From Fulvimarina pelagi HTCC2506 (GTDB lineage: Bacteria > Pseudomonadota > Alphaproteobacteria > Rhizobiales > Rhizobiaceae), in assembly GCF_000153705.1 (NCBI RefSeq), contig NZ_DS022272.1:3050798-3114797 (forward strand): a DNA stretch of 64,000 bases, in the 5' to 3' direction. Made by a program: the position numbers and the translations under genes. The notes beneath the pieces are model-generated. The model made no database searches, had not been told where the DNA came from, and was given only the letters and a program-made list of their open reading frames with translations. The stretch's first letter is position 1, and every line of letters begins with the position of its first letter. Shown here piece by piece: positions 1-64,000 of this stretch.

Positions 1-372
1 CCCTTCCGCCTCGCGCGCCATCGCTACGCGGTCCTTCTCGCCGCAGACGACGGCTTTCGGCTCCACATCGCTCAGGAAGTACGACATGTTGTCGATCGGC
101 AGGCCTGGGTTGATCGACACGTAGACGAAGCCCGCGATGAGGCAGCCGAAGTAGAGTTCGAGCGACGTTGCCGACTTCGGCGCGTAGACGAGAACGCGGT
201 CGCCTGCGGCAAGGCCCCTGTCGGAGAGTAGCCGCGCTATCCGTTCGCTGCCGGCGAAAAACTGCTTATAGGTGATGTGCCGGTCTAGGTCCGGAAGGAC
301 GAGAAAAGCGGCGTCGCGGTTTTCCGCCGATCCCGCAGCGAGACGTGTGGCGAGATAGTTGGCGTCATACAT
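1..372 (-). CDS. AMP-forming acyl-CoA/acyl-carrier synthetase, MatB-like, N-terminal part (runs off window)
   Basis: This is the first 124 codons of an ANL-superfamily adenylating enzyme; the rest lies beyond the left edge, so the catalytic P-loop and C-terminal lid are not visible. What can be read (MYDANYLATRL... then ITYKQFF, GDRVLVYAPKSA, YFGCLIAGFVYVSINPGL, YFLSDVEPKAVVC) matches the N-terminal subdomain of malonyl-CoA/short acyl-CoA synthetases better than long-chain ligases. Enzymes of this class activate a carboxylic acid with ATP and load it on CoA or a carrier protein thiol. The ATG at 372 lies inside the 3' end of the upstream ligase gene (8-base overlap), so the two are translationally coupled. 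With the carrier protein next door, loading of that carrier or supply of an acyl-CoA partner is a reasonable inference; the substrate is unknown. Confidence 0.8.
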   Translation of the reverse strand, partial: MYDANYLATRLAAGSAENRDAAFLVLPDLDRHITYKQFFAGSERIARLLSDRGLAAGDRVLVYAPKSATSLELYFGCLIAGFVYVSINPGLPIDNMSYFLSDVEPKAVVCGEKDRVAMAREAEG

Positions 373-1102
373 AGCTCGGCTCCTTCGACGGTGCGACCGC
401 CGCGGATGCAAGGGAAAGCTGATGGGCGAGCCGGTCGTAGCCAAGGCCGAAACAAGCTGAGTAAAGCGGTTCACCGGTTTCCGTCAGGATGTCGCAGGCC
501 TTGGAAAAGGCCCTGAGATGTAGGTTGACCGATCCGACCGCAATTCCGCCGATGACGAACTCGGATTTGAGGTTCTGGTCTTCCTGGAACTTCTGCTTGT
601 AGTCCTTCGCGTTGAAGAACGGGTCGGTCGCAGCTTCCACGGCGACGGACAGACCCATGCCGCGCAGGAGACCGGCGACTTCCTCCTTCACCCGCACTGT
701 CCAGGCTGAGGCTTCGTCGGCAGTCGAGGCGAACAGGATGTATTCGCGCATCATGAAGGCGATCTGCCGGGTGCCCTCGCGATAGTGGTCCTCGCAGCGG
801 AAGCAGAGATTCTTGTGGGTGATCAGCGTGCGCTTCGCCAGGCGGGCGCCGGTCTTGCCGTGGAAGACCGGGTAGCAGCAGGTGGGCGAGAGGAGATAGT
901 TCTCCTCGGTCCGGACCGTGTTCGACAGGGAAAAGCCGTGTTGCGGGAATGACTTCAGGTAGTTGCCGGCGAGAACGAAGCTCTTCGGCAGGAGCGGCGC
1001 ATAGCGCTCGTCGACGCCGCCGGCGAAACAGGGAAGGCCTGCGAGTGCCGCGTCGAATTCCGCCTCGCGCTCCGCATCGATCGCCATCCGCGCCATACAC
1101 AT
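365..1102 (-). CDS. Class II aaRS-like amino acid:[carrier protein] ligase
   Basis: A 245-residue catalytic core of the atypical seryl-tRNA-synthetase homologues that aminoacylate carrier proteins rather than tRNA. Visible signatures, numbered from the ATG at 1102: NYLKSFPQ (48-55), SPTCCYP with Cys75/76, motif 2 FRCEDHYREGTRQ (101-113) followed by MRE (Glu120), DPFFNAKDYKQKFQ (160-173), and motif 3 SACFGLGYDRLA (215-226, Cys217). Cys/Glu/Cys at these places are the zinc ligands known from Bradyrhizobium and Agrobacterium members. No tRNA-binding arm is present. The protein is shorter at its N-terminus than described members (about 320 residues), and no upstream in-frame extension is possible because the carrier gene overlaps it: its stop and this start form TGATG; a GTG at 1105 is an alternative start. 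The amino acid loaded is not predictable by eye (family members use Gly, Ala or others). Confidence 0.85.
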   Translation of the reverse strand: MCMARMAIDAEREAEFDAALAGLPCFAGGVDERYAPLLPKSFVLAGNYLKSFPQHGFSLSNTVRTEENYLLSPTCCYPVFHGKTGARLAKRTLITHKNLCFRCEDHYREGTRQIAFMMREYILFASTADEASAWTVRVKEEVAGLLRGMGLSVAVEAATDPFFNAKDYKQKFQEDQNLKSEFVIGGIAVGSVNLHLRAFSKACDILTETGEPLYSACFGLGYDRLAHQLSLASAAVAPSKEPSYV

Positions 1103-1335
1103 CACGCGGTCTCCCGCGCCAGATACGCGTCCATGATCGCTGAAGGCGTCTTGATCTGATCGAGGTCTAGCTCTTCGAGCGAGACGGCACGGCCAGTCCT
1201 CTCCTCGATATAAGCTAAGAGTTCCGCGATGTTCATGCTGTCTATGATCCCGCTCTCGATGAGTTCGGTCTCCGGAGCGATGGCATCGGCCGGCTGATCG
1301 GAAAGCATCACAAGGGTCGCGATTAATTCATGCAT
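1102..1335 (-). CDS. Small acyl/aminoacyl carrier protein
   Basis: A 77-residue phosphopantetheine carrier protein. The four-helix PP-binding fold is recognisable, with the attachment serine in GIIDSMNI (Ser33) preceded by the acidic helix-1/loop region (PETELIESG) and followed by LLAYIEERTGRAVSLEEL. It needs a 4'-phosphopantetheinyl transferase made elsewhere. I chose the ATG at 1335 because it gives normal carrier length and has AGAAAGAC as a ribosome binding site; a longer reading frame to 1485 adds 50 residues with no carrier similarity. The gene is first in a coupled set carrier - aminoacyl:carrier ligase - AMP-forming synthetase. The pairing with the ligase downstream is the arrangement known for amino acid:[carrier protein] ligases, so this is most likely the carrier that receives the amino acid. 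Confidence 0.88.
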   Translation of the reverse strand: MHELIATLVMLSDQPADAIAPETELIESGIIDSMNIAELLAYIEERTGRAVSLEELDLDQIKTPSAIMDAYLARETA

Positions 1336-1845
1336 TTCGAAGTCTTTCTGTAATTGAGTGAACTTCCCTGGTGGAAATGGACTTTCGAAAGCCCATCGCG
1401 TCTCGCTGTTGTCTTCAGATATCGAGACTTTCGGACGCTCAATCTCATCAGCTGTTTTGTATAGGCACTCGCACACGGGAGGCATTCCGAGCGTTGTCGA
1501 CCCGGCAGAGGCGAACTACTCCCGGTTGAAATCGCAGATGAGCGGCCGCGCCAATTTTCTCTTCCACGGAGTCTCTCTACAAAACGATCGTTTGGACGTC
1601 AACACCATAGATTGCAATAAGAGAGATAATTCTCGCGTAATAAGAGAAATAAATTGCTTTTAGAGTGCAGATTGTTCCGATATGAGACGCTTGCGGCTGG
1701 GTTTGGGCCATCGCCCTCCTCAGTTTGCGACACGACGACAATGCACCCATGAGTTGAAAATGACCATCGCTCTCCAAGCGTTTGGAGCCGAGCGAACGCT
1801 CACTCTTGTCTTGGATGAGGACCAGATTGACGGAAAGGAAATACT
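1336..1845. other. Divergent intergenic region between carrier-protein operon and P450
   Basis: 510 bases without a convincing gene. It is visibly richer in A/T than its surroundings, especially 1600-1670. It holds the minus-strand promoter and palindromic operator described separately (1574-1602), roughly equidistant (about 250 bases) from the carrier gene and the P450 gene, and the P450 ribosome binding site GGAAAGGA just before 1846. Open frames of 66-101 codons here have no recognisable features and overlap each other in antisense. Confidence 0.6.
1574..1602 (-). promoter_or_regulatory. Predicted sigma-70 promoter with AAACGATCGTTT operator in spacer (carrier-protein operon)
   Basis: On the minus strand TTGACG (1602-1597) and TAGAGA (1579-1574) are separated by exactly 17 bases, and that spacer contains the 12-base perfect palindrome AAACGATCGTTT (1582-1593). 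Transcription would begin near 1567 and give a leader of about 230 bases before the carrier protein gene. The same palindrome, extended to 16 bases, occupies the same place in the promoter of the tetR gene at 21.6 kb, so this looks like a TetR-family operator. On the plus strand TTGGAC (1592-1597) could serve as a -35 for the P450 direction, so the site may control both sides. Confidence 0.5.
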
Positions 1846-2847
1846 ATGGCCGACCGCCGCGTTTCGATCTATGTTGAAGACCTCGCAGACGGTGTTGCAG
1901 TCTTAAGAGGCAATCAGTTTCGCACCGACCATCCCTTCCGCGCGACCCGGCAGCTATTCGGGCCGACTGTGCTCGACGTTGAAGGCAAGGACCACTCCAC
2001 GCGTAAGCGGAATTGGCTGCAAGACTTCTCGAGGCGTGCGCTGGCTTCCGAGAGCTATCGCTCGATCATTCAGCGCAGTATGGCCGAGGGCTTCGCCGAT
2101 GCCCGCGACCACGACGACCTGATGCGCCTAGCAGTCTACGTGCCGAACCGTGTGATCCTGCTGCTTCTCCGGTGCGAAGACATCGATCCCATGAAGCATC
2201 ACGAGCGTGTGCGGCCAGCAATTGCCTATCTGGAAACCAACGTAAAAGGCCCAGGCCTAGCCGAAGCGAAGGCCTATCTCCGCAGCGCGCTATTCAAGCG
2301 GGACAATGGGCTGTTTGGCGGACTCGAACCCAGGGAACGCGAGGCCGAGCTGTCGCTCCTCGCCGTCGCCGGCTCCGAGACGACGACGGTGGCGATGAAG
2401 GCGCTGCTCGCCTTCTGGGCCGAGGATCACGACGGATTCGTCCGCGAATGCGAAGATGAAGGCGTCGACGCCTTCATCCTCCGCCTGTTGCGCCGCGACC
2501 CGCCGCTCGGCCTCGCCACCCGCTATTGCAGCGGCGAGGCGAGGGTGGGCGAGACCACGTTCCAGAAGGGCGACATCGTCCATGTCGACCTGGTGAAGAG
2601 CAATGGCGGCTGCCCGATGTCCAATGGAAGCGCCAGCTCCGATCTCACCTTCGGCCAAGGCAAGCACAGCTGTCCCGGCCATCTGCTGGCGAAGGCGGAA
2701 CTCACCCTTCTCACCGAGAGGCTGATGGCGATGAACCGGGCCGACATCGTGCTCGAGCGAACGGCGGCGGCACCGCGACCGGCCAATTTCCGCCATCCTT
2801 CGGGCATCGCCCTGCGGTTTGCGGGCGAAGCGCGATCGGTCGCCTGA
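1846..2847 (+). CDS. Short atypical cytochrome P450
   Basis: A 333-residue P450-fold protein. It has the C-helix motif (GKDHSTRKRNWLQDF, 48-61), the I-helix AGSETT (175-180) and the heme loop FGQGKHSCPG with proximal Cys276. It is about 70 residues shorter at the N-terminus than usual bacterial P450s (about 400). Two otherwise near-universal residues are absent: the K-helix ExxR reads FILR (210-213), and the meander before the heme loop is shortened and has no PxRF-type arginine. So the E-R-R triad is broken although the heme ligand is intact; a few actinobacterial P450s (CYP157 type) also lack ExxR. The start has a good SD (GGAAAGGA, 5-base spacing). Divergent from the carrier-protein operon; oxidation of an aminoacyl-carrier thioester, as in NRPS tailoring P450s, is a plausible but unproven role. 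Confidence 0.85.
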   Translation: MADRRVSIYVEDLADGVAVLRGNQFRTDHPFRATRQLFGPTVLDVEGKDHSTRKRNWLQDFSRRALASESYRSIIQRSMAEGFADARDHDDLMRLAVYVPNRVILLLLRCEDIDPMKHHERVRPAIAYLETNVKGPGLAEAKAYLRSALFKRDNGLFGGLEPREREAELSLLAVAGSETTTVAMKALLAFWAEDHDGFVRECEDEGVDAFILRLLRRDPPLGLATRYCSGEARVGETTFQKGDIVHVDLVKSNGGCPMSNGSASSDLTFGQGKHSCPGHLLAKAELTLLTERLMAMNRADIVLERTAAAPRPANFRHPSGIALRFAGEARSVA

Positions 2848-2856
2848 TCGCTGGCG

Positions 2857-4230
2857 TCAGCCTGAAATGCCAAGCCGCGTGCGCTCGGTGTCCTCCATCG
2901 CCCGGCGCACGGTGACAGCCTGGCTCTCGCCAGCTTCGACATCGTCCCAGGTCAACATCGCGCCCTCGGCGACGTCGCGCTTTAGCGACATGCCGTGGGC
3001 GAGGCCGATCGGCAGGCCCTTGGCGCGAAGTGCATCCTCGGCGCGGGCGATGCGGCCCCAGACCGTGTAGCCGCCCTCGCCGTCGAGCCTGTCGCCGGGT
3101 TTCAACGCTTTCTTGGCGACTGCGACCACATCCGAGACGAGTGCATTGGTGCGTCCGGTCGGCTCGCCGCGTAAGGCAGCGCTCGCGACCGAGACCGGCA
3201 GTTCGAGGCCGATCAGGTGTGAGGGCCGAAAGAGGGTCGCGTAGCGCCCGGAGGTGTCGGTGACGACCTGATATTCGCGAAAGCAGCGCCGGACGTAATC
3301 CGCGCCGCGACCGGCCTCGTCCATCGCCTCGAAGGTGACGTAGACGCCCCAGCGGAGATCGCCGAAGACGTGCCGGCCGTCGCGCTCGACGCTGGACACG
3401 CACTCCACCATCCCGGCTTCCTCCAGCATGCCGCCGGCGGCGACGGGTTTGAGCACATTTGCGAGATCGTGCGTCCCGGCGGGCGGAAACTTAAGCCCGT
3501 CACGCGGCGCGAGGAGATCGGCGGCATTGGAGATCGCAGCCATTTCCAGCGCCGATTTCGTGCCGTCGAGGAAAGAGTTGAACATCTGCGGGTTCATGCC
3601 GCCGGCCTTCGCCTCCTCGGGCGTCAGCCCGTAATGGGTCCAGACCGTGTCCGGCGTCGAGGCGGCGTATTGGGGGAGGTATTTCGTGCCTTTGCCGGCG
3701 GCGACGATTTTGAAGCCACAGGTGCGCGCCCAGTCGATCATCTCGCAGACAAGCGCCGGCTGGTCGCCGTAAGCCATGGAATAAACGAGACCGGCGGTGT
3801 CGAACTTCTTGACGAGATAGGGCCCGGCAAGGACATCCGCTTCGACATTGACCATCACGATGTGCCGGCCTTCCTCGGCGGCGAGCAGGGCGTGGCGGAT
3901 GCCCGCGGCGGGGCTTCCCGTCGCGTCGATGACGACGTCGAGGCCAGACGCCTTGATGAGGGCGTCCGAGTCCTCGCTGATCATCGTGCGGCCGGAGGAC
4001 AGGGCGTCCTCGAAGCTGGAGGCGAGAACGGCATCGGCATCCCAGCCGGTGTTGGTCAGCGCCTCCTCGGCGCGTGCCGCCGAGAGATCGGCGATGCCGT
4101 AAAGATGCATGCCCGGCACGTGCCGCACCTGGCTGAGGAACATCGAGCCGAACTTGCCTGAGCCGATCAGCCCCACCCGGATCGGCTTGCCTGCGTCCTG
4201 CCGCGCCTTGAGCTTGGTGTAAAGATTCAT
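2857..4230 (-). CDS. NAD(P)-dependent oxidoreductase with C-terminal SAF domain (homoserine dehydrogenase-like)
   Basis: 457 residues of the COG4091 type. The N-terminus is a Rossmann domain with GLIGSGKFG (20-28) and an Asp-terminated beta-2 (ADL), then a dehydrogenase catalytic region resembling homoserine dehydrogenase/DapB-like proteins (VVIDATGSP, AGKGTKYLP), and a C-terminal SAF domain (from about 385, ALKPGDRLDGEGGYTVWGR). SAF domains bind sugar-like or hydroxy-acid ligands in other enzymes. The substrate of this family is not established to my knowledge; annotation as homoserine dehydrogenase is not safe. It is the last gene of a three-gene operon after acdS and the AceE-like enzyme, 55 bases downstream of the latter, and faces the P450 gene tail to tail with 9 bases between. 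Confidence 0.75.
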   Translation of the reverse strand: MNLYTKLKARQDAGKPIRVGLIGSGKFGSMFLSQVRHVPGMHLYGIADLSAARAEEALTNTGWDADAVLASSFEDALSSGRTMISEDSDALIKASGLDVVIDATGSPAAGIRHALLAAEEGRHIVMVNVEADVLAGPYLVKKFDTAGLVYSMAYGDQPALVCEMIDWARTCGFKIVAAGKGTKYLPQYAASTPDTVWTHYGLTPEEAKAGGMNPQMFNSFLDGTKSALEMAAISNAADLLAPRDGLKFPPAGTHDLANVLKPVAAGGMLEEAGMVECVSSVERDGRHVFGDLRWGVYVTFEAMDEAGRGADYVRRCFREYQVVTDTSGRYATLFRPSHLIGLELPVSVASAALRGEPTGRTNALVSDVVAVAKKALKPGDRLDGEGGYTVWGRIARAEDALRAKGLPIGLAHGMSLKRDVAEGAMLTWDDVEAGESQAVTVRRAMEDTERTRLGISG

Positions 4231-4285
4231 GGGTTTCGGCCCTCCCTGCCGGTATGGTCTTTTTCGAAAGCTGCGCTTCCGGTCT

Positions 4286-6673
4286 TCAGCTTCCGATCGT
4301 CGCGCGAACGCTCTCGGAGAGCTTCCGTCCCGCCGTCAGCCCCTCCACGCGGTCGACGATCCTCGCGGCGTCGATGCCGAAATGGTCGTAGAGATCGCCG
4401 ATCGTGCCGGTCTGGCCGAAATGCTCGACGCCGAGCGGGATCGTCGGGTGGCCGGCGACCGCGCCGAGCCATGACAGCGTCGTCGGGTGCCCGTCGATCG
4501 CGGTGACGAGGTGGCAGCCGCGCGGCAGCGCCTCGAACAGCCGCTCGATATGGGATCGTGCCTCCCGGTTGCCGCGCGAGCGGGCGCGCTGGGCGGCGAG
4601 CCAGCCGGAGTTCAAACGGTCCGCCGAAGTAACGGCGAGAACGCCGATATCGCGCCGCCCCTCGCCGAGAATGCCTGCCGCCTTGATCGCTTCCGGCGCA
4701 ACCGCGCCCTGATAGGCGATGACGACCTCGCAATTTGGGCCCGGCTTCTTCAGCCAGTAGGCGCCGTCGATCGCGCCCTGCCGGAAGGCGTCGTCGGCGC
4801 GCGTCCCGATCTGCTCGATCGGGTTGGTGGTGAGGCGCAGATAGACCGAGCCGCCGGTCTCGTCGCGCAGCCATGTGCGCTCGTTAAGAACGGCTTCGCC
4901 GTCACGCTGCAGATATTCGAACGCCCATTCCATGATGACCGCGAGCTCGTCCGCAAAGGCCGGCTCGAAGGCCGAGAGCCCGTCCTGGCTCATGCCGATC
5001 AGCGGTGTGCCGATCGATTGATGTGCCCCGCCTTCCGGGGCCAGCGTGACGCCCGAAGGTGTGCCAACGACGATGAAGCGGGCGTCCTGATAGCAGGCAT
5101 AGTTCAGGGCATCGAGGCCGCGATTGACGAATGGATCGTAGAGCGTGCCGATGGGGATCAGCCGCTTGCCGAAGAGGGAGTGGGAGAGGCCAGAGGCAGC
5201 GAGCAGAAGGAAGAGGTTCATCTCGGCGATGCCGAGTTCGATATGCTGGCCCTCCGGAGCGAACACCCATTTCGCGGTTGAGGGGATCTTGTGCTCGATG
5301 AAGGCGTCGAGCTGGTCCTTGCGGGCAAAGAGCTTGCGCCGGTTCACCCAGGGCCCGAGATTGGTGGTGCCGGTGACGTCCGGCGAGGTGGTGACGATGC
5401 GGGCGGCCAGTGCGCTGTCGCCCTTGGCGAGATCGTCGAGGATCTTTCCGAAGGCAGCCTGGGTGGAGAGCGTCTTGTCCTTGGGCGGCGCGACCTTCGG
5501 AACCGAAATCTTGTCGTCCTTCAGCCGGCGCGTTCCCTTTGTGAAGAACGGCACCTCGTCGAGAAACGCCTTGAAGGCGTCGACATCCTCGATCGTCGCG
5601 AAGGGCTCCCATTCCTCGCCCTCAGCTACGCCCATATGCTGCTGCCATTCGGCGAACTGGCCCTTCGTCATCAGCCCGCCGTGATTGTCCTTGTGGCCGG
5701 CGATCGGCGTGCCCCAGCCCTTGATTGTATAGGCGAGGAAGCAGGTCGGGTGATCGTGATCAATCGACGCGAAGGTCTCGGCCATGGTCGCGGTGCAGTT
5801 GCCGCCGAGATTCTCCATGAGATCGGCGAGCTCTCCGTCGCTGCGCCGGTCGATGAGGGCCGAGACGTCACCCTGATCGCCGAGATCGTTCATCAGCCGC
5901 TCGCGCCAAACAGCGCCACCCATGAAGGTAAGGGCCGAATACTCCTGGTTCGAGCAGGCGTCGATCCAGTCGCGCAGCTTTGTCCCGCCCGGCTCCTCGA
6001 AGGCCGCCCGCTGGAGCGCGCCGTGCTTGACGCGCACGACGTCCCAGCCGAAGACGGCGAACATCTTCTCGATCCGCTCGAACAGGCCCTCGCGCACGAT
6101 GCCGTCGAGGGACTGGCGGTTGTAGTCGATGATCCACCAGCAATTCCGAAGATCGTTCTTCCAGCCCTCCTGCAGGGCCTCGTAGACATTGCCTTCGTCG
6201 AGTTCCGCATCGCCGACGAGCGCGACCATGCGCCCGAGCGGCACATCCGCGCCCCAGGTCTTGGCCTGAATGTAATCCTGAACGATCGAGGCGAAGCTCG
6301 TCACCGCGACGCCGAGGCCGACCGAGCCCGTCGAGAAATCGACGTCGTCTTTATCTTTCGTGCGACTCGGATAGCTCTGGGCGCCGCCTAACCCGCGAAA
6401 GGCTTCGAGCTGCTCGCGGGTCTGGTTGCCCATGAGATATTGCATGGCATGGAAGACCGGCGAGGCGTGGGGCTTCACCGCCACCCGATCCTCCGGCCGC
6501 AGTGCCGAGAAGTAGAGCGCCGTGATGATCTGCACCATGGAGGCGGAGGACGCCTGATGGCCACCGACCTTGATGCGGTCCACCTTGGGGCGGATATGAT
6601 TGGCGTGATGGATCATCCAGTGCGAGAGCCAGAGCAGCCGACTCTCCACGAGCTTCAATGGATCTTGAGACAA
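4286..6673 (-). CDS. AceE-like thiamine diphosphate enzyme (transketolase / homodimeric 2-oxoacid dehydrogenase E1 type)
   Basis: 795 residues. The TPP-binding region reads VGDAELDEGN ... WWIIDYNRQSLDG, which is the signature of homodimeric pyruvate dehydrogenase E1 rather than true transketolase, and the N-terminus has GGHQASSASM and the FSTGSVGLGVAVTSFA segment shared by both. E. coli AceE is about 887 residues, so this is shorter. No lipoyl E2 or E3 gene is near, so whether it forms a dehydrogenase complex is open; it may act as a stand-alone decarboxylase or transketolase-like enzyme. It lies 65 bases downstream of acdS, whose product is 2-oxobutyrate plus ammonia, so decarboxylation of 2-oxobutyrate is an attractive inference. 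The start at 6673 is MSQDPLK with TGAAGAAGGGAGGAC upstream, a good SD. Confidence 0.75.
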   Translation of the reverse strand: MSQDPLKLVESRLLWLSHWMIHHANHIRPKVDRIKVGGHQASSASMVQIITALYFSALRPEDRVAVKPHASPVFHAMQYLMGNQTREQLEAFRGLGGAQSYPSRTKDKDDVDFSTGSVGLGVAVTSFASIVQDYIQAKTWGADVPLGRMVALVGDAELDEGNVYEALQEGWKNDLRNCWWIIDYNRQSLDGIVREGLFERIEKMFAVFGWDVVRVKHGALQRAAFEEPGGTKLRDWIDACSNQEYSALTFMGGAVWRERLMNDLGDQGDVSALIDRRSDGELADLMENLGGNCTATMAETFASIDHDHPTCFLAYTIKGWGTPIAGHKDNHGGLMTKGQFAEWQQHMGVAEGEEWEPFATIEDVDAFKAFLDEVPFFTKGTRRLKDDKISVPKVAPPKDKTLSTQAAFGKILDDLAKGDSALAARIVTTSPDVTGTTNLGPWVNRRKLFARKDQLDAFIEHKIPSTAKWVFAPEGQHIELGIAEMNLFLLLAASGLSHSLFGKRLIPIGTLYDPFVNRGLDALNYACYQDARFIVVGTPSGVTLAPEGGAHQSIGTPLIGMSQDGLSAFEPAFADELAVIMEWAFEYLQRDGEAVLNERTWLRDETGGSVYLRLTTNPIEQIGTRADDAFRQGAIDGAYWLKKPGPNCEVVIAYQGAVAPEAIKAAGILGEGRRDIGVLAVTSADRLNSGWLAAQRARSRGNREARSHIERLFEALPRGCHLVTAIDGHPTTLSWLGAVAGHPTIPLGVEHFGQTGTIGDLYDHFGIDAARIVDRVEGLTAGRKLSESVRATIGS

Positions 6674-6738
6674 GAAGTCCTCCCTTCTTCACCGAATGGC
6701 GGAACGCTCTCCCCGTTCCGCCTCAGGCCGTCGAGGCC

Positions 6739-7758
6739 TCAGCCGTCCTTGTAATAATAGCTATAGCCGTTGAGGGCAGGTGCGCCGCCGAGATGGGCGT
6801 AGAGCACTTTCGAGCCTTCCGGGAAGAATCCCTTCTTCGTGAGATCGATCATGCCCTGCATGGATTTCCCCTCATAAACAGGATCGGTCATCATCGCCTC
6901 GGTGCGGGCGGCGAGGCGGATCGCATCGTTGGTTTCTTCTGAGGGGACGCCGTAGGCCGGATAGGCGTAGTCCGGATTAATGACGATCTCGTCCTCGCGG
7001 ACGGAACGTCCGAGGCCGACCAGCACGGCGGTGTTGTCGACGATGGAGCGCACCTGCGACCGAGTTTGGTCGAGCGTGCCGGAGGCATCGATGCCGATGA
7101 CGCGGTCAGCCCTGTCCTGCGCAGCGAAGCCGACGATCATGCCGCCCTGGGTGGAGCCGGTGACGACGCAGACGACGACGTAGTCGAACTTGAAGCCGAG
7201 TTCGGCCTCCTGCGCGGCGACCTCTTCGGCAAAGCCGACATAGCCGAGCGCCCCGAACTTGTGGACTGAGGCCCCGGCCGGGATCGGATAGGGCTTGCCG
7301 CCGGCCTCCTCGACCGAGCGGATCGCATCCTCCCAGCTTTTGCGGATGCCGATGTCGAACCCGTCGTCGACGAGGCGCGAATCGGCGCCCATCAAGCGGG
7401 TCATCAGGATATTGCCGACCCGGTCGTAGACCGCATCGTGATGGGGCACCCATTTTTCCTGGATCACCACGCATTTCAGGCCGAGTTTGGCCGCCGTCGC
7501 CGCGACCATGCGTGTGTGGTTCGACTGAACGCCGCCGATCGAGACCAGCGTATCGGCCCCCGAGGCGAGCGCGTCCGGCACGATATATTCGAGCTTGCGC
7601 AGCTTGTTGCCGCCCATGGCGAGCCCGGAATTGCAGTCCTCGCGCTTGGCGTAGATCTCCACCTTGCCGCCGAGCGCCTCGGTCAGCCGCGGCAGATGTT
7701 CGATCGGCGTCGGGCCGAAGGTGAGTGGATAGCGTTCGAATTTTTCAAGCAACGACAC
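6739..7758 (-). CDS. acdS: 1-aminocyclopropane-1-carboxylate (ACC) deaminase
   Basis: A fold-type II PLP enzyme of 339 residues that converts ACC, the plant ethylene precursor, to 2-oxobutyrate and ammonia. The PLP lysine is in [10 protein letters not shown] (Lys52). The residues that separate true ACC deaminases from D-cysteine desulfhydrase paralogues are present with a +1 offset to the Pseudomonas enzyme: Tyr295-Glu296 in [11 protein letters not shown] and Leu323 in [10 protein letters not shown]. Length matches the family (338). First gene of an operon with an AceE-like enzyme and a SAF-domain oxidoreductase. The usual Lrp-type regulator acdR is not next to it; the 150 bases upstream contain no recognisable Lrp box. 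Suggests a plant-associated or marine-algae-associated lifestyle, which is inference. Confidence 0.95.
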
Positions 7759-7912
7759 GAGTGATTCTCCGGAACCTGTTTCGGTGCGGTTCTAGCGGAA
7801 ATTTTACGGGTGTGGGCTTGAAATGGGCGGGACGAGCAGGAGCCGTAGATATTGATCGAAGCGGGATTGCCGAGCCGCCCGTCACGACTGGCCGAGTGCA
7901 GCAACGAACCAT

Positions 7913-8386
7913 TCAACGGAATTCGACGAACTTCGTCCCATTCCATGTAAAAAACTTCTCGCAGGGGTCAGCGCCTGATCCGCCACAATTCGTGCCGTGC
8001 ATCCCCAAGTAAATGACAGGTTTGCCTTCGACGTCCGTCAGTTCGAACGATTGGGTCAGAATCTCAAAGATGTTCTCGTATCCGCCGCCAGTTGCTCGAA
8101 AGATAGCGATATTGCAGCCGCCGCTCCCGCAAAAGACCGAGGCGGCGCGTTCGCAAACTGCGGAATGCTGCGAGAGAATGACATCCGGAATGCCGTCGCC
8201 CGTTAGATCCTTCCGCGTTTCGAAACCCTCGTGCAGAACGAGCGCACCGAGATCGGCGTCACGGCAGGTTTCGGCGAGGTCCGCCTTGTAGCGTTCGATC
8301 GCATCGAGGCTCTGCGCGGGCGCGGGCCCCGCAAGCATCGCGGCAAGTGCGAACCACGCCGCACCGATTGCGCGTTTGACGTTCAA
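7913..8386 (-). CDS. Small exported protein of unknown function
   Basis: I place the start at a TTG at 8386 because GGGAGGAAG lies six bases upstream and this start makes a clean signal peptide (NVKRAIGAAWFALAAMLAG then APAQS, cleavage near residue 26). The frame continues upstream to an ATG at 8497 but that adds residues without any signal. The mature part of about 130 residues has four or five cysteines (CRDADLG, CERAASVFCGSGGCNIAIF, GTNCGGSGADPC), suggesting disulfides, and a segment DLTGDGIPDVILSQH that resembles an FG-GAP/VCBS calcium-binding turn. It is not similar to a family I can name. Lies 131 bases after argG on the same strand. Confidence 0.7.
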   Translation of the reverse strand: MNVKRAIGAAWFALAAMLAGPAPAQSLDAIERYKADLAETCRDADLGALVLHEGFETRKDLTGDGIPDVILSQHSAVCERAASVFCGSGGCNIAIFRATGGGYENIFEILTQSFELTDVEGKPVIYLGMHGTNCGGSGADPCEKFFTWNGTKFVEFR

Positions 8387-8517
8387 GCGGATCTTCCTCC
8401 CTGACGACCCAGGGGAAGATCGCAGATCGGCGATGCTATCGCAAGAAATCCCGATGGGTAGCCGCTCGAACTTCGGTCCGGCGGCAGGCGATCCCAAGTT
8501 CCGGGGCTTGGGTGTGC

Positions 8518-9735
8518 TCAGCGATCCCGCTTCGCCAACGTGCGGAGCCGCAACGCGTTGAGGCGGATGAAGCCGGCGGCGTCCTTCTGGTCGTAGGCGC
8601 CGTGATCGTCCTCGAAGGTGACGAGCGCGTCGTTGTAGAGCGATTTCGCGCTCTCGCGGCCCTCGACGATGACATTGCCCTTGTAGAGCTTCAGCCGCAC
8701 GGTGCCTTCCACTTGGCTCTGGCTCTTGTCTATCGCCGCCTGCAGCATCTCCCGCTCGGGCGAGAACCAGAAGCCATTGTAGATCAGCTCGGCATATTGC
8801 GGCATGAGCTGATCCTTGAGGTGCATCGCGCCTCGATCGAGGGTGATCGATTCGATCGCCCGGTGCGCCGCGAGAAGGATCGTCCCGCCCGGCGTCTCGT
8901 AGATGCCGCGCGATTTCATGCCGACGAAGCGGTTCTCGACGAGATCTAGGCGACCGATGCCGTTGTCGCGACCGAGATCGTTGAGCTTGGCCAGGATCTC
9001 GTGCGGCTTCATCGCGGTGCCGTCGATCGAGACCGGATCGCCCTTCTCGAAGCCGATGGTGATCGTGGTCGGCGTGTCAGGCGCTTCTTCCGGCGAGACC
9101 GTGCGCATGAAGACGTAGGGCGGCGGGCCCTCGTTCGGGTCCTCAAGCACCTTGCCCTCGGAGGAAGAGTGGAGGAGGTTCGCGTCGACCGAGAACGGTG
9201 CCTCGCCGCGCTTGTCCTTGGTCACGGTGATCTGGTTCTTCTCGGCGAAATCGAGAAGCTCGGTGCGCGACTTGAACTCCCAGTCCCGCCAGGGCGCGAT
9301 CACCTTGATGTCCGGGTCGAGCGCATAGGCGGAAAGCTCGAAGCGCACCTGATCGTTGCCCTTGCCTGTCGCGCCATGGGCAATGGCATCGGCTCCTGTC
9401 TCCCGGGCGATCTCGACGAGCCGCTTGGAGATCAGAGGCCGGGCGATCGAAGTGCCCAGCAGATAGGTGCCTTCGTAGACGGCGTTCGCGCGGAACATCG
9501 GGAAGACGAAGTCGCGGCAGAATTCTTCGCGTACGTCCTCGATATAGATGTCCTTCACGCCGGCCCGCTCTGCCTTTTCGCGCGCGGGACCGAGCTCCTC
9601 ACCCTGGCCGAGATCGGCGGTGAAGGTCACCACCTCCGCATTGAGTTCGGTCTGCAGCCATTTCAGGATGATCGAGGTGTCGAGCCCGCCGGAATAGGCG
9701 AGTACGACCTTCTTGACGTCGCGGGGAAGGGGCAT
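8518..9735 (-). CDS. argG: Argininosuccinate synthase
   Basis: Condenses citrulline and aspartate with ATP in arginine biosynthesis. 405 residues, normal for the family. The PP-loop ATP motif AYSGGLDTS is at residues 13-21; [25 protein letters not shown] and the ADANLL-like segment [18 protein letters not shown] are all present. The N-terminal start [17 protein letters not shown] has the expected spacing to the P-loop. Monocistronic in appearance, with no argH nearby. Confidence 0.97.
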
Positions 9736-9868
9736 GGGGGTTCTTTCGAGGCGTGTTGTCCTTGCCGCGCTCTATAGCAAGCTTGGCGCACAAGAAAACC
9801 TCGGGTACCGCGATGGTTCGAGAGAAGATCGGCGTTTGGACCGTGAGAGGTCGAACTGGCCGCCGCTA

Positions 9869-10504
9869 TCAGCCGACGGCGGGTTTTTCGCCGCCCTCTT
9901 CGAGCAGCTTCTCCAAAGCCGGCATCAGTTCCTGGCGGAAGGACTGTTCGGAGAACGGGCCGGTCTGCTTGTAGACGATGCGGCCGTCCGTCGAGACGAG
10001 GAAGCTTTCCGGCACGCCGTAGACGCCCCAGTCGATCGTCGCCGCGCCCTTCTGGTCGACGCCGATGGCGTCGTAAGGATTGCCGAGGGATTCCAGAAAG
10101 CCGCGGGCGTTGGCGGGCTTGTCCTTGTAATTGATGGCGACGATGTCGATCCGGTCGTCCTTCGCGAGTTCCATCAGCAGCGGATGCTCCTGCCGACACG
10201 GGCCGCACCAGGAGGCGAAGACGTTGACGAGCATCGGCTTGTCGTGCGGTGCGCTCATGTCGAGGGCGGGGATCGGCTCGCCGTTTGCGAGCTCGAGGCC
10301 TTCGAGTGGAGGCAGAACCGTATTCGGTGCGGCCTTATCGATCAGCACTGACGGAATTTCGGTGATGTCGCGGCCGAGCTGGTTCTGGTGCAGTGCGTAA
10401 AAGAACAGACCCGCAAGACCCGCAAAGAGGAGGAGCGGCAAGGCGACGAGAAAGCCGCGCTTCGTGCCGGATGGCTTGGCGTTCTGAGTTTCGCTGTCGC
10501 TCAT
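9869..10504 (-). CDS. ccmG: Thiol:disulfide interchange protein CcmG/DsbE
   Basis: Periplasmic thioredoxin-like protein that reduces the apocytochrome c haem-binding CXXCH thiols in system I cytochrome c maturation. 211 residues: one N-terminal membrane anchor (17-38), then a thioredoxin fold with FASWCGPC (Cys100/Cys103) and the cis-proline loop GVYGVPESF. Starts 4 bases after the ccmD stop, in the order ccmC-ccmD-ccmG. Confidence 0.95.
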   Translation of the reverse strand: MSDSETQNAKPSGTKRGFLVALPLLLFAGLAGLFFYALHQNQLGRDITEIPSVLIDKAAPNTVLPPLEGLELANGEPIPALDMSAPHDKPMLVNVFASWCGPCRQEHPLLMELAKDDRIDIVAINYKDKPANARGFLESLGNPYDAIGVDQKGAATIDWGVYGVPESFLVSTDGRIVYKQTGPFSEQSFRQELMPALEKLLEEGGEKPAVG

Positions 10505-10508
10505 CGGT

Positions 10509-10694
10509 TCAGACCCCTTCCACCGTGGCGTCGCGCTTCATGTCGGAACGCCGACGGATGCCGCGCGCTTCAAGATCGGCGAGCGCCCGCTTTTGGGAAC
10601 GGGAGTCGAGCGCAATCCAGATGATAAGACAGATGATGGCGAGCGCCGAAAAGCCGTAAGCCGCGAGGATGAAGCCCGTATAGTCACCGCTCAT
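10509..10694 (-). CDS. ccmD: Haem exporter accessory protein CcmD
   Basis: A 61-residue single-pass membrane protein (TM about residues 8-29, FILAAYGFSALAIICLIIWI) with a basic cytosolic tail (SRSQKRALADLEARGIRRR), typical of CcmD, which releases holo-CcmE from the CcmABC transporter. Its ATG at 10694 overlaps the ccmC stop (ATGA). Too short to stand out alone; identity rests on size, topology and position between ccmC and ccmG. Confidence 0.9.
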   Translation of the reverse strand: MSGDYTGFILAAYGFSALAIICLIIWIALDSRSQKRALADLEARGIRRRSDMKRDATVEGV

Positions 10695-11470
10695 GCCGCG
10701 ACCTCGCTCTGGCCGCGCTCGGCCTTGCGGGCGGCAAGTCGCGACAGGGCCTCGACGCGTCGGCGCAGGATTTCCGTACGCATCGCCGTCAAATGCAGGG
10801 CGAAGAAGAGGAGGGTGAAGCCGACCGCCGAGAGAAGCAGCGGCGTCAGGAATTCGGCTGGCATGGAAGGCCCGTCGGCGCGCATCACGCTCGCCGGCTG
10901 GTGCAGCGTGTTCCACCAGTCGACCGAGAACTTGATGATCGGGATGTTCACCCAGCCGACGAGGACGAGGATCGCGGCCGGTTTCGCGGCCTTGCCGGGC
11001 TCGTCCAGCGCGCGGGTGAGGGCGATCAGGCCGAGATACATGATGAGGAGCACAAAGACCGAGGTGAGCCGCGCGTCCCAAACCCACCAGGTGCCCCACA
11101 TAGGGCGGCCCCAGATGGAGCCGGTGAGGAGCGCGAGCACCGTGAAGACCGCGCCGATGGGCGCGGCTGCCTTGATCGACACGTCGGCGAGCGGATGGCG
11201 CCATACGAGCGTGCCGAGCGCTGAAAGCGCCATCACCGTCCAGATCATCATGCAGAGCCAGGCAAAGGGCACATGAATGAACATGATCCGCACGGTCGCG
11301 CCCTGCTGATAATCCTCCGGCGCCATGAAGCCGAGCGTCAAGCCGGTGAGGATCGCGAGGGCGGCCAGCGCGTAGAGCCACGGCTGGATCTTGCCCGACA
11401 GCTCCAGAAAGCGCGTCGGGTTGGCGAGAATTGCGAAGCGGCCTGGTCGGCCTGTGGCGACAGTGCTCAT
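10691..11470 (-). CDS. ccmC: Haem transporter/ligase subunit CcmC
   Basis: 259-residue, six-helix haem-handling protein that loads haem on CcmE. The tryptophan-rich signature GTWWVWDARLTS is present together with flanking histidines (FIHVPFAW; TLHQPASV) that coordinate haem in the family. It is the first gene of ccmC-ccmD-ccmG here; the usual upstream neighbours ccmA and ccmB are absent, and the 226 bases upstream belong to a divergent small secreted-protein gene. Confidence 0.95.
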   Translation of the reverse strand: MSTVATGRPGRFAILANPTRFLELSGKIQPWLYALAALAILTGLTLGFMAPEDYQQGATVRIMFIHVPFAWLCMMIWTVMALSALGTLVWRHPLADVSIKAAAPIGAVFTVLALLTGSIWGRPMWGTWWVWDARLTSVFVLLIMYLGLIALTRALDEPGKAAKPAAILVLVGWVNIPIIKFSVDWWNTLHQPASVMRADGPSMPAEFLTPLLLSAVGFTLLFFALHLTAMRTEILRRRVEALSRLAARKAERGQSEVAA

Positions 11471-11600
11471 GGGATTCGTTCTAGCCTTTCCTCAAAAGCC
11501 CCGCAAACCCAAAAGCCTGCGGCGAAGCGCCGAAAATTGTTGGGCTTTCACGGCAGCCCATACCAGCTGAATTGGCGAATTTCGGGTCGCCGTATCCGGT

Positions 11601-11696
11601 GTGACTCCAGTCACTGCGGCCGATAAGGCTCTCGCGTAGCTTCTTTCCATCGGCAAACGAAACGAACCGCCCCAACCCAAGAAGGAAGCTCAGACC
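11601..11696 (+). promoter_or_regulatory. Promoter-leader with GTGAC-N4-GTCAC inverted repeat (copy 1)
   Basis: Upstream of the small secreted protein at 11697 there is a perfect inverted repeat GTGACTCCAGTCAC (11601-11614), a TAGCTT element starting 23 bases after its end (11637), and CATCGGC 34 bases after its end (11648-11654), then GAAACGAACCGC and a CAACC..AAGAAGGAAG SD region. The same elements occur at identical distances upstream of the unrelated gene at 47222. The tetramer inside the repeat differs between copies, which suggests that the half-sites are under selection as a regulator binding site. The cognate regulator is unknown. Confidence 0.6.
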
Positions 11697-12014
11697 ATGT
11701 TTCGCAAGACCATCCTCTCCACCGTCGCCGCCGTCGTCCTCGCCACCTCGGCCGTCTCTGTCTCCGCCACTTCCGCTTCGGCGGGCAAGCGTGAACGCGA
11801 TATCGCGATCGCCGTCGGGATCGGCGTCCTAGCCGGTGTCCTCGGCGCCAAGGCCAGCCAGAACCGGGGCTACCATCCGCGCCAGAATTACTACAAGCGC
11901 AGTGGTGGCCGCCACATCGACAGTCACGACGACAACGAATGCTTCGACAAGCCGATCCGCAAATGGCGGTATGGCCAGAAGGTCATCGTAGGCTACCGCA
12001 CTATCTGCCGCTGA
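11697..12014 (+). CDS. Small basic secreted protein of unknown function
   Basis: 105 residues with a Sec signal peptide (MFRKTILSTVAAVVLATSAV..., cleavage after ATSASA about residue 29). The mature part starts GKRERDIAIAVGIGVLAGVLGAKA, a glycine/alanine-rich hydrophobic stretch that could insert in a membrane, then a basic region rich in Tyr/His/Arg (RGYHPRQNYYKRSGGRH) and two cysteines (NECF, TICR) that could form one disulfide. SD AAGGAAG is 7 bases before the ATG. Similar small proteins are common in Rhizobiales envelopes but I cannot name a family. Followed by a strong terminator. Confidence 0.8.
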   Translation: MFRKTILSTVAAVVLATSAVSVSATSASAGKRERDIAIAVGIGVLAGVLGAKASQNRGYHPRQNYYKRSGGRHIDSHDDNECFDKPIRKWRYGQKVIVGYRTICR

Positions 12015-12036
12015 CCGCTTCCCGGCGGCGGACAAA

Positions 12037-12072
12037 GGCCCCCGACCGAAAGGTCGGGGGTCTCTTCTTGTT
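12037..12072 (+). terminator. Rho-independent terminator
   Basis: Perfect 9-bp stem CCCCCGACC / GGTCGGGGG (12039-12047 with 12052-12060) closed by a GAAA tetraloop and followed by TCTCTTCTTGTT. It terminates the small secreted-protein transcript. Confidence 0.9.
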
Positions 12073-12189
12073 GAACCTCATTGCCTTTTGGGTTCTGGGT
12101 TCTGGGCTTTTTCAAACGCTTCTTCGCAGATGGTCTCCAACGCCACCTTTGGCGCGGTTTTGGCGAGGGACGCCCTTCCCCCCGCGGTT

Positions 12190-12274
12190 CGTCATCCTCG
12201 GGCTCCGTCCCGAGGATCCAGGCTACCACAGCCGACATCGCGCTGGATCCTTGGGTCGGGGCCCAAGGATGACG
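12190..12274. repeat. Palindromic intergenic repeat element (GTCATCCTCGG ... CCAAGGATGAC)
   Basis: Ends CGTCATCCTCGGGC and GCCCAAGGATGACG are inverted complements with small mismatches, and internally CCGAGGATCCA is answered by TGGATCCTTGGG, so the whole 85 bases can fold as two nested arms. This type of GTCATCCTCGG/GGATCC palindrome is dispersed in many alphaproteobacterial genomes between genes (in the manner of RIME/BIME elements). No coding capacity; it lies in the 303-base gap between the terminator and the end of cobQ. Only one copy is seen in this window. Confidence 0.7.
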
Positions 12275-12317
12275 GAGGAGAGAGTGGTGACGGCCCAGAG
12301 TGTGGGCGGCAAACCCC

Positions 12318-13802
12318 TCACCGCCGGCGTGCGATTTCCAGAAGCCGGTCACAATCGACCACCTCTTCCAGTCGCGCGGCGATCTCGTCGAGGGCGGCCT
12401 CGACGCCGGCGCGGTAGCTGGGGCCGGTGGCGCGGAGCCCGAGCCTTGCGAGGAGATCGCGGCGGAAGCCATCATTGGCGAAGATGCCGTGGAGATAGGT
12501 GCCAAAAACCTTGCCATCCGCGCTCGTCGCCCCGTCCGGCGTCCCGCCGATTCGGCAGACCGGGCGGGCGCAATCGGGGCCGGTCGTAGTGCCGAGATGG
12601 ATTTCGTATCCCTCCAGCGGCTCGCCGCCGAGTGACGTCGCCGAGCCCTCGCGGACGGTCTTTTCCGGCGCGAGCGTCGTTTCGACGTCGAGGAGGCCGA
12701 GACCTTCGCTTGTCCCCGCCGGGCCTTCGATGCCGTGCGGATCGGCGACGCGCCGGCCGAGCATCTGGTAGCCGCCGCAGAGGCCGACGACGTGGCCGCC
12801 TTTCGCTATATGGCGGCGGAGATCGCGGTCCCAGCCGTTGGCGCGGAACGCTTGGAGATCGGCGATCGTCGATTTCGAGCCGGGGATGAGGATGAGATCG
12901 GCGCTCTCGGGCAGCGGCTCGCCTGGCGCGACGAAGACGAGCGAGACGCCGGCCTCGTGGGCCAGCGGATCGCAGTCGTCGAAATTGGCGATCCGGCCGA
13001 GGCGCGGGACCGCGACGACGATGTCGCCCTGCCGGCTTTCCTGCTTCGCCAGTCTCTCCAGCGCGACCGAGTCCTCCGCCGGCAAGCGATTCGCGGCGGG
13101 AAGGAACGGGACGACGCCGAGCGAGGGCCAGCCGGTGAAGCCGGTGATCGCCGTGAGACCGTCGTCGAAGAGTGAAACATCGCCCCGGAACTTGTTGATG
13201 AGGAAGCCGGCGATCATCCTGCCGTCCGCTTCGGGGAGGATCGTATGCGTGCCGACGATGGAAGCGATGACGCCCCCCCGGTCGATGTCGCCGACGAGGA
13301 TCACCGGCACGTTCGCGGCGGTCGCAAAGCCCATATTCGCGATGTCGTTCGCACGCAGATTGATCTCGGCCGGCGAGCCCGCACCCTCGGCGATGACGAG
13401 ATCGGCCTCTTCGCTCAAGACCTCGAAGCTTTCGAGCACGGTCTTGAGGAACTCGCCCTTCAGCGCCTGATAGTCCCGCCCCTTCGCGCTGCCGGCCATC
13501 TTTCCATTGAGAACGATCTGGCTTCCGGTCTCCGACTGGGGTTTGAGGAGCACCGGGTTCATCAAGGTCGTCGCCGGCGTGCCGCAGGCGAGCGCCTGGA
13601 CCCATTGCGCCCGGCCGATCTCGCCGAATTCCGTCGTGCCGGGAATGCGCGCCACGGCCGCGTTGTTCGACATGTTCTGCGGCTTGAACGGCCGGACGGA
13701 GAGCCCGCGCCGGGTAAACAGCCGGCACAGCCCCGCCACCAGCACCGACTTGCCGACATCGGAGCCCGTGCCCTGTAGCATAATGGCGGGGGTGTTCTTC
13801 AT
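12318..13802 (-). CDS. cobQ: Cobyric acid synthase (adenosylcobyrinic a,c-diamide amidase)
   Basis: Glutamine- and ATP-dependent amidation of four carboxylates in cobalamin biosynthesis. 494 residues: an N-terminal dethiobiotin-synthetase-like domain with P-loop GTGSDVGKS (11-19) and [12 protein letters not shown], then a class I glutamine amidotransferase-like domain with the nucleophile in [12 protein letters not shown] and the histidine in FGTYLHGIF. No other cob gene is in the window; its partner downstream is a TSUP permease that ends 9 bases before it starts, so they may be cotranscribed. Confidence 0.95.
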
Positions 13803-13811
13803 TCCTGTCGC

Positions 13812-14555
13812 TTAACCGACAAGCAGCTTGGTCGCCAGCGCCAGGCAGGTGATCACCAGCAACGGCCGGATCAGTTTTGAACCGAAGCGCATCGCGGTCG
13901 CCGCGCCCAGCCGCGCACCGAGGAACTGCGCGATGCCCATGGCGAGGCCGACGCTCCAATAGACTGCTCCGCCGACAACGAAGACGAGGAGTGATCCGAA
14001 ATTGGAAGAAAAGTTCAAGAGCTTGGTGTGTGCCGTCGCCTTCAGGACGCCGTAACCGGCGAGCGTGACGAAAGCGATCATGAAGAACGAGCCCGTACCC
14101 GGACCGAACAGCCCGTCATAGGCGCCGATCAGCGGTACCACGAAACCGACGAAGAAGAAGGACGAGAGCCGGCGCTCGCGGTCGAGATCGCCGAGGCCGG
14201 GCCGGAATGCAAAGAACAGCGCGACGGCGATCAGCAGGAAGGGCAGGGCGGTCTCGAGGACGTCCGTCGGCACGACGAAGGCGAGAAGCGCCCCGCATAT
14301 CGCGCCAAAACCTGAGGCGAGCGCCCCCGGCCATTGTGTCTTGAGGTCGACGTGACCCTTCGCGGAGTAGGCAATCGCCGCTGAACCCGAGCCGAACAGG
14401 CTCTGCAGTTTGTTGGTGCCGAGCACGGCCAGCGGGTCCATGCCGGAGAGGAGCAGGGCGGGAATGGTGATGAGGCCCCCGCCGCCAGCGACCGCATCAA
14501 TGTAACCGGCGAGAAAGGCGGCGGCGACGAGGAGGAGAAGGATGTCGATCGGCAT
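13812..14555 (-). CDS. TSUP-family (TauE/SafE) membrane permease
   Basis: 247-residue integral membrane protein with seven to eight predicted helices and the paired family motifs GYIDAVAGGGGLITIPALL near the N-terminus and GAYDGLFGPGTGSFFMIAF in the second half. TSUP proteins export or import sulfite, sulfoacetate, sulfolactate or other small organosulfur anions; the substrate here is unknown. Lies immediately upstream of cobQ (9-base gap). A CobQ/TSUP pairing is common in Rhizobiales and does not by itself prove a role in cobalamin or cobalt handling. Confidence 0.88.
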   Translation of the reverse strand: MPIDILLLLVAAAFLAGYIDAVAGGGGLITIPALLLSGMDPLAVLGTNKLQSLFGSGSAAIAYSAKGHVDLKTQWPGALASGFGAICGALLAFVVPTDVLETALPFLLIAVALFFAFRPGLGDLDRERRLSSFFFVGFVVPLIGAYDGLFGPGTGSFFMIAFVTLAGYGVLKATAHTKLLNFSSNFGSLLVFVVGGAVYWSVGLAMGIAQFLGARLGAATAMRFGSKLIRPLLVITCLALATKLLVG

Positions 14556-14642
14556 TCGATCGCTTTGACCGAGCAGCGTGCAAAGTGCAAACAGGAAACG
14601 TTCCGAACCAAAGGCATAGAAGTACGCTCTCCGGACGAGGCC

Positions 14643-15512
14643 TCACCCCGGCACCCGTATCCGTCCCTCCAGATAAATCACGCCGTAACCTGAGACGACC
14701 ACGGTCTCGCCGTCCACCTTGCACCAGAGATCGCCGCCGCGTTTCGAAACCTGCCGCGCTTTCAGTTCGGACTTGCCGAGACGTTGGGCCCAGAACGGGG
14801 CGAGCAGGCAATGAGCGGAACCAGTTACGGGATCCTCGTCGATGCCGGCATTCGGGGCGAACATGCGGCTGACGAAATCGATCGTTTCGCTCTTTGCCGC
14901 ATCGCTGGAACCGGCATCGCCTTTCGCCGTAACGATAATGTCGCTCCCTGGCGCGGTGGCGACCACATTGCGCGAGCGCACCGCTGCGATGGCGCGGATA
15001 TCGGGATCTAGCCCCACGACATCGCTCGCCTTGTCGAAGACGGCGAGAAACGAGGTATCTCCTGCGACCTTGGTAAAGAAAAGCTCGTTCGGGTCCTTCC
15101 CAAGAGCGGCGGAGAGGCCGTCATGGGCCTCGTGCGGCTCCCAATTGCGGGCGGGAAAGCGCATGACGAAGCGGCCGTCTTCGGTTCGCGTTACCGTCAA
15201 TTCGCCGGACTGGCGGGTGGCGAAGGTGAGCGTTGCGGCTTCGACGCCGAGGCATTCGGTGAGGACGAAGGCGGTGGCGAGGGTCGCGTGGCCGCAGAGC
15301 GGCACCTCGATCGCCGGCGTGAACCATCTGAGCTCCCACCGGTTCTCGCCGTCAGGCACGAAATAAGCTGTCTCGGCGAGATTGTTTTCGGCAGCGATCT
15401 GGGTAAGCGTCTCGTCGGGCAACCATTCGTTGAGCGGCACGACAGCGGCCGGATTGCCCGCGAAGAGTTCGGTCGTGAAGGCGTCGACCTGGTAGATTGG
15501 GAGCGTCGGCAT
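14643..15512 (-). CDS. PhzF-family isomerase-like protein
   Basis: 289 residues of the PhzF/diaminopimelate-epimerase fold. Visible are the N-terminal YQVDAFTTELFAGNPAAVVPL, the general-acid glutamate in NNLAETAYF (Glu47), the CGHATLATAFVL helix dipole loop, and the second-domain GSAHCLLAPFWAQRLGK. Family members isomerise dihydro-hydroxyanthranilate or have unknown substrates; no phenazine genes are present, so a housekeeping or unknown function is more likely. Stands alone between the TSUP gene and a divergent MFS gene. Confidence 0.85.
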   Translation of the reverse strand: MPTLPIYQVDAFTTELFAGNPAAVVPLNEWLPDETLTQIAAENNLAETAYFVPDGENRWELRWFTPAIEVPLCGHATLATAFVLTECLGVEAATLTFATRQSGELTVTRTEDGRFVMRFPARNWEPHEAHDGLSAALGKDPNELFFTKVAGDTSFLAVFDKASDVVGLDPDIRAIAAVRSRNVVATAPGSDIIVTAKGDAGSSDAAKSETIDFVSRMFAPNAGIDEDPVTGSAHCLLAPFWAQRLGKSELKARQVSKRGGDLWCKVDGETVVVSGYGVIYLEGRIRVPG

Positions 15513-15756
15513 GATCGGCTTTCCTCAATTTGCTGCTGGAGAACGGGGCTGATTTCCCAGCTAAAGGCAAATCAAAGCTGACGATAGGAGCGATCCGTGT
15601 CGTGAATGAAGGCCGCGAATCTGGCCTTCAACCGGTTGTCGCGTCCATTGTCCCTGAACTCACCGTTCGAGCCGCCGACTTTTCAGCACCCTGGAGATCC
15701 CTACCTGGGAACCAACGACGGACGCTCCACGACGCAAAGCACCCGGACAAAAGATC

Positions 15757-16977
15757 ATGGCCGCCACAAGCGAAAGCGCGGTGCCTGCGGAGACGCATGA
15801 GCGCGGCGGCATTGGTACGCTTCTGACGACGCTCTTCGCCTTCGCTTGCGGAGCGCTCGCCGCAAATCTCTACTACGCCCAGCCGCTGGTCGCGCTGATC
15901 GGGACCGATACCGGGCTGTCGGTCTCGCTGGAAAGCTTCATCGTCACCGCCGCCCAGGCGGGTTATGCGATCGGGCTCGTTTGCCTGGTGCCGCTCGGCG
16001 ATATCCTTGAAAATCGCAAGCTGATCCTAGGCACGATGGGCTTAAACCTCCTCAGCCTCGCCGGGCTCGCGCTTCTGCCGGGTCTCGGGAGCCTCTTTGC
16101 GATGACGCTTGTCGTCGGCGTGACCTCGGTCGCCGCGCAGATGATCGTGCCGCTCGCGGCCAATTTGGCACCCGCGAACCAGCGTGGTGCAGTGGTCGGC
16201 AACGTGATGACCGGCCTTCTCGGCGGCATCCTGCTCGCCCGGCCGATCGCGAGCTTCCTTGCGGATTACGTCGGCTGGCGCGGCGTCTTCGGCGTGTCGG
16301 GACTTGCGATCGGGATCATCCTTGTGATCGGTTTCTTCTTCATTCCCCATCGCCAGCCAAGTGGCGGGAAGGGCTATGGCGAGCTGATCGGCTCGCTCGG
16401 CCGCCTCTTCTTGACCGAGCCTGTACTGAGACGGCGCGGGCTCTACCATGCGGCGATGTTCGCGGCCTTTTCGGTGTTCTGGACGGCCGCGCCGATCATC
16501 CTCCTGCGCGAGCCGTTCGGCTTCTCGTCGACCGAGGTCGCGCTCTTCACGCTGGCGGGCGTCTTGGGCGTCTTCGCGGCGCCTGTCGCCGGCCGATTGG
16601 CCGATCGCGGCCACACCCGGACGGGAACCATCGTCGCGATCGCGCTGGCGATCTTCGCTTTCGTCCTCGCCTGGTTCGGCGAGACGACGTTCTGGCCGCT
16701 GCTTCTGGCCGGCATCGTCATTGACCTCGGCGTGCAGGCCAATCTGGTGCTCGGCCAGCGCGAGATCTACCAGCTCGACGAGTCGATCCGGAACCGGCTG
16801 AACGCGGTCTACATGACGACCTTCTTCCTCGGCGGCGCGCTCGGTTCGGCGCTCGCGAGCCCGCTTCTCGAAAATTTCGGCTGGACGGCGATCTGCCTCG
16901 TCGGCGGCGGCATGCCGGCGGCAGCGCTCGCCTATTTCGCGCTGGTCGAGGGGCGGGCGTCTTCGGAAGAAGGCTGA
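15757..16977 (+). CDS. MFS transporter
   Basis: 406 residues, twelve predicted transmembrane helices after a short cytosolic lead (MAATSESAVPAETHERGG). The A-motif region between TM2 and TM3 reads PLGDILENRKLIL and TM1 has ALAANLYYAQPLVALI, as in the YnfM/arabinose-efflux-like drug exporters. The substrate is not predictable. The 243 bases upstream hold nothing I recognise apart from the promoter region. Its last 46 bases overlap the 3' end of the hexapeptide transferase gene on the other strand. Confidence 0.88.
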   Translation: MAATSESAVPAETHERGGIGTLLTTLFAFACGALAANLYYAQPLVALIGTDTGLSVSLESFIVTAAQAGYAIGLVCLVPLGDILENRKLILGTMGLNLLSLAGLALLPGLGSLFAMTLVVGVTSVAAQMIVPLAANLAPANQRGAVVGNVMTGLLGGILLARPIASFLADYVGWRGVFGVSGLAIGIILVIGFFFIPHRQPSGGKGYGELIGSLGRLFLTEPVLRRRGLYHAAMFAAFSVFWTAAPIILLREPFGFSSTEVALFTLAGVLGVFAAPVAGRLADRGHTRTGTIVAIALAIFAFVLAWFGETTFWPLLLAGIVIDLGVQANLVLGQREIYQLDESIRNRLNAVYMTTFFLGGALGSALASPLLENFGWTAICLVGGGMPAAALAYFALVEGRASSEEG

Positions 16978-17633
16978 AGCGCTTCCCACTTGTCGAGAAA
17001 GACCTCGACCGGAAGTTCGGCCATATCCGGCACGGCCTCAAACAGGGTTTCTGCCGGCCAGTCCCACCAGCGAAGTGCCCGAAGCCTTGCGACGGTCTTT
17101 TCGGCGAACCGCTTGCGCAGCACTTTCGCCGGAACGCCGGCGACGATCGCATAAGGCTCGACATCCCGTGTCACCACCGCATTCGCGCCGATCACCGCGC
17201 CGTCGCCGATCGTCACGCCCGGCATGATGACCGCGTTCTGGCCGATCCAGACGTCGTGGCCGACGCTGACCCGCCTTGCCCGGCGTTCGTCCTGGAAGAC
17301 CTGATCGACCGGGCGCCAGCGGAAATATTCGTTCGGCCGATAGGCGATCTTGTGGGTGGTCACCCGGTCCATGGGGTGGGCGAGCGCGTTGATCCGCACA
17401 TTCGGCGCGATCGAGCAGAAGCGGCCGACCGTCGCGTAGGTCGCGTGCCCGCCGGGCTCGAAATAGGAATAGGCGCCCACCTCCACCTCGCGAAGCGTAA
17501 CGCGCGGGCCGATCTCGGCATAGTCCCCGAACCGGCATCCTTTGGTCGTCGCGCTCGGATGGATCTTCGGTTCCGGGTCACGGAACCTCAGCGCGAGATG
17601 TGATGGGTCCTGCTCTGGATCGTAGGCGGGCAT
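16932..17633 (-). CDS. Hexapeptide-repeat acetyltransferase (phosphonate-associated/CAT-like)
   Basis: 233 residues from the ATG at 17633. Left-handed beta-helix coil hexads are clear (IHPSATTKGCRFGDYAEIGPRV, VGRFCSIAPNVRI, VGHDVWIGQNAVIMPGVTIGDGAVIGANAVVTRDV), with the acceptor-site segment NALAHPMDRVTTHKIAYRPNEYF and the xenobiotic-acetyltransferase ending ALRWWDWPAETL. It resembles the family found in phn operons of alphaproteobacteria, but no phn genes are here. A longer frame to 18167 has no similarity and runs antisense to the SCO gene, so I reject it. Tail overlaps the MFS gene by 46 bases. Confidence 0.8.
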   Translation of the reverse strand: MPAYDPEQDPSHLALRFRDPEPKIHPSATTKGCRFGDYAEIGPRVTLREVEVGAYSYFEPGGHATYATVGRFCSIAPNVRINALAHPMDRVTTHKIAYRPNEYFRWRPVDQVFQDERRARRVSVGHDVWIGQNAVIMPGVTIGDGAVIGANAVVTRDVEPYAIVAGVPAKVLRKRFAEKTVARLRALRWWDWPAETLFEAVPDMAELPVEVFLDKWEALQPSSEDARPSTSAK

Positions 17634-17705
17634 GATGATAACCGAAAGGCTCTGGCGGCAGGCGCGAATGACGGCCGCCACCGGGATTTGCATTACGGGT
17701 TCAGG

Positions 17706-17888
17706 ATGGCCAATTCGACGGGAAATGGCGAGGCCCCGCCTTTCGGGCCATGGAGTATGCGCCTGGCCCTGGTGCTTCTCACGACGCTCGGCGCGGCCAT
17801 ATCGTTCGGTGCCGTCGCGGGATGGCTCGCCTATGGCGAAGCGATCTTCATGAACGCCGTCGCCGAGGGCTGGGCGCTCTGCTTCTAA
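17706..17888 (+). CDS. Small single-pass membrane protein upstream of SCO
   Basis: A 60-residue frame (MANSTGNGEAPPFG... ending AVAEGWALCF) with one hydrophobic segment, MRLALVLLTTLGAAISFGAV, and a conserved-looking C-terminus FMNAVAEGWALCF. It stops 43 bases before the SCO gene on the same strand. Small proteins of this shape are frequent just upstream of SCO1/SenC in Rhizobiales, which is why I accept it despite no clear SD. A 6-codon longer start at 17688 is possible. Function unknown; perhaps associated with copper delivery to cytochrome oxidase. Confidence 0.5.
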   Translation: MANSTGNGEAPPFGPWSMRLALVLLTTLGAAISFGAVAGWLAYGEAIFMNAVAEGWALCF

Positions 17889-17931
17889 CCCCGGCCGTGA
17901 TGGATCGAAAGAATCTCGTACAAGGGACGTC

Positions 17932-18522
17932 ATGAAGGCATTTCGAATTGCGCTTTGGGTCGCCGCCGCTCTGCTCGCCGGCGCGACGCTCGCCGTGTTC
18001 TGGTCGATGCAGGGGGCAAACCAGAATGCGATTGCCAACGAGCCGTACGGCTCACCCTTCCAGCTGGTCGACCAGAACGGCGATCCGGTGACGGAACAGG
18101 CTCTGCGCGGCCGGCCGTCCGCGGTCTTCTTCGGATTCACCCACTGTCCGGAAGTCTGCCCGACCACGCTCTACGAACTCTCCGGCTTCCAGAAGGAGAT
18201 CGCCGCTGAGGGTGCCGAGCCGTTTCAGATCGTCTTCGTCACCGTCGACCCCGAGCGCGACAGGCCGGAGACGCTGAAGAGCTACGTCGAATCCGTAAGC
18301 GACGATGTCCTCGCCATCACCGGCGAACCGCAAGCTGTGGCCGAGATGCTCAAGGGCTGGGGCGTGATAGCCGAAAGAGACGGCGAAGGCGAGAACTACA
18401 ACGTGAACCACACCGCGACGACCTTCCTGATCGACGAGGAAGGCCGGCTCGACGGCACGATCGGATACGGTGAAGATCCGGAGATGGCGCGCGGAAAACT
18501 GGAACGCTTGTCCGGCGTCTGA
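17932..18522 (+). CDS. SCO1/SenC copper chaperone
   Basis: 196-residue membrane-anchored thioredoxin-fold protein for copper A centre assembly of cytochrome c oxidase. One N-terminal anchor (6-25), copper ligands in GFTHCPEVCPTTL (Cys72, Cys76) and His160 in VNHTATTFLID, with the VTVDPERDRPETL loop typical of the family. Preceded by a small membrane protein gene; followed by 177 bases with no gene before the antiporter. Confidence 0.95.
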   Translation: MKAFRIALWVAAALLAGATLAVFWSMQGANQNAIANEPYGSPFQLVDQNGDPVTEQALRGRPSAVFFGFTHCPEVCPTTLYELSGFQKEIAAEGAEPFQIVFVTVDPERDRPETLKSYVESVSDDVLAITGEPQAVAEMLKGWGVIAERDGEGENYNVNHTATTFLIDEEGRLDGTIGYGEDPEMARGKLERLSGV

Positions 18523-18699
18523 ACCCTTTTCGCATAAAGGGCGGCAGCCGTCGGTCCGGCGGTCCCGCGGCGCCCATGGGCCGGTTGCGTCTTGCCGCCA
18601 TATGAGGCAGGGCTGCGCCTTCGCCTGGCCGGCTCGGTCTTTTCCGCGCCGCAACACGGACTATTCTAAAGTCCTCGTCACCTCACGGATCGGACCTGA

Positions 18700-20580
18700 A
18701 TGAGCGATCTCGCCTTCCAACTTGCGCTGATCGGCCTGGCCGGCATCGCCGCCCAATGGGTTGCCTGGAAGGTTCAACTCCCGGCGATCGTGCTGCTCCT
18801 CGCCGTCGGCCTTCTCTTCGGTCCGCTGCTGAACGTGATGAACCCGGCTGTCGATTTCGGCGAGCTCTATACGCCCCTCGTCTCGACGGCTGTGGCGATC
18901 ATCCTTTTCGAGGGCGGCCTGACCCTGAACTTTCGGGAGATCAAGGAGACGTCGAGGGCGGTCAGGCGTATCGTCTTCTTCTCCGGCCCACTTGTCTGGA
19001 TGCTGACGGCGCTTGCCGCCCATTATGTCGGCGGCCTTTCCTGGACGACCTCGATGGTGCTCGGCGCGCTCCTCGTCGTCACCGGACCGACCGTCATCAT
19101 GCCGCTCCTCAGGAACGCAAAGCTGAAGAGCCGGCCGGCCTCGATCCTCAGATGGGAAGCGATCGTCAACGATCCTCTCGGCGCGCTCTTCGCGGTCATT
19201 GCCTTCGAGGGTTATCTCGTCCTGCACGGCAGCCACGAGGCGGAGGGGCTCGCCTTTTCGCTCGTGATGGCGCTTCTCCTTGCGATCGGCGGCGGCATTG
19301 CCGCCGGCCGGGCGCTCGGCTGGCTGTTCGCGCGCGGCCAGTCGCCGGAATATCTGAAAGCCCCGATCCTTTTTGCCGCCGTCGTCGGCATGAACGCGGT
19401 GACGAATCTCGTTCTGGAAGAGGCCGGACTTCTGACGGTCACCGTCATGGGCATCACCATGGCCAACGCGAAGATTTCGTCTCTTGGGGAACTGCGCCGC
19501 TTCAAGGAGACGATCACCATCCTTCTCGTCTCCGGTCTCTTCATCGCGCTCACCGCCTCGCTTCGCATGGAGACGCTCTATAGCCTCAGCTGGCAGGCAC
19601 TGGGCTTTATCTTTCTGGTTCTCTTCGTCATCCGGCCGATCGCCATCGGCCTGTCGACCATCGGCGTCGGGCTGGACTGGAAGGAACGGCTCTTCGTCGG
19701 CTGGATCGCGCCGCGCGGTATCGTCGCCGTCGCGGTGGCGGGCCTCTTCGGTCAGACCCTCACCCAGATGGGCGTCGCCGACGGCCAGGACATGATTGCC
19801 TACACCTTCGCGGTTGTGGCCGTGACCATCTTGCTGCACGGCTTCACGCTTGGGCCGCTGTCGAAGCTGCTCAATCTGAAGGCGGCGGTCCGCCCCGGCA
19901 TTCTGCTTGTCGGTGCTTCGCCCTTCACGATCGCTTTCGCCAAGCGCCTCAAGACGGACGAAGTGCCGGTGCTGATCGCCGACGACAACTGGACGCATAT
20001 TTCGGATGCCCGCTATGCCGAGATCGAGACCTGGTACGGCGAGATCCTGTCGGAAGCCGCCCACCACAACCTCAATCTCGCGCGGTTCGACCACATGATC
20101 GCGGCGACCGACAACGATGCCTACAATGCGTTGATCACCACGGACTTCGCGCCCGAGATCGGCCGCTCCGACGTCTTTCAGATCGGCCGCAACGGCAATT
20201 CGGAGCGGCGATCGATGAACTTCACCATCGGCGGGCTGCCGCTGTTCCAGCCAGGCAAGACCTATAACGAACTCAACGAGATGATCGAAAAAGGTTGGGT
20301 CTTCCAGTCGACACGACTCACCGAAGAGTTCGACTATGCCGACTTCCGCGACGCGCGTCCGCCTGAAACCCAGATGATCCTCTGGATCAAGCCGTCCGGT
20401 GCGATCGTGTTCTCGACGCTCGAAGGCATCAGCGACCCGGTGAGCGGCGACCGGATCATCTCCTTCGTGCCGCCCCGGCTCGCCCGCGAGAAGGAGAAGA
20501 TCGAGAAGGCGAGCACCGAGCGGGAGAAGCGTCAGGAGCGCGCCCGCCAGACCATCGAAATCGTGACAAACAAGGCCTGA
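18700..20580 (+). CDS. NhaP/CPA-type cation:proton antiporter with C-terminal TrkA-N domain
   Basis: 626 residues. About eleven to twelve helices occupy residues 1-400, with FEGGLTLNFREIKE, TGPTVIMPLLRNAKL and NDPLGALFAV, the last carrying the conserved ND pair of CPA1 antiporters. From about 405 there is a soluble Rossmann RCK/TrkA-N-like domain (PGILLVGASPFTIAFAKRL, VLIADDNWTHI, HMIAATDNDAYNAL) and a C-terminal charged tail (REKEKIEKASTEREKRQERARQ). It exchanges Na+ or K+ for H+; nucleotide gating by the Rossmann domain is expected. Ends 11 bases before prmA. Confidence 0.9.
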   Translation: MSDLAFQLALIGLAGIAAQWVAWKVQLPAIVLLLAVGLLFGPLLNVMNPAVDFGELYTPLVSTAVAIILFEGGLTLNFREIKETSRAVRRIVFFSGPLVWMLTALAAHYVGGLSWTTSMVLGALLVVTGPTVIMPLLRNAKLKSRPASILRWEAIVNDPLGALFAVIAFEGYLVLHGSHEAEGLAFSLVMALLLAIGGGIAAGRALGWLFARGQSPEYLKAPILFAAVVGMNAVTNLVLEEAGLLTVTVMGITMANAKISSLGELRRFKETITILLVSGLFIALTASLRMETLYSLSWQALGFIFLVLFVIRPIAIGLSTIGVGLDWKERLFVGWIAPRGIVAVAVAGLFGQTLTQMGVADGQDMIAYTFAVVAVTILLHGFTLGPLSKLLNLKAAVRPGILLVGASPFTIAFAKRLKTDEVPVLIADDNWTHISDARYAEIETWYGEILSEAAHHNLNLARFDHMIAATDNDAYNALITTDFAPEIGRSDVFQIGRNGNSERRSMNFTIGGLPLFQPGKTYNELNEMIEKGWVFQSTRLTEEFDYADFRDARPPETQMILWIKPSGAIVFSTLEGISDPVSGDRIISFVPPRLAREKEKIEKASTEREKRQERARQTIEIVTNKA

Positions 20581-20591
20581 GCGAGACCGAA

Positions 20592-21458
20592 GTGCAGATC
20601 CGTTATTTTGCGCAGGGGCCCAAATCCGAGGCAGAACGGTGGTATTCGGCGCTGGAACAGGCCTTCGAAGACGAGGGCGCGCCGCTCGCGATCACCGAAA
20701 TCGACGAGGCGAGGCAGATCTTCGAGGCGGCGGCCTATCTCGACGTCGAAGAGGGCGAAGACCGAGCGGATGAGTTTGCGGCCGCCACCGGGATTCCTTC
20801 AAGCAAGGTCGGACGCGAGGAACTTCCCGACAAGGACTGGATGGCCGAAGTGCTGGCGGGGCTCAAGCCGGTCCGCGCGGGGCGCTTTCTTGTGCATGGA
20901 CGGCACGACCGCGCGAAGGTACAGCCGAACGACATCGCCATCGAGATCGAGGCCGGCATGGCCTTCGGAACAGGCCATCACGGCACGACGGCGGGATGCC
21001 TCCAGCTGATCGGCGAGGAGATTCGCCGCAAGCGGCCGAAGGCGGTGCTCGATCTCGGCACTGGCAGTGCCGTGCTCGCCATCGGCGCCGCGAAGCTCGG
21101 GCGTTTGCCGGTGCTCGCGACCGATATCGACCCGGTCGCCGTCGACGTCGCGCGGCAGAATGCGGGCGCGAACGGTGTTTCACGTCTCGTCGATGTCGCG
21201 ATCGCGACGGGCTTCCGCTCGCCGAAGATCCGCGAGCGCGGGCCCTTCGATCTCATCGTGGCGAACGTGCTGGCGGGACCGCTGAAGGCGATGTCCCCCG
21301 ATTTCGCCCGCCATCTGGCCCCGAGGGGCCGGATCATCCTCTCCGGAATCCTCACCCACCAACGCCGCTCGGTCCTGGCGGCTTTCAGCAACCAAGGCCT
21401 CTACCACCGCCGCACGGTGACGATGGGAGAATGGGTGACGTTGCTGCTGGGCCGCTGA
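20592..21458 (+). CDS. prmA: Ribosomal protein L11 methyltransferase
   Basis: SAM-dependent methyltransferase that trimethylates L11. 288 residues from a GTG start at 20592. Substrate-recognition N-terminal domain, then the class I fold with IEAGMAFGTGHHGTTAGC (linker motif diagnostic for PrmA), AVLDLGTGSAVLAIGAAK (motif I) and DLIVANVLAGPL (catalytic NxLxxPL). Eleven bases after the antiporter stop, so likely read through from it. Confidence 0.95.
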   Translation: MQIRYFAQGPKSEAERWYSALEQAFEDEGAPLAITEIDEARQIFEAAAYLDVEEGEDRADEFAAATGIPSSKVGREELPDKDWMAEVLAGLKPVRAGRFLVHGRHDRAKVQPNDIAIEIEAGMAFGTGHHGTTAGCLQLIGEEIRRKRPKAVLDLGTGSAVLAIGAAKLGRLPVLATDIDPVAVDVARQNAGANGVSRLVDVAIATGFRSPKIRERGPFDLIVANVLAGPLKAMSPDFARHLAPRGRIILSGILTHQRRSVLAAFSNQGLYHRRTVTMGEWVTLLLGR

Positions 21459-21547
21459 ATGGCTGGAATGGGTGGTTTGCGGTCATTCACAAGACCGCTC
21501 ACCAATGGCAGCTTTTCGTGACGAAGCACCAGCTTGGTGTTGTTGCT

Positions 21548-21575
21548 TTGCTATGTAAAACGATCGTTTTATATA
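21548..21575 (+). promoter_or_regulatory. tetR promoter with 16-bp palindromic operator
   Basis: TTGCTA (21548-21553) and TATATA (21570-21575) are spaced by 16 bases; the perfect palindrome TAAAACGATCGTTTTA (21556-21571) fills the spacer and reaches into the -10. This is the usual autoregulatory operator arrangement for a TetR repressor. Its inner 12 bases are identical to the palindrome in the carrier-protein operon promoter at 1582-1593. Confidence 0.65.
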
Positions 21576-21605
21576 TGGGTCTATGATTGAACCGAAAGGC
21601 CTATC

Positions 21606-22130
21606 ATGGACACGACCAACAAGCTCATTGCGGCAGCCGAGCGGCTCTTCGATCGCCACGGTTTCGTGGCGACCGGAATGGACAGACTGACCGAAGCCGC
21701 AGGCATGTCGAGCCGGACGCTCTACAAGCATGCCGGCAGCAAGACACAACTGATGGCGTGCATACTCGGCGAACGCGACCGAAGGTTCATGGCAAGACTT
21801 GACGTTGGAACGGTGGAGGCGCTCTTCAAAGTCCTCGATGACTGGATTCGCATCGAGGGAACACGCGGATGCCTGTTTCTGAGATCGAATGCGGAAACCG
21901 GCGGCGACACGCCGGAAATCGCCGAGGCCGTCAGGATGCATAAGACGGCGTTTCAGAACCAGGTCGCCCGGATCGTTGCAACGGACCTCGGTCATGAAGA
22001 TCCGGAGATTGCCGAACAGATTCTCGTCCTCTTCGAGGGTGCGACCCATGCGGCGATCTATCGAGGCGAGGGAGCGGTGCGCGCTGCACAGTCCGCCGCA
22101 GCGACCCTCATCGAACGGGCAAGGTCATGA
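21606..22130 (+). CDS. TetR-family transcriptional repressor
   Basis: 174 residues. The N-terminal HTH is textbook: KLIAAAERLFDRHGFVATGMDRLTEAAGMSSRTLYKHAGSK (positions 6-46). The ligand-binding half contains GCLFLRSNAETGGD, as in many short TetR regulators of efflux genes. Its stop overlaps the start of the MFS gene (ATGA), so the pair is one operon, and its own promoter contains a palindromic operator 35 bases upstream of the start. Likely represses itself and the MFS gene; the matching site at 1.58 kb suggests a wider regulon. Confidence 0.9.
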   Translation: MDTTNKLIAAAERLFDRHGFVATGMDRLTEAAGMSSRTLYKHAGSKTQLMACILGERDRRFMARLDVGTVEALFKVLDDWIRIEGTRGCLFLRSNAETGGDTPEIAEAVRMHKTAFQNQVARIVATDLGHEDPEIAEQILVLFEGATHAAIYRGEGAVRAAQSAAATLIERARS

Positions 22131-23263
22131 GCCCCGCCCTTCGCATCGGTGCCGTCGGCTTCGCTCTCATCGCCGTCTGCTACGGCTTCGCCCGCTTCGC
22201 CTTCGGATTGTTCCTGCCGCAGATCGACGGCGATCTCACCCTCGGCCCCTCGCTCGCCGGTATCATTTCCGGCGGCTCTTTTGCCGGCTATTGCATCGCC
22301 ATCATCGTTTCGGCGATTTTGACCGAGCGGATCGGGGCACGTGCGGTCGCAACGGCCGCGGCGATCGTAGCCGCGATAGGAATGGCGGTGATCGCGCTCG
22401 CATCGACACCCTTCTTTCTCGCCGTCGCCGTTCTCGTCGCCGGATCGAGCACCGGGCTCGCGTCTCCGCCTATGGCCGCGGCGGTCGCCGTTGCGGTGCG
22501 CGAGCGCCGGCAGGATGTGACCAACACCGTCATCAATGCCGGAACGAGTGCGGGCGTCGCTCTAACAGGGCCGGTCGCCCTTCTCATGGCCGGACAGTGG
22601 CGCCTCGCCTTTGCAGCGTTCGCTGCGGTCGCGGTCGTTCTTGCCCTCGCCGCCGCCTTTGCACTGCCGAACGCAGGAAGCAACAAGAACTTGAGCGGCT
22701 TTCCTCCGATGAACGGTCCGGTCCTTCGGCTCGTGGCCGCTTCGTTCCTGATGGGTGCTGCGAGCACCGCTCTCTGGTCCTTTGGAGGGCAGATCGTCTC
22801 GGAACGTCTCGGCTGGGGGCCGACAGGGACCGGCATGATCTGGAGCGCGATCGGCGCAGGCGGCATTGCCGGGGCATGGGCGGGGAGCCTTGTCAAACGC
22901 TTCGGCCTCGACACCGTCCATTGGACATTCCTGGGATTGATGTCGACAGGCATCCTTGCGGTCGGCCTTGGCCCGGCGATATCCGCAATCGTGTTGGCAG
23001 GCGGCGCATTCTTCGGAGCCGCCTATGTCATACTGACGGGGGTCTATCTGATCTGGGGTGTCCGCGCCTTGTCGGAGCGTCCTGCGACGGGGCTCATGAT
23101 CGGATTTCTCACCATCGCCATCGGTCAGACGGCTGGTTCGCCGGTGTTCGGGCTCGTTTTAGAGAAAGCGGATCTCAAAGCGGCAGTCACTGGCTTTGCC
23201 ATCATTGCGCTTATTGCCGGCGTTTTCCGCGCCCGGCCCGCAACGGCGGTCGCTTCCGTATAG
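22127..23263 (+). CDS. MFS transporter (YbfB/YjiJ-like)
   Basis: 378 residues with twelve predicted helices; TM1 FALIAVCYGFARFAFGLFLPQI and the following DGDLTLGPSLAGIISGGSFAGYC are typical of the YbfB/YjiJ group of small MFS permeases. Translationally coupled to tetR (4-base overlap), which points to substrate-induced export of a small molecule. Substrate unknown. Confidence 0.85.
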   Translation: MSPALRIGAVGFALIAVCYGFARFAFGLFLPQIDGDLTLGPSLAGIISGGSFAGYCIAIIVSAILTERIGARAVATAAAIVAAIGMAVIALASTPFFLAVAVLVAGSSTGLASPPMAAAVAVAVRERRQDVTNTVINAGTSAGVALTGPVALLMAGQWRLAFAAFAAVAVVLALAAAFALPNAGSNKNLSGFPPMNGPVLRLVAASFLMGAASTALWSFGGQIVSERLGWGPTGTGMIWSAIGAGGIAGAWAGSLVKRFGLDTVHWTFLGLMSTGILAVGLGPAISAIVLAGGAFFGAAYVILTGVYLIWGVRALSERPATGLMIGFLTIAIGQTAGSPVFGLVLEKADLKAAVTGFAIIALIAGVFRARPATAVASV

Positions 23264-23371
23264 CCCCTGTCGAGGTTCAGGCCACAATTTCCCGAAGCGG
23301 ACATTCGCTGCGCGATCGTCGCATGTCTTCTTCGGGTCGGAAGCCGCCGCTTGAATTCGACATCGTAACGA

Positions 23372-23404
23372 GAAAGCCCGCGCTGTTCCCAGCACGGGCT
23401 TTCG
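23372..23404. terminator. Bidirectional terminator
   Basis: AAAGCCCGCGCTG and CAGCACGGGCTTT form a 12-13 bp stem with one G-T pair around TTCC, flanked by GAGAAAG and TTTCGTTTG. It sits between the convergent MFS gene (ends 23263) and the small gene on the minus strand (ends 23439). Confidence 0.8.
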
Positions 23405-23438
23405 TTTGTCGTATCTGGCTTAAATTATCCGCAAATCC

Positions 23439-23642
23439 TCAGCGCCGTGGGCTCGCGGGATCGTGCGGAGCGCTGCGGCTCATTTCGTCGATGTCGCGGC
23501 CGTAGAGCGCGAGGTTATTGCGGACATAGGCGCGAGCCTGACGCTCGCGTGCTTCGATCATGCGGTCGAGCGCAGTGCGAAAAACGCCTTTGGACGGCGA
23601 TGCCTTGCGCATGGACAGATCCGTGTAGCTGTTCGTTGCCAT
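23439..23642 (-). CDS. Small basic cytosolic protein, conserved type in rhizobia
   Basis: 67 residues from an ATG at 23642 with GGGGAAG seven bases upstream; the longer frame to 23738 is rejected for that reason. The core RTALDRMIEARERQARAYVRNNLALYGRDI is an amphipathic helix resembling the many short DUF1127-neighbour proteins of rhizobia (MIAARERQAxRYV type). No function known. The 265 bases between it and the divergent pepP gene contain no other gene. Confidence 0.7.
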   Translation of the reverse strand: MATNSYTDLSMRKASPSKGVFRTALDRMIEARERQARAYVRNNLALYGRDIDEMSRSAPHDPASPRR

Positions 23643-23907
23643 GCTAGTCTTCCCCTTCTTGGTGTAGCGTTGGCTGTCTGTCTCCCTGCCATGCAATATG
23701 GAGAATGCCGACGCGGTCGGGCAGGCGCCGGGATGCATAGCTCCTTCGCACTTGTTGCAATGCGAAAAGAACCAGCATCAAGCTTTCGGTAAGCCTCTTC
23801 TGATCCGCGGAGAGCAGGCTCCCTTGCCGCGTTGTTCTCGCGCAGACTGTTCGGGCGCGATAAGAGCGAGCTCATAACGGCGGGAAACGTGGAAGGGGAA
23901 GGCGAGG

Positions 23908-25743
23908 ATGTTTCAGAGTTTTGACGAGGTGAGTGAGTGCTCGCACAGTGCGGAGCGTGTGGCGCGTCTGCGTGAGCGCCTTGAAACGCTCGGTGTCGAC
24001 GGGTTCGTCGTTCCGCGTGCCGACCGCCATCAAAACGAATATATTCCCGAGCGCGACGCGCGTTTGAAATGGCTGACCGGCTTTACCGGTTCGGCCGGCA
24101 CCGCCGTGGTGCTGGCGGATCGAGCTGCCGTCTTGTCCGACGGTCGTTACACGATCCAGCTGCGCGAGCAGATCGACCTGGAGGTTTTCGATCCAGTCAA
24201 CTCCGTTGAGACTTCGCTCGACGACTATCTGAAAACGAATGCCAAGGGTCTTGCCATCGGGATCGATCCCTGGCTGACGACGATCGCAGGCGCCGAACGC
24301 CTGAAAGGCGTGATGGAAGCCGATGGCGGCCGTCTGGTGACCCTTGACGCGAACCCGATAGACGAACTTTGGAGCTACAAGCCCGCTGCATCACAGGCGC
24401 CGGTCGTACTCCATCCGATCGAATTCGCGGGCAAGTCGGCTGCCGACAAGATTTCCGAGGTCGCCGAGGCCGTGTGCAAGGCAGACTGCGATCTGACGGT
24501 GCTGACCGACCCGGCTTCGGTCTCCTGGCTCTTCAATATCCGCGGCAAGGATGTTGAGCACACTCCACTCGTGCTCTCCTTTGCAACGGTCTCGAAAGAA
24601 GGCCATGCGGTCCTCTTCGTCGATCCAGGCAAGCTCGACGACGGGACTCGTAGGGTTCTCGAAACAGTTGCCGCGATCGAGGCCTATGACGATTTTTCCA
24701 ATCGATTGCGAGCCCTCTCGGCCGGGGCGAAGATCGGTCTGGACCGAGGCCTTGCGGCCGCCGCCATCGGCGAGATCGTCGGTGTGGCGGGAGGTACGGT
24801 CGTCAAGCTCGAAGATCCTGTCAAGGCGCTGAGGTCGCGCAAGAACGAAGCGGAGATCGCCGGCACGCGCGCCGCGCATCGGCGGGACGGGGCGGCGATG
24901 GCGGCCTTCCTCGCCTGGCTCGACCGGCAGGCACCGGGCTCCGTTACCGAGATCGAGGCCGCGAAAGCGCTGGAGGACAGCCGCCGGCGTTTCGGCGAAG
25001 AGGACGGGCAGCCGCTTCAGGATATTTCGTTCGACACGATCTCCGGTTCCGGTCCCCACGGCGCGATCGTTCACTACCGTGTCACCACGGGGAGCGACCG
25101 CTCGCTTCAGGCCGGCGAACTCTTCCTGGTCGATTCGGGCGGCCAGTATCGCGACGGGACGACCGACATCACCCGCACGATCCCGATCGGCGGGCCGAGC
25201 GGCGAGATGCGCCGCATGTTTACGCTGGTCCTGAAGGGCATGATCGGCATCTCGCTTGCGCGTTTTCCCAAGGGCTCGCGCGGCGTCGATATCGACGTTC
25301 TCGCCCGGGCCGCGCTCTGGAAAGCCGGTGCCGACTATGCGCACGGCACGGGCCACGGCGTCGGCGCCTTCCTGGCGGTCCACGAGGGACCGCAGTCGAT
25401 CTCGCGGCGCGGCATGGTGGCGTTGGAGCCTGGCATGATAGTCTCCAACGAGCCGGGCTACTATAAGGAAGGCGCATACGGTATCCGCATCGAGAACCTC
25501 GTGCTGGTGACGCCCGAAGCGGAGATTGCCGGCGGCGACAAGCCGATGCTCGGCTTCGAGACCCTGACGCTCTGCCCGATCGATCGCCGGCTGATCGATC
25601 CCTCTCTGCTGGTGCCGGAGGAACGGGCCTGGCTCGACGCCTATCACGCGCGGGTGCGGGAAGAGATCGCGCCGTTCCTCGACCCGGACGATGCCGCCTG
25701 GCTTGCCGAAGCGACAGCCCGGCTCATATCAGAAAGTGACTGA
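23908..25743 (+). CDS. pepP: Aminopeptidase P family (Xaa-Pro aminopeptidase)
   Basis: 611 residues, the long three-domain form: two creatinase-N-like domains and a C-terminal pita-bread metallopeptidase. Metal ligands are visible as DSGGQYRDGTTDITRT (two Asp), HGTGHGVGAFLAVHEGP (His, with the downstream His), NEPGYYKEGAYGIRIENL (two Glu). Cleaves N-terminal residues from X-Pro peptides in the cytosol. SD-like GGAAGGCGAGG precedes the ATG. Separated from prmA by the tetR-MFS pair. Confidence 0.93.
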   Translation: MFQSFDEVSECSHSAERVARLRERLETLGVDGFVVPRADRHQNEYIPERDARLKWLTGFTGSAGTAVVLADRAAVLSDGRYTIQLREQIDLEVFDPVNSVETSLDDYLKTNAKGLAIGIDPWLTTIAGAERLKGVMEADGGRLVTLDANPIDELWSYKPAASQAPVVLHPIEFAGKSAADKISEVAEAVCKADCDLTVLTDPASVSWLFNIRGKDVEHTPLVLSFATVSKEGHAVLFVDPGKLDDGTRRVLETVAAIEAYDDFSNRLRALSAGAKIGLDRGLAAAAIGEIVGVAGGTVVKLEDPVKALRSRKNEAEIAGTRAAHRRDGAAMAAFLAWLDRQAPGSVTEIEAAKALEDSRRRFGEEDGQPLQDISFDTISGSGPHGAIVHYRVTTGSDRSLQAGELFLVDSGGQYRDGTTDITRTIPIGGPSGEMRRMFTLVLKGMIGISLARFPKGSRGVDIDVLARAALWKAGADYAHGTGHGVGAFLAVHEGPQSISRRGMVALEPGMIVSNEPGYYKEGAYGIRIENLVLVTPEAEIAGGDKPMLGFETLTLCPIDRRLIDPSLLVPEERAWLDAYHARVREEIAPFLDPDDAAWLAEATARLISESD

Positions 25744-25800
25744 CCCTTAGGACGACGAGGCTGCGCATCGCATCGAAACGGCTGGAGGAGTACAGCGAAG

Positions 25801-26202
25801 ATGGACATTCAACGCGGCGAAGACCGGTCGATTCACCCGGCACCCACCGAACATTTTACCGGAGACGTTCAGATCGAGTGGCTGTTCGCAGCGCCTGATC
25901 CGGCTCGCGTCAACGGCGTTCGTGTCACCTTCCAGCCGGGCGCGCGCACGGCGTGGCATACCCATCCGCTCGGCCAGACCCTCTACATCACTGAAGGGAA
26001 AGGCCGCGTCCAGCGCGATTGCGGCGCGGTCGAAGAGGTCGGTGTCGGCGACGTCGTGATGTTCGCACCGGGCGAAAAGCACTGGCACGGCGCAACGAGC
26101 GACAGCACGATGACCCATATCGCAGTTCAGGAGCGACTCGACGGCAGCCATATCGACTGGCTCGACAAGGTGACCGACGCCGAATACGAGGGCGAGGCTT
26201 AA
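25801..26202 (+). CDS. Cupin-domain protein
   Basis: 133-residue single-domain cupin. Motif 1 is ARTAWHTHPLGQTLYITEGKG with metal ligands His, His, Gln/Glu, and motif 2 is PGEKHWHGATSDS. This variant with WHTHPLGQ is the carboxymuconolactone-decarboxylase-associated, YhhW/quercetinase-like small cupin often seen near redox or aldehyde genes. Substrate unknown. SD GGAGGAG lies upstream of the ATG. 57 bases after pepP. Confidence 0.85.
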   Translation: MDIQRGEDRSIHPAPTEHFTGDVQIEWLFAAPDPARVNGVRVTFQPGARTAWHTHPLGQTLYITEGKGRVQRDCGAVEEVGVGDVVMFAPGEKHWHGATSDSTMTHIAVQERLDGSHIDWLDKVTDAEYEGEA

Positions 26203-26304
26203 GCCTCGGTTTGCCGCCTTCGGACGAACGGACGGCTTTACCGGCATTTCCCGCGTGACTATCTCTCGGGAAACGATGGAACGGATCTCTCGAGGCAATT
26301 GACC

Positions 26305-26556
26305 ATGAAGCTCAGTTATTTCGCCTGGGTGCGCGAGCGTATCGGGGTCGCGGACGAAGAGGTCGCCCTGCCGGCGGGCGTCGCGACGGTCGCCGATCTT
26401 CTCGGCTGGCTGAAGGGCCGCGGCGAGAACTACGAGTTCGCGCTTCAGGCGCCCGAGATCATCCGCGTTGCGATCGACCAGGAACATGTCGATCATTCCG
26501 AACCGCTGGCTGGCGCCAAGGAAGTCGCTCTCTTCCCGCCCATGACCGGCGGCTGA
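26305..26556 (+). CDS. moaD: Molybdopterin synthase small subunit
   Basis: 83-residue ubiquitin-like sulfur carrier, ending in FPPMTGG, the Gly-Gly that becomes thiocarboxylated. I use the ATG at 26305; a TTG two codons upstream is possible. It donates sulfur to precursor Z together with MoaE, whose gene starts 3 bases after the moaD stop. Confidence 0.95.
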   Translation: MKLSYFAWVRERIGVADEEVALPAGVATVADLLGWLKGRGENYEFALQAPEIIRVAIDQEHVDHSEPLAGAKEVALFPPMTGG

Positions 26557-26559
26557 ACG

Positions 26560-27159
26560 ATGGGCGCCGACGACAAGACCCCGCGCGACATTCATCGCGA
26601 CATGGCCACCACCATGTACGACCGTAGTGAAGGTGCCGCGACCGTTCGGCCTGAAGGGCTGGCGCCTGCCGAGGCGCGACAGTCAGGGCCTCAGGCGACG
26701 ATCGCGCCGAAGGTGACCGTCTCGGCCGAGCGTATCGACATCGCGGCGGAAACAATGGCGCTGTCCGGCGAGCCGGGCGCCGGCGCGCTCGTGACCTTCT
26801 CGGGCTTCTGCCGCGACGAGGACGGCCGGCTTTCGGCGCTCGAACTCGAACACTATCCCGGTATGGCCGAACAGGAGATCGGTAAGATCGCCGAAGAGGC
26901 GGCCCAGCGCTGGCCGCTGATCGCAGTGCGCGCGGCCCATCGCTACGGCAAGATCGCGCCAGGCGAAGAGATCGTCTTCGTCGCCTGCTCCTCGAGACAC
27001 CGCGGCGCGGCCTTCGAGGCAGCGTCCTTCATCATGGACTTCATGAAGACCAAGGCGCCCTTCTGGAAGCGCGAGCATCTGAAGGACGGGTCGGTCGGTG
27101 GCTGGGTAGAATCGAAGGCGACGGACGAGGCCGCTGAGGACCGCTGGCACAGGATATAA
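26560..27159 (+). CDS. moaE: Molybdopterin synthase large subunit, with N-terminal extension
   Basis: 199 residues. The MoaE core begins at about residue 51 (KVTVSAERIDIAAETMAL) and includes GALVTFSGFCRDEDG, LELEHYPGMAEQEI, RYGKIAPGEEIVFVACSSRHRGAAF and the active-site lysines in MKTKAPFWKRE. Usual MoaE is about 150 residues; here some 48 residues precede it (MGADDKTPRDIHRDMATT...). The extension may be real, or translation may begin at an internal start such as GTG 26713; no strong SD decides. Coupled to moaD. Confidence 0.92.
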   Translation: MGADDKTPRDIHRDMATTMYDRSEGAATVRPEGLAPAEARQSGPQATIAPKVTVSAERIDIAAETMALSGEPGAGALVTFSGFCRDEDGRLSALELEHYPGMAEQEIGKIAEEAAQRWPLIAVRAAHRYGKIAPGEEIVFVACSSRHRGAAFEAASFIMDFMKTKAPFWKREHLKDGSVGGWVESKATDEAAEDRWHRI

Positions 27160-27174
27160 GGAAGCAGGAGGCTT

Positions 27175-28062
27175 TCAGCCCCCGACGAAGTCGTCTGCCT
27201 TGTAGCCCTGCATGTAGAGAAGCGCGGTGAGATCGCCGAAGTCGATCCGGTGTTCGGCGCTCGCGGCCACCGAGGGCTTTGCGTGCAGCGCAACGCCCGC
27301 GCCCGCGAGGCGGATCATGCCGAGATCGTTCGCGCCATCACCGACCGCCACCGCGTCCCGGACGTCGACGCCACGCATCTGCGCGATCTCGATGAGCGCG
27401 GCGACTTTAGCGTCCGATCCGAGGATGGGCTCGGCCACCGTGCCGGTGAGCGTGCCGTTTTCTTCCAGCAGCGTGTTGGCGCGGGTCTCGTCGAAGCCGA
27501 GCTTTGCCGCGATGACTTCTGTAAAGGCGGTGAAGCCGCCTGAGACGAGGGCCGTGTAGCCGTTGTTCGCCCGCATGGTCGCGACCAACGTCTCGCCGCC
27601 GGGGGCGAGCGTGATGCGCTCTTCAATCACTTTGGCGATGACGCTGGTCCGCAGGCCTTTCAGCAACGCCACACGCTCGCGGAGGGCGGATTCGAATTCG
27701 ATTTCGCCGTTCATCGCCCGCGCGGTGATCTCAGAGACCGCTTCCTTCGCGCCGATCTCAGCGGCGAGCTCGTCGATGCATTCCTCACCAATCATGGTGG
27801 AGTCCATGTCGGCGATCAAAATCGACTTGCGTCGCTCCGCGCTCGGCTGGAGCACTGCATCGATCCGCTGGCTTGCCGCGAGACGCCTTGCGGCGTCCCA
27901 TGCGCCGGGCAACGGCTCGCGGTCGAGGTTAAGGTCGGATGTGTGGGTCGGGTGCAGCTTGTCTTCGCTCGTGACATAACCGAGGACGTCGCCGATCTTC
28001 GCTATCAGCTCCCTCTCCAGGCCAGTCGAGCGGGGTGGGGCGATCAGCGTTGCGACGAACAT
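27175..28062 (-). CDS. serB: Phosphoserine phosphatase
   Basis: 295-residue HAD phosphatase for the last step of serine biosynthesis. ACT-like N-terminal part, then the catalytic motif DMDSTMIGEE (85-94), SGGF (174-177), and GDGANDLGMI (241-250). The start at 28062 (MFVATLIAPPRSTG) is the usual one for the rhizobial protein; the reading frame continues far upstream, antisense to miaA, and that part is not coding. Divergent from miaA with at most 15 bases between the starts. Confidence 0.95.
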   Translation of the reverse strand: MFVATLIAPPRSTGLERELIAKIGDVLGYVTSEDKLHPTHTSDLNLDREPLPGAWDAARRLAASQRIDAVLQPSAERRKSILIADMDSTMIGEECIDELAAEIGAKEAVSEITARAMNGEIEFESALRERVALLKGLRTSVIAKVIEERITLAPGGETLVATMRANNGYTALVSGGFTAFTEVIAAKLGFDETRANTLLEENGTLTGTVAEPILGSDAKVAALIEIAQMRGVDVRDAVAVGDGANDLGMIRLAGAGVALHAKPSVAASAEHRIDFGDLTALLYMQGYKADDFVGG

Positions 28063-28077
28063 GAAGAGGCGAAGATC

Positions 28078-29016
28078 CTGACCAAAAAGGTTCCAGAAGC
28101 CGTTCTGATAGCCGGGCCAACTGCGAGCGGCAAGTCGCGGTTGGCGATGGAGATCGCTCAGGCGACCGGCGGGTGGATCGTCAACACCGACGCGCTTCAG
28201 GTCTATCGCGATCTGCCGATCCTGACGGCGCGGCCGACCGCAAAGGACGAAGCGACAGTGTCGCACCGGCTCTACGGTATTCTCGCGGCAGACGACCCCA
28301 TGTCGGCGGGGCGCTACATCCGTGCGGTGTCCGAGATCATGGATGAGTGTCGCCGACAAGGGCGCTTGCCGATCTTCTGCGGCGGGACGGGCCTGTATTT
28401 CAAGGCATTGCTCGGCTTGCTCGATGCGATGCCGCAGGTGCCGGATACGGTACGGCAAAAGTGGCGGTTGCGCCTCGCCGAGTCCGGCCCGAAGACGCTT
28501 CATTGCGAACTTCAGGCCGTCGATCCGGTCGCGGCCGGGCGCATCGAGCCCCAGGACGGCCAGCGGATCGTCCGCGCGCTCGAAATTCAGGAGGCGACCG
28601 GAACGCCGCTCAGCCGGCTTCAGGCCCGCAAGGGCGAGGGCATTCTCGATGAAGACGAAACGCTGAAGATCGTGCTGACCCCCGATCGTGCGGTTCTGCG
28701 CGAGCGGATCGCCAAGCGTTTCGACCGGATGCTCGAGGCCGGCGCGATGGACGAAGTGCGGGAGTACCTCTCTCGGCGGCCTGACGCGGGACGTTTCGTG
28801 GAAAAAGCAATCGGTTTCACCGAACTTTCTCAAGTTCTTGCCGGCCAAGCGGCGGCGGCGGAAGCGAAAGAGCGGGCGATCACGCGGACCCGGCAATACG
28901 CCAAGCGGCAGGAGACCTGGTTCCGCCACCAGTTCGACGAGAGCTGGCTGCGCTGCGCGGATGTCGAGGATGCACGCGCGCGCGTCCTGCCAGTTCTAGA
29001 GGGGCGTGAGCTCTAA
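28078..29016 (+). CDS. miaA: tRNA dimethylallyltransferase, probably with non-standard start
   Basis: Transfers the dimethylallyl group to A37 of UNN-decoding tRNAs. P-loop GPTASGKS, then [32 protein letters not shown] and [14 protein letters not shown] are all typical. The start is a problem: in frame there is no ATG, GTG or TTG between the P-loop and a GTG at 27952 (or 27943). Those would add 42-45 residues antisense to the serB start. A CTG at 28078, with GAGG eight bases upstream, gives 312 residues and the normal distance of 12 residues to the P-loop, so I annotate from it. Confidence 0.88.
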
Positions 29017-30611
29017 CCGTCGAACAGGCTGCCTTGCGCCCTTTCGGCCTCCGGGGGCGTCGCCTTCTTTCGCTTTCGCGGTGCGGCTGGGCGCGTGCTG
29101 CCCGGTGCCGCCTCTCCGCTGGCGAGTGCGCCGATCCTATTGTTGCCGGCGAATTCGACGGCGAAAGCCGTTCCGGGCGGAAGGAGCGCCGGATCGGTGA
29201 TCGGCACATCGCCCTCTCCGCGAATGATCGTGTAGCCCCGCTCCAGAACCCGCTTTGGGCCGAGACCGGAGGCGACGCGCCAGGTCTGGCGGAGCCGTTC
29301 GCGTCGATCCTCCGTCAACCGCGTGCGGGCGCGATCGAAGCGTTCGCTCACCGTGTCGAGCTTCAGACGCGCCGCCTCGCTTCGCGCCTTGAGGCCGATC
29401 GGCTGGAGGTTCGCGGTAATCCGCTGAAAAAGCTGGCGCTGGCGCGATAGGCGGCCAGCCATCGCCTGTTCCGCTTCGAGGGCGGCATGCCGCAGGCTGC
29501 CCCGCTTCTCGCGGATCGCGCCTTCGAGGGTGGAGAGCGAGAGCCGCGCCGCAACGCCGCCAAATGTCTGTCGGCTTTCGGAAACCACGAGCAGAAACTG
29601 CGAGCCGAGCCCAGAGGCGGCGTCGTCCAGTCGTCTGCGAGGAAGCGCCAGCAGCATGTCCGGCGAAGGAAGCGCCCGTGCGGTCTGGACGACCTGCCGA
29701 CGATCGTGGTCGAGTCGGCGGGAAATTGCGTTGCCCTGCCTTGCATGAAAGGCTGCGACGTCGGCGAGCAACTCCGCGCGCACCGGAACTGCGATCTCCG
29801 CAGCGCCCGTCGGGGTGGGTGCCCGGCGGTCGGCGACATGATCGATCAGCGTCCAGTCGGTCTCGTGGCCGACGGCTGAGATCAACGGGATATCGGAATC
29901 AGCCGCGGCCCGGACGACTGCCTCGTCGTTGAAGCCCCAAAGGTCTTCGAGACTCCCGCCGCCACGCGCGACGATGAGGACGTCCGGACGTGGGATCGGT
30001 CCATCAGGCTCGAATGCGTTGAAGCCCGTGATCGCCCGCGCCACCGCATCGCCCGACCCCTCGCCCTGCACCTTCACCGGCCAGACGAGCACATGGACCG
30101 GGAACCGGTCGGTAATGCGGTGCCGGATGTCGCGGATGACGGCGCCGGTCGGCGAGGTCACGACGCCGATGACGCGCGGCAGGAAAGGAAGGCGCTTCTT
30201 TCGCTCCGGCGCGAACAGGCCCTCGGCTTCCAGCTTGCGCCGGCGCTCATCCAGAAGCGCCATCAGGGCGCCGGCACCCGCCGGCTTAATGTCTTCGATG
30301 ACGATCTGGTATTTCGACGAGCCGGGATAGGTCGTCAGCCGACCGGTCGCAATGATCTCGAGCCCCTCCTGAGGTTTGAATGCGAGGTTCGAGAAGCTAC
30401 CGCGCCAGATCACGGCATCGATCCGCGCCTTGTCGTCCTTCAACGCAAAATAGGCATGGCCTGAGGAATGGGGCCCGCGATAGCCGGACACCTCCCCGCG
30501 CACGCGGACATGGCCGAAGGCATCCTCGACAGTGCGTTTCAGCGAGATCGAGATCTCTGAAACGGTAAACTCTGCGACGTTGGATGGGGGATCGTTGTCG
30601 AGGAGGCTCAT
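29013..30611 (-). CDS. xseA: Exodeoxyribonuclease VII large subunit
   Basis: 532 residues. N-terminal OB-fold ([45 protein letters not shown]), then the nuclease core with [33 protein letters not shown] and [31 protein letters not shown], a long coiled coil (about 300-430) and a C-terminal segment ending AQGSLFDG. Start ATG at 30611; the extra 19 codons to 30668 have no support. Overlaps the miaA stop by 4 bases, tail to tail. xseB is not in the window. Confidence 0.95.
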
Positions 30612-30757
30612 GAAACGAACCGAGCCATTTCCACGAAGAACAGTCAAGCGCACTGCGCGCCGCGGCAAGGATCACCCATGGTGTTCCTAGAGCGCGCAGC
30701 CCGCAGAAAATCGGCGCCGGTCTCCGACATTCCCGCGTCGATAAGGGAGGATATCGG

Positions 30758-31528
30758 ATGAAGCCTTCGACGCTTGCAATCATCGCTCTTGCCGTTTCGG
30801 GCATGGTCTTCACCGTGCCATCCGCTCTCTCGCAAGGAATGATGAGCGGCCTTGACCTCACCTCCGACCGGATGACCAAGGCGGCCATGACCCGCGAAGA
30901 GGTGATGGCACTCTTGTCGGCGTCGAGTTCCGAAAAGCCTGCGAACTTGCGGTCTGCCGAGCTCAATGGCCTCGACCTTTCGGGTCTCGAGTTCAAAGGC
31001 GCGGACATGACCAGCGCGTACCTCAACGACGCCAATCTTTCGGGCGCGAAACTTGCTGGCGCCAAGCTCGATCAGGCCTGGGCGATGCGAGCGGATTTCT
31101 CGGGCGCCGATCTGTCCGGTGCGAATCTGTTCCAGGCACAGCTGCGAGATACGAATTTCACCGGCGCGAACCTTAAAGACTCCCGTCTTGCCGCCGACCT
31201 TACCAATGCGACCCTAGTCGATGCCGATCTCTCCGGTGCCAATCTCTCGGCCGACATGGAGAATCAGTCCATGGGCATGATGCGCGGCGTCATGAACTCC
31301 GCCGACCTTACCAATGCGCGTCTCGTCGGCACGGACCTTTCGCGCGCGGCGGCCGAATTCGCAAATTTTGAGAATGCCGACCTGACGGGCGCCAATTTGC
31401 TGCGCGCCGAGATTGCCGGCGCGAAGTTCACCGGTAGCAATCTCGAAGGTGCTGACTTCGAGAAAGCGGACCTGCGCTCGACGAAGTTCGTCGACGTGAA
31501 GGGGAAGGCGAAGAATCTGGATCGGTGA
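30758..31528 (+). CDS. Exported pentapeptide-repeat protein
   Basis: 256 residues. A signal peptide (MKPSTLAIIALAVSGMVFTVPSALS, cleavage about 25) precedes a short linker and at least twenty pentapeptide A(D/N)LxX repeats from about residue 65 (LRSAELNGLDLSGLEFKGADM ... NLEGADFEKADLRSTKF), which fold as a right-handed quadrilateral beta-helix. The repeats are interrupted near 170-182 by a methionine-rich loop (ENQSMGMMRGVMN). Methionine-rich loops can bind copper, but that is speculation. Function unknown; exported rather than cytosolic, so not a gyrase-protection Qnr-type protein. Confidence 0.85.
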   Translation: MKPSTLAIIALAVSGMVFTVPSALSQGMMSGLDLTSDRMTKAAMTREEVMALLSASSSEKPANLRSAELNGLDLSGLEFKGADMTSAYLNDANLSGAKLAGAKLDQAWAMRADFSGADLSGANLFQAQLRDTNFTGANLKDSRLAADLTNATLVDADLSGANLSADMENQSMGMMRGVMNSADLTNARLVGTDLSRAAAEFANFENADLTGANLLRAEIAGAKFTGSNLEGADFEKADLRSTKFVDVKGKAKNLDR

Positions 31529-31552
31529 CCTGCGAAAGGCTCTTCTCGCGCA

Positions 31553-32416
31553 TCAGGACGCGGCTACGAGTTGGACTTCGATGCCCCAGGGATCGGTGGC
31601 GGCGGCGCCCATTTCGCTCTCTTGCACTTCGAAACCAGCTTGCAAGCATCGTTCGACGGCAGACGACAGTCCCTCTTCGTCGGCATAGGTCACCGTGTAG
31701 GACCTAAGCCCCGCCGAGCCCTCCGGCGCGGGTGCGCCGCTGCGCGAGGCCCAGATATTTGCGCCCACATGATGGTGATAGCCGCCAGAGCCGAAGAAGC
31801 CGGCGCCGGGATAATCGACCTGCTTGGCAAAGCCGAGGACCCCACTGATATAGCTTTCCGCGGCGGCGAGGTCCGCAACCTTCAGATGAATGTGACCGAG
31901 CCGCGTGCCAGCCGGCAGTCGAGCTTCGCCTTCCGGCGGCATCGCGATCATTAGCGATTCGAGATCAAGCGGATCAGTCGCCATACGGATATCGCCTGCG
32001 AGGCCAAGCGGCCAGTCCTTTCGCGGCCTGTCCCAGTAGACCTCGATGCCGTTGCCGTCCGGATCGTCGAGATAGATCGCCTCGGTGACGAGGTGATCCG
32101 AGGCACCAGTCAGTTGCACGCCGATTGTCTGGGCATGGCCGAGAAAGGCGGCGAGATCGGCCCGGCGCGGCAGGACGTAGGCATTATGAAAGAGACCTGT
32201 CGCCGAGCGCGGCGCCGACTTGGCGTCCGGGTCATGAACGAGGCTGAGGAGCGCGGTGCCCCCGAGACCCAGCACGGTCCGCGAGCTAGTTTCGTCGATC
32301 ACTTCGAAGCCGAGCGTCCTGCCGTACCAGTCGGACAGACGCTTCAAATCAGACGTTGCGAGTTCACTGGACGCGACATGGATCGGCATGTCGGAGGGAT
32401 GTTCGCTGGCGGCCAT
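31553..32416 (-). CDS. Two-domain VOC (glyoxalase/extradiol dioxygenase-like) protein
   Basis: 287 residues with two vicinal-oxygen-chelate halves. The first half contains SDWYGRTLGFEVI, HNAYVLPRRADLAAFL and YLDDPDGNGIEVYWDRP; the second half GHIHLKVADLAAAESYISGVLGF and GGYHHHVGANIW. The metal ligands His/Glu (GHIHL, HHHVG, GIEVQL) are retained. This architecture resembles CatE-type catechol-2,3-dioxygenases of the YfiE group, whose substrates are mostly unknown. Ends 16 bases upstream of nothing else coding; starts 16 bases after the LysR gene stop, so they may be cotranscribed. Confidence 0.85.
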   Translation of the reverse strand: MAASEHPSDMPIHVASSELATSDLKRLSDWYGRTLGFEVIDETSSRTVLGLGGTALLSLVHDPDAKSAPRSATGLFHNAYVLPRRADLAAFLGHAQTIGVQLTGASDHLVTEAIYLDDPDGNGIEVYWDRPRKDWPLGLAGDIRMATDPLDLESLMIAMPPEGEARLPAGTRLGHIHLKVADLAAAESYISGVLGFAKQVDYPGAGFFGSGGYHHHVGANIWASRSGAPAPEGSAGLRSYTVTYADEEGLSSAVERCLQAGFEVQESEMGAAATDPWGIEVQLVAAS

Positions 32417-32431
32417 GTCCGTGCTCCGCTG

Positions 32432-33403
32432 TTACCATCCGGCAGCGACGGAGCCCGGCTTGCCGCGCTGCGCGCGGATGATCCGGGTTTCCGGAAGATG
32501 GTGGATCTGTGCAATCGGCTGGGCCGCTGGCGCATTGGCCGGCACGAGGTTCGCGAGACTGTCGCGGATATGGTCGACCAATGCTGTGACGATAGCCCCG
32601 GAAGCATTGGCTGAGCGTAGCACGCCGATCGCCGTATGATTGAGCTTGGGAAAGCCGTCGCGCTCGCCGAGAATGCGCATACCGGGCCGGAGCGCACATT
32701 CCGGCAGCACGCCGATCGCAAGCCCGGCGAGGACGGCGGAGATCAGCACCTGCGCCGACCAAGAGCTGAAGAGGACGTTGTATCGCCGTCCCGCCCGCTC
32801 CAGCGCCTCGATGCCCTCGCGGCGCCATTTGCAGTCCGCACGACCGACCGCGAGCGGCACGATGTCCTTCAGATGCGCCTCGTGCGCGCTCGAAGCCACG
32901 AAATGCAGTGGCTCGTGGCGCACGATGTCGAGTTTCGCGCCGTCCGTACCGCAATCGGAGACGAGCGCAACGTCCAGCCGGCCCTTGGCAATCGCGTCGG
33001 CGAGATTGGAGGACGGCTCGCAGGCGATGGACAGTTCGACCAGCGGGTTCGAGCGCGAGAAGCGCGCCAAGATTTCAGGCAAAAAACGTTCTGCGTAATC
33101 GTCCGGCAGGCCGATGCGGACCGCGCCTTGCATGGCATTCTCGTCGAAAGCCGAGAGCGTTTCCTGGCTGAGCGTCAGCATCCGCCGCGCATAGGAAAGA
33201 AGCCGCTGGCCGCTGTCGGTCACCTCGATCGCCCGGCCATTGCGCTCGAAGAGTCTGGTTCCGAGCCGTTCCTCCAGCCGTCGAATCTGCATGGAGACCG
33301 CCGACTGGGTCTTGAAGACGTCCTCCGCTGCCTTGGTGAAGCTTCCTGCATCGACGATGGCCACGAAGGTGCGAAGCTGTTCAAGATCGACAGGGGATGT
33401 CAT
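32432..33403 (-). CDS. LysR-family regulator of the VtlR/LsrB type
   Basis: 323 residues. HTH region DLEQLRTFVAIVDAGSFTKAAEDVFKTQSAVSMQIRRLEERLGTRLFERN is followed by a RIGLPDDYAERFLPEILARFSRSNP ligand domain start. The combination KTQSAVSMQ plus IGxPDDYAxRxLPEILARF is what I know from rhizobial LsrB and Brucella VtlR, which control small DUF1127 proteins, the AbcR2 sRNA and envelope or redox functions. The divergent neighbour is a DUF1127 gene, as expected for that group. The C-terminus is longer than in those relatives by about 15 residues (ETRIIRAQRGKPG). Confidence 0.88.
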   Translation of the reverse strand: MTSPVDLEQLRTFVAIVDAGSFTKAAEDVFKTQSAVSMQIRRLEERLGTRLFERNGRAIEVTDSGQRLLSYARRMLTLSQETLSAFDENAMQGAVRIGLPDDYAERFLPEILARFSRSNPLVELSIACEPSSNLADAIAKGRLDVALVSDCGTDGAKLDIVRHEPLHFVASSAHEAHLKDIVPLAVGRADCKWRREGIEALERAGRRYNVLFSSWSAQVLISAVLAGLAIGVLPECALRPGMRILGERDGFPKLNHTAIGVLRSANASGAIVTALVDHIRDSLANLVPANAPAAQPIAQIHHLPETRIIRAQRGKPGSVAAGW

Positions 33404-33581
33404 GGGAATGCTCCATCAGCAAAATCGATGTTAGAGATTACAAACATTCGTTGGATCGATCAATAGCCGATGGTTATCTGTCGTTTCGTCAGGAAGAAAC
33501 TTTGAAGCGTTCGCAGCCATTCCGGCTCGGCGCTTCTCTTTTTCCTCACGCCCGACGGCTTTCGAGAAAGGATACAAAGCC
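33404..33581. promoter_or_regulatory. Divergent promoter region between LysR and DUF1127 genes
   Basis: 178 bases. It contains an imperfect dyad ATTCGTTGGATCGATCAAT (33448-33466, centred on ATCGAT) and several T-N11-A matches, as LysR-type sites would. I can not point to the true operator by eye. The SD of the DUF1127 gene is AGAAAGGA shortly before 33582. Confidence 0.4.
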
Positions 33582-33857
33582 ATGGCGATCTTCCAGAAGA
33601 CCACGACCGGCGATTTCACCCATTCGATCGGCGAAGGCATCCGCCTCGCAGGCGCCGCCCTACGCGCCATCGCCACAACTATGGTCAATCGCCGCGCAGC
33701 CCGCCAACTCTCCGATCTGCCGGACTATCTTCTGAGCGATGTCGGTTTGAAACGCGATGACGTCTACGAGGCACTCAACCGCGACTGGCGTTGCGACCCG
33801 ACCTACCTCCTGTCGATGAAGGCCGCCGAGAACACGACGAGAGTTCGCCAGCATTGA
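33582..33857 (+). CDS. DUF1127 small protein
   Basis: 91 residues. The C-terminal half contains the DUF1127/YjiS motif RRAARQLSDLPDYLLSDVGLKRDDV (about 46-70). Such short arginine-rich proteins in alphaproteobacteria bind RNA and affect phosphate and carbon metabolism in Agrobacterium, and in Brucella several are activated by the LysR protein VtlR. The gene is divergent from a VtlR-like gene and is followed by a GC-rich hairpin. Confidence 0.88.
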   Translation: MAIFQKTTTGDFTHSIGEGIRLAGAALRAIATTMVNRRAARQLSDLPDYLLSDVGLKRDDVYEALNRDWRCDPTYLLSMKAAENTTRVRQH

Positions 33858-33897
33858 GCGGGTCTGGCGCATGCCATGCCGTTGACTTGATATGAAA

Positions 33898-33924
33898 GGG
33901 CCGGGAGTGTTGATGTCCCGGCCC
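33898..33924. terminator. GC-rich terminator hairpin
   Basis: GGGCCGGGA and TCCCGGCCC form a perfect 9-bp stem around a 9-base loop (GTGTTGATG). No T-tract on the plus strand; on the minus strand TTTC follows. It separates the DUF1127 gene from the convergent CNNM/CBS gene. Confidence 0.65.
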
Positions 33925-33955
33925 AATCCATAATGGCCACAGGGCCCGTCCGAGG

Positions 33956-35290
33956 TCAGGCGCCGGATGTCTGGGCGGGACCGGTCACTTCGAAATTACC
34001 CGGGGCGGCCGCTTTCTCGGTGAACAACAGTTTGTCGATACGCTGGCCGTCGAGGTCCACCACCTCGACCCGAAAGTTCTCCCATTCGAAGATTTCGCCT
34101 ACGCCCGGGATATGGCCGATCTGTTCCAGCACGAAACCGGCGACGGTCTCGTAGTCGCGATCTTCTGGAAATTCGATGGTCTTCAGCTTGTAGGCGAAAG
34201 CGTCTACCGGCATGGCACCGTCGACCAGCCAGGAGCCGTCTTGGCGACGGAAAGCGGACACGTCCTCTTCAGCACCCTCGGGGAGCGAGCCGGCAATGGC
34301 CGTGAGGATGTCCTGCGGCGTCGCAATACCTTCGAATGAGCCGTATTCGTCGAGCACCACGGCGATGTGCAGGTTGGCCTTCCGGAACGCTTCGAGCAGT
34401 TTCAGGATCGGCATTGCCTCGTTGACGTAGAGCGGTTTGCGCATTGCCGTCTTGAGGTCCATCCGACCCTCACGTCGCTGCAGTTCGAAGAGATCCTTCG
34501 TCTGTACGATGCCGACGATAGCGTCCTCCTCCGTATCCAGCACGGGGAAGCGTGAATGGCCCGCCCTGATGATCTCCTCGAAGTTCTCGTCTTCACTATC
34601 GTGCACGCTGAGCCAGTCGACGTCCGGCCGCGGCACCATGATCGAGCGGACGTTTCGGTCGGCGATGCGGATGACGCCTTCCAGCATCTCCCGCTCCTTT
34701 TCCTTGAAGACTCCGAGTTGCGTCCCCTCCTTGATCATCGAGCGCACGTCTTCTTCCGTAACCTCCTCCTCCTTGTCGTCTTCGCTGACGAATGGTTTCG
34801 TCACGACCTTCGTCGAGAATTCCAGAAGCCAGACGATCGGCGCACCGATCCGCGCCATCATCCGCATGGTCGGCGCGACGAAGGAGGCGACGGCTTCGGA
34901 CCGCGAAAGCGCAAGGCGCTTCGGAGCGAGCTCGCCGAAGATCAGCGAAAGATAGGTGATGACCACGACGACCGAGACGAAGGCGAGATCGTAGGCTACC
35001 GCCTCGAGACCAGGCAACTCCCGCAGCACCTGCGCCAGAGGTTCGGCGAAGACCGAACCGCCATAGGCGCCGGCGAAGATGCCGACAAGCGTAATCCCGA
35101 TCTGCACCGTCGAGAGAAAAGTCGTCGGATTTTCCGATAGCTTCAGCGCCGCGTTAGCGCCGCGTTTTCGCTGCTTCGCCCGCTGTTCGAGCCGAGACCG
35201 CTTGGCCGAGACAACGGCGAGCTCGGACATGGCGAAGAAGCCGTTGAGAAGGATCAGTCCGAAGACGATCAAAGCATTGAAGATGAGCAC
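33956..35290 (-). CDS. CNNM/CBS/CorC-HlyC domain membrane protein (UPF0053 type)
   Basis: 444 residues: an N-terminal DUF21/CNNM transmembrane domain with three to four helices and STVQIGITLVGIFAGAYGG and SLIFGELAPKRLAL, then a CBS pair (about 205-330; RSIMVPRPDVDWLS, RFPVLDTEEDAIVGIVQTKDL) and a CorC_HlyC domain (about 345-430; SWLVDGAMPVDAF, VAGFVLEQIGHIPGVGE). Such proteins mediate Mg2+ (or Co2+) efflux and magnesium homeostasis; they are often annotated hemolysin without evidence. Starts 122 bases after the gene downstream of gshA. Confidence 0.9.
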   Translation of the reverse strand: MLIFNALIVFGLILLNGFFAMSELAVVSAKRSRLEQRAKQRKRGANAALKLSENPTTFLSTVQIGITLVGIFAGAYGGSVFAEPLAQVLRELPGLEAVAYDLAFVSVVVVITYLSLIFGELAPKRLALSRSEAVASFVAPTMRMMARIGAPIVWLLEFSTKVVTKPFVSEDDKEEEVTEEDVRSMIKEGTQLGVFKEKEREMLEGVIRIADRNVRSIMVPRPDVDWLSVHDSEDENFEEIIRAGHSRFPVLDTEEDAIVGIVQTKDLFELQRREGRMDLKTAMRKPLYVNEAMPILKLLEAFRKANLHIAVVLDEYGSFEGIATPQDILTAIAGSLPEGAEEDVSAFRRQDGSWLVDGAMPVDAFAYKLKTIEFPEDRDYETVAGFVLEQIGHIPGVGEIFEWENFRVEVVDLDGQRIDKLLFTEKAAAPGNFEVTGPAQTSGA

Positions 35291-35412
35291 GGCGCGGCGA
35301 CCTAAGGGCTGACGGAGCGGTTCTGCGGTCTCCCGCGGCGACTGGGATCAACGCGGAGAACGATCGAGCGTTGCGATCGAAATATTTGGGACCGCCGAGC
35401 TCACTAGCAGCC

Positions 35413-36393
35413 TCAGCCCTTCTTTGTCTCTCCATCCTTGAGGGGATTGGCCTCGAAGAGCTCGGTCATGCGCTTCAGATAATCGGCCTGCATTTCCGCG
35501 CTCGCATCCATCAGGCGGCCGAAGCCGGCTGGGTCCGGCACAAGTGGCGGGGGTTCGGTGGTCTTGGTCACCTCCTCCGGGAGGGACCGTTCCCGATCGT
35601 CATCGTCCTCGGTCGCCTCATTTGCAGGGGTTGCGGAAGTCTTCGCCGAGAGTCCTTTGGAGAACCCTTCGAAGATGGCGAAGAATGGCAAGGTTGGTGG
35701 CTCTCCACCGCCTGTCTCCGAAGATCGGGTACGCTCCTCCTCCTTCGGCGCGATGGCGTTCTTGGCGGCCATGAAGGGCATGGGCGGGAGCCACGGAAGC
35801 GGGCCTTGGAAGGCATCCGCGAATACGTTGCTCAATCCCTCAGAGCCCGTGCGGCGTGAGCCGGCCTCGCCTGGTGTTCGCGCGAAGGCTTCGATCGCAT
35901 TGGCGCTACGGCGCATCAGGTCGGCGACGTTGGCCGGAACGTCGGTCGGATCAAATTCACCGTTTTGCGGTCCGCGCAAGAAGGTGGTTCCGACCATCTG
36001 CATCATCGTCTGCATCGCCATCAACGTCAGATTGCGCATGAGGGGACGAACCGTGTCGGGCGCGGTTCCGGTGACCGACGAGACTTGCCGCGACACCGCA
36101 TCGACGAGCGTGTTCGAGCCGAACAGGCTGTCGGTCAGGGACTTCACCTCCGGCATGCTCGCGGCTTTGCGGGAGGTCGGATCCATCGAACCGAAGAAGG
36201 GCGCGAACTGCTGTGAGATATTGGCCGCTGTGACCGGGTTCGACATCGCGCGCATCATGGCGAGCGAGAAGGCCGGCGCAAGGGCCTGCGCGGTGTCCTG
36301 CAGCTCGCTTGGACTGAGATTGTAGGCGCTGGCGAGACGATCTGCAGCCAGCCCTGAGTCGGACGCAGTGAGCCAGTCGAAAAAATCGGTCAT
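35413..36393 (-). CDS. Protein of unknown function, DUF937-like N-terminal part
   Basis: 326 residues. The N-terminal 130 are helical with repeated small/polar residues (AYNLSPSELQDTAQALAPAFSLAMMRAMSNPV) as in DUF937 proteins, and the segment MRNLTLMAMQTMMQMVGTTFLRG is methionine-rich and hydrophobic. The middle is proline-rich (LPWLPPMPFMAAKN) and the C-terminal third is acidic and of low complexity (EATEDDDDRERSLPEEV), ending with a predicted amphipathic helix LMDASAEMQADYLKRMTELFEANP. The last part resembles phasin/PhaM-like surface segments. Function not recognised; no signal peptide. Confidence 0.65.
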   Translation of the reverse strand: MTDFFDWLTASDSGLAADRLASAYNLSPSELQDTAQALAPAFSLAMMRAMSNPVTAANISQQFAPFFGSMDPTSRKAASMPEVKSLTDSLFGSNTLVDAVSRQVSSVTGTAPDTVRPLMRNLTLMAMQTMMQMVGTTFLRGPQNGEFDPTDVPANVADLMRRSANAIEAFARTPGEAGSRRTGSEGLSNVFADAFQGPLPWLPPMPFMAAKNAIAPKEEERTRSSETGGGEPPTLPFFAIFEGFSKGLSAKTSATPANEATEDDDDRERSLPEEVTKTTEPPPLVPDPAGFGRLMDASAEMQADYLKRMTELFEANPLKDGETKKG

Positions 36394-36610
36394 CGTTACG
36401 CCTCCCGCGCGGTCACGTCTTTTCGCCTATCCCGTCATAGGAAATTGGTTCTGTCAAAGAAGCTGCAAGGTCGTTTCGAGCAATAATCCTGGCAGAGCGA
36501 TCGTTGAGGCGGTTTCATCAGACGAGCGACGTTGAATGGACTCGCCCGACGCCCTCAAATCCAGGGCACCCAGCATTGTCCGCCCTCGATCCTTTGCTCA
36601 GATCGAAAAC

Positions 36611-37984
36611 TCAGTAGGCAAGGTTCTTGAAGACCTGCTGCATCGACCGCTCCCATTGGTCTTCGTATAGTCGGACCAGTTCTTCCGCCGAGGTGGTGCC
36701 GCGGGCGACGACTTCCTCGAGCGGAGCAAGGAAAAAGCTCTCGTCATTGCCTTCGTCATTCTTGTTGGCCCTGTCGATCAGGCCTTCCCGAGCGATGCGG
36801 ACGCACTCGCGCGCGACATCGAGCACGGTCCCGTCGCGGAACGGGGTTCGGAAGCCCTCCTTCGGCACCCGTCGGCGAAGCTCGGAGATCTCTTCGAAGG
36901 TGAAGTCGGCCGTCATCTCCTCGACCTTGTCGAGTGCGCCCGGCGCGTAAAGGAGGCCCACCCAAAAGGCCGGGAGTGCGCAGATGCGCCGCCATGGACC
37001 GCCGTCAGCCCCGCGCATTTCGATGAACCGCTTCAGGCGCACATCAGGGAATAGGGTGGAGAGATGGTTGGTCCAGTCGCCCATATTGGGCTCGGCGTCG
37101 GCGAACCGTCCATTCAGCGCGCCGTCGAGGAATTGGCGGAATGTGACATCGGTCGCGCGGTTATAGTGGCCGCCGCGTGAGACGAAGTACATCGGCACGT
37201 CGAGCGCCCATTCGACATAGTCTCGATAGGTAAAACCGTCCTCGAAAACGAAGGGCAGGAGGCCGGAGCGATCGTTGTCGACATCGTGCCAGACTTCCGA
37301 GCGCCAGGAGACAAGTCCGTTAGGCTTGCCCTCCGTAAAGGGCGAATTGGCGAAGAGGGCGGAGGCGACCGGCTGGAGCTTCATCCCTATCTGCATCTTC
37401 CGACGCATGTCGGCTTCGTCGGAAAAGTCGAGATTGACCTGGATCGTCGTCGTGCGCAGCATCATGTCGAGGCCGCGCGTGCCGACTTCCGGCATATAGG
37501 CGCGCATGATGTCGTAGCGCGATTTCGGCATGATTGGGGTTTCGTCGAGCGTCCATGTCGGCGAGGAACCGATGCCGAGAAAGCCGATGCCGAGTTCCTT
37601 GGCGATCGAGCGCACCTCGGCGAGATGCTTGTTCGATTCCCGGCAGGTCTCGTGAATCGTCTTCAACGGGGCGCCGGACAGCTCGAACTGGCCGCCCGGT
37701 TCCAGCGAAATCGCGCCACCTTCCTCGTCGTTGAAGAGGCCGATGATCCGGCCGTCGTCCTCGATCGCCTCCCAGCCCGAAAGTGCCTTGAGGCCTTCGA
37801 GAATCTTGGCGATACCCCGATCCCCCTCGTAGGGAACCGGCGAAAGGTCGTCGAGATAGAAAGCGAACTTCTCGTGCTCTGTGCCGATTCGGAAGTCGCT
37901 GGCAGGCTTTTCGCCACTTTTGAGGTAAGCAGTCAGATCGTCGATCGAGCCGATCGGCGTCGCGTTGCTCGTGTCGCGGGCCAT
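36611..37984 (-). CDS. gshA: Glutamate-cysteine ligase, plant type
   Basis: First step of glutathione synthesis. 457 residues, the class found in plants and alphaproteobacteria rather than the enterobacterial type. Recognisable are DFRIGTEHEKFAFYL near the N-terminus, ISLEPGGQFELSGAPLKTIHET, FLGIGSSPTWTLDETPIMPKSRYDIMRAYM and FIEMRGADGGPW. The end MQQVFKNLAY is typical. 126 bases downstream of rsmE and on the same strand; the order rsmE-gshA is common in Rhizobiales. 217 bases without a gene follow. Confidence 0.95.
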   Translation of the reverse strand: MARDTSNATPIGSIDDLTAYLKSGEKPASDFRIGTEHEKFAFYLDDLSPVPYEGDRGIAKILEGLKALSGWEAIEDDGRIIGLFNDEEGGAISLEPGGQFELSGAPLKTIHETCRESNKHLAEVRSIAKELGIGFLGIGSSPTWTLDETPIMPKSRYDIMRAYMPEVGTRGLDMMLRTTTIQVNLDFSDEADMRRKMQIGMKLQPVASALFANSPFTEGKPNGLVSWRSEVWHDVDNDRSGLLPFVFEDGFTYRDYVEWALDVPMYFVSRGGHYNRATDVTFRQFLDGALNGRFADAEPNMGDWTNHLSTLFPDVRLKRFIEMRGADGGPWRRICALPAFWVGLLYAPGALDKVEEMTADFTFEEISELRRRVPKEGFRTPFRDGTVLDVARECVRIAREGLIDRANKNDEGNDESFFLAPLEEVVARGTTSAEELVRLYEDQWERSMQQVFKNLAY

Positions 37985-38111
37985 GGGAGTCCTCTCCAGT
38001 CTGAGGCGGGCGTCGGTGTTCTCCCGATTTTGCCCGGTACCGTTCTTGCGCCCGTCAGGCTGCGCGGCAAGACGCTGTTCGATGCGACACGCCGTTCATA
38101 GCTCTAGGAAA

Positions 38112-38861
38112 TCACGTGGCAGGTTTCCAGTCGCCGCACACTGCCTGTACCATCGTCAGTGCCGCGACGGCTGCGGTATCCGCGCGCAGGATGCGTGGCC
38201 CTAGGGAGATCGCGGTGGTGAATTCGGCCCCGAGAAGGCTCACACGTTCGTCCTGCGAAAAACCCCCCTCCGGACCGATGATAAGGCCCTTGCGGCCGTC
38301 ACCAAGTTCCCGAAGGGCGTCGATTGGGCTCGCCGCATCCATTTTTTCGTCGCAGAAGACGAGGGGAATGGAGGAAGACCAATTGCTAAGCAAGTCGTCG
38401 AACTTCACCGGTTCGCGGCATTCGGGGATAGCGAGTATGCCGCACTGCTCGGCCGCCTCGATCGCGTTTGCTCTTATTTTATCGGTTCGGACGCGATGAT
38501 TCTGCGTGCGGTGGGTGAGAACGGGCTGGAGGATCCCGGCGCCCATCTCGACCGCCTTCTGGACCATATAGTCAAGTCGACCGACCTTAAGCGGAGCGAA
38601 ACAATAGATGAGATCGTAAGGTGGCTGCTGCACACGAACCTTTGCGACCGGAAAGAGATCAAGCTTCTTCTTGCTAGCCTTCCGAAGCTCCGCGCGCCAT
38701 TCGCCGTCCTGCCCATTGAACAGGAGGACGCTGTCGCCTTCGTCCTTGCGCAGCACATTGAGAAGGTAGTTCGCCTGAGGCGATGTCGCCGCGATCGGCG
38801 TATCGGCAGTGATGCGTTCCTCGACGAAGAGACGTGGGCTTTTGAAATCGTAGTCGGGCAT
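38112..38861 (-). CDS. rsmE: 16S rRNA m3U1498 methyltransferase
   Basis: 249 residues from the ATG at 38861 (MPDYDFKSPRLFVEERI); the longer frame to 39020 overlaps the divergent SDR gene. PUA-like N-terminus, then a SPOUT knot with GLIIGPEGGFSQDE and SLGPRILRADTAAVAAL, both diagnostic. Methylates U1498 in the decoding centre of 30S subunits. Divergent from the SDR gene with 103 bases between. Confidence 0.93.
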   Translation of the reverse strand: MPDYDFKSPRLFVEERITADTPIAATSPQANYLLNVLRKDEGDSVLLFNGQDGEWRAELRKASKKKLDLFPVAKVRVQQPPYDLIYCFAPLKVGRLDYMVQKAVEMGAGILQPVLTHRTQNHRVRTDKIRANAIEAAEQCGILAIPECREPVKFDDLLSNWSSSIPLVFCDEKMDAASPIDALRELGDGRKGLIIGPEGGFSQDERVSLLGAEFTTAISLGPRILRADTAAVAALTMVQAVCGDWKPAT

Positions 38862-38964
38862 GATTTGACGCAGTGTTCGGAGCCTCTTGCGGCGCAACTT
38901 AAGCCGGCAGGCGCCGTTGTCACCGCAATCTGATCGACGGATATCGCACAGGACGAAGGCAATC

Positions 38965-39762
38965 ATGGACTTGAAAATTCGCGACCGCGTCGCGCTCATC
39001 ACCGGCGCGACCGGTGGCATCGGCTACGAGACGGCGAAGATCCTCGCCGATGAGGGCGTAAAGCTTGTGCTTTCGGATCTTCAGATCGAGGACCTGGAGA
39101 AGGAAGCGAAGAGCCTCCCGACCGAAACGATCTGTCTGAAGGCCGACTGTACGGACCAGGGCAGCATCGATGCCATGGTCGAACTGGCCTATCAGAAGTT
39201 CGGCACGATCGACATCGTCGTCCATACCGCCGGCATCACCGGCGCCAAGGGCCATCCGCTTGAGATGAAGGACGCGGACTACCGCGAGGCTTGGGACATC
39301 GACTTTCTCTCGGCCGTCCAGATCGCGCGCGCCACCTTCCCGAAGATGCGCGAGAACGGCTGGGGCCGCTATGTGACGATCACTTCTGAAAACGCGGTCC
39401 AGCCCTACTGGGACGAGGCGACCTATAACACCGCGAAGGCAGCGCTCGCGGCATTCATGAAGAACCTCTCTTATCAGGAGGCAGCGCACGGCATTCTCTG
39501 CAATTCGGTTGCACCAGCCTTCATCGAGACGGCGATGACCGACGGCATGATGGAGAAGCGGGCAAAGGAGATGGGCGTTTCATTCGATAAGGCCGTCGAA
39601 TCCTTCCTCGACGAAGAGCGCCCCGGTATCGTTCAGAAGCGGCGCGGCCGGCCCGAAGAGGTCGCGGCGGCCATCGCGCTTCTGGTTTCAGAGCGCGGCT
39701 CTTTCATCAATGGATCAAACCTCCGAGTCGACGGTGGTGCGGTTCAGTCGGTCCAGAACTGA
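38965..39762 (+). CDS. Short-chain dehydrogenase/reductase
   Basis: 265-residue classical SDR. Nucleotide motif TGATGGIG (13-20), Asp38 after beta-2 (SDLQ) suggesting NAD(H), NAG replaced by TAG (88-90), catalytic Ser141 and YNTAK (Tyr154, Lys158). C-terminal FINGSNLRVDGGAVQS is typical of the FabG/gluconate-dehydrogenase branch. I use the ATG at 38965, which gives the normal N-terminus. Substrate unknown; monocistronic with its own terminator. Confidence 0.9.
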   Translation: MDLKIRDRVALITGATGGIGYETAKILADEGVKLVLSDLQIEDLEKEAKSLPTETICLKADCTDQGSIDAMVELAYQKFGTIDIVVHTAGITGAKGHPLEMKDADYREAWDIDFLSAVQIARATFPKMRENGWGRYVTITSENAVQPYWDEATYNTAKAALAAFMKNLSYQEAAHGILCNSVAPAFIETAMTDGMMEKRAKEMGVSFDKAVESFLDEERPGIVQKRRGRPEEVAAAIALLVSERGSFINGSNLRVDGGAVQSVQN

Positions 39763-39796
39763 CGGCTGCATTTTCTGACCCTACTAATCGAAGAAA

Positions 39797-39828
39797 AAGA
39801 AGCGGCACCGGCTCGGTTGCCGCTTCTT
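39797..39828. terminator. Bidirectional rho-independent terminator
   Basis: AAGAAGCGGCA and TGCCGCTTCTT make a perfect 11-bp stem with a 10-base loop, preceded by AAGAAAA and followed by GATTGTC. It lies between the convergent SDR gene and the small acidic protein gene. Confidence 0.85.
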
Positions 39829-39854
39829 GATTGTCCGTGTTGTATCGGCTCTTC

Positions 39855-40058
39855 CTAATTTCGCGGACCGTCGATCCGGCTTGGCGCGATCGGATCGGAA
39901 GCGGGGAAAGTCTCATCGAGAGCCTCGTCGATCTCGCTTTCACTGTAGTCTTTACCGCGCTTTCGGGCGGCGCGCTTATCTTCGGCCTTCCCGAATTTCC
40001 TCTCGCGCGGGGGCGGGTTCATGGCGTCGTCGAATGCGGAGTCATCTTTGGCTCGCAT
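39855..40058 (-). CDS. Small hydrophilic protein (DEALDETFPASDP type)
   Basis: 67 residues from the ATG at 40058, which has a perfect SD (AAGGAGGTTT). The N-terminal half is basic (RERKFGKAEDKRAARKRGKD) and the C-terminal half ends IDEALDETFPASDPIAPSRIDG, a motif shared by a family of short alphaproteobacterial proteins often induced in stationary phase or stress. No known biochemical role. The longer frame to 40253 has no SD. Confidence 0.8.
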   Translation of the reverse strand: MRAKDDSAFDDAMNPPPRERKFGKAEDKRAARKRGKDYSESEIDEALDETFPASDPIAPSRIDGPRN

Positions 40059-40293
40059 CGGAAACCTCCTTTCGAGCTCGAAACACTTGCGCCCTCGCTG
40101 TCGGCGAAGGCAGCCGAACGAGGCGCAAGTGTATGACCGTTTTGCGAAAAATCCCGCAGGCTGTGTTCGGTTCCGGCTTGGCGGCGCGCAGTTATATGTG
40201 CGGATCGCGGTGATCCCGGCGTTGAACCCGCGATATCGCGCGTTTAGGCTCAAGCGAGCCGAAAGAAGTCCGAGCCGCTATCGGAGTCTCACC

Positions 40294-41367
40294 TTGCCGA
40301 CACGCCGCATCGTCCTCTCCGCAGCCTTCGCTTTCTGCGCCATGGTAATGATCGCGAAAGAGGCAACGGCGCAGGGAGTGACCGGCGACAGTTTCGTCGC
40401 CTCCGAAAGCTGCCCCGCCTTCCAGTCGATCCGCAAGGGCACCAATCCAGGCGAGGTCTCGACGGTGCAGGGCATTCAATACGAGATAATCGACGTCAAC
40501 GGAAACGATCCGACCCACTACCGCATTCGCATGCCAGAAGCTCGACCGCAGGAGCGATGGGTCGCGATGGAATGCGGCAGTCTGGCCAGTGCCTCTTCGG
40601 TTCAATTAAGCGAAAGTCCCTATGGTGATCCGCGTGGTGCAAATGCGCTCGCGGAAGCGCTTGGTGGTCCGTCTGGCAAAGCGGCGGCTACCGCACCAAG
40701 CGAAGCCACCGATCAGCAATCGCCTTCCGGCACCTATGTGCTTGCGGCCAACTGGCACCCTGCTTTCTGCGAACTGCGCCCGCGTAGCCGCGATTGCCGC
40801 TCCGGCGGCATGGAGGACGGGTTCAAGCTGCACGGCCTCTGGCCGCAGCCAAGGAACAATGAATATTGCGACGTTTCACGACGCGACATCGCCGCTGATC
40901 AGCGGGGCCAGTGGCGCGATCTTCCTGAACCCCAGATCACGATGGCGACGGAGCAGGCGCTCGCCAAAGCGATGCCGGGCATGGTCGCTGACCTTCATAA
41001 GCATGAATGGATCAAGCACGGCACCTGCTACGAGGCGGATGCGGAAGAGTATTTTACGGATTCGCTCGCCCTCGTCGAGAAGCTCAACGCCTCGCCGGTC
41101 GGCAAGCTCTTCCGCAGCAATCGCGGGCGCGAGTTGACCAGTGAAGAGGTCCGCGCCGTATTCGACGATGCGTTCGGACGAGGCGCCGGCAAGCGCGTGC
41201 TGGTTGATTGTAACGATGATGACGGACGCAGCATCATCAACGAACTACAGGTTAATCTGGAGGGCGAAATTACGCCCGAAAGCGATCTTGGCGACCTCAT
41301 CTTGAACGCCTCGACATCGCCACCGGGCTGCCGTTCAGGCATCGTCGATCGCAGCGGCAGTCAGTAG
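40294..41367 (+). CDS. Exported ribonuclease T2-family protein with N-terminal extra region
   Basis: 357 residues from a TTG at 40294 that follows CGGAG and makes a good signal peptide (RRIVLSAAFAFCAMVMI, cleavage after ATA near 26); no ATG or GTG fits as well. The catalytic sites are intact: CAS I KLHGLWPQ (His180) and CAS II HEWIKHGTC (237-245, His237, Glu238, His242). Cys in DVSRRD-flanking YCD and CFA-like pairs support disulfides. Residues 30-145 form an additional domain with its own cysteines (SESCPAF, MECGSL) that ordinary RNase T2 lacks. Likely a periplasmic or secreted scavenging nuclease. Confidence 0.9.
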   Translation: MPTRRIVLSAAFAFCAMVMIAKEATAQGVTGDSFVASESCPAFQSIRKGTNPGEVSTVQGIQYEIIDVNGNDPTHYRIRMPEARPQERWVAMECGSLASASSVQLSESPYGDPRGANALAEALGGPSGKAAATAPSEATDQQSPSGTYVLAANWHPAFCELRPRSRDCRSGGMEDGFKLHGLWPQPRNNEYCDVSRRDIAADQRGQWRDLPEPQITMATEQALAKAMPGMVADLHKHEWIKHGTCYEADAEEYFTDSLALVEKLNASPVGKLFRSNRGRELTSEEVRAVFDDAFGRGAGKRVLVDCNDDDGRSIINELQVNLEGEITPESDLGDLILNASTSPPGCRSGIVDRSGSQ

Positions 41368-41504
41368 GTAGGGCCGGCATCACTGGTTTGGTGAGAATTG
41401 TTTCAAGCTGCAAATTTAACGTGACAATCCGCATCGGAAGCTATATGGACGACGCTCACTGACCGACGGCTGTTTCAAAAAATGCCGGCCAAGCGACGGC
41501 ACGA

Positions 41505-41535
41505 AAAAAAGCCGGGTACAAGACCCGGCCTGAAA
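41505..41535 (-). terminator. Rho-independent terminator of the sRNA
   Basis: On the minus strand GCCGGGT-CTTGT-ACCCGGC (7-bp perfect stem) preceded by TTTTTCAG and followed by TTTTTTTCG. A strong T-tract exists only on this strand, which shows a transcript entering from the right. Confidence 0.85.
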
Positions 41536-41630
41536 AAGTAGGGTTCGCTGAACCCTTGGGAGGAAACAGTCGGTCCGATCGGATTGGGAGGAGGTAATCG
41601 TTTCGTCCCGACTGAACGGAAACTAGACAT
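41505..41630 (-). ncRNA. Trans-acting sRNA with anti-Shine-Dalgarno CCUCCUCCC motif (alpha-r14/cuckoo/CcsR type)
   Basis: Read on the minus strand: a 7-bp stem (CAGTCGG/CCGACTG, 41614-41608 with 41573-41567) encloses a small GATT/AATC hairpin whose loop exposes CCTCCTCCC (41594-41586). A second exposed TTTCCTCCCAA (41565-41556) follows, then a perfect hairpin GGGTTC/GAACCC (41555-41541) and a rho-independent terminator (GCCGGGT stem, 41529-41511) ending in TTTTTTT. Anti-SD motifs displayed in loops plus a terminator is the architecture of the CCUCCUCCC sRNAs described in Rhizobiales and Rhodobacter. The 5' end is a guess. A 78-codon frame on the same strand is incompatible with the terminator and is rejected. 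Confidence 0.75.
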
Positions 41631-42024
41631 TGCTGCACTGCAGCGCCATCCTCAATCTTGAAAAGCAGCCATGCGTCTTTTGCATAGCTCAATGCGATGA
41701 TAGGGCTTTTCTATCGTGCGGGCGTCGCGCACGGCATCAATGTGCAAACTGATACTCTGATTCTTTAAAATTGCAGCTGCTCGTCGACGGATCGATACTT
41801 GCTAACCCTAATTGTCGGAACCATGCGCGATAAGGCATCGCGCGTTGTTTCAGTCCATGCGAAGGTCTTAATCTTCGGTTACGGCTTGTCGGGATCCCGA
41901 TGTCTCTCGGCAAGAGAGGACAGACGGAGTCGAAGAAAGTTGTAGCGCGCGCGATATCAGGGCGCGCCGCAAGTGGTCCAGACATCGCTTCCTGCGGTGG
42001 TCGGTACAAGGATGTTGCCAGCGT

Positions 42025-43380
42025 ATGAGCGTATCGCAGTCCTACACACTTCGCGGGCAGCAGACGCGCCTCGACACAACCACCAAGATCACGCTGGCCG
42101 TTCTGGCTCTTGCCTCCGGCGTCTACACCTATCTCGGTGTGCGCGAATTGCTCGACGGCAGCGCGACGGCGGTCTTTCTCGGCGCCATCGTCTATTCCTC
42201 GGCAGTCTCCGTCGCGATCTATGCCTTCTGGTCCTATCTCATGCGGTTCATGCCGCATGTGCGCCAGCCCGGCAGCCGGCGCATGCTCTATCTCGCCATG
42301 GCGATCGGCTCCATGATGATCATTGCCATGTCGTCCTGGCTCAACGCGTCCGCACTGGCGGGCTCGGCAGCCTTGGAACAGCATCTTTCGGTGACCACCG
42401 AGGAATATCAGCTAAAGCTCAACGAGGCGCACGAGAACGCCCTCGCGGCGCAATCCCTGCTTCCCGATATCCAGCTTGCGGCCCAACGTTTTGATACGCT
42501 CGCCGGGCAGGAAGCTCGCTCCGGCTCGCTTACGGGCACCTCCGGCTCGGGCACCGTCGTCCAGCTCCTCCGGCAAATGTCGAACCAGCTCACCGGCCTC
42601 CAGAGCGAGATCCAGGCGAGCCGCACCCAGGTCGCGACGATATTCGACGAGGGCGGGGCGCGGCTCGCGGCCATGCGCCAGCTGGTGTCGAGCCAGGGGC
42701 CGGTCGCCGATCGTGCGAACGCCTTCGCCGAGGAGGCGGTCCAGCTTTCCGGGATCATCACCGGCCTCCAACAGAATTCCGTCGCACCGGCGGTCAAGCG
42801 CGCCGCCGAAGATCTTGGCCGCTCCTTCATCGCGCCGGTTGCTGATGGGGGCGACGAAGGTCTGCGCGCCCGCCAGAGCCAGGTGGTGAGCCGGGTCGAG
42901 GACGCTGTCAGAGCCCAAAGCGCACTGCTCGTCGCGGCGTCCGAGGAGATCCTCGCGCGGCCGGACGTCGAGCCATTCCGGTTCACGCCGCTGTCGGCGC
43001 CGGAGGCCGTCATTCGCTACGCCGTCGATTTTCTCCCATCTTGGGCGGGTGCGATCTCTATAGATCTCCTCCCGGCGGTTCTCATTTTCATCCTCTGCAT
43101 CGTGCAGGACGTCATACGGCGCGAGGACGGTGAGGAGATGGAGACCGGAGACATGTCGGCCGCCGATCTGATGCGCGCGATCCGCATCCAGAAACGTATT
43201 CGTACGGCAGAAGACGACTGGCAGCAGGACGCCGAGATAGAGCGGCCGCGCGAGCCCGAGCGAGCCTCCGAGCCGCGTTCCGACATGCCCGAGCCGAGAG
43301 TCGCCGGCGAAAATCGCGAAATCGTGCAGCGTAACGACCCGGCCGGGCCGACCCCTTTCCCGAAGACCGCGTCACGCTGA
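42025..43380 (+). CDS. Uncharacterised membrane protein with periplasmic coiled coil
   Basis: 451 residues. Three helices near the N-terminus (about 22-40, 50-75, 86-107), a large periplasmic or cytosolic helical region (115-330) with heptad-like pattern (EEYQLKLNEAHENALAAQ, LRQMSNQLTGLQSEIQASRTQ), a fourth helix (about 350-370, IDLLPAVLIFILCIVQDVI) and an acidic, proline-rich tail. I know similar uncharacterised proteins only as rhizobial hypotheticals. It is the first gene of a pair with a ClpP-like peptidase gene 22 bases downstream, and the SD of that gene lies in the gap, so a joint function at the membrane is likely. Confidence 0.75.
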   Translation: MSVSQSYTLRGQQTRLDTTTKITLAVLALASGVYTYLGVRELLDGSATAVFLGAIVYSSAVSVAIYAFWSYLMRFMPHVRQPGSRRMLYLAMAIGSMMIIAMSSWLNASALAGSAALEQHLSVTTEEYQLKLNEAHENALAAQSLLPDIQLAAQRFDTLAGQEARSGSLTGTSGSGTVVQLLRQMSNQLTGLQSEIQASRTQVATIFDEGGARLAAMRQLVSSQGPVADRANAFAEEAVQLSGIITGLQQNSVAPAVKRAAEDLGRSFIAPVADGGDEGLRARQSQVVSRVEDAVRAQSALLVAASEEILARPDVEPFRFTPLSAPEAVIRYAVDFLPSWAGAISIDLLPAVLIFILCIVQDVIRREDGEEMETGDMSAADLMRAIRIQKRIRTAEDDWQQDAEIERPREPERASEPRSDMPEPRVAGENREIVQRNDPAGPTPFPKTASR

Positions 43381-43402
43381 AAGGAAGCGCGAAGAAGCAA
43401 CG

Positions 43403-44401
43403 ATGATCGGCGAGGAATCCAGCCCCGGACGGCTCGAACGACTTATTCAGAAGATCCCGGAGGGCGCGGTCCTCAGATCGGTCTTCGTAACGCTGCTCGC
43501 CGTCAGCTGCGGCATCGTCTATCTAGACTGGCAGGAATTTTCCGAGGCCGAACTCGATAATGCCCGCATCGAGCGCACCGAGCCAATGCCGGTCAGACGG
43601 CCCGAGCCGGGCGATCAGGTGCGACCCTATCTTCCGAAGACCATCCCAGTTGGCCCCGATCGCGGCCAGCCGGTTCTGCCGGGCTATGACGGCCCGGTTG
43701 ATTCCGAGGCCATGACGCGACCGATGACGTTCTTCGATGCCGGTGAGGGCATCGTCTCCGGCGTCGGGCGGATCGAGATCGGCACGGCCAGCGACTTGCG
43801 CGAATTCCTTGCCGAAAGGGACCGGGTCGGGGGCGAGGTTCGCCGCCTCTTCCTCCATTCGCCCGGCGGATCGGTAGAGGACGCCCTGCAGATGGCACGT
43901 GATCTCCGGGCGGACGGCATCTCGACAGAAGTGCCCGCCGACGGATATTGCGCCTCGGCCTGTCCGCTCGTCTTCGCGGGCGGCCTGACGCGCCTTGCAG
44001 GAGCATCCTCGTGGGTAGGTCTCCATCAGGTCTATGCTGCCGAAATCCCAGGCATGCCGAACGCTCGTGACCTCGACCGCTCGATCTCGGACATTCAGCA
44101 GACGATCGCGCGCGCCCAGCAGCTTCTCGCCGATATGGGAGTCGATCCGGCGATCTGGATCAACGCGATGGAGACGCCGCCGGCGGACCTCTACGTGCTG
44201 ACGGAAGAGGAATTGATCACTTCGCGCTATGTCCGGCCATTCCCGGACGGGCCGGAATTCGTCGGCCCGCGCAGGCCGGCTGATTTCGTCCTCGAGGGCG
44301 ACCAGATTGCCTCGACCGAAGACGAGGAGACCGCAGTCCCGGACGGAAATCCGGCGCATGAGACCGCGGTCACTCCACCTTCTTCAACAGGCGAAGGATG
44401 A
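43403..44401 (+). CDS. Membrane-anchored ClpP/crotonase-fold serine peptidase-like protein (COG3904 type)
   Basis: 332 residues: N-terminal signal anchor (about 24-42), proline-rich linker (60-105), then a ClpP-like domain with the beta-strand RRLFLHSPGGSVEDALQMARDL (oxyanion-loop GGSV), nucleophile Ser185 in GYCASACPLVFAGG and catalytic His208 in WVGLHQVYA, at the spacing seen in ClpP. The two cysteines flanking Ser185 are conserved in this periplasmic family and probably form a disulfide. The acid residue of the triad is not obvious. Substrate unknown. Cotranscribed with the membrane protein upstream. Its last 32 bases overlap mgtC on the other strand. Confidence 0.8.
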   Translation: MIGEESSPGRLERLIQKIPEGAVLRSVFVTLLAVSCGIVYLDWQEFSEAELDNARIERTEPMPVRRPEPGDQVRPYLPKTIPVGPDRGQPVLPGYDGPVDSEAMTRPMTFFDAGEGIVSGVGRIEIGTASDLREFLAERDRVGGEVRRLFLHSPGGSVEDALQMARDLRADGISTEVPADGYCASACPLVFAGGLTRLAGASSWVGLHQVYAAEIPGMPNARDLDRSISDIQQTIARAQQLLADMGVDPAIWINAMETPPADLYVLTEEELITSRYVRPFPDGPEFVGPRRPADFVLEGDQIASTEDEETAVPDGNPAHETAVTPPSSTGEG

Positions 44402-44819
44402 TGAGCGTGAGGATGACCGCGATGAGTGCGAGGCCGTATTCGCCGAGCCCGCAGGCGAGGCCGAGCGCCCCGACGATCCAAAGTGAGGCGCCCGTCGTCA
44501 ACCCCTTCACCTGACCCCGTGCCTGAATGATTGCGCCCGCGGCGAGAAAGGCGATCGCCGACGTGATGGCCTCGACGATACGGATCGGATCGGAGCGGAC
44601 ACCCTCCCCAAGGTCGTCGAAGCGGTCGACCAGCGAAATCATGAGGATCGTGAAAAGGCAGGCTCCGATGCCCACCATCATGTGGGTACGCAGACCGGCT
44701 TCCCGGTCGCGGCGCTCCCGTTCGAAACCGACGGCGCCGGCAAAAAGCGCGGCGACCAGCATCTGTCCCGATCGTTCGATGAAGGTCCAGTCGGGAATAA
44801 GGCCCTCGATCATATCCAT
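44370..44819 (-). CDS. MgtC/SapB family membrane protein
   Basis: 149 residues, four to five helices, with the family core FAGAVGFERERRDREAGLRTHMMVGIGACLFT. Such proteins regulate F-type ATPase and are needed for growth in low Mg2+ or in host cells; the C-terminal ACT-like domain of MgtC itself is missing here, as in the SapB branch. Its 3' end overlaps the peptidase gene. Confidence 0.85.
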   Translation of the reverse strand: MDMIEGLIPDWTFIERSGQMLVAALFAGAVGFERERRDREAGLRTHMMVGIGACLFTILMISLVDRFDDLGEGVRSDPIRIVEAITSAIAFLAAGAIIQARGQVKGLTTGASLWIVGALGLACGLGEYGLALIAVILTLIILRLLKKVE

Positions 44820-44927
44820 TATCGCCGCCTTGCCGCTGCGTTCGTCCCGTTGACGGATAAGCGACGAGCCCGCATCGCGTTCCGGTCGGGCGACGTACGC
44901 TTTTCTGCTTGGTGACGGTCAGGACAC

Positions 44928-46982
44928 TTAAGGGGCCGCAACCTCTTCGACCAGCACGAAGACCGAACGCGCCTTCACCACGAGACCTTCGCCGGCTTTC
45001 AGTATGCGCGGCTCCAGATCCGGCCAGTCCGACTGGAGAGCAAGCCTCAACAGATGGCCTGGACGCGGCGAGGGAAGGGTTGTTTCGACATCATCCGTGG
45101 AGGCGTTGAGATAGACAATCGCCCGCTCGCTCTCGTGACCGTCCGCCGCCTTGGGTTCGTAGACGCTCATGCCGAGGAACCGGCGGGACGGATCGCTCCA
45201 GTCCTGGTCGTACATGCGCTGACCGTCCTCGCGCAGCCAGATGACGTCCTCCATCTGTCCGCCGGCGTTCTCGCCGGTGAGGAATGAATCGACGCAAAGT
45301 GCCGGGTGCTCGCGGCGCAGCTGTGCGAGCTGGCCAGTAAGTGCGATCAGGTTCTTGTCGGCCTTCGACCAGTCGAGCCAGGTGATCTCGTTGTCTTGGC
45401 AATAGGCATTGTTGTTGCCCCGTTGGGTCCGGCCGAACTCGTCACCGGCGACGATCATCGGTGTGCCACGGGACACGAAGAGTGTCGTCAGCAACGCGCG
45501 CAGATCGCGCCTGCGTGCAGAAAGGATCGCTTCGTCCTCGGTCTCGCCCTCGACGCCGCTGTTCCAGGAGAAATTATCGCCATGCCCGTCGCGATTGTGT
45601 TCGCCGTTTGCCTGGTTGTGCTTGAGCTTGTAGGCGGTGAGATCGGCGAGAGCGTAGCCGTCATGGGCGGCGACGAAGTTGACGCTGGACGACGGCCTGC
45701 GGCCGAACTGGTTGAAAATATCGGCCGAACCGGCAAGCCGCGTCGCAAGATCGGCGACCGCGCCGGCATCGCCCCGCCAGAACCGGCGGACGCCGTCGCG
45801 GAACCTGTCCTGCCACTCGAACCAGTGCGATGGAAATTGCCCCACCTGGTAGCCGCCGGGGCCAATATCCCAGCTTTCCGCCACGTGAATGCGGTCCTTC
45901 AGCACCGGATCGATGGCGACCTCCTGGAGGAAGGGCGCGTTGACGTCGAATCCGGTCGGCAAGCGGCCGAGGACGGGCGCGAGATCGTAGCGAAAGCCGT
46001 CGATGCCGGCAGCCTCAACGAAGGTGCGAAGCGTGTCGATGCTGAGCTTCATCACCGGATCGCGCCAGACGGCGAACATGTTGCCGCAGCCCGTATGATT
46101 GACGAGCTTCCCCGGGTCGTCGGTTTCGTGGGCGTAATACAGCTTGTTGTCGAGCCCGCGATAGGAAAGCGTCGGTCCGTTCTCGTCGCCTTCGCCGGAA
46201 TGGTTGAGGACAACGTCGAGAATGACGCGGATGCCTCGCCGGTGTAGCGCGTCGACGACTCGGCGAAGCTCCGGAAATCCGCCCGGAACGATGCGCGGGT
46301 CAAGCGCCATATGGGTGATCGGGTTGTAACCCCACGCATTGGTGAGGCCGAGCCGGACGAGGTGCTCTTCATCGATCCAGGCTGCGAGGGGCATCAGTTC
46401 GACTGTTTCGATGCCAATCCGCTCCAGGTGGTCCAGCAACGGCTTTTCGGCGAGTGCAGAGACGGTACCGCGAAACTGATCCGGAATCTCCGGATGGAGT
46501 TGCGAGAAGGCGCGGACTAGAATTTCGTAGGTAAAACCAGGCGCCCTGAAGGCCATCGGCTCGCCGTCGCGGAAAAGATCCGTGACGATCGCTTTCGGCA
46601 TCAGCGGTGCGGTGTCATAGCGATGAGCGGGCGGCGCCTTCAGAACCGGATGGAACTGGAACGGTCGATCAAGCTGGACGGCATACGGGTCGACCAAGAG
46701 CTTCGAGGGATCGAAGCGGTGGCCTTCGTGGGGGGCGTAGGGCCCGTGGGCGCGAAACCCGTAGCGAGTGCCCGCATTAAGGCCTCGCACGAAGCCGTAG
46801 CGCACGATGCCCTCGGCGCCCGGAAGCGTCAGGCGCGCAACTTCCCGTGTGCCGAATTCGTCGAACAACGAGAGCTCGATCGCATCGGCGTTTTCCGAGA
46901 CAACGGCAAAATGAGTCCCATCGCCAGTCGGTGTCGCGCCGAGGCGCTCGGGACACCCGTATTCTGCGGTGATCTTAATCAT
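44928..46982 (-). CDS. glgX: Glycogen debranching enzyme
   Basis: 684-residue GH13 isoamylase-type enzyme that hydrolyses alpha-1,6 branches of phosphorylase-limited glycogen. N-terminal CBM48-like domain (LGATPTGDGTHFAVVSENAD), then the catalytic (beta/alpha)8 barrel with DVVLNHSGEGD, the nucleophile Asp in GIDGFRYDLAP, the acid/base Glu in HVAESWDIG and NFVAAHDGYAL. Start ATG at 46982. Lies downstream of the pgm-glgA-glgC group on the same strand but separated from pgm by two unrelated genes. Confidence 0.95.
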   Translation of the reverse strand: MIKITAEYGCPERLGATPTGDGTHFAVVSENADAIELSLFDEFGTREVARLTLPGAEGIVRYGFVRGLNAGTRYGFRAHGPYAPHEGHRFDPSKLLVDPYAVQLDRPFQFHPVLKAPPAHRYDTAPLMPKAIVTDLFRDGEPMAFRAPGFTYEILVRAFSQLHPEIPDQFRGTVSALAEKPLLDHLERIGIETVELMPLAAWIDEEHLVRLGLTNAWGYNPITHMALDPRIVPGGFPELRRVVDALHRRGIRVILDVVLNHSGEGDENGPTLSYRGLDNKLYYAHETDDPGKLVNHTGCGNMFAVWRDPVMKLSIDTLRTFVEAAGIDGFRYDLAPVLGRLPTGFDVNAPFLQEVAIDPVLKDRIHVAESWDIGPGGYQVGQFPSHWFEWQDRFRDGVRRFWRGDAGAVADLATRLAGSADIFNQFGRRPSSSVNFVAAHDGYALADLTAYKLKHNQANGEHNRDGHGDNFSWNSGVEGETEDEAILSARRRDLRALLTTLFVSRGTPMIVAGDEFGRTQRGNNNAYCQDNEITWLDWSKADKNLIALTGQLAQLRREHPALCVDSFLTGENAGGQMEDVIWLREDGQRMYDQDWSDPSRRFLGMSVYEPKAADGHESERAIVYLNASTDDVETTLPSPRPGHLLRLALQSDWPDLEPRILKAGEGLVVKARSVFVLVEEVAAP

Positions 46983-47126
46983 GAACCGGGATTTATCGTG
47001 CCCGTTTTAGGAAATCCAATCCCCATCGCGCGAAGTCGCCCGGTCCCAAGGTTAGGAGATCGCCTTGCCTGGCCGCAGGCTGGAGGTCGGGCAATCAAGA
47101 AAATGCACACCATTCAGGCTCGCGGT

Positions 47127-47221
47127 GTGACGCTGGTCACTGAGCGCGGGCCTCGCACCCAATAGCCTTCTCTCATCGGCGCAAGAAACGAGCCGCTGCA
47201 ACCAAGAGAAGGAATAGACCA
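47127..47221 (+). promoter_or_regulatory. Promoter-leader with GTGAC-N4-GTCAC inverted repeat (copy 2)
   Basis: GTGACGCTGGTCAC (47127-47140), TAGCCT starting 23 bases after its end (47163), CATCGGC 34 bases after its end (47174-47180), then GAAACGAGCCGC and a CAACC..GAGAAGGAAT SD region before the ATG at 47222. Spacing is identical to copy 1 at 11601 up to a 1-base indel close to the start codon, although the two coding regions are unrelated. Confidence 0.6.
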
Positions 47222-47563
47222 ATGATCCGCAAAGCAGTCTTCACCCTCGCCGCTCTCACGACTCTCGGCATGGCACCCGCCTCGGCCTCCGACTACGGCC
47301 AGCCGGTCGAACCGGTCCAGCAGTCCAGGGGTTATACTGCAGGCTACCACGCCTGGGTCGTCAACGTTGCAAGCACCGATGTTCTCAATGTTCGCGCCTG
47401 GCCGGCCGCTCATTCCCGCAAGGTCGGCCATCTCGGACCTTATGACGAGAATATCTATGTCGAGCGCTGCATCGCGCGGCCCGGCATTGCCGACTGGTGC
47501 AAGGTCTACCGCGGCGAATTGAGCGGCTGGGTCAACGCGAACTACATTCAGCGCATGTTTTGA
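47222..47563 (+). CDS. Small exported SH3b-domain protein
   Basis: 113 residues. Sec signal peptide (MIRKAVFTLAALTTLGMAPASA, cleavage near 22), a short linker, then a single bacterial SH3 domain (about 43-113) with VNVASTDVLNVRAWPAAHSRKVGHL, CIARPGIADWCKVYRGELSGWVNANYI. Two cysteines (ERC, WCK) could form a disulfide. SH3b domains bind peptidoglycan or peptides. Its leader is shared with the secreted protein at 11697. Followed by a strong terminator. Confidence 0.88.
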   Translation: MIRKAVFTLAALTTLGMAPASASDYGQPVEPVQQSRGYTAGYHAWVVNVASTDVLNVRAWPAAHSRKVGHLGPYDENIYVERCIARPGIADWCKVYRGELSGWVNANYIQRMF

Positions 47564-47583
47564 AGCGCGAACTTGAGGGAAAG

Positions 47584-47617
47584 AGAAGCGCCCGACGCCA
47601 GCATACCGGGCGCTTCT
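47584..47617. terminator. Rho-independent terminator
   Basis: AGAAGCGCCCG and CGGGCGCTTCT form a perfect 11-bp stem with a 12-base loop. Serves the SH3b gene and, on the other strand, the end of the UPF0314 gene 30 bases away. Confidence 0.85.
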
Positions 47618-47647
47618 GATGTACAAGCACGAGGGGTGGTCGTCGTC

Positions 47648-48238
47648 CTATGACGCTCCGGCCTGCCATTCACGCACCGCATCAAGCGGGTAGAGCAGCA
47701 TCAGGACGTTGAGCGTGAGATTGTCACGGATCACGACGGCGGTGAGGATCTCAAAACTGACGGCGAGAAACACTGTCACGGCGACGGGCAGCCGCGCAGC
47801 GAGGAGGAAGCCGACGATCATAAAGCCGGCATCGGACATCGAGTTGAGGACGCTGTCGCCGAAGTAGTCGAGCGAGATCGTCGCCTCTCGGTAGCGCTGG
47901 ATGACCGTTTCCGTGTTCTCGGCAACCTCCCAGGTGCATTCGAGGACCGTCGAAAGGATGAGCCGAAAGCCGAGGGACCGCTTCCGCGCGATCCAATGAA
48001 AGAGCGCGTAGAACAGGAAGCCGTGGATGACGTGCGAAGGAGTGTACCAGTCCGACAGGTGCTGGGAATTGCCCGGCCCATAGGCGTTCCCGTACCAGAG
48101 CGAGACGTAACCGCATTCGCAGATGGGTACGCGACCCATGACGAGAAGCGTGGCGGCGGTGGCTGCGAGGATCGCGAAGACCACGAGCCATGACCGCAGT
48201 TCGACGCCGAAGAGCCGCCCATCGCTCAAGCCCGTCAT
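47648..48238 (-). CDS. UPF0314 (DUF2585) membrane protein
   Basis: 196 residues with five predicted helices. Conserved segments CECGYVSLWYGNAYGPGNSQHLSDWYTPSHVIHGFLFYALFHW, ECTWEVAENTETVIQRYREATISLDYFGDSVLNSMSD are the hallmark of UPF0314, a family nearly restricted to alphaproteobacteria and without known function. Ends 84 bases from the SH3b gene; starts 25 bases downstream of the pgm stop, so probably at the end of the glycogen operon. Confidence 0.9.
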   Translation of the reverse strand: MTGLSDGRLFGVELRSWLVVFAILAATAATLLVMGRVPICECGYVSLWYGNAYGPGNSQHLSDWYTPSHVIHGFLFYALFHWIARKRSLGFRLILSTVLECTWEVAENTETVIQRYREATISLDYFGDSVLNSMSDAGFMIVGFLLAARLPVAVTVFLAVSFEILTAVVIRDNLTLNVLMLLYPLDAVREWQAGAS

Positions 48239-48263
48239 GTCAGGGTCGGTTCTGCAGCGTCTC

Positions 48264-51346
<3,083 letters not shown>

Positions 51347-51441
51347 TGGCTTTCGGGTTTGTCCGGCCGGGTGGCGGCGGAGAGAGAGAGCCCCGGCTCA
51401 CCCCTCCGATGCGCCGGCACGCCTTTGTTCCAACCAAGCGT

Positions 51442-52719
51442 CTACTGTTCAAGTCTAAGTTTATCGATCATCGGCCTGGTGACGAGGCAAATGCCCTGAT
51501 CGGTCCGCCGGAAGCGCTTGGCGTCGAGCAGCGGATCCTCGCCGATGACGAGACCGTCCGGGATCTCGACGCCGCGATCGAGGATCGCGTTCTTGATTCG
51601 CGCGTGACGACCGATCCGGCATTTAGGCAGAACAACCGCGTGGTCGAGCTGCGAATAGGAACGCTGGCGCACGCCCGTGAAGAGGAGGGAACGGTTGAGC
51701 GAGCCGCCGGAAATGATGCAGTCGCCCGAGACCAGCGAGGACGTGGCGACGCCGCGTCGGCCGTCGACATCATGAACGAACTTTGCCGGCGGCACGATCT
51801 CCGCATAGGTCCAGATCGGCCAGTTCCGGTCGTAGATGTCGAGCGGCGGGACGACATCTGTCAGGTCGATATTGGCCTGCCAGTAGGCGTCGATCGTCCC
51901 GACGTCGCGCCAATAGGCTTCATGGGTCGGCTCGTTGTCAGAGCGGATCACCGAGCGGTTGAAGCGATGGGCGTAGGCGCCGCCGTTCTTCACGATCTTC
52001 GGGACAATGTCCTTGCCGAAATCGCGCGATGAACTCGGGTCTTTAGCGTCCTCGCGCAAGGCATCAATCAGGAACTTCGTCTCGAAGACATAGATACCCA
52101 TGGAAGCGAGCGCGGTATCAGGCCGGCCCGGCATGGCAGGCGGGTCTTTCGGTTTTTCCACGAAGTCGGTGATCTTGAAGCTCTCGTCCACATGCATCAC
52201 GCCGAAGCCGGTCGCCTCCATGCGCGGCACCTCCAGGCAGCCGACCGTCACATCGGCGCCAGAGTCCACATGGCTCTGGAGCATGATTTCGTAGTCCATC
52301 TTGTAGATGTGATCGCCGGCGAGAATGACCATGTGTTTCGGCGCGTGGTCCTCGATGATCTCTATGTTCTGATAGACTGCGTCAGCGGTGCCGGCATACC
52401 ATTGGTCCTCCGAGACGCGCTGGGACGCGGGCAGGATGTCGAAGCTCTCGTTCCGGCCCGGCCGAAAGAAGTTCCAGCCATTCTGCAGATGCCGGATCAG
52501 GCTGTGTGCCTTATACTGGGTCGCGACGCCGATGCGGCGGATGCCCGAATTGATGGCGTTCGATAACGCGAAATCGATGATGCGTGTCTTGCCGCCGAAA
52601 TAGACTGCGGGCTTGGCACGTGTGTCAGTCAGTTCCTTCAGCCGGGAGCCTCGTCCGCCGGCCAGGACATAGGCCATGGTATCGCGCGAGAGCGGAGCGG
52701 GTCGCCTCTGATCCGTCAT
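51442..52719 (-). CDS. glgC: Glucose-1-phosphate adenylyltransferase (ADP-glucose pyrophosphorylase)
   Basis: 425 residues. Nucleotide motif [25 protein letters not shown], the [11 protein letters not shown] and [10 protein letters not shown] segments, and a left-handed helix C-terminus ([24 protein letters not shown]). Commits glucose-1-P to glycogen; allosteric activation by fructose-6-P and pyruvate is known for the Agrobacterium enzyme. SD AGGAGAC precedes the ATG. Upstream is a 605-base gap where glgB would normally stand. Confidence 0.96.
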
Positions 52720-53324
52720 GGAATGGTCTCCTCCCTTTTTCAGCGGATAGACCCGGAGGGTCGCCCCGTGTTCCGCCCAATCCCACCGGAACGGGCTTTG
52801 ATAGCCCTCACGGCGATATCCGCCCGGTTTTTGATGATGGTAGCGCGAAAACGACCGCGAGCGATAGGACGCGGCTTCGAAACGGGTTACTCCGCGCCTC
52901 GACTGTCAACAGAAGTCGATTGGAGGGGCAGCAATGATAAAGTTAAACGACACATTCTCGAGCGCAGGCACCCAGGCAGTGCTTCGCTGGGCTCCGGATG
53001 GGTCACCCGCGCTAAAGCGACCGGAAGATCGTGGTCATTGGTGAGCGCAGCAAAAGCGGTAACCATGTCGCGGATTGCGTCGGGTTCGAAGTCTTTCACC
53101 GCTAAAGGTGACGTTCTTCTTCAGTTATGACGATGGTCGTCTATCGAGACCATATCGATAAGAGCGTCGATCCCAATTCAGTCGAAATCTGTCGTTGGTA
53201 TCGACTCTTGAAAGTCAGCAGCCCTTAATTGTTCCTTCGTTGCGACGCTCGCCGGATACGCCGCCTAAGTCAGCAAAGATATTACCGGCGCGTCGCCGTT
53301 CGGACGGTGCCAGAATTGCGCACG
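52720..53324. other. 605-base gap between glgC and glgP (site usually occupied by glgB)
   Basis: No remnant of branching enzyme is recognisable in any frame. On the plus strand a 36-codon frame at 52934-53044 (MIKLNDTFSS...) is preceded by GGAGGGG with a 6-base gap; on the minus strand a 70-codon frame at 52887-53099 overlaps it. Neither resembles a known protein. Several short A/T-rich blocks (around 53120-53260) are probably the glgC promoter region. Confidence 0.5.
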
Positions 53325-55799
53325 TCAGACAGCTCCCGGTCCCGCCTGCCAAATATCCTTGGCATATTCGCGGATCGAGCGATCGGAGGAGAACCAGCTC
53401 ATCCGGGCCGTGTTGTGAACCGCCTTCGCCTGCCACTCTTTCGGCCGGCGGTAGAGATCGTCAAGATGGCGCTGCATGTCCCAATAGGCCTGGAAATCGG
53501 CGCAGATCATCCACCAGTCATTGTTGTAGAGGTTGGAAATGAGGCCGTGATAGCGCGCTGGCTCCTCCGGCGAGAAGAGGCCGGACGAGATCGCGTGCAG
53601 CGCCTCGCGCAGGATCGGCGTCTCCTCGATGATCGAGCGGCCTGAATGGGTCTGTGCCCGACGCTCGGCGACTTCCGGTGCTGTCAGGCCGAAGATGAAG
53701 ATGTTGTCGTCGCCGATATGATCCTTCATCTCGACGTTCGCGCCGTCGAGCGTGCCGATGGTGAGTGCGCCGTTGAGGGCGAACTTCATGTTGCCCGTGC
53801 CGGACGCTTCGAGACCGGCAGTCGAGATCTGCTCCGACAGGTCCGCCGCCGGCATGATGATCTCGGCGAGCGAGACGTTGTAGTTCGGGATGAAGACGAC
53901 CTTCAGGAGGTCGCGCACCACCGGATCGGAATTGATCAGCCGGGCGACGTCGTTGGCAAGATGGATGATCTCCTTCGCTTGGGCATAGCTCGGCGCCGCC
54001 TTGCCGGCGAAGATTTTGACGCGCGGCGTCCAGTTGCGCTCTGGGTGAGAGCGGATCTGGTCGTAGAGCGCCACCGCCTCGATGATGTTGAGGAGCTGGC
54101 GCTTGTATTCGTGGATGCGCTTCACCTGGATGTCGAAGATCGCGTCGGGATCGACCTGCAGCGCCATGCGCTCGGAGATGAGGTGCGCGAGCTGCGCTTT
54201 CTTCGTTCGCTTGACCGCGCCGAACTTCTCGACGAATGCGGCATCGTTCGCGAGCTTGTCGATAGCGCGAATCTTGTCGATGTCGTCGAGGAAACCCGGC
54301 CCGATCGCATCGGTGATGAGTTCGGTGAGCTCCGGGTTACACTCCATCAGCCAGCGCCGGGGCGCGACCCCGTTGGTCTTGTTCTGGATCCGGTCCGGAT
54401 ACAGCTTGTGAAGGCTATGGAACACCGTCTCCTTCATCAGGTCGGTGTGGAGCGCCGAAACGCCGTTGACGGCGTGGGAGCCTACGAACGCGAGTTGGCC
54501 CATACGCACGCGCCGGCCATTGCCCTCATCGATCAGAGAGATCGCGGAAATTTCGAACCCCTCGAAGCCCTTTTCCTGCGCTGCATGGCGTATCACTTCG
54601 GCGTTGATCGTGTAGATGATCTGCATTTGGCGCGGCAGCAGGCGTTCGAAGAGATGGATCGGCCAATGCTCCAGCGCCTCGGGCAGCAGCGTGTGGTTGG
54701 TGTAGCCGCAGGTGGCGCGGGTGATCTCCCAGGCCCTTGCCCACGGCACGCCGTGGATGTCGACGAGAAGGCGCATCAACTCGGCGATGGAGACTGCCGG
54801 GTGGGTGTCGTTCAGCTGTACGGCGACCTTGTCGGCCAGGGTCTCGACGGTTCCATGGCGCCTGACATGCCGCTTGATCATGTCCTGCAGCGATGCCGAG
54901 GAGAAGAAGTATTCCTGCCGGAGCCGCAGTTCCTGGCCGGCCTGATGGGAGTCGGCCGGGTAGAGAACGCGCGTGATCGCTTCGGCCTTGTTCGACTCCA
55001 CGAGGGCTCCGATATGATCGCCCTGGTTGAAGGCGTCGAGCAGGATGGGGTCGACCGCCTGAGCGCTCCACAGACGAAGCGTGTTGATCTGCTCGCCGCG
55101 CCAGCCGACCATCGGCGTGTCGAAGGCAACGGCCATCACGCGTTCTCCAGGACGCCAGACCTGCCTGGGCGGCCTGCCGGTCTCATGGATGGTGTTGACC
55201 GTGCCGCCGAAGCCGATCTCGTAGGAAGCGTCGCGCCGCTCGAATTCCCATGGATTGCCATGGACGAGCCAGGTTTCGGGGAGTTCGACCTGCGCGCCTT
55301 CGGAAATCTCCTGCCGGAAGAAGCCGTGGACATAGCGGATGCCGTAGCCGTAGCCGGGCACGCCGGTCGAGGCCATGGATTCCATAAAGCAGGCGGCGAG
55401 GCGGCCGAGACCACCATTGCCGAGCGCGGCGTCGGGTTCGAGGAGTTCGACCATGTCGAGCTCAACGCCGTATTTGGCCAGCGCCTCGGTGATCGGCTGA
55501 GTCAGCTGGAGATTGTTGATCGCATCGCGCAGGAGACGCCCGATGAGAAACTCCATCGAAAGATAGCAGACTTCCTTGCCGCCGGTCTCCTCGATCCGGT
55601 TGCCCGAGGCGAACCAGCGGTCGATGATCCGGTCGCGCACGACGAGGGTGGTCGCGCGCAGCCAGTCGTATTTGCGCGCCTGATCGGGATGCTTGCCGAT
55701 CGAATAGGTCATCTTTTCGAGGATCTGCCGGGCAAGCTCCTCGGTATCATTGGAGCGCGGCTCGTGGACTGGGGCGTCGATTTCTTTCGTCGCTGACAT
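53325..55799 (-). CDS. glgP: Glycogen phosphorylase
   Basis: 824-residue GT35 enzyme releasing glucose-1-P. Signatures include EFLIGRLLRDAINN, the active-site GNGGLGRLAACFMESMA, and the PLP-lysine region GTGNMKFALNGALTIGTLDGANVE, with KVFIPNYNVSLAE before it. No N-terminal regulatory phosphorylation site is expected. Ends 605 bases upstream of glgC; begins 7 bases after the pgi stop, so pgi-glgP are one transcript. Confidence 0.96.
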   Translation of the reverse strand: MSATKEIDAPVHEPRSNDTEELARQILEKMTYSIGKHPDQARKYDWLRATTLVVRDRIIDRWFASGNRIEETGGKEVCYLSMEFLIGRLLRDAINNLQLTQPITEALAKYGVELDMVELLEPDAALGNGGLGRLAACFMESMASTGVPGYGYGIRYVHGFFRQEISEGAQVELPETWLVHGNPWEFERRDASYEIGFGGTVNTIHETGRPPRQVWRPGERVMAVAFDTPMVGWRGEQINTLRLWSAQAVDPILLDAFNQGDHIGALVESNKAEAITRVLYPADSHQAGQELRLRQEYFFSSASLQDMIKRHVRRHGTVETLADKVAVQLNDTHPAVSIAELMRLLVDIHGVPWARAWEITRATCGYTNHTLLPEALEHWPIHLFERLLPRQMQIIYTINAEVIRHAAQEKGFEGFEISAISLIDEGNGRRVRMGQLAFVGSHAVNGVSALHTDLMKETVFHSLHKLYPDRIQNKTNGVAPRRWLMECNPELTELITDAIGPGFLDDIDKIRAIDKLANDAAFVEKFGAVKRTKKAQLAHLISERMALQVDPDAIFDIQVKRIHEYKRQLLNIIEAVALYDQIRSHPERNWTPRVKIFAGKAAPSYAQAKEIIHLANDVARLINSDPVVRDLLKVVFIPNYNVSLAEIIMPAADLSEQISTAGLEASGTGNMKFALNGALTIGTLDGANVEMKDHIGDDNIFIFGLTAPEVAERRAQTHSGRSIIEETPILREALHAISSGLFSPEEPARYHGLISNLYNNDWWMICADFQAYWDMQRHLDDLYRRPKEWQAKAVHNTARMSWFSSDRSIREYAKDIWQAGPGAV

Positions 55800-55806
55800 T
55801 GAGGCT

Positions 55807-57429
55807 TTACGTCCTTCTCATGGTCTGGATCGCCGCGACGAGGCCACGCGTCGAGCCGTCGCGACTCCCGGCGTCCTGTTCTCCGGTCACGACGGGAACG
55901 AGATTCTTGGCAAGCTCCTTGCCGAGTTCGACGCCCCATTGATCGAATGCGTTGATACCGAAAAGCTGCGCTTCGACGAAGACACGATGTTCATAGAGCG
56001 CGATCAGCCGGCCAAGGGTGCGAGGGTCGAGCTGTGCATAAAGCATCGTCACCGAGGGCCGCTCTCCCGGAAACACCCTGTGAGGCGCGATCCGCTGGGC
56101 TTCGTCCGGTGTCGCGCCGCCATCGAGAAGCTGCCGACGCGCCTCTTCCAGAGTGCGCCCAATCATCAGCGCTTCCGACTGGGCAATGCAATTTGCAAGG
56201 AGGAGGTCCTGGTGGACCGTCATCTTCTCGCTTTCATGCGCGTTCGCCGCAGCGAGAAACTCGACGGGAACGACGTCCGTCCCTTGGTGAATCAGCTGGA
56301 AGAAGGCGTGCTGGCCGTTGGTGCCGGGTTCACCCCAGGCAACCGGGCCCGAGACTGCGACGGGCTCTCCGTCGAGTCCGACGCGCTTGCCGTTCGACTC
56401 CATATCGAGTTGCTGGAGATAGGCTGGAAAGCGCGAGAGCCGCTGGTCGTAGGGTATGATCGCCCGTGTCGGGCAGTCCATCGCAACCCGGTGCCACCAA
56501 CCGACGAGTCCGAGGAGAATGGGCAAGTTCTCGCCGAGCGGCGCCGAGCGGAAATGCTCGTCCATCTCGTGCCCGCCAGCGAGAAACTCCCGGAACTTCT
56601 CCGGCCCGATCGCAATCATCAGCGGCAGGCCAATGGCCGACCAGATCGAGTATCGTCCGCCAACCCAATCCCAAAAGCCGAAGGTGCGGTCTTCGGAAAT
56701 GCCGAACGCCTCGACCTGATCGAGCGCCGTCGAGACCGCCGAAAAATGGGTCTCGACCGCATCCTCGCCGAGTTTCGCGACGATCCAGTCTCGTGCCGTT
56801 CGGGCATTGGTCATCGTTTCGACGGTCGTAAACGTTTTCGAAGCGACGATAAAAAGTGTCGTCTCGGGATCGAGGCCAGTGATCGTGTCGGCAATGTGTG
56901 CGCCGTCGACATTCGAGACATAATGAACATTCGGCCCGTTGTGGTAGGGAGCGAGTGCCAGCGTCGCCATGGCCGGGCCGAGATCAGATCCGCCGATGCC
57001 GATGTTGACGACGTCTGTGAAAGCCTTGCCGGTCGCGCCATGGGCCGCACCGCTGCGGATGGCGTCGGCAAAAAGCGTCATTTCCCATCGGACTGCCTGC
57101 ACCGCGTCGCCGACTGGTTCGCCATCAGCCTTGAAGCCGTCGCCCGGTTTGGCGCGGAGGGCCACATGGAGAACGCTCCGCCCCTCGGTTTCATTGATCT
57201 TCGCCCCGGCGAACATGGCGTCGCGTTTGGCTTCAACCTTCCTTTCACGGGCGAAATCGATCAGTGCAGAGAGCGCTTCGGGATCGATCGCGGTCTTGGA
57301 AAGATCGAGCAGAAGATCGTCCTGGCGAAAGGACATCGCCTCGAACCGTTTCGGATCGGCCTTGAAGAGGGATTGTATGCCGATTTTCTCGGCACGGGCT
57401 GCGGCGGTCGCGATCGCGTCGGGATACAA
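55807..57429 (-). CDS. pgi: Glucose-6-phosphate isomerase
   Basis: 540 residues from a TTG start at 57429 that follows GAGGGAG at six bases. Family signatures: [89 protein letters not shown] and the C-terminal helix [20 protein letters not shown] with the active-site Lys. Connects fructose-6-P to glucose-6-P for glycogen synthesis. Upstream are 330 bases with no gene. Confidence 0.96.
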
Positions 57430-57759
57430 GGCTCACTCCCTCATTTGGCTGCGCGTCATGGTCCGACGAAGTATCACGCGCGATGATCCAATCCTACCCG
57501 ATCGTGGAGCGGTTCATGAAATGCGACAAAGCCGAAGCGGTCGTCGAGACGCCCATCTAAGCCGTGAACATCGTTGCCGTCGATGCGATCAGCTGCGTCA
57601 TATGCTACTTTTTTCAGCGGGAGAGTTCGCACGACAAAACGCCAATATTACTGCTGCGCCTCGAGTCGTTTCTGGAAAGGACACGAGATCAAGCACTTGT
57701 CGGAAGTCTTTGGCGATGAGAGGCCGGGCACAGGAGCCCGGTCTTGAAAGCGTTCAGGC
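57430..57759. other. 330-base intergenic region between pgi and the aldehyde dehydrogenase gene
   Basis: Contains the pgi SD and promoter region and the weak hairpin at 57724-57741. No open frame with an SD and no repeat seen. A T-rich patch (CTACTTTTTTCAG, 57602-57614) is the only notable composition feature. Confidence 0.5.
57724..57741 (-). terminator. Weak terminator hairpin after the aldehyde dehydrogenase gene
   Basis: CCGGGC-ACAGGA-GCCCGG, a perfect 6-bp GC stem 18 bases beyond the stop at 57760, without a clear T-tract on the minus strand (CCTCTC follows). Confidence 0.45.
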
Positions 57760-59124
57760 TCAATCGCGTGTGACGGTTTTGGCGTTCATGAACGCCCTGA
57801 TGCCCTCGTGTGACAGTTCGCGTCCATAACCCGATCGTTTGACGCCGCCGAAGGGCAGTGCGGGATGAGATGCCGTCATGCGGTTGATGTGGGTGCCGCC
57901 GGTGTCGAGATCGCGGATAAACCGCTCCTGCTCGGCCTTGTCTCGTGTGAAAACCGAACCGCCGAGGCCGAAATCCGAATCGTTCGCGAGTTCAATCGCC
58001 GCGTCGATCGAGCCGACCTTGAACATGATGGCGCAAGGGCCGAACAGCTCGTCGCGATAGGCCGGGGCGTTTTCCGGGACTTCGGCGATGATGGAAGGCT
58101 GAAAGAAGAAGCCCGGACCTTCCGGCGCCTTGCCGCCCGTGACGAGCTTGGCGCCCGCCGCGACCGATTGTTCGACCTGGGACTTCAGGTCCTCGACGCC
58201 CTGTTTCTGGGCAAGCGGGCCCATATCGGTTCCGGTCTCCATCGGATCGCCGAGCTTCATCGCTTCCACCTTGGCCTTGTAGCCTTCGAGATAGCGGTCG
58301 TAGACGTCCTCGTGGACGATGAAGCGCTTGGCCGCGATGCAGCTCTGGCCGTTGTTCTGCATGCGGGCGGTGATGCCGACTTCGATCGCCTTGTCGATAT
58401 CGGCAGACGGCATGACGATGAACGGATCGGAGCCGCCGAGTTCGAGAACCGTCGTCTTGATCTCGTGCCCGCTGGTCGCGGCGACAGCGGAGCCCGCGCC
58501 TTCCGAACCGGTCAGTGTCGCGGCGCGGATGCGGGGATCCTTCAGAATGCCGTCGACCTTCTTCGAGGAGACGAGCATTGTCTGGAACAGTCCCTGCGGT
58601 CCGCCGGCATCGAGGATGACGCGCTCGATCTCCAACGCGCAGCGCGAAACGTTGGAGGCGTGTTTCAACAGCCCGACATTGCCCGCCATGATCGCGGGGG
58701 CCGCGAATCGCAGGCACTGCCAGTAGGGGAAATTCCAGGGCATGATCGCGAGGATCGGCCCGATCGGCAGATAGGCGACGAAGTTCTCCGAGGCCGGGCC
58801 GCCGGGCCGATCTTCGTTGGCGATCATCGCCGGGCCGTGCTCGGCGTAATACCGGCAGGCCATGGCGCATTTCTCGACCTCGGCGACCGCTTCCTTCAGC
58901 CGCTTCCCCATCTCCTGAGTCGCGATCCCGGCAAGTTCCTCTTTCCGGGTTTCAAGTTGGTCGGCGATCCGGTTGAGGAGGGCGGAGCGGTCGTCGAGGT
59001 TCGAGGTGCGCCAGTCGCGATAGCAGAGATCGGCATTGGCGATCGCCCGATCGATGTCGGCATCGGAATGCTCGGCATACTCCTCGATGATCTCGCCGGT
59101 TGCAGGATTGATGCTTGTCGGCAT
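57760..59124 (-). CDS. NAD(P)-dependent succinate-semialdehyde dehydrogenase-type aldehyde dehydrogenase
   Basis: 454 residues, the short form that begins at INPATGEIIEEY. Catalytic Cys in NNGQSCIAAKRFIVHE, general-base Glu in TTVLELGGSDPFIV, oxyanion Asn in IMPWNFPYWQ, cofactor loop TGSEGAGSAVA. NNGQSCIAAKRF is typical of the succinate-semialdehyde/Sad (YneI) branch. Likely oxidises succinate semialdehyde with NAD+, but other aldehydes can not be excluded. Monocistronic; a small gene on the same strand lies 102 bases upstream. Confidence 0.9.
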   Translation of the reverse strand: MPTSINPATGEIIEEYAEHSDADIDRAIANADLCYRDWRTSNLDDRSALLNRIADQLETRKEELAGIATQEMGKRLKEAVAEVEKCAMACRYYAEHGPAMIANEDRPGGPASENFVAYLPIGPILAIMPWNFPYWQCLRFAAPAIMAGNVGLLKHASNVSRCALEIERVILDAGGPQGLFQTMLVSSKKVDGILKDPRIRAATLTGSEGAGSAVAATSGHEIKTTVLELGGSDPFIVMPSADIDKAIEVGITARMQNNGQSCIAAKRFIVHEDVYDRYLEGYKAKVEAMKLGDPMETGTDMGPLAQKQGVEDLKSQVEQSVAAGAKLVTGGKAPEGPGFFFQPSIIAEVPENAPAYRDELFGPCAIMFKVGSIDAAIELANDSDFGLGGSVFTRDKAEQERFIRDLDTGGTHINRMTASHPALPFGGVKRSGYGRELSHEGIRAFMNAKTVTRD

Positions 59125-59226
59125 AGCGCGCCTCGCTTGAACTCTTGTCTCAAGTTAGGGATCGGCCGGGCCGATCCAGGTCGATGTTCCCGGAAACAGT
59201 CCGACCCCGACAATCCGTCCAGCAGA

Positions 59227-59439
59227 TCAGAGCGTGCCTTCCGCCGCATCGATCTGGGCTCGCGTATCCTTCGCACCCTCGGCATGGGGATCGTCTTTCA
59301 GGACCTGTTCGAGCGACTGCTTCCATTCGTGGAGAATGGTCTTTTTCTCGGCGACGGAAAGGTTTGCATCGGCCGTGACCGCCGCCGGATTGCTGTAAGT
59401 GCCGTGTTCGGGGTGTTCGAAACGGATGGTCTCGCTCAT
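59227..59439 (-). CDS. Small hydrophilic protein of unknown function
   Basis: 70 residues with AAGAAGGAG upstream of the ATG at 59439. The helical core NLSVAEKKTILHEWKQSLEQVL resembles short alphaproteobacterial proteins with the LSxAEKxxILxxW pattern; the tail HAEGAKDTRAQIDAAEGTL is charged. No function known. 193 bases without a gene separate it from the dioxygenase gene downstream on the map. Confidence 0.7.
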   Translation of the reverse strand: MSETIRFEHPEHGTYSNPAAVTADANLSVAEKKTILHEWKQSLEQVLKDDPHAEGAKDTRAQIDAAEGTL

Positions 59440-59632
59440 CGGGAGCGCTCCTTCTTCTGTCGTCCCGTCGGCTCAAACCGCACGGGTCATTTTTGTCTGA
59501 AGGCCCAACGCGAGGGATCGGGAAAGGGTTCGAAGCCGAGACGGCAGCCAGCCAATGGCGCGCGGCAGTGCGCAGGCAGAACCGGTCGCGGTCGCCGCGT
59601 TTCGGTTTCCACCGTGTTTGGAGAAGGTGCCG

Positions 59633-60214
59633 TCAGACGATGAAGTTGAAGCTGCCGCGGCCGGCGCTCGGATCGAAGGCGACGAGCAGTTCGCTGCTGA
59701 AGATCCCGTCCCGCCGGTTTTGGGGCACGCGCGGGAAATAGAGCTGGGTGGTCAGGATCCGGCCTCCGCGCGGCTGGACGCGGACATGGATGTGCCGGGT
59801 TCGGCCGGGATAGAGGCCCGGCAGGATTGTTGCCAGACGCCAGCGGCCATTGGCGTCCGAGAACTGGTGCCCGCGCAGGCGAAAACCGGAATTGTCGTAA
59901 TTGCCGTTGGCGTCGGCCTGCCAGAAGTCGAGCTTTACACCGGCGACCGGCCGGCAGTCCTGCCCGAGAACCTGGCCGTAGAGGAGGATCGGCTGACCGC
60001 CCGCAGTGTCGCGCGTCATGTCCGACTTTCGCGGCGAGCCGGAAGAGAAGAACGGTCCCTGCGTCTGAACCGGCGTCAGCGTATCGCCGCCGCAGGAGGG
60101 CGTCTGGGCGAGATAGAGATTGTCGGCGTGGGCGCGGCGCACCACGGCGGGCATCGCGATGGCGGTAACGAGGCCGGCCGTAAACAGGCGGCGATTGAGG
60201 TCGCGTGGTGCCAT
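59633..60214 (-). CDS. Exported intradiol ring-cleavage dioxygenase-like protein
   Basis: 193 residues. A Tat-like signal (RDLNRRLFTAGLVTAIAMPAVVRRAHA, twin Arg at 8-9, cleavage near 30) is followed by a single intradiol dioxygenase domain. Fe(III) ligands are all visible: Tyr106 (GNYDNSG), Tyr135 (LPGLYPGR), His141 and His143 (RHIHVRV). Substrate recognition regions differ from catechol/protocatechuate enzymes, and the length is shorter than those. Exported members of this family exist in actinobacteria and some proteobacteria with unknown substrates. I take the ATG at 60214; frames upstream enter tamB territory. Confidence 0.85.
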   Translation of the reverse strand: MAPRDLNRRLFTAGLVTAIAMPAVVRRAHADNLYLAQTPSCGGDTLTPVQTQGPFFSSGSPRKSDMTRDTAGGQPILLYGQVLGQDCRPVAGVKLDFWQADANGNYDNSGFRLRGHQFSDANGRWRLATILPGLYPGRTRHIHVRVQPRGGRILTTQLYFPRVPQNRRDGIFSSELLVAFDPSAGRGSFNFIV

Positions 60215-60350
60215 TTTGGGTCGCGCTCCGTGACGGTATCGGGGTCGCGGGCTGACACGATCAGTCCGGTCAGCCCTCGTCCTCGATGATAACACAGATA
60301 CGCGCGGACCCGCCGGTGGATGCGTCGACGCGCCGCCGCAAGGCGAAGCG

Positions 60351-63300
60351 CTAGAACTCGCCCTCGTAGAAGACGCCGACTTCACCACTGCCCTCGGCAT
60401 TCACCGAGCCGCGCGCCTTGAGACCCGCGCCGAGATCGAGGTCGACCGAAACGCGGCCCGTCGAATCGACGCCGAGATAGATATTGTCGTTGATGTATTT
60501 GCCGGCGCCCACGGCCGTCTCGCCATCCGCCGTCGTCGTGATGTCGAGATCGTCGACGCCGAGCTGCGAGCGGAGGTTCTCGAGGAGGCCCGTCGATCCA
60601 CCAACGCCAGCGAGCGAGGCGGCCGCCTCGGCGAGCTGGGCGATCTGCAGCGGCGAGAGATCGCTGGTGCCCTGCTGGAAGATCAGCCGCGCCAGCACCT
60701 CGTCCTGCGGCAGGACGGGATTGGAGGAGAAGGTGAAGCTCGGATCGTCCGCCGGGCCGGTGACCGAGATGAAGACGGTCACCTCGCCGGCATCGGAGCG
60801 AGCGAGAAGATCGAGCGTCGGCACCAGATTGCCCGTGAAGGTGAGGGTACCTTCTTCGAAATCGAGCCGCCGGCCGAGAATGCCGAAGCGGCCTCGGATC
60901 AGATCGAAACCGCCGGTGATCTGCGGATCGGCGGAACTGCCAGTGATTTCGATCGTGCCACCGAGTTCGAGGTCGAGGCCGCGGCCGCGTACGAAGACCT
61001 GGTTCGGCGCGCTGAAGGTGATGTCGAGATTGACGCCCCCGCCGCCGGAGGAGCCCTCTGCCGCTTCCGGATTGATCTCCCGCTGCTGCTGGTAGACCGC
61101 TGGCCGCGCGTTGACATGGGTGACGTCGATCCGCGCGAGCGAGCTCGGCAGGTTCTCCGGAACGAGGATGTTGATCTCCTCTGCCGTGATATCGCCGGCG
61201 ATCGTAGGTCCGTCCGTGAGCGGGCCGGTGATCGAGAGATCGGCCGATAAACTTGCGGTCACGATTTCGCCGTCGGTGTAGCGGCCCTGGTTGAGGACCA
61301 CCGAGATGTCCGCGTTGAACGGCGGCGTCAGGCCGACCGTGCCGCCGACCTGTATCGTGCCGCCCTGGCCGAGGCTTGCGGAAAACGCGCTGATCGTCGC
61401 CGTCTGGCCGTTCAGGGTGATCGTGGTCGTGATGTTCTGGACGATGAGATTGGCCGTCGCGTCGACGAAGCGCGCGCCGGAGGTGGAGATCGTGCCGGTT
61501 ACGTTTGGCTGGGTCGCCGGTCCGGAGACGATCGCGTCGATCGCGACCGTGCCGGTGATCGAGCGTCCTCCCTCGGCGAGCGTGCGATTGGCGAGTTCGA
61601 GCGGCGCGGTACCGTCGATGGCGATGTTCAGCGTCGGCCCGCCGGAAAGGTTGACCGTGCCGTTGGCGTTAAGCGCGATGCCCGAACCGGTGACGCTGGT
61701 ATCCGTCGTCACCGTATTGTTGGCGAAGGTCCCGCTGGTATCGATGGCGAGCGCGCCGACGCCGGCGCTTCGGGTCTGGGCGACGGAGACGCCGGTCGCG
61801 CTGATGTCGTACTGGACAGACGGTGCGCTCGGCGAGCCTGCGACCACGACGGACCCGTTGATCGTGCCCTGCGGATCGACGCCGGCCGCCGCAGCGCTGG
61901 CGATGGAGGCCGGCAGGTTCGCGATATCCACGTCGAGATCGAGATTGCCGGCGCTTGCCGAGCCCGCGACCGTGATCGTGCCGGAGCCAACATTGAACAC
62001 CGCCTGGCTGAGATCGACCGCCTGTGCGGCATAACTGCCCGCGATGTCGGCGTCGATCGGCGGCGCGCCGGCCGAGCGGCTCTGGGCGACCGAGACATTG
62101 TCGAGGGTGATGTCGAAATTGGCGTTCGGATCGGAAACCGAGCCCGTCGCCTGGGCGGAACCCGAGAGCGTGCCCTGTGCGCCGAGCCCGTCGACGAAAC
62201 CGTTGGCGAGGCCGACCGGCAGCTGGTTGATGTCGACGGAAACGTCGAGGGTCTCGCCTACCGTGCCGGACGCGCTGAGCGAGCCGGCGCCGACATCCAC
62301 TTGAGCGGTCTCGATCTGGACGGTGCCGCCGGCATAGGAGCCGGCCGCGTCGAAGGAGAGCGGCGCCGTTCCGGAGCGCGCGATTTGCGTCGTCGTGATG
62401 CCCGAGCCCTGAAGATCGAAAGTCGCATTCGGATCGGAGACCGGGCCGGTCGCCTGCGCGGTCCCGGAGATCGTCCCTTGCGCGCCGAGGCCGTCGACGA
62501 AGCCGTTGGCGAGACCGACGGGCAGCGCGTTCAGCTGGGCCGAGATATCGAGGGTCTCGCCGACCGTGCCGGAGGCTGTCAGCGAGCCCGAGCCGATGTC
62601 GAGCTGGGCGTTGGCGAGCGTCAGCGTGCCACCGGCATAACTGCCCGAGGCGTCGAGCGTCAGCGGGTCGACATTGCCGTCGCGCAGTTGGCGTGTGGTG
62701 ATGCCCGTTCCGGAAAGGTCGAACTCCGCGTTCGGATCGGACAACGAGCCGGTGGCGGAGGCCGAGCCGGAGATCGTGCCCTCCGCGCCAAGTCCCTCGA
62801 CAAAGCCGTTGGCGAGGCCAACGGGCAACTGGTTGATATCGACGTCGATATCGAGATTCTCTCCTACCGTCCCGGAGGCGGTCAGCGAGCCCGAGCCGAC
62901 TTCGAGTTCTGCGGTCTCAAGCGTCAGCGTATTTCCCGCATAGGAGCCGGCCGCATCGAGCGTCAGCGGTGCGATGCCCGAGCGGGCGATGTCGGCGGTC
63001 GTGATGCCGCGACCTTGGAGCGAGAACTCGGCGTTGGGATCGGACAGCGAGCCAGTCGCCGTTCCGGTGCCTGAGATCGTGCCTTCGGCGCCGAGCCCGT
63101 CGACGAAGCCGTTGGCGAGCCCGACCGGCAACTGGTTGATTGCCAGATCGAGATCGAGGGTCTCTCCCGCCGTACCCGAAGCCGTGAGCGAGCCGGTGCC
63201 GACATCGAGTTCAGCCTGGTTCAGCTGCAGGGTCTGGTTCGCATAGGAGCCTGCGACATCGAGTGTGAGCGGCTCGATGCCGCCTTCCGCAAGTGCTGCG

Positions 63301-64000
63301 GTGGTGATCTGCCGGCCTTCGAGTGAGAACTCCGCCGTCGGATCGGAGATCGAGCCGGTGGCGCGTGCTTGACCAGAGATCGTGCCCGAGGCGTCAAGAT
63401 TCTCGACGAAGCCGTTGGCGAGCCCGACCGGCAGGCGGTTGATGGAAAGATCGACGTCGAGCGCCTGACCCACGGTGCCCGACAGGTTCAGCGAGCCGTC
63501 GCCAACATTGACGACGCCGGTCTCGATCGTCGCGGTTCCCTCGCCGTAGGAGCCGGCAAGGCGCAGGCTGAGCGGCTGGATTCCGGACTGGACGATCTCG
63601 CTTGTGGTGATCCCGGCGCCCTGGATGTCGAAGGTCGCATTCGGATCGCCGAGCGGACCCGTCGCCTGCGCCGTGCCGGACAGGGTGCCGGTCGCGTTCA
63701 AGTTCTCGACGAAGGCGTTGGCGATGCCGACCGGAAACTGGTCGAGCCGGGCTTCCAGATCGAGCGTCTCGCCGACGGTACCCGAGGCGAAGAGCGATGC
63801 TGGTCCCGCGGCGATCTCGGCCCGTTCGATGGTCGCCGTGCCCTCCGCATAATCGCCGGAGACATCGAGGGTCAGCGGCTGGATGTCTGCACGCGCGATC
63901 TCCGGCGTCGTGATCCCGGTGCCGGTGAGGTTGAAGCTGGCGTTCGGATCGTTGCTGGGTCCGGTCACCCGGGCATTGCCGGAGATGTCGCCGCTGGCGT
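60351..64000 (-). CDS. tamB: Translocation and assembly module protein TamB (C-terminal part, runs off window)
   Basis: At least 1216 residues, 5' end beyond the window. Predominantly beta, with the DUF490/TamB C-terminal domain in the last 300 residues (NILVPENLPSSLARIDV, GRGLDLELGGTIEITGSS, FDLIRGRFGILGRRLDFEEGTLTFTGN, SRSDAGEVTVF-like and YINDNIYLGVDSTGRVSVDLDLGAGL) and the terminal FYEGEF. TamB is an inner-membrane-anchored bridge to the outer membrane for lipid transport or autotransporter insertion. The part from 61914 to the window edge is a 101-residue tandem repeat (see repeat feature). tamA, usually just upstream, would lie beyond the edge. Confidence 0.9.
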   Translation of the reverse strand, partial: ASGDISGNARVTGPSNDPNASFNLTGTGITTPEIARADIQPLTLDVSGDYAEGTATIERAEIAAGPASLFASGTVGETLDLEARLDQFPVGIANAFVENLNATGTLSGTAQATGPLGDPNATFDIQGAGITTSEIVQSGIQPLSLRLAGSYGEGTATIETGVVNVGDGSLNLSGTVGQALDVDLSINRLPVGLANGFVENLDASGTISGQARATGSISDPTAEFSLEGRQITTAALAEGGIEPLTLDVAGSYANQTLQLNQAELDVGTGSLTASGTAGETLDLDLAINQLPVGLANGFVDGLGAEGTISGTGTATGSLSDPNAEFSLQGRGITTADIARSGIAPLTLDAAGSYAGNTLTLETAELEVGSGSLTASGTVGENLDIDVDINQLPVGLANGFVEGLGAEGTISGSASATGSLSDPNAEFDLSGTGITTRQLRDGNVDPLTLDASGSYAGGTLTLANAQLDIGSGSLTASGTVGETLDISAQLNALPVGLANGFVDGLGAQGTISGTAQATGPVSDPNATFDLQGSGITTTQIARSGTAPLSFDAAGSYAGGTVQIETAQVDVGAGSLSASGTVGETLDVSVDINQLPVGLANGFVDGLGAQGTLSGSAQATGSVSDPNANFDITLDNVSVAQSRSAGAPPIDADIAGSYAAQAVDLSQAVFNVGSGTITVAGSASAGNLDLDVDIANLPASIASAAAAGVDPQGTINGSVVVAGSPSAPSVQYDISATGVSVAQTRSAGVGALAIDTSGTFANNTVTTDTSVTGSGIALNANGTVNLSGGPTLNIAIDGTAPLELANRTLAEGGRSITGTVAIDAIVSGPATQPNVTGTISTSGARFVDATANLIVQNITTTITLNGQTATISAFSASLGQGGTIQVGGTVGLTPPFNADISVVLNQGRYTDGEIVTASLSADLSITGPLTDGPTIAGDITAEEINILVPENLPSSLARIDVTHVNARPAVYQQQREINPEAAEGSSGGGGVNLDITFSAPNQVFVRGRGLDLELGGTIEITGSSADPQITGGFDLIRGRFGILGRRLDFEEGTLTFTGNLVPTLDLLARSDAGEVTVFISVTGPADDPSFTFSSNPVLPQDEVLARLIFQQGTSDLSPLQIAQLAEAAASLAGVGGSTGLLENLRSQLGVDDLDITTTADGETAVGAGKYINDNIYLGVDSTGRVSVDLDLGAGLKARGSVNAEGSGEVGVFYEGEF
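61914..64000 (-). repeat. Exact 303-bp (101-residue) tandem repeats inside tamB
   Basis: Units start at PVG(L/I)ANGF at 63734, 63431, 63128, 62825, 62522 and 62219 (minus strand), each exactly 303 bases apart; the last unit is 102 codons and degenerate. A further unit begins before 64000 and continues outside. Shared pattern per unit: ANGFV-GLGA-GTISG-A-ATGS-SDPNA-F---G-GITT, ending GSLTASGTVGETLD. Protein identity between units is high by eye, especially the middle three, which points to recent duplication or ongoing homogenisation. Confidence 0.95.

Follow-up and report, generated by a model that had tools for sequence, protein, structure and literature searches.

The window, as we call the whole stretch of 64,000 nucleotides of Fulvimarina pelagi HTCC2506 analysed here, contains a gap between an RNase T2 gene (40021-41367, plus strand) and a gene at 42025 for a membrane protein of 451 amino acids, and the question it raises is whether this gap encodes a small RNA and, if so, of which family. 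A preliminary description had proposed a minus-strand anti-Shine-Dalgarno RNA of the cuckoo/alpha-r14/CcsR type, convergent to the former gene and divergent from the latter, its upstream neighbour. The orientation is confirmed, and so is the kind of RNA, which has its own terminator and base pairs changed on both sides among homologues; the proposed family is not upheld. We think it very probable that the RNA is of AbcR type (alpha-r15 type), belonging to a divergent Aurantimonadaceae lineage that in the genera Fulvimarina, Aurantimonas and Jiella moved away from its usual site at vtlR/lsrB to one flanked by the RNase T2 gene and the membrane-protein gene. At the level of sequence this reading is founded on a conserved structure, two seeds, linkage to vtlR in sister genera, vtlR genes without the RNA in five genomes, and a conserved promoter box. 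The parts of the locus are as follows.

41504-41614, minus strand: probable AbcR-type sRNA of about 110 nt (fold; match of model R1 at 41504-41618, 73.4 bits)
41567-41614, minus strand: SL1, basal and inner stem (fold; 14 of 16 pairs in helices 1 and 2 changed on both sides)
41586-41594, minus strand: aSD1, CCUCCUCCC in the SL1 loop (CUCCUCCC in 29 of 30 members)
41558-41566, minus strand: aSD2, UUUCCUCCC in the linker between SL1 and SL2 (in 29 of 30 members)
41541-41555, minus strand: SL2, GGGTTC/GAACCC (fold; five of five pairs in helices 3 and 4 changed on both sides)
41504-41531, minus strand: terminator hairpin and seven-T tract (fold)
41662-41674, minus strand: VtlR/LsrB-type box GCAT-N3-TG-N3-T, exact (consensus as given in the excerpts of PMC8844928 and PMC7486931)
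41667-41689: inverted repeat AGCTATGC-N7-GCATGGCT, overlapping the VtlR/LsrB-type box
41700-41714, no strand assigned: second operator-like inverted repeat, ATAG-N7-CTAT (11 of 17 loci)

The minimum-energy fold consists of exactly three hairpins, SL1, SL2 and the terminator, at -42.4 kcal/mol (z = -2.96; one of 200 shuffles was equally good), and the motif-bearing loop, second exposed motif, perfect hairpin and terminator of the preliminary description are all present on the minus strand. The basal stem of SL1 pairs CAGTCGG (41614-41608) with CCGACTG (41573-41567), and CCTCCTCCC lies within its loop (41594-41586); TTTCCTCCC at 41566-41558 is unpaired and contains CCTCCC; the arms of SL2 are GGGTTC (41555-41550) and GAACCC (41546-41541); and the terminator hairpin (41530-41511) is followed by seven T (41510-41504). 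The RNA would be transcribed from the minus strand; a promoter scan of 41300-42100 found no sigma-70-type promoter. Just 5' of the predicted start stands a palindrome, GCTGCA-G-TGCAGC (41632-41644), which has a near copy in F. endophytica. The CCTCCTCCC motif alone proves nothing, because its counts match chance: the 64 kb contain one copy where 0.87 would be expected, and the genome has 39, fewer than the 49 of the reversed pattern. What lifts the RNA above chance is conservation, namely 16 other loci with the same arrangement and pairs changed on both sides.

A DNA search of 61 genomes matched eight, including the genome itself, and the RNA is present in five of the other seven. Searching with the membrane-protein gene yielded 43 named loci, and a pattern scan located the RNA in 16 of them, all from Fulvimarina, Aurantimonas or Jiella; each time it lies upstream of that gene and on the opposite strand. 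Model R1, built solely from the 17 membrane-protein-linked copies, was searched against 31 of the 43 loci and matched strongly in the same 16 (77.6-121 bits, against 73.4 in the window), while its weaker matches there were other-strand terminators or scattered. Outside the 16 named loci there are 13 further copies of the window-type RNA; the genera concerned, Fulvimarina, Aurantimonas, Jiella, Aureimonas and Consotaella, are Aurantimonadaceae. Folded singly, all 17 sequences form SL2, the terminator and an SL1 whose loop contains CUCCUCCC; in some of them additional pairs appear. The covariation in homologues to which the preliminary description pointed is found: in 30 sequences, under an alignment fitted to the structure model, which favours the structure, both partners have changed in 23 of the 31 model pairs. 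Two-sided cells numbered 119 against 47.1 in shuffles, with none of 500 shuffles as high, and sliding the partners by one to three columns lowered the paired cells from 88.7% to 51.3% at most. RNAalifold on a first MAFFT alignment recovered the basal SL1 and terminator pairs only, with weak covariation (term -0.69; three pairs changed on both sides), because the inner stems were out of register in that alignment. A word-11 blastn search of a plasmid collection gave no match, and a literature search on sRNAs or AbcR in Aurantimonadaceae, Fulvimarina and Aurantimonas found no paper on this RNA. The 451-aa gene itself (42025-44401 region) is without a Pfam or NCBIfam match and has relatives in the 43 loci; the gene after it (332 aa) has a weak ClpP-related match, below cut-off.

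The family had to be established indirectly. At gathering scores Rfam finds nothing in the window, nor in the 16 fetched loci carrying the RNA. The highest sub-threshold score of the window is for SorX (RF02784), at 29.7 bits with a cut-off of 46.6; ar15 (RF02345) gives 26.7 bits (cut-off 40) and ar14 (RF02344), the model by which the preliminary description proposed to check its family, 20.3 bits (cut-off 58.8). Members of the group are similarly mixed below threshold (SorX, suhB, ar14, ar15 and others), and since these scores disagree, we relied on synteny, the promoter and the reciprocal search to assign the family. Among the 61 genomes searched with ar15, our genome has a single match at E <= 0.01, which is the sRNA locus. 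In 24 further genomes ar15 never passed its cut-off and matched weakly in five; judged by contig coordinates, the weak match in four of these is the relocated sRNA locus (F. endophytica, A. coralicida, A. manganoxydans and J. sonneratiae), and the fifth genome, Afifella, has two ar15 matches. In the other direction, R1 was run with strict filters over 199 genomes of the family, 127 of which match at E <= 0.05. The comparable set consists of genomes G003-G036 minus three carriers of the window-type RNA, and 13 of these have an R1 match at E <= 1e-3; the best such match is the ar15 place in 12 (G003, G006, G010, G014, G018, G020, G023, G026, G027, G032, G033 and G034), neither an ar15 nor an ar14 place in G035, and the ar14 place in none. 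Weaker matches in the same range of genomes (E > 1e-3) are mixed, that in G021 (E 0.0125) being ar14. Of 18 genomes chosen for their R1 matches, eight have ar15 at E <= 0.05, and the two places agree in all eight, counted as at least one ar15 place per genome being an R1 place.

The architecture can be set beside the published families in the same way. Alpha-r14 RNAs have three hairpins that all bear the identical CCUCCUCCC, according to the excerpt of PMC10746234, whereas here one motif lies in the SL1 loop and one variant in the linker. In AbcR1 and AbcR2, aSD1 (CUCCUCCC, in the SL1 loop) and aSD2 (UUCCCCUC, between SL1 and SL2) are described as separate seeds that block translation of transporter mRNAs (PMC8844928, in part). 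Three stem-loops with CUCCUCCC in the first loop are what we find in 29 of 30 members; aSD2 keeps its position and reads UUUCCUCCC in 29 of 30. The preliminary description had called this second motif shortened, and it is indeed altered, only what it represents is the AbcR second seed UUCCCCUC changed to UUUCCUCCC. A script found UUCCCCUC in 30 of 34 ar15 loci; in L102 and L116 it falls just outside the script's window, and two loci differ. Published alpha-r15 genomes carry several copies in the portion of PMC3712013 available, against one R1 match in our genome and two in Consotaella. The genome's own ar14 copies (79.3 and 57.5 bits) form a tandem array at C4:914750-915007 (L012), which has several CTCCTCCC loops and follows a DUF1127-like frame, and R1 scores 12.8 bits on these copies (E 0.77). 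CcsR is characterised by motif stem-loops linked to a DUF1127 gene; the sRNA has the divergent 451-aa gene as its upstream neighbour, and the array is the cuckoo/CcsR-like element of this genome. The cuckoo/alpha-r14/CcsR assignment therefore gives way, with its three-hairpin hallmark missing, the alpha-r14 array elsewhere and the evidence favouring AbcR, a family identity indicated by the seed layout, the reciprocal R1 search and vtlR linkage in sister genera. The RNA is classed here as a divergent AbcR-type lineage and not as a member of RF02345 as curated, because its 26.7 bits stay below the cut-off of 40 and none of the 24 genomes passed it.

In Agrobacterium the AbcR genes follow vtlR directly, and in Sinorhizobium they are neighbours of lsrB (PMC7486931 and PMC8844928, in the sections concerned). 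When vtlR neighbours were located by tblastn, six of the 13 further copies proved to follow vtlR on its own strand at a distance of 75-153 nt (Consotaella salsifontis, Aureimonas leprariae, Aureimonas sp. AU4, A. jatrophae and two other genomes), and two more at 826 and 1759 nt. The other five (L207, L205, L213, L214 and L209) are not beside vtlR: the L207 copy is divergent from the membrane-protein gene, L205, L213 and L214 have an RNase T2 gene within the fetched stretch, and L209 is the second Consotaella copy. In the window's own genome, too, the sRNA is not beside vtlR, and no such RNA occurs within 1500 nt behind vtlR in G000, G001, G002, G022 and G024, while in a sixth relocated genome, G028, the contig end leaves 124 nt behind vtlR; each of these six has one R1 match. 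The simplest account is that a vtlR-linked AbcR gene was duplicated or transposed and the old copy then lost. A VtlR tree unites the 14 rows of Aurantimonadaceae type (100/99) and is silent on whether there was one move or several. Consotaella salsifontis (L209/L228, L210/L236) has two copies, one behind vtlR and one elsewhere, possibly a halfway state of the move. Four weak R1 matches, in Ahrensia and three uncultured genomes, also adjoin a vtlR-like gene. Other Rhizobiaceae (L215, L216, L217 and L219) have extra ar15 copies over the cut-off with no vtlR in the fetched stretch, so that AbcR genes have moved or multiplied elsewhere too.

Upstream of the RNA, the VtlR-type box stands 56 nt before the R1 model start in the window. 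If one mismatch is allowed, 26 of 30 members have it at -55 to -57, and 27 of 30 somewhere within 100 nt, against 11% of shuffles. By itself the box is common, with nine in the window against 5.25 expected. Among the first 31 AbcR loci it is present (at most one mismatch) in all, at -57 to -62 in 28, and six more ar15 loci have it exactly in one, with one mismatch in one and with two or three in four. With the box defined more loosely, it lies 69-72 nt from the first seed in all 17 membrane-protein-linked copies. The PabcR1 box is placed at -61 to -49 in the promoter section of PMC8844928, a spacing that would start the RNA at 41613, within a base of SL1, and from which we predict a 5' end at 41613-41614. 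The NfeR1 (alpha-r14) promoter has an LsrB site, TGCA-N6-GCAT, in the excerpt of PMC10746234, and the window matches this as well; the box therefore cannot tell AbcR and NfeR1 apart. Regulation itself is disputed, the available text of PMC7486931 giving no effect of lsrB on AbcR in S. meliloti, contrary to that of PMC8844928. In 11 of the 17 loci, against 0.5% of shuffled gaps, the interval from the RNA to the membrane-protein gene contains the second box, ATAG-N7-CTAT; it is 117-129 nt from the RNA in ten of these loci and 82 nt in the window, where it is the sole copy. None of the 13 further copies, L207 among them, has this box in the 300 nt upstream of it, and five loci that lack the RNA do not have it in the 600 nt upstream of the membrane-protein gene. 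We take the second box to resemble OxyR/LysR-type half-sites.

There is a good probability that the RNA works like AbcR, most likely repressing mRNAs for the binding proteins of ABC transporters. VtlR would activate it by way of the LysR-type box, which lies some 55 nt upstream. The loop seed aSD1 and the linker seed aSD2 would pair with Shine-Dalgarno regions, chiefly of mRNAs for ABC-transporter substrate-binding proteins, and the pairing would block ribosome entry. Hfq binding and repression of ABC-transporter mRNAs mark the AbcR family; for the present RNA the analysis covered predicted pairing. The altered second seed would be a fuller anti-Shine-Dalgarno sequence, suiting GGGAGGAAA-type leaders. 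The leader of one Peripla_BP_6 gene (C4:28079, L241) can pair with aSD2 over 17 bases with one bulge (-28.9 kcal/mol), across its Shine-Dalgarno sequence; only the antisense of the RNA itself (one place, present twice) pairs better among 7160 windows, these being sequences at hand, many chosen for CCTCCTCCC or binding-protein genes, and not a random sample. We call its product LivK-like and not LivK, because it matches Peripla_BP_6 (273.6 bits) and reaches no NCBIfam cut-off; S. meliloti AbcR1 represses livK (PMC3712013, as excerpted). Pairing is slightly better for 27 binding-protein genes (two of them under the Pfam cut-off, and with starts chosen by the analyst's own score) than for 31 window genes (aSD2, p 0.03; aSD1, p 0.10), and so is the Shine-Dalgarno sequence (p 0.04), from whose strength the difference is inseparable, so that general targeting of binding proteins does not follow. 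GGGAGGA[AG], found in four of the 27 leaders, is confounded with Shine-Dalgarno strength likewise.

Three other explanations have to be weighed against these observations. That there is no sRNA and the gap merely holds the bidirectional terminator region of the RNase T2 gene would suit the palindromic hairpin, the weak other-strand R1 matches there and the missing sigma-70-type promoter, but we think it extremely improbable given how SL1, the two seeds and the promoter box have been conserved, with two-sided changes among 30 sequences, even at loci whose fetched stretch contains no RNase T2 gene. The RNA might instead be an alpha-r14 (NfeR1/cuckoo) or CcsR RNA that has lost some of its motif hairpins, which would explain CCUCCUCCC in a stem-loop, the ar14 scores of 32.9 bits on the second Consotaella copy and 30.6 on L186, and the LsrB site that NfeR1 also has (PMC10746234, as excerpted). 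It is very improbable all the same, with 20.3 bits against a cut-off of 58.8 and the motif not in three hairpins, true ar14 copies elsewhere in the genome that R1 hardly recognises, no ar14 place among the 13 comparable R1 matches (the weaker G021 apart), and sister-genus copies linked to vtlR.

We give as little credit to a new sRNA of separate descent that converged on the AbcR layout. No Rfam cut-off is reached, the second seed differs and the place is different in most relocated genomes, as such an origin would have it; against this, the same RNA lies directly behind vtlR in six sister-genus loci, the promoter box is common to both at nearly equal distance, and the reciprocal R1 matches fall on ar15 places. 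A relocated AbcR-type RNA remains our preferred reading, and its new features are the relocation, a second seed altered from UUCCCCUC to UUUCCUCCC, and the second conserved operator-like box.

A wider interpretation is tentative, and we incline somewhat against it: that AbcR was rewired in the Aurantimonadaceae, leaving vtlR, gaining a second operator, of LysR/OxyR type (ATAG-N7-CTAT), and turning its distinct second seed into a second full anti-Shine-Dalgarno sequence, so that one RNA, perhaps tuned by redox state, represses a different selection of uptake genes, those with matching GGGAGGAAA leaders. If true, this would be an instance in which the change of an sRNA's place, input and target code can be traced. 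Rhizobia, agrobacteria and brucellae use AbcR RNAs to tune their nutrient uptake, and genomes of this branch appear to be without AbcR because the Rfam cut-offs miss the branch. An RNA that has moved and changed its second seed, and has kept the first seed and the box, offers a test of which seed sets the choice of targets, and the same branch a test of how far regulation depends on linkage to vtlR.

Among known systems, SorX (RF02784) shares with the RNA a CUCCC stretch, a hairpin and the terminator, over which it scores its 29.7 bits, but the match spans 41562-41504 only and is without SL1 and aSD1. CcsR of Rhodobacter is similar in its anti-Shine-Dalgarno stem-loops, while the DUF1127 linkage of CcsR is seen at the C4:914750-915007 array and not at the sRNA. 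NfeR1/alpha-r14/cuckoo (RF02344) has CCUCCUCCC in a stem-loop and an LsrB-type promoter site (PMC10746234, in part) in common with it, and differs in carrying the motif in three hairpins and in having its copies elsewhere in this genome. The closest likeness is to AbcR1 and AbcR2 (RF02345), which likewise have CUCCUCCC in the SL1 loop, a second anti-Shine-Dalgarno sequence between SL1 and SL2, the terminator, a VtlR/LsrB box upstream and the vtlR linkage that the same RNA has in sister genera; the RNA described here departs from them in its second seed, UUUCCUCCC and not UUCCCCUC, its single copy away from vtlR, its extra ATAG-N7-CTAT box and its score below the Rfam cut-off.
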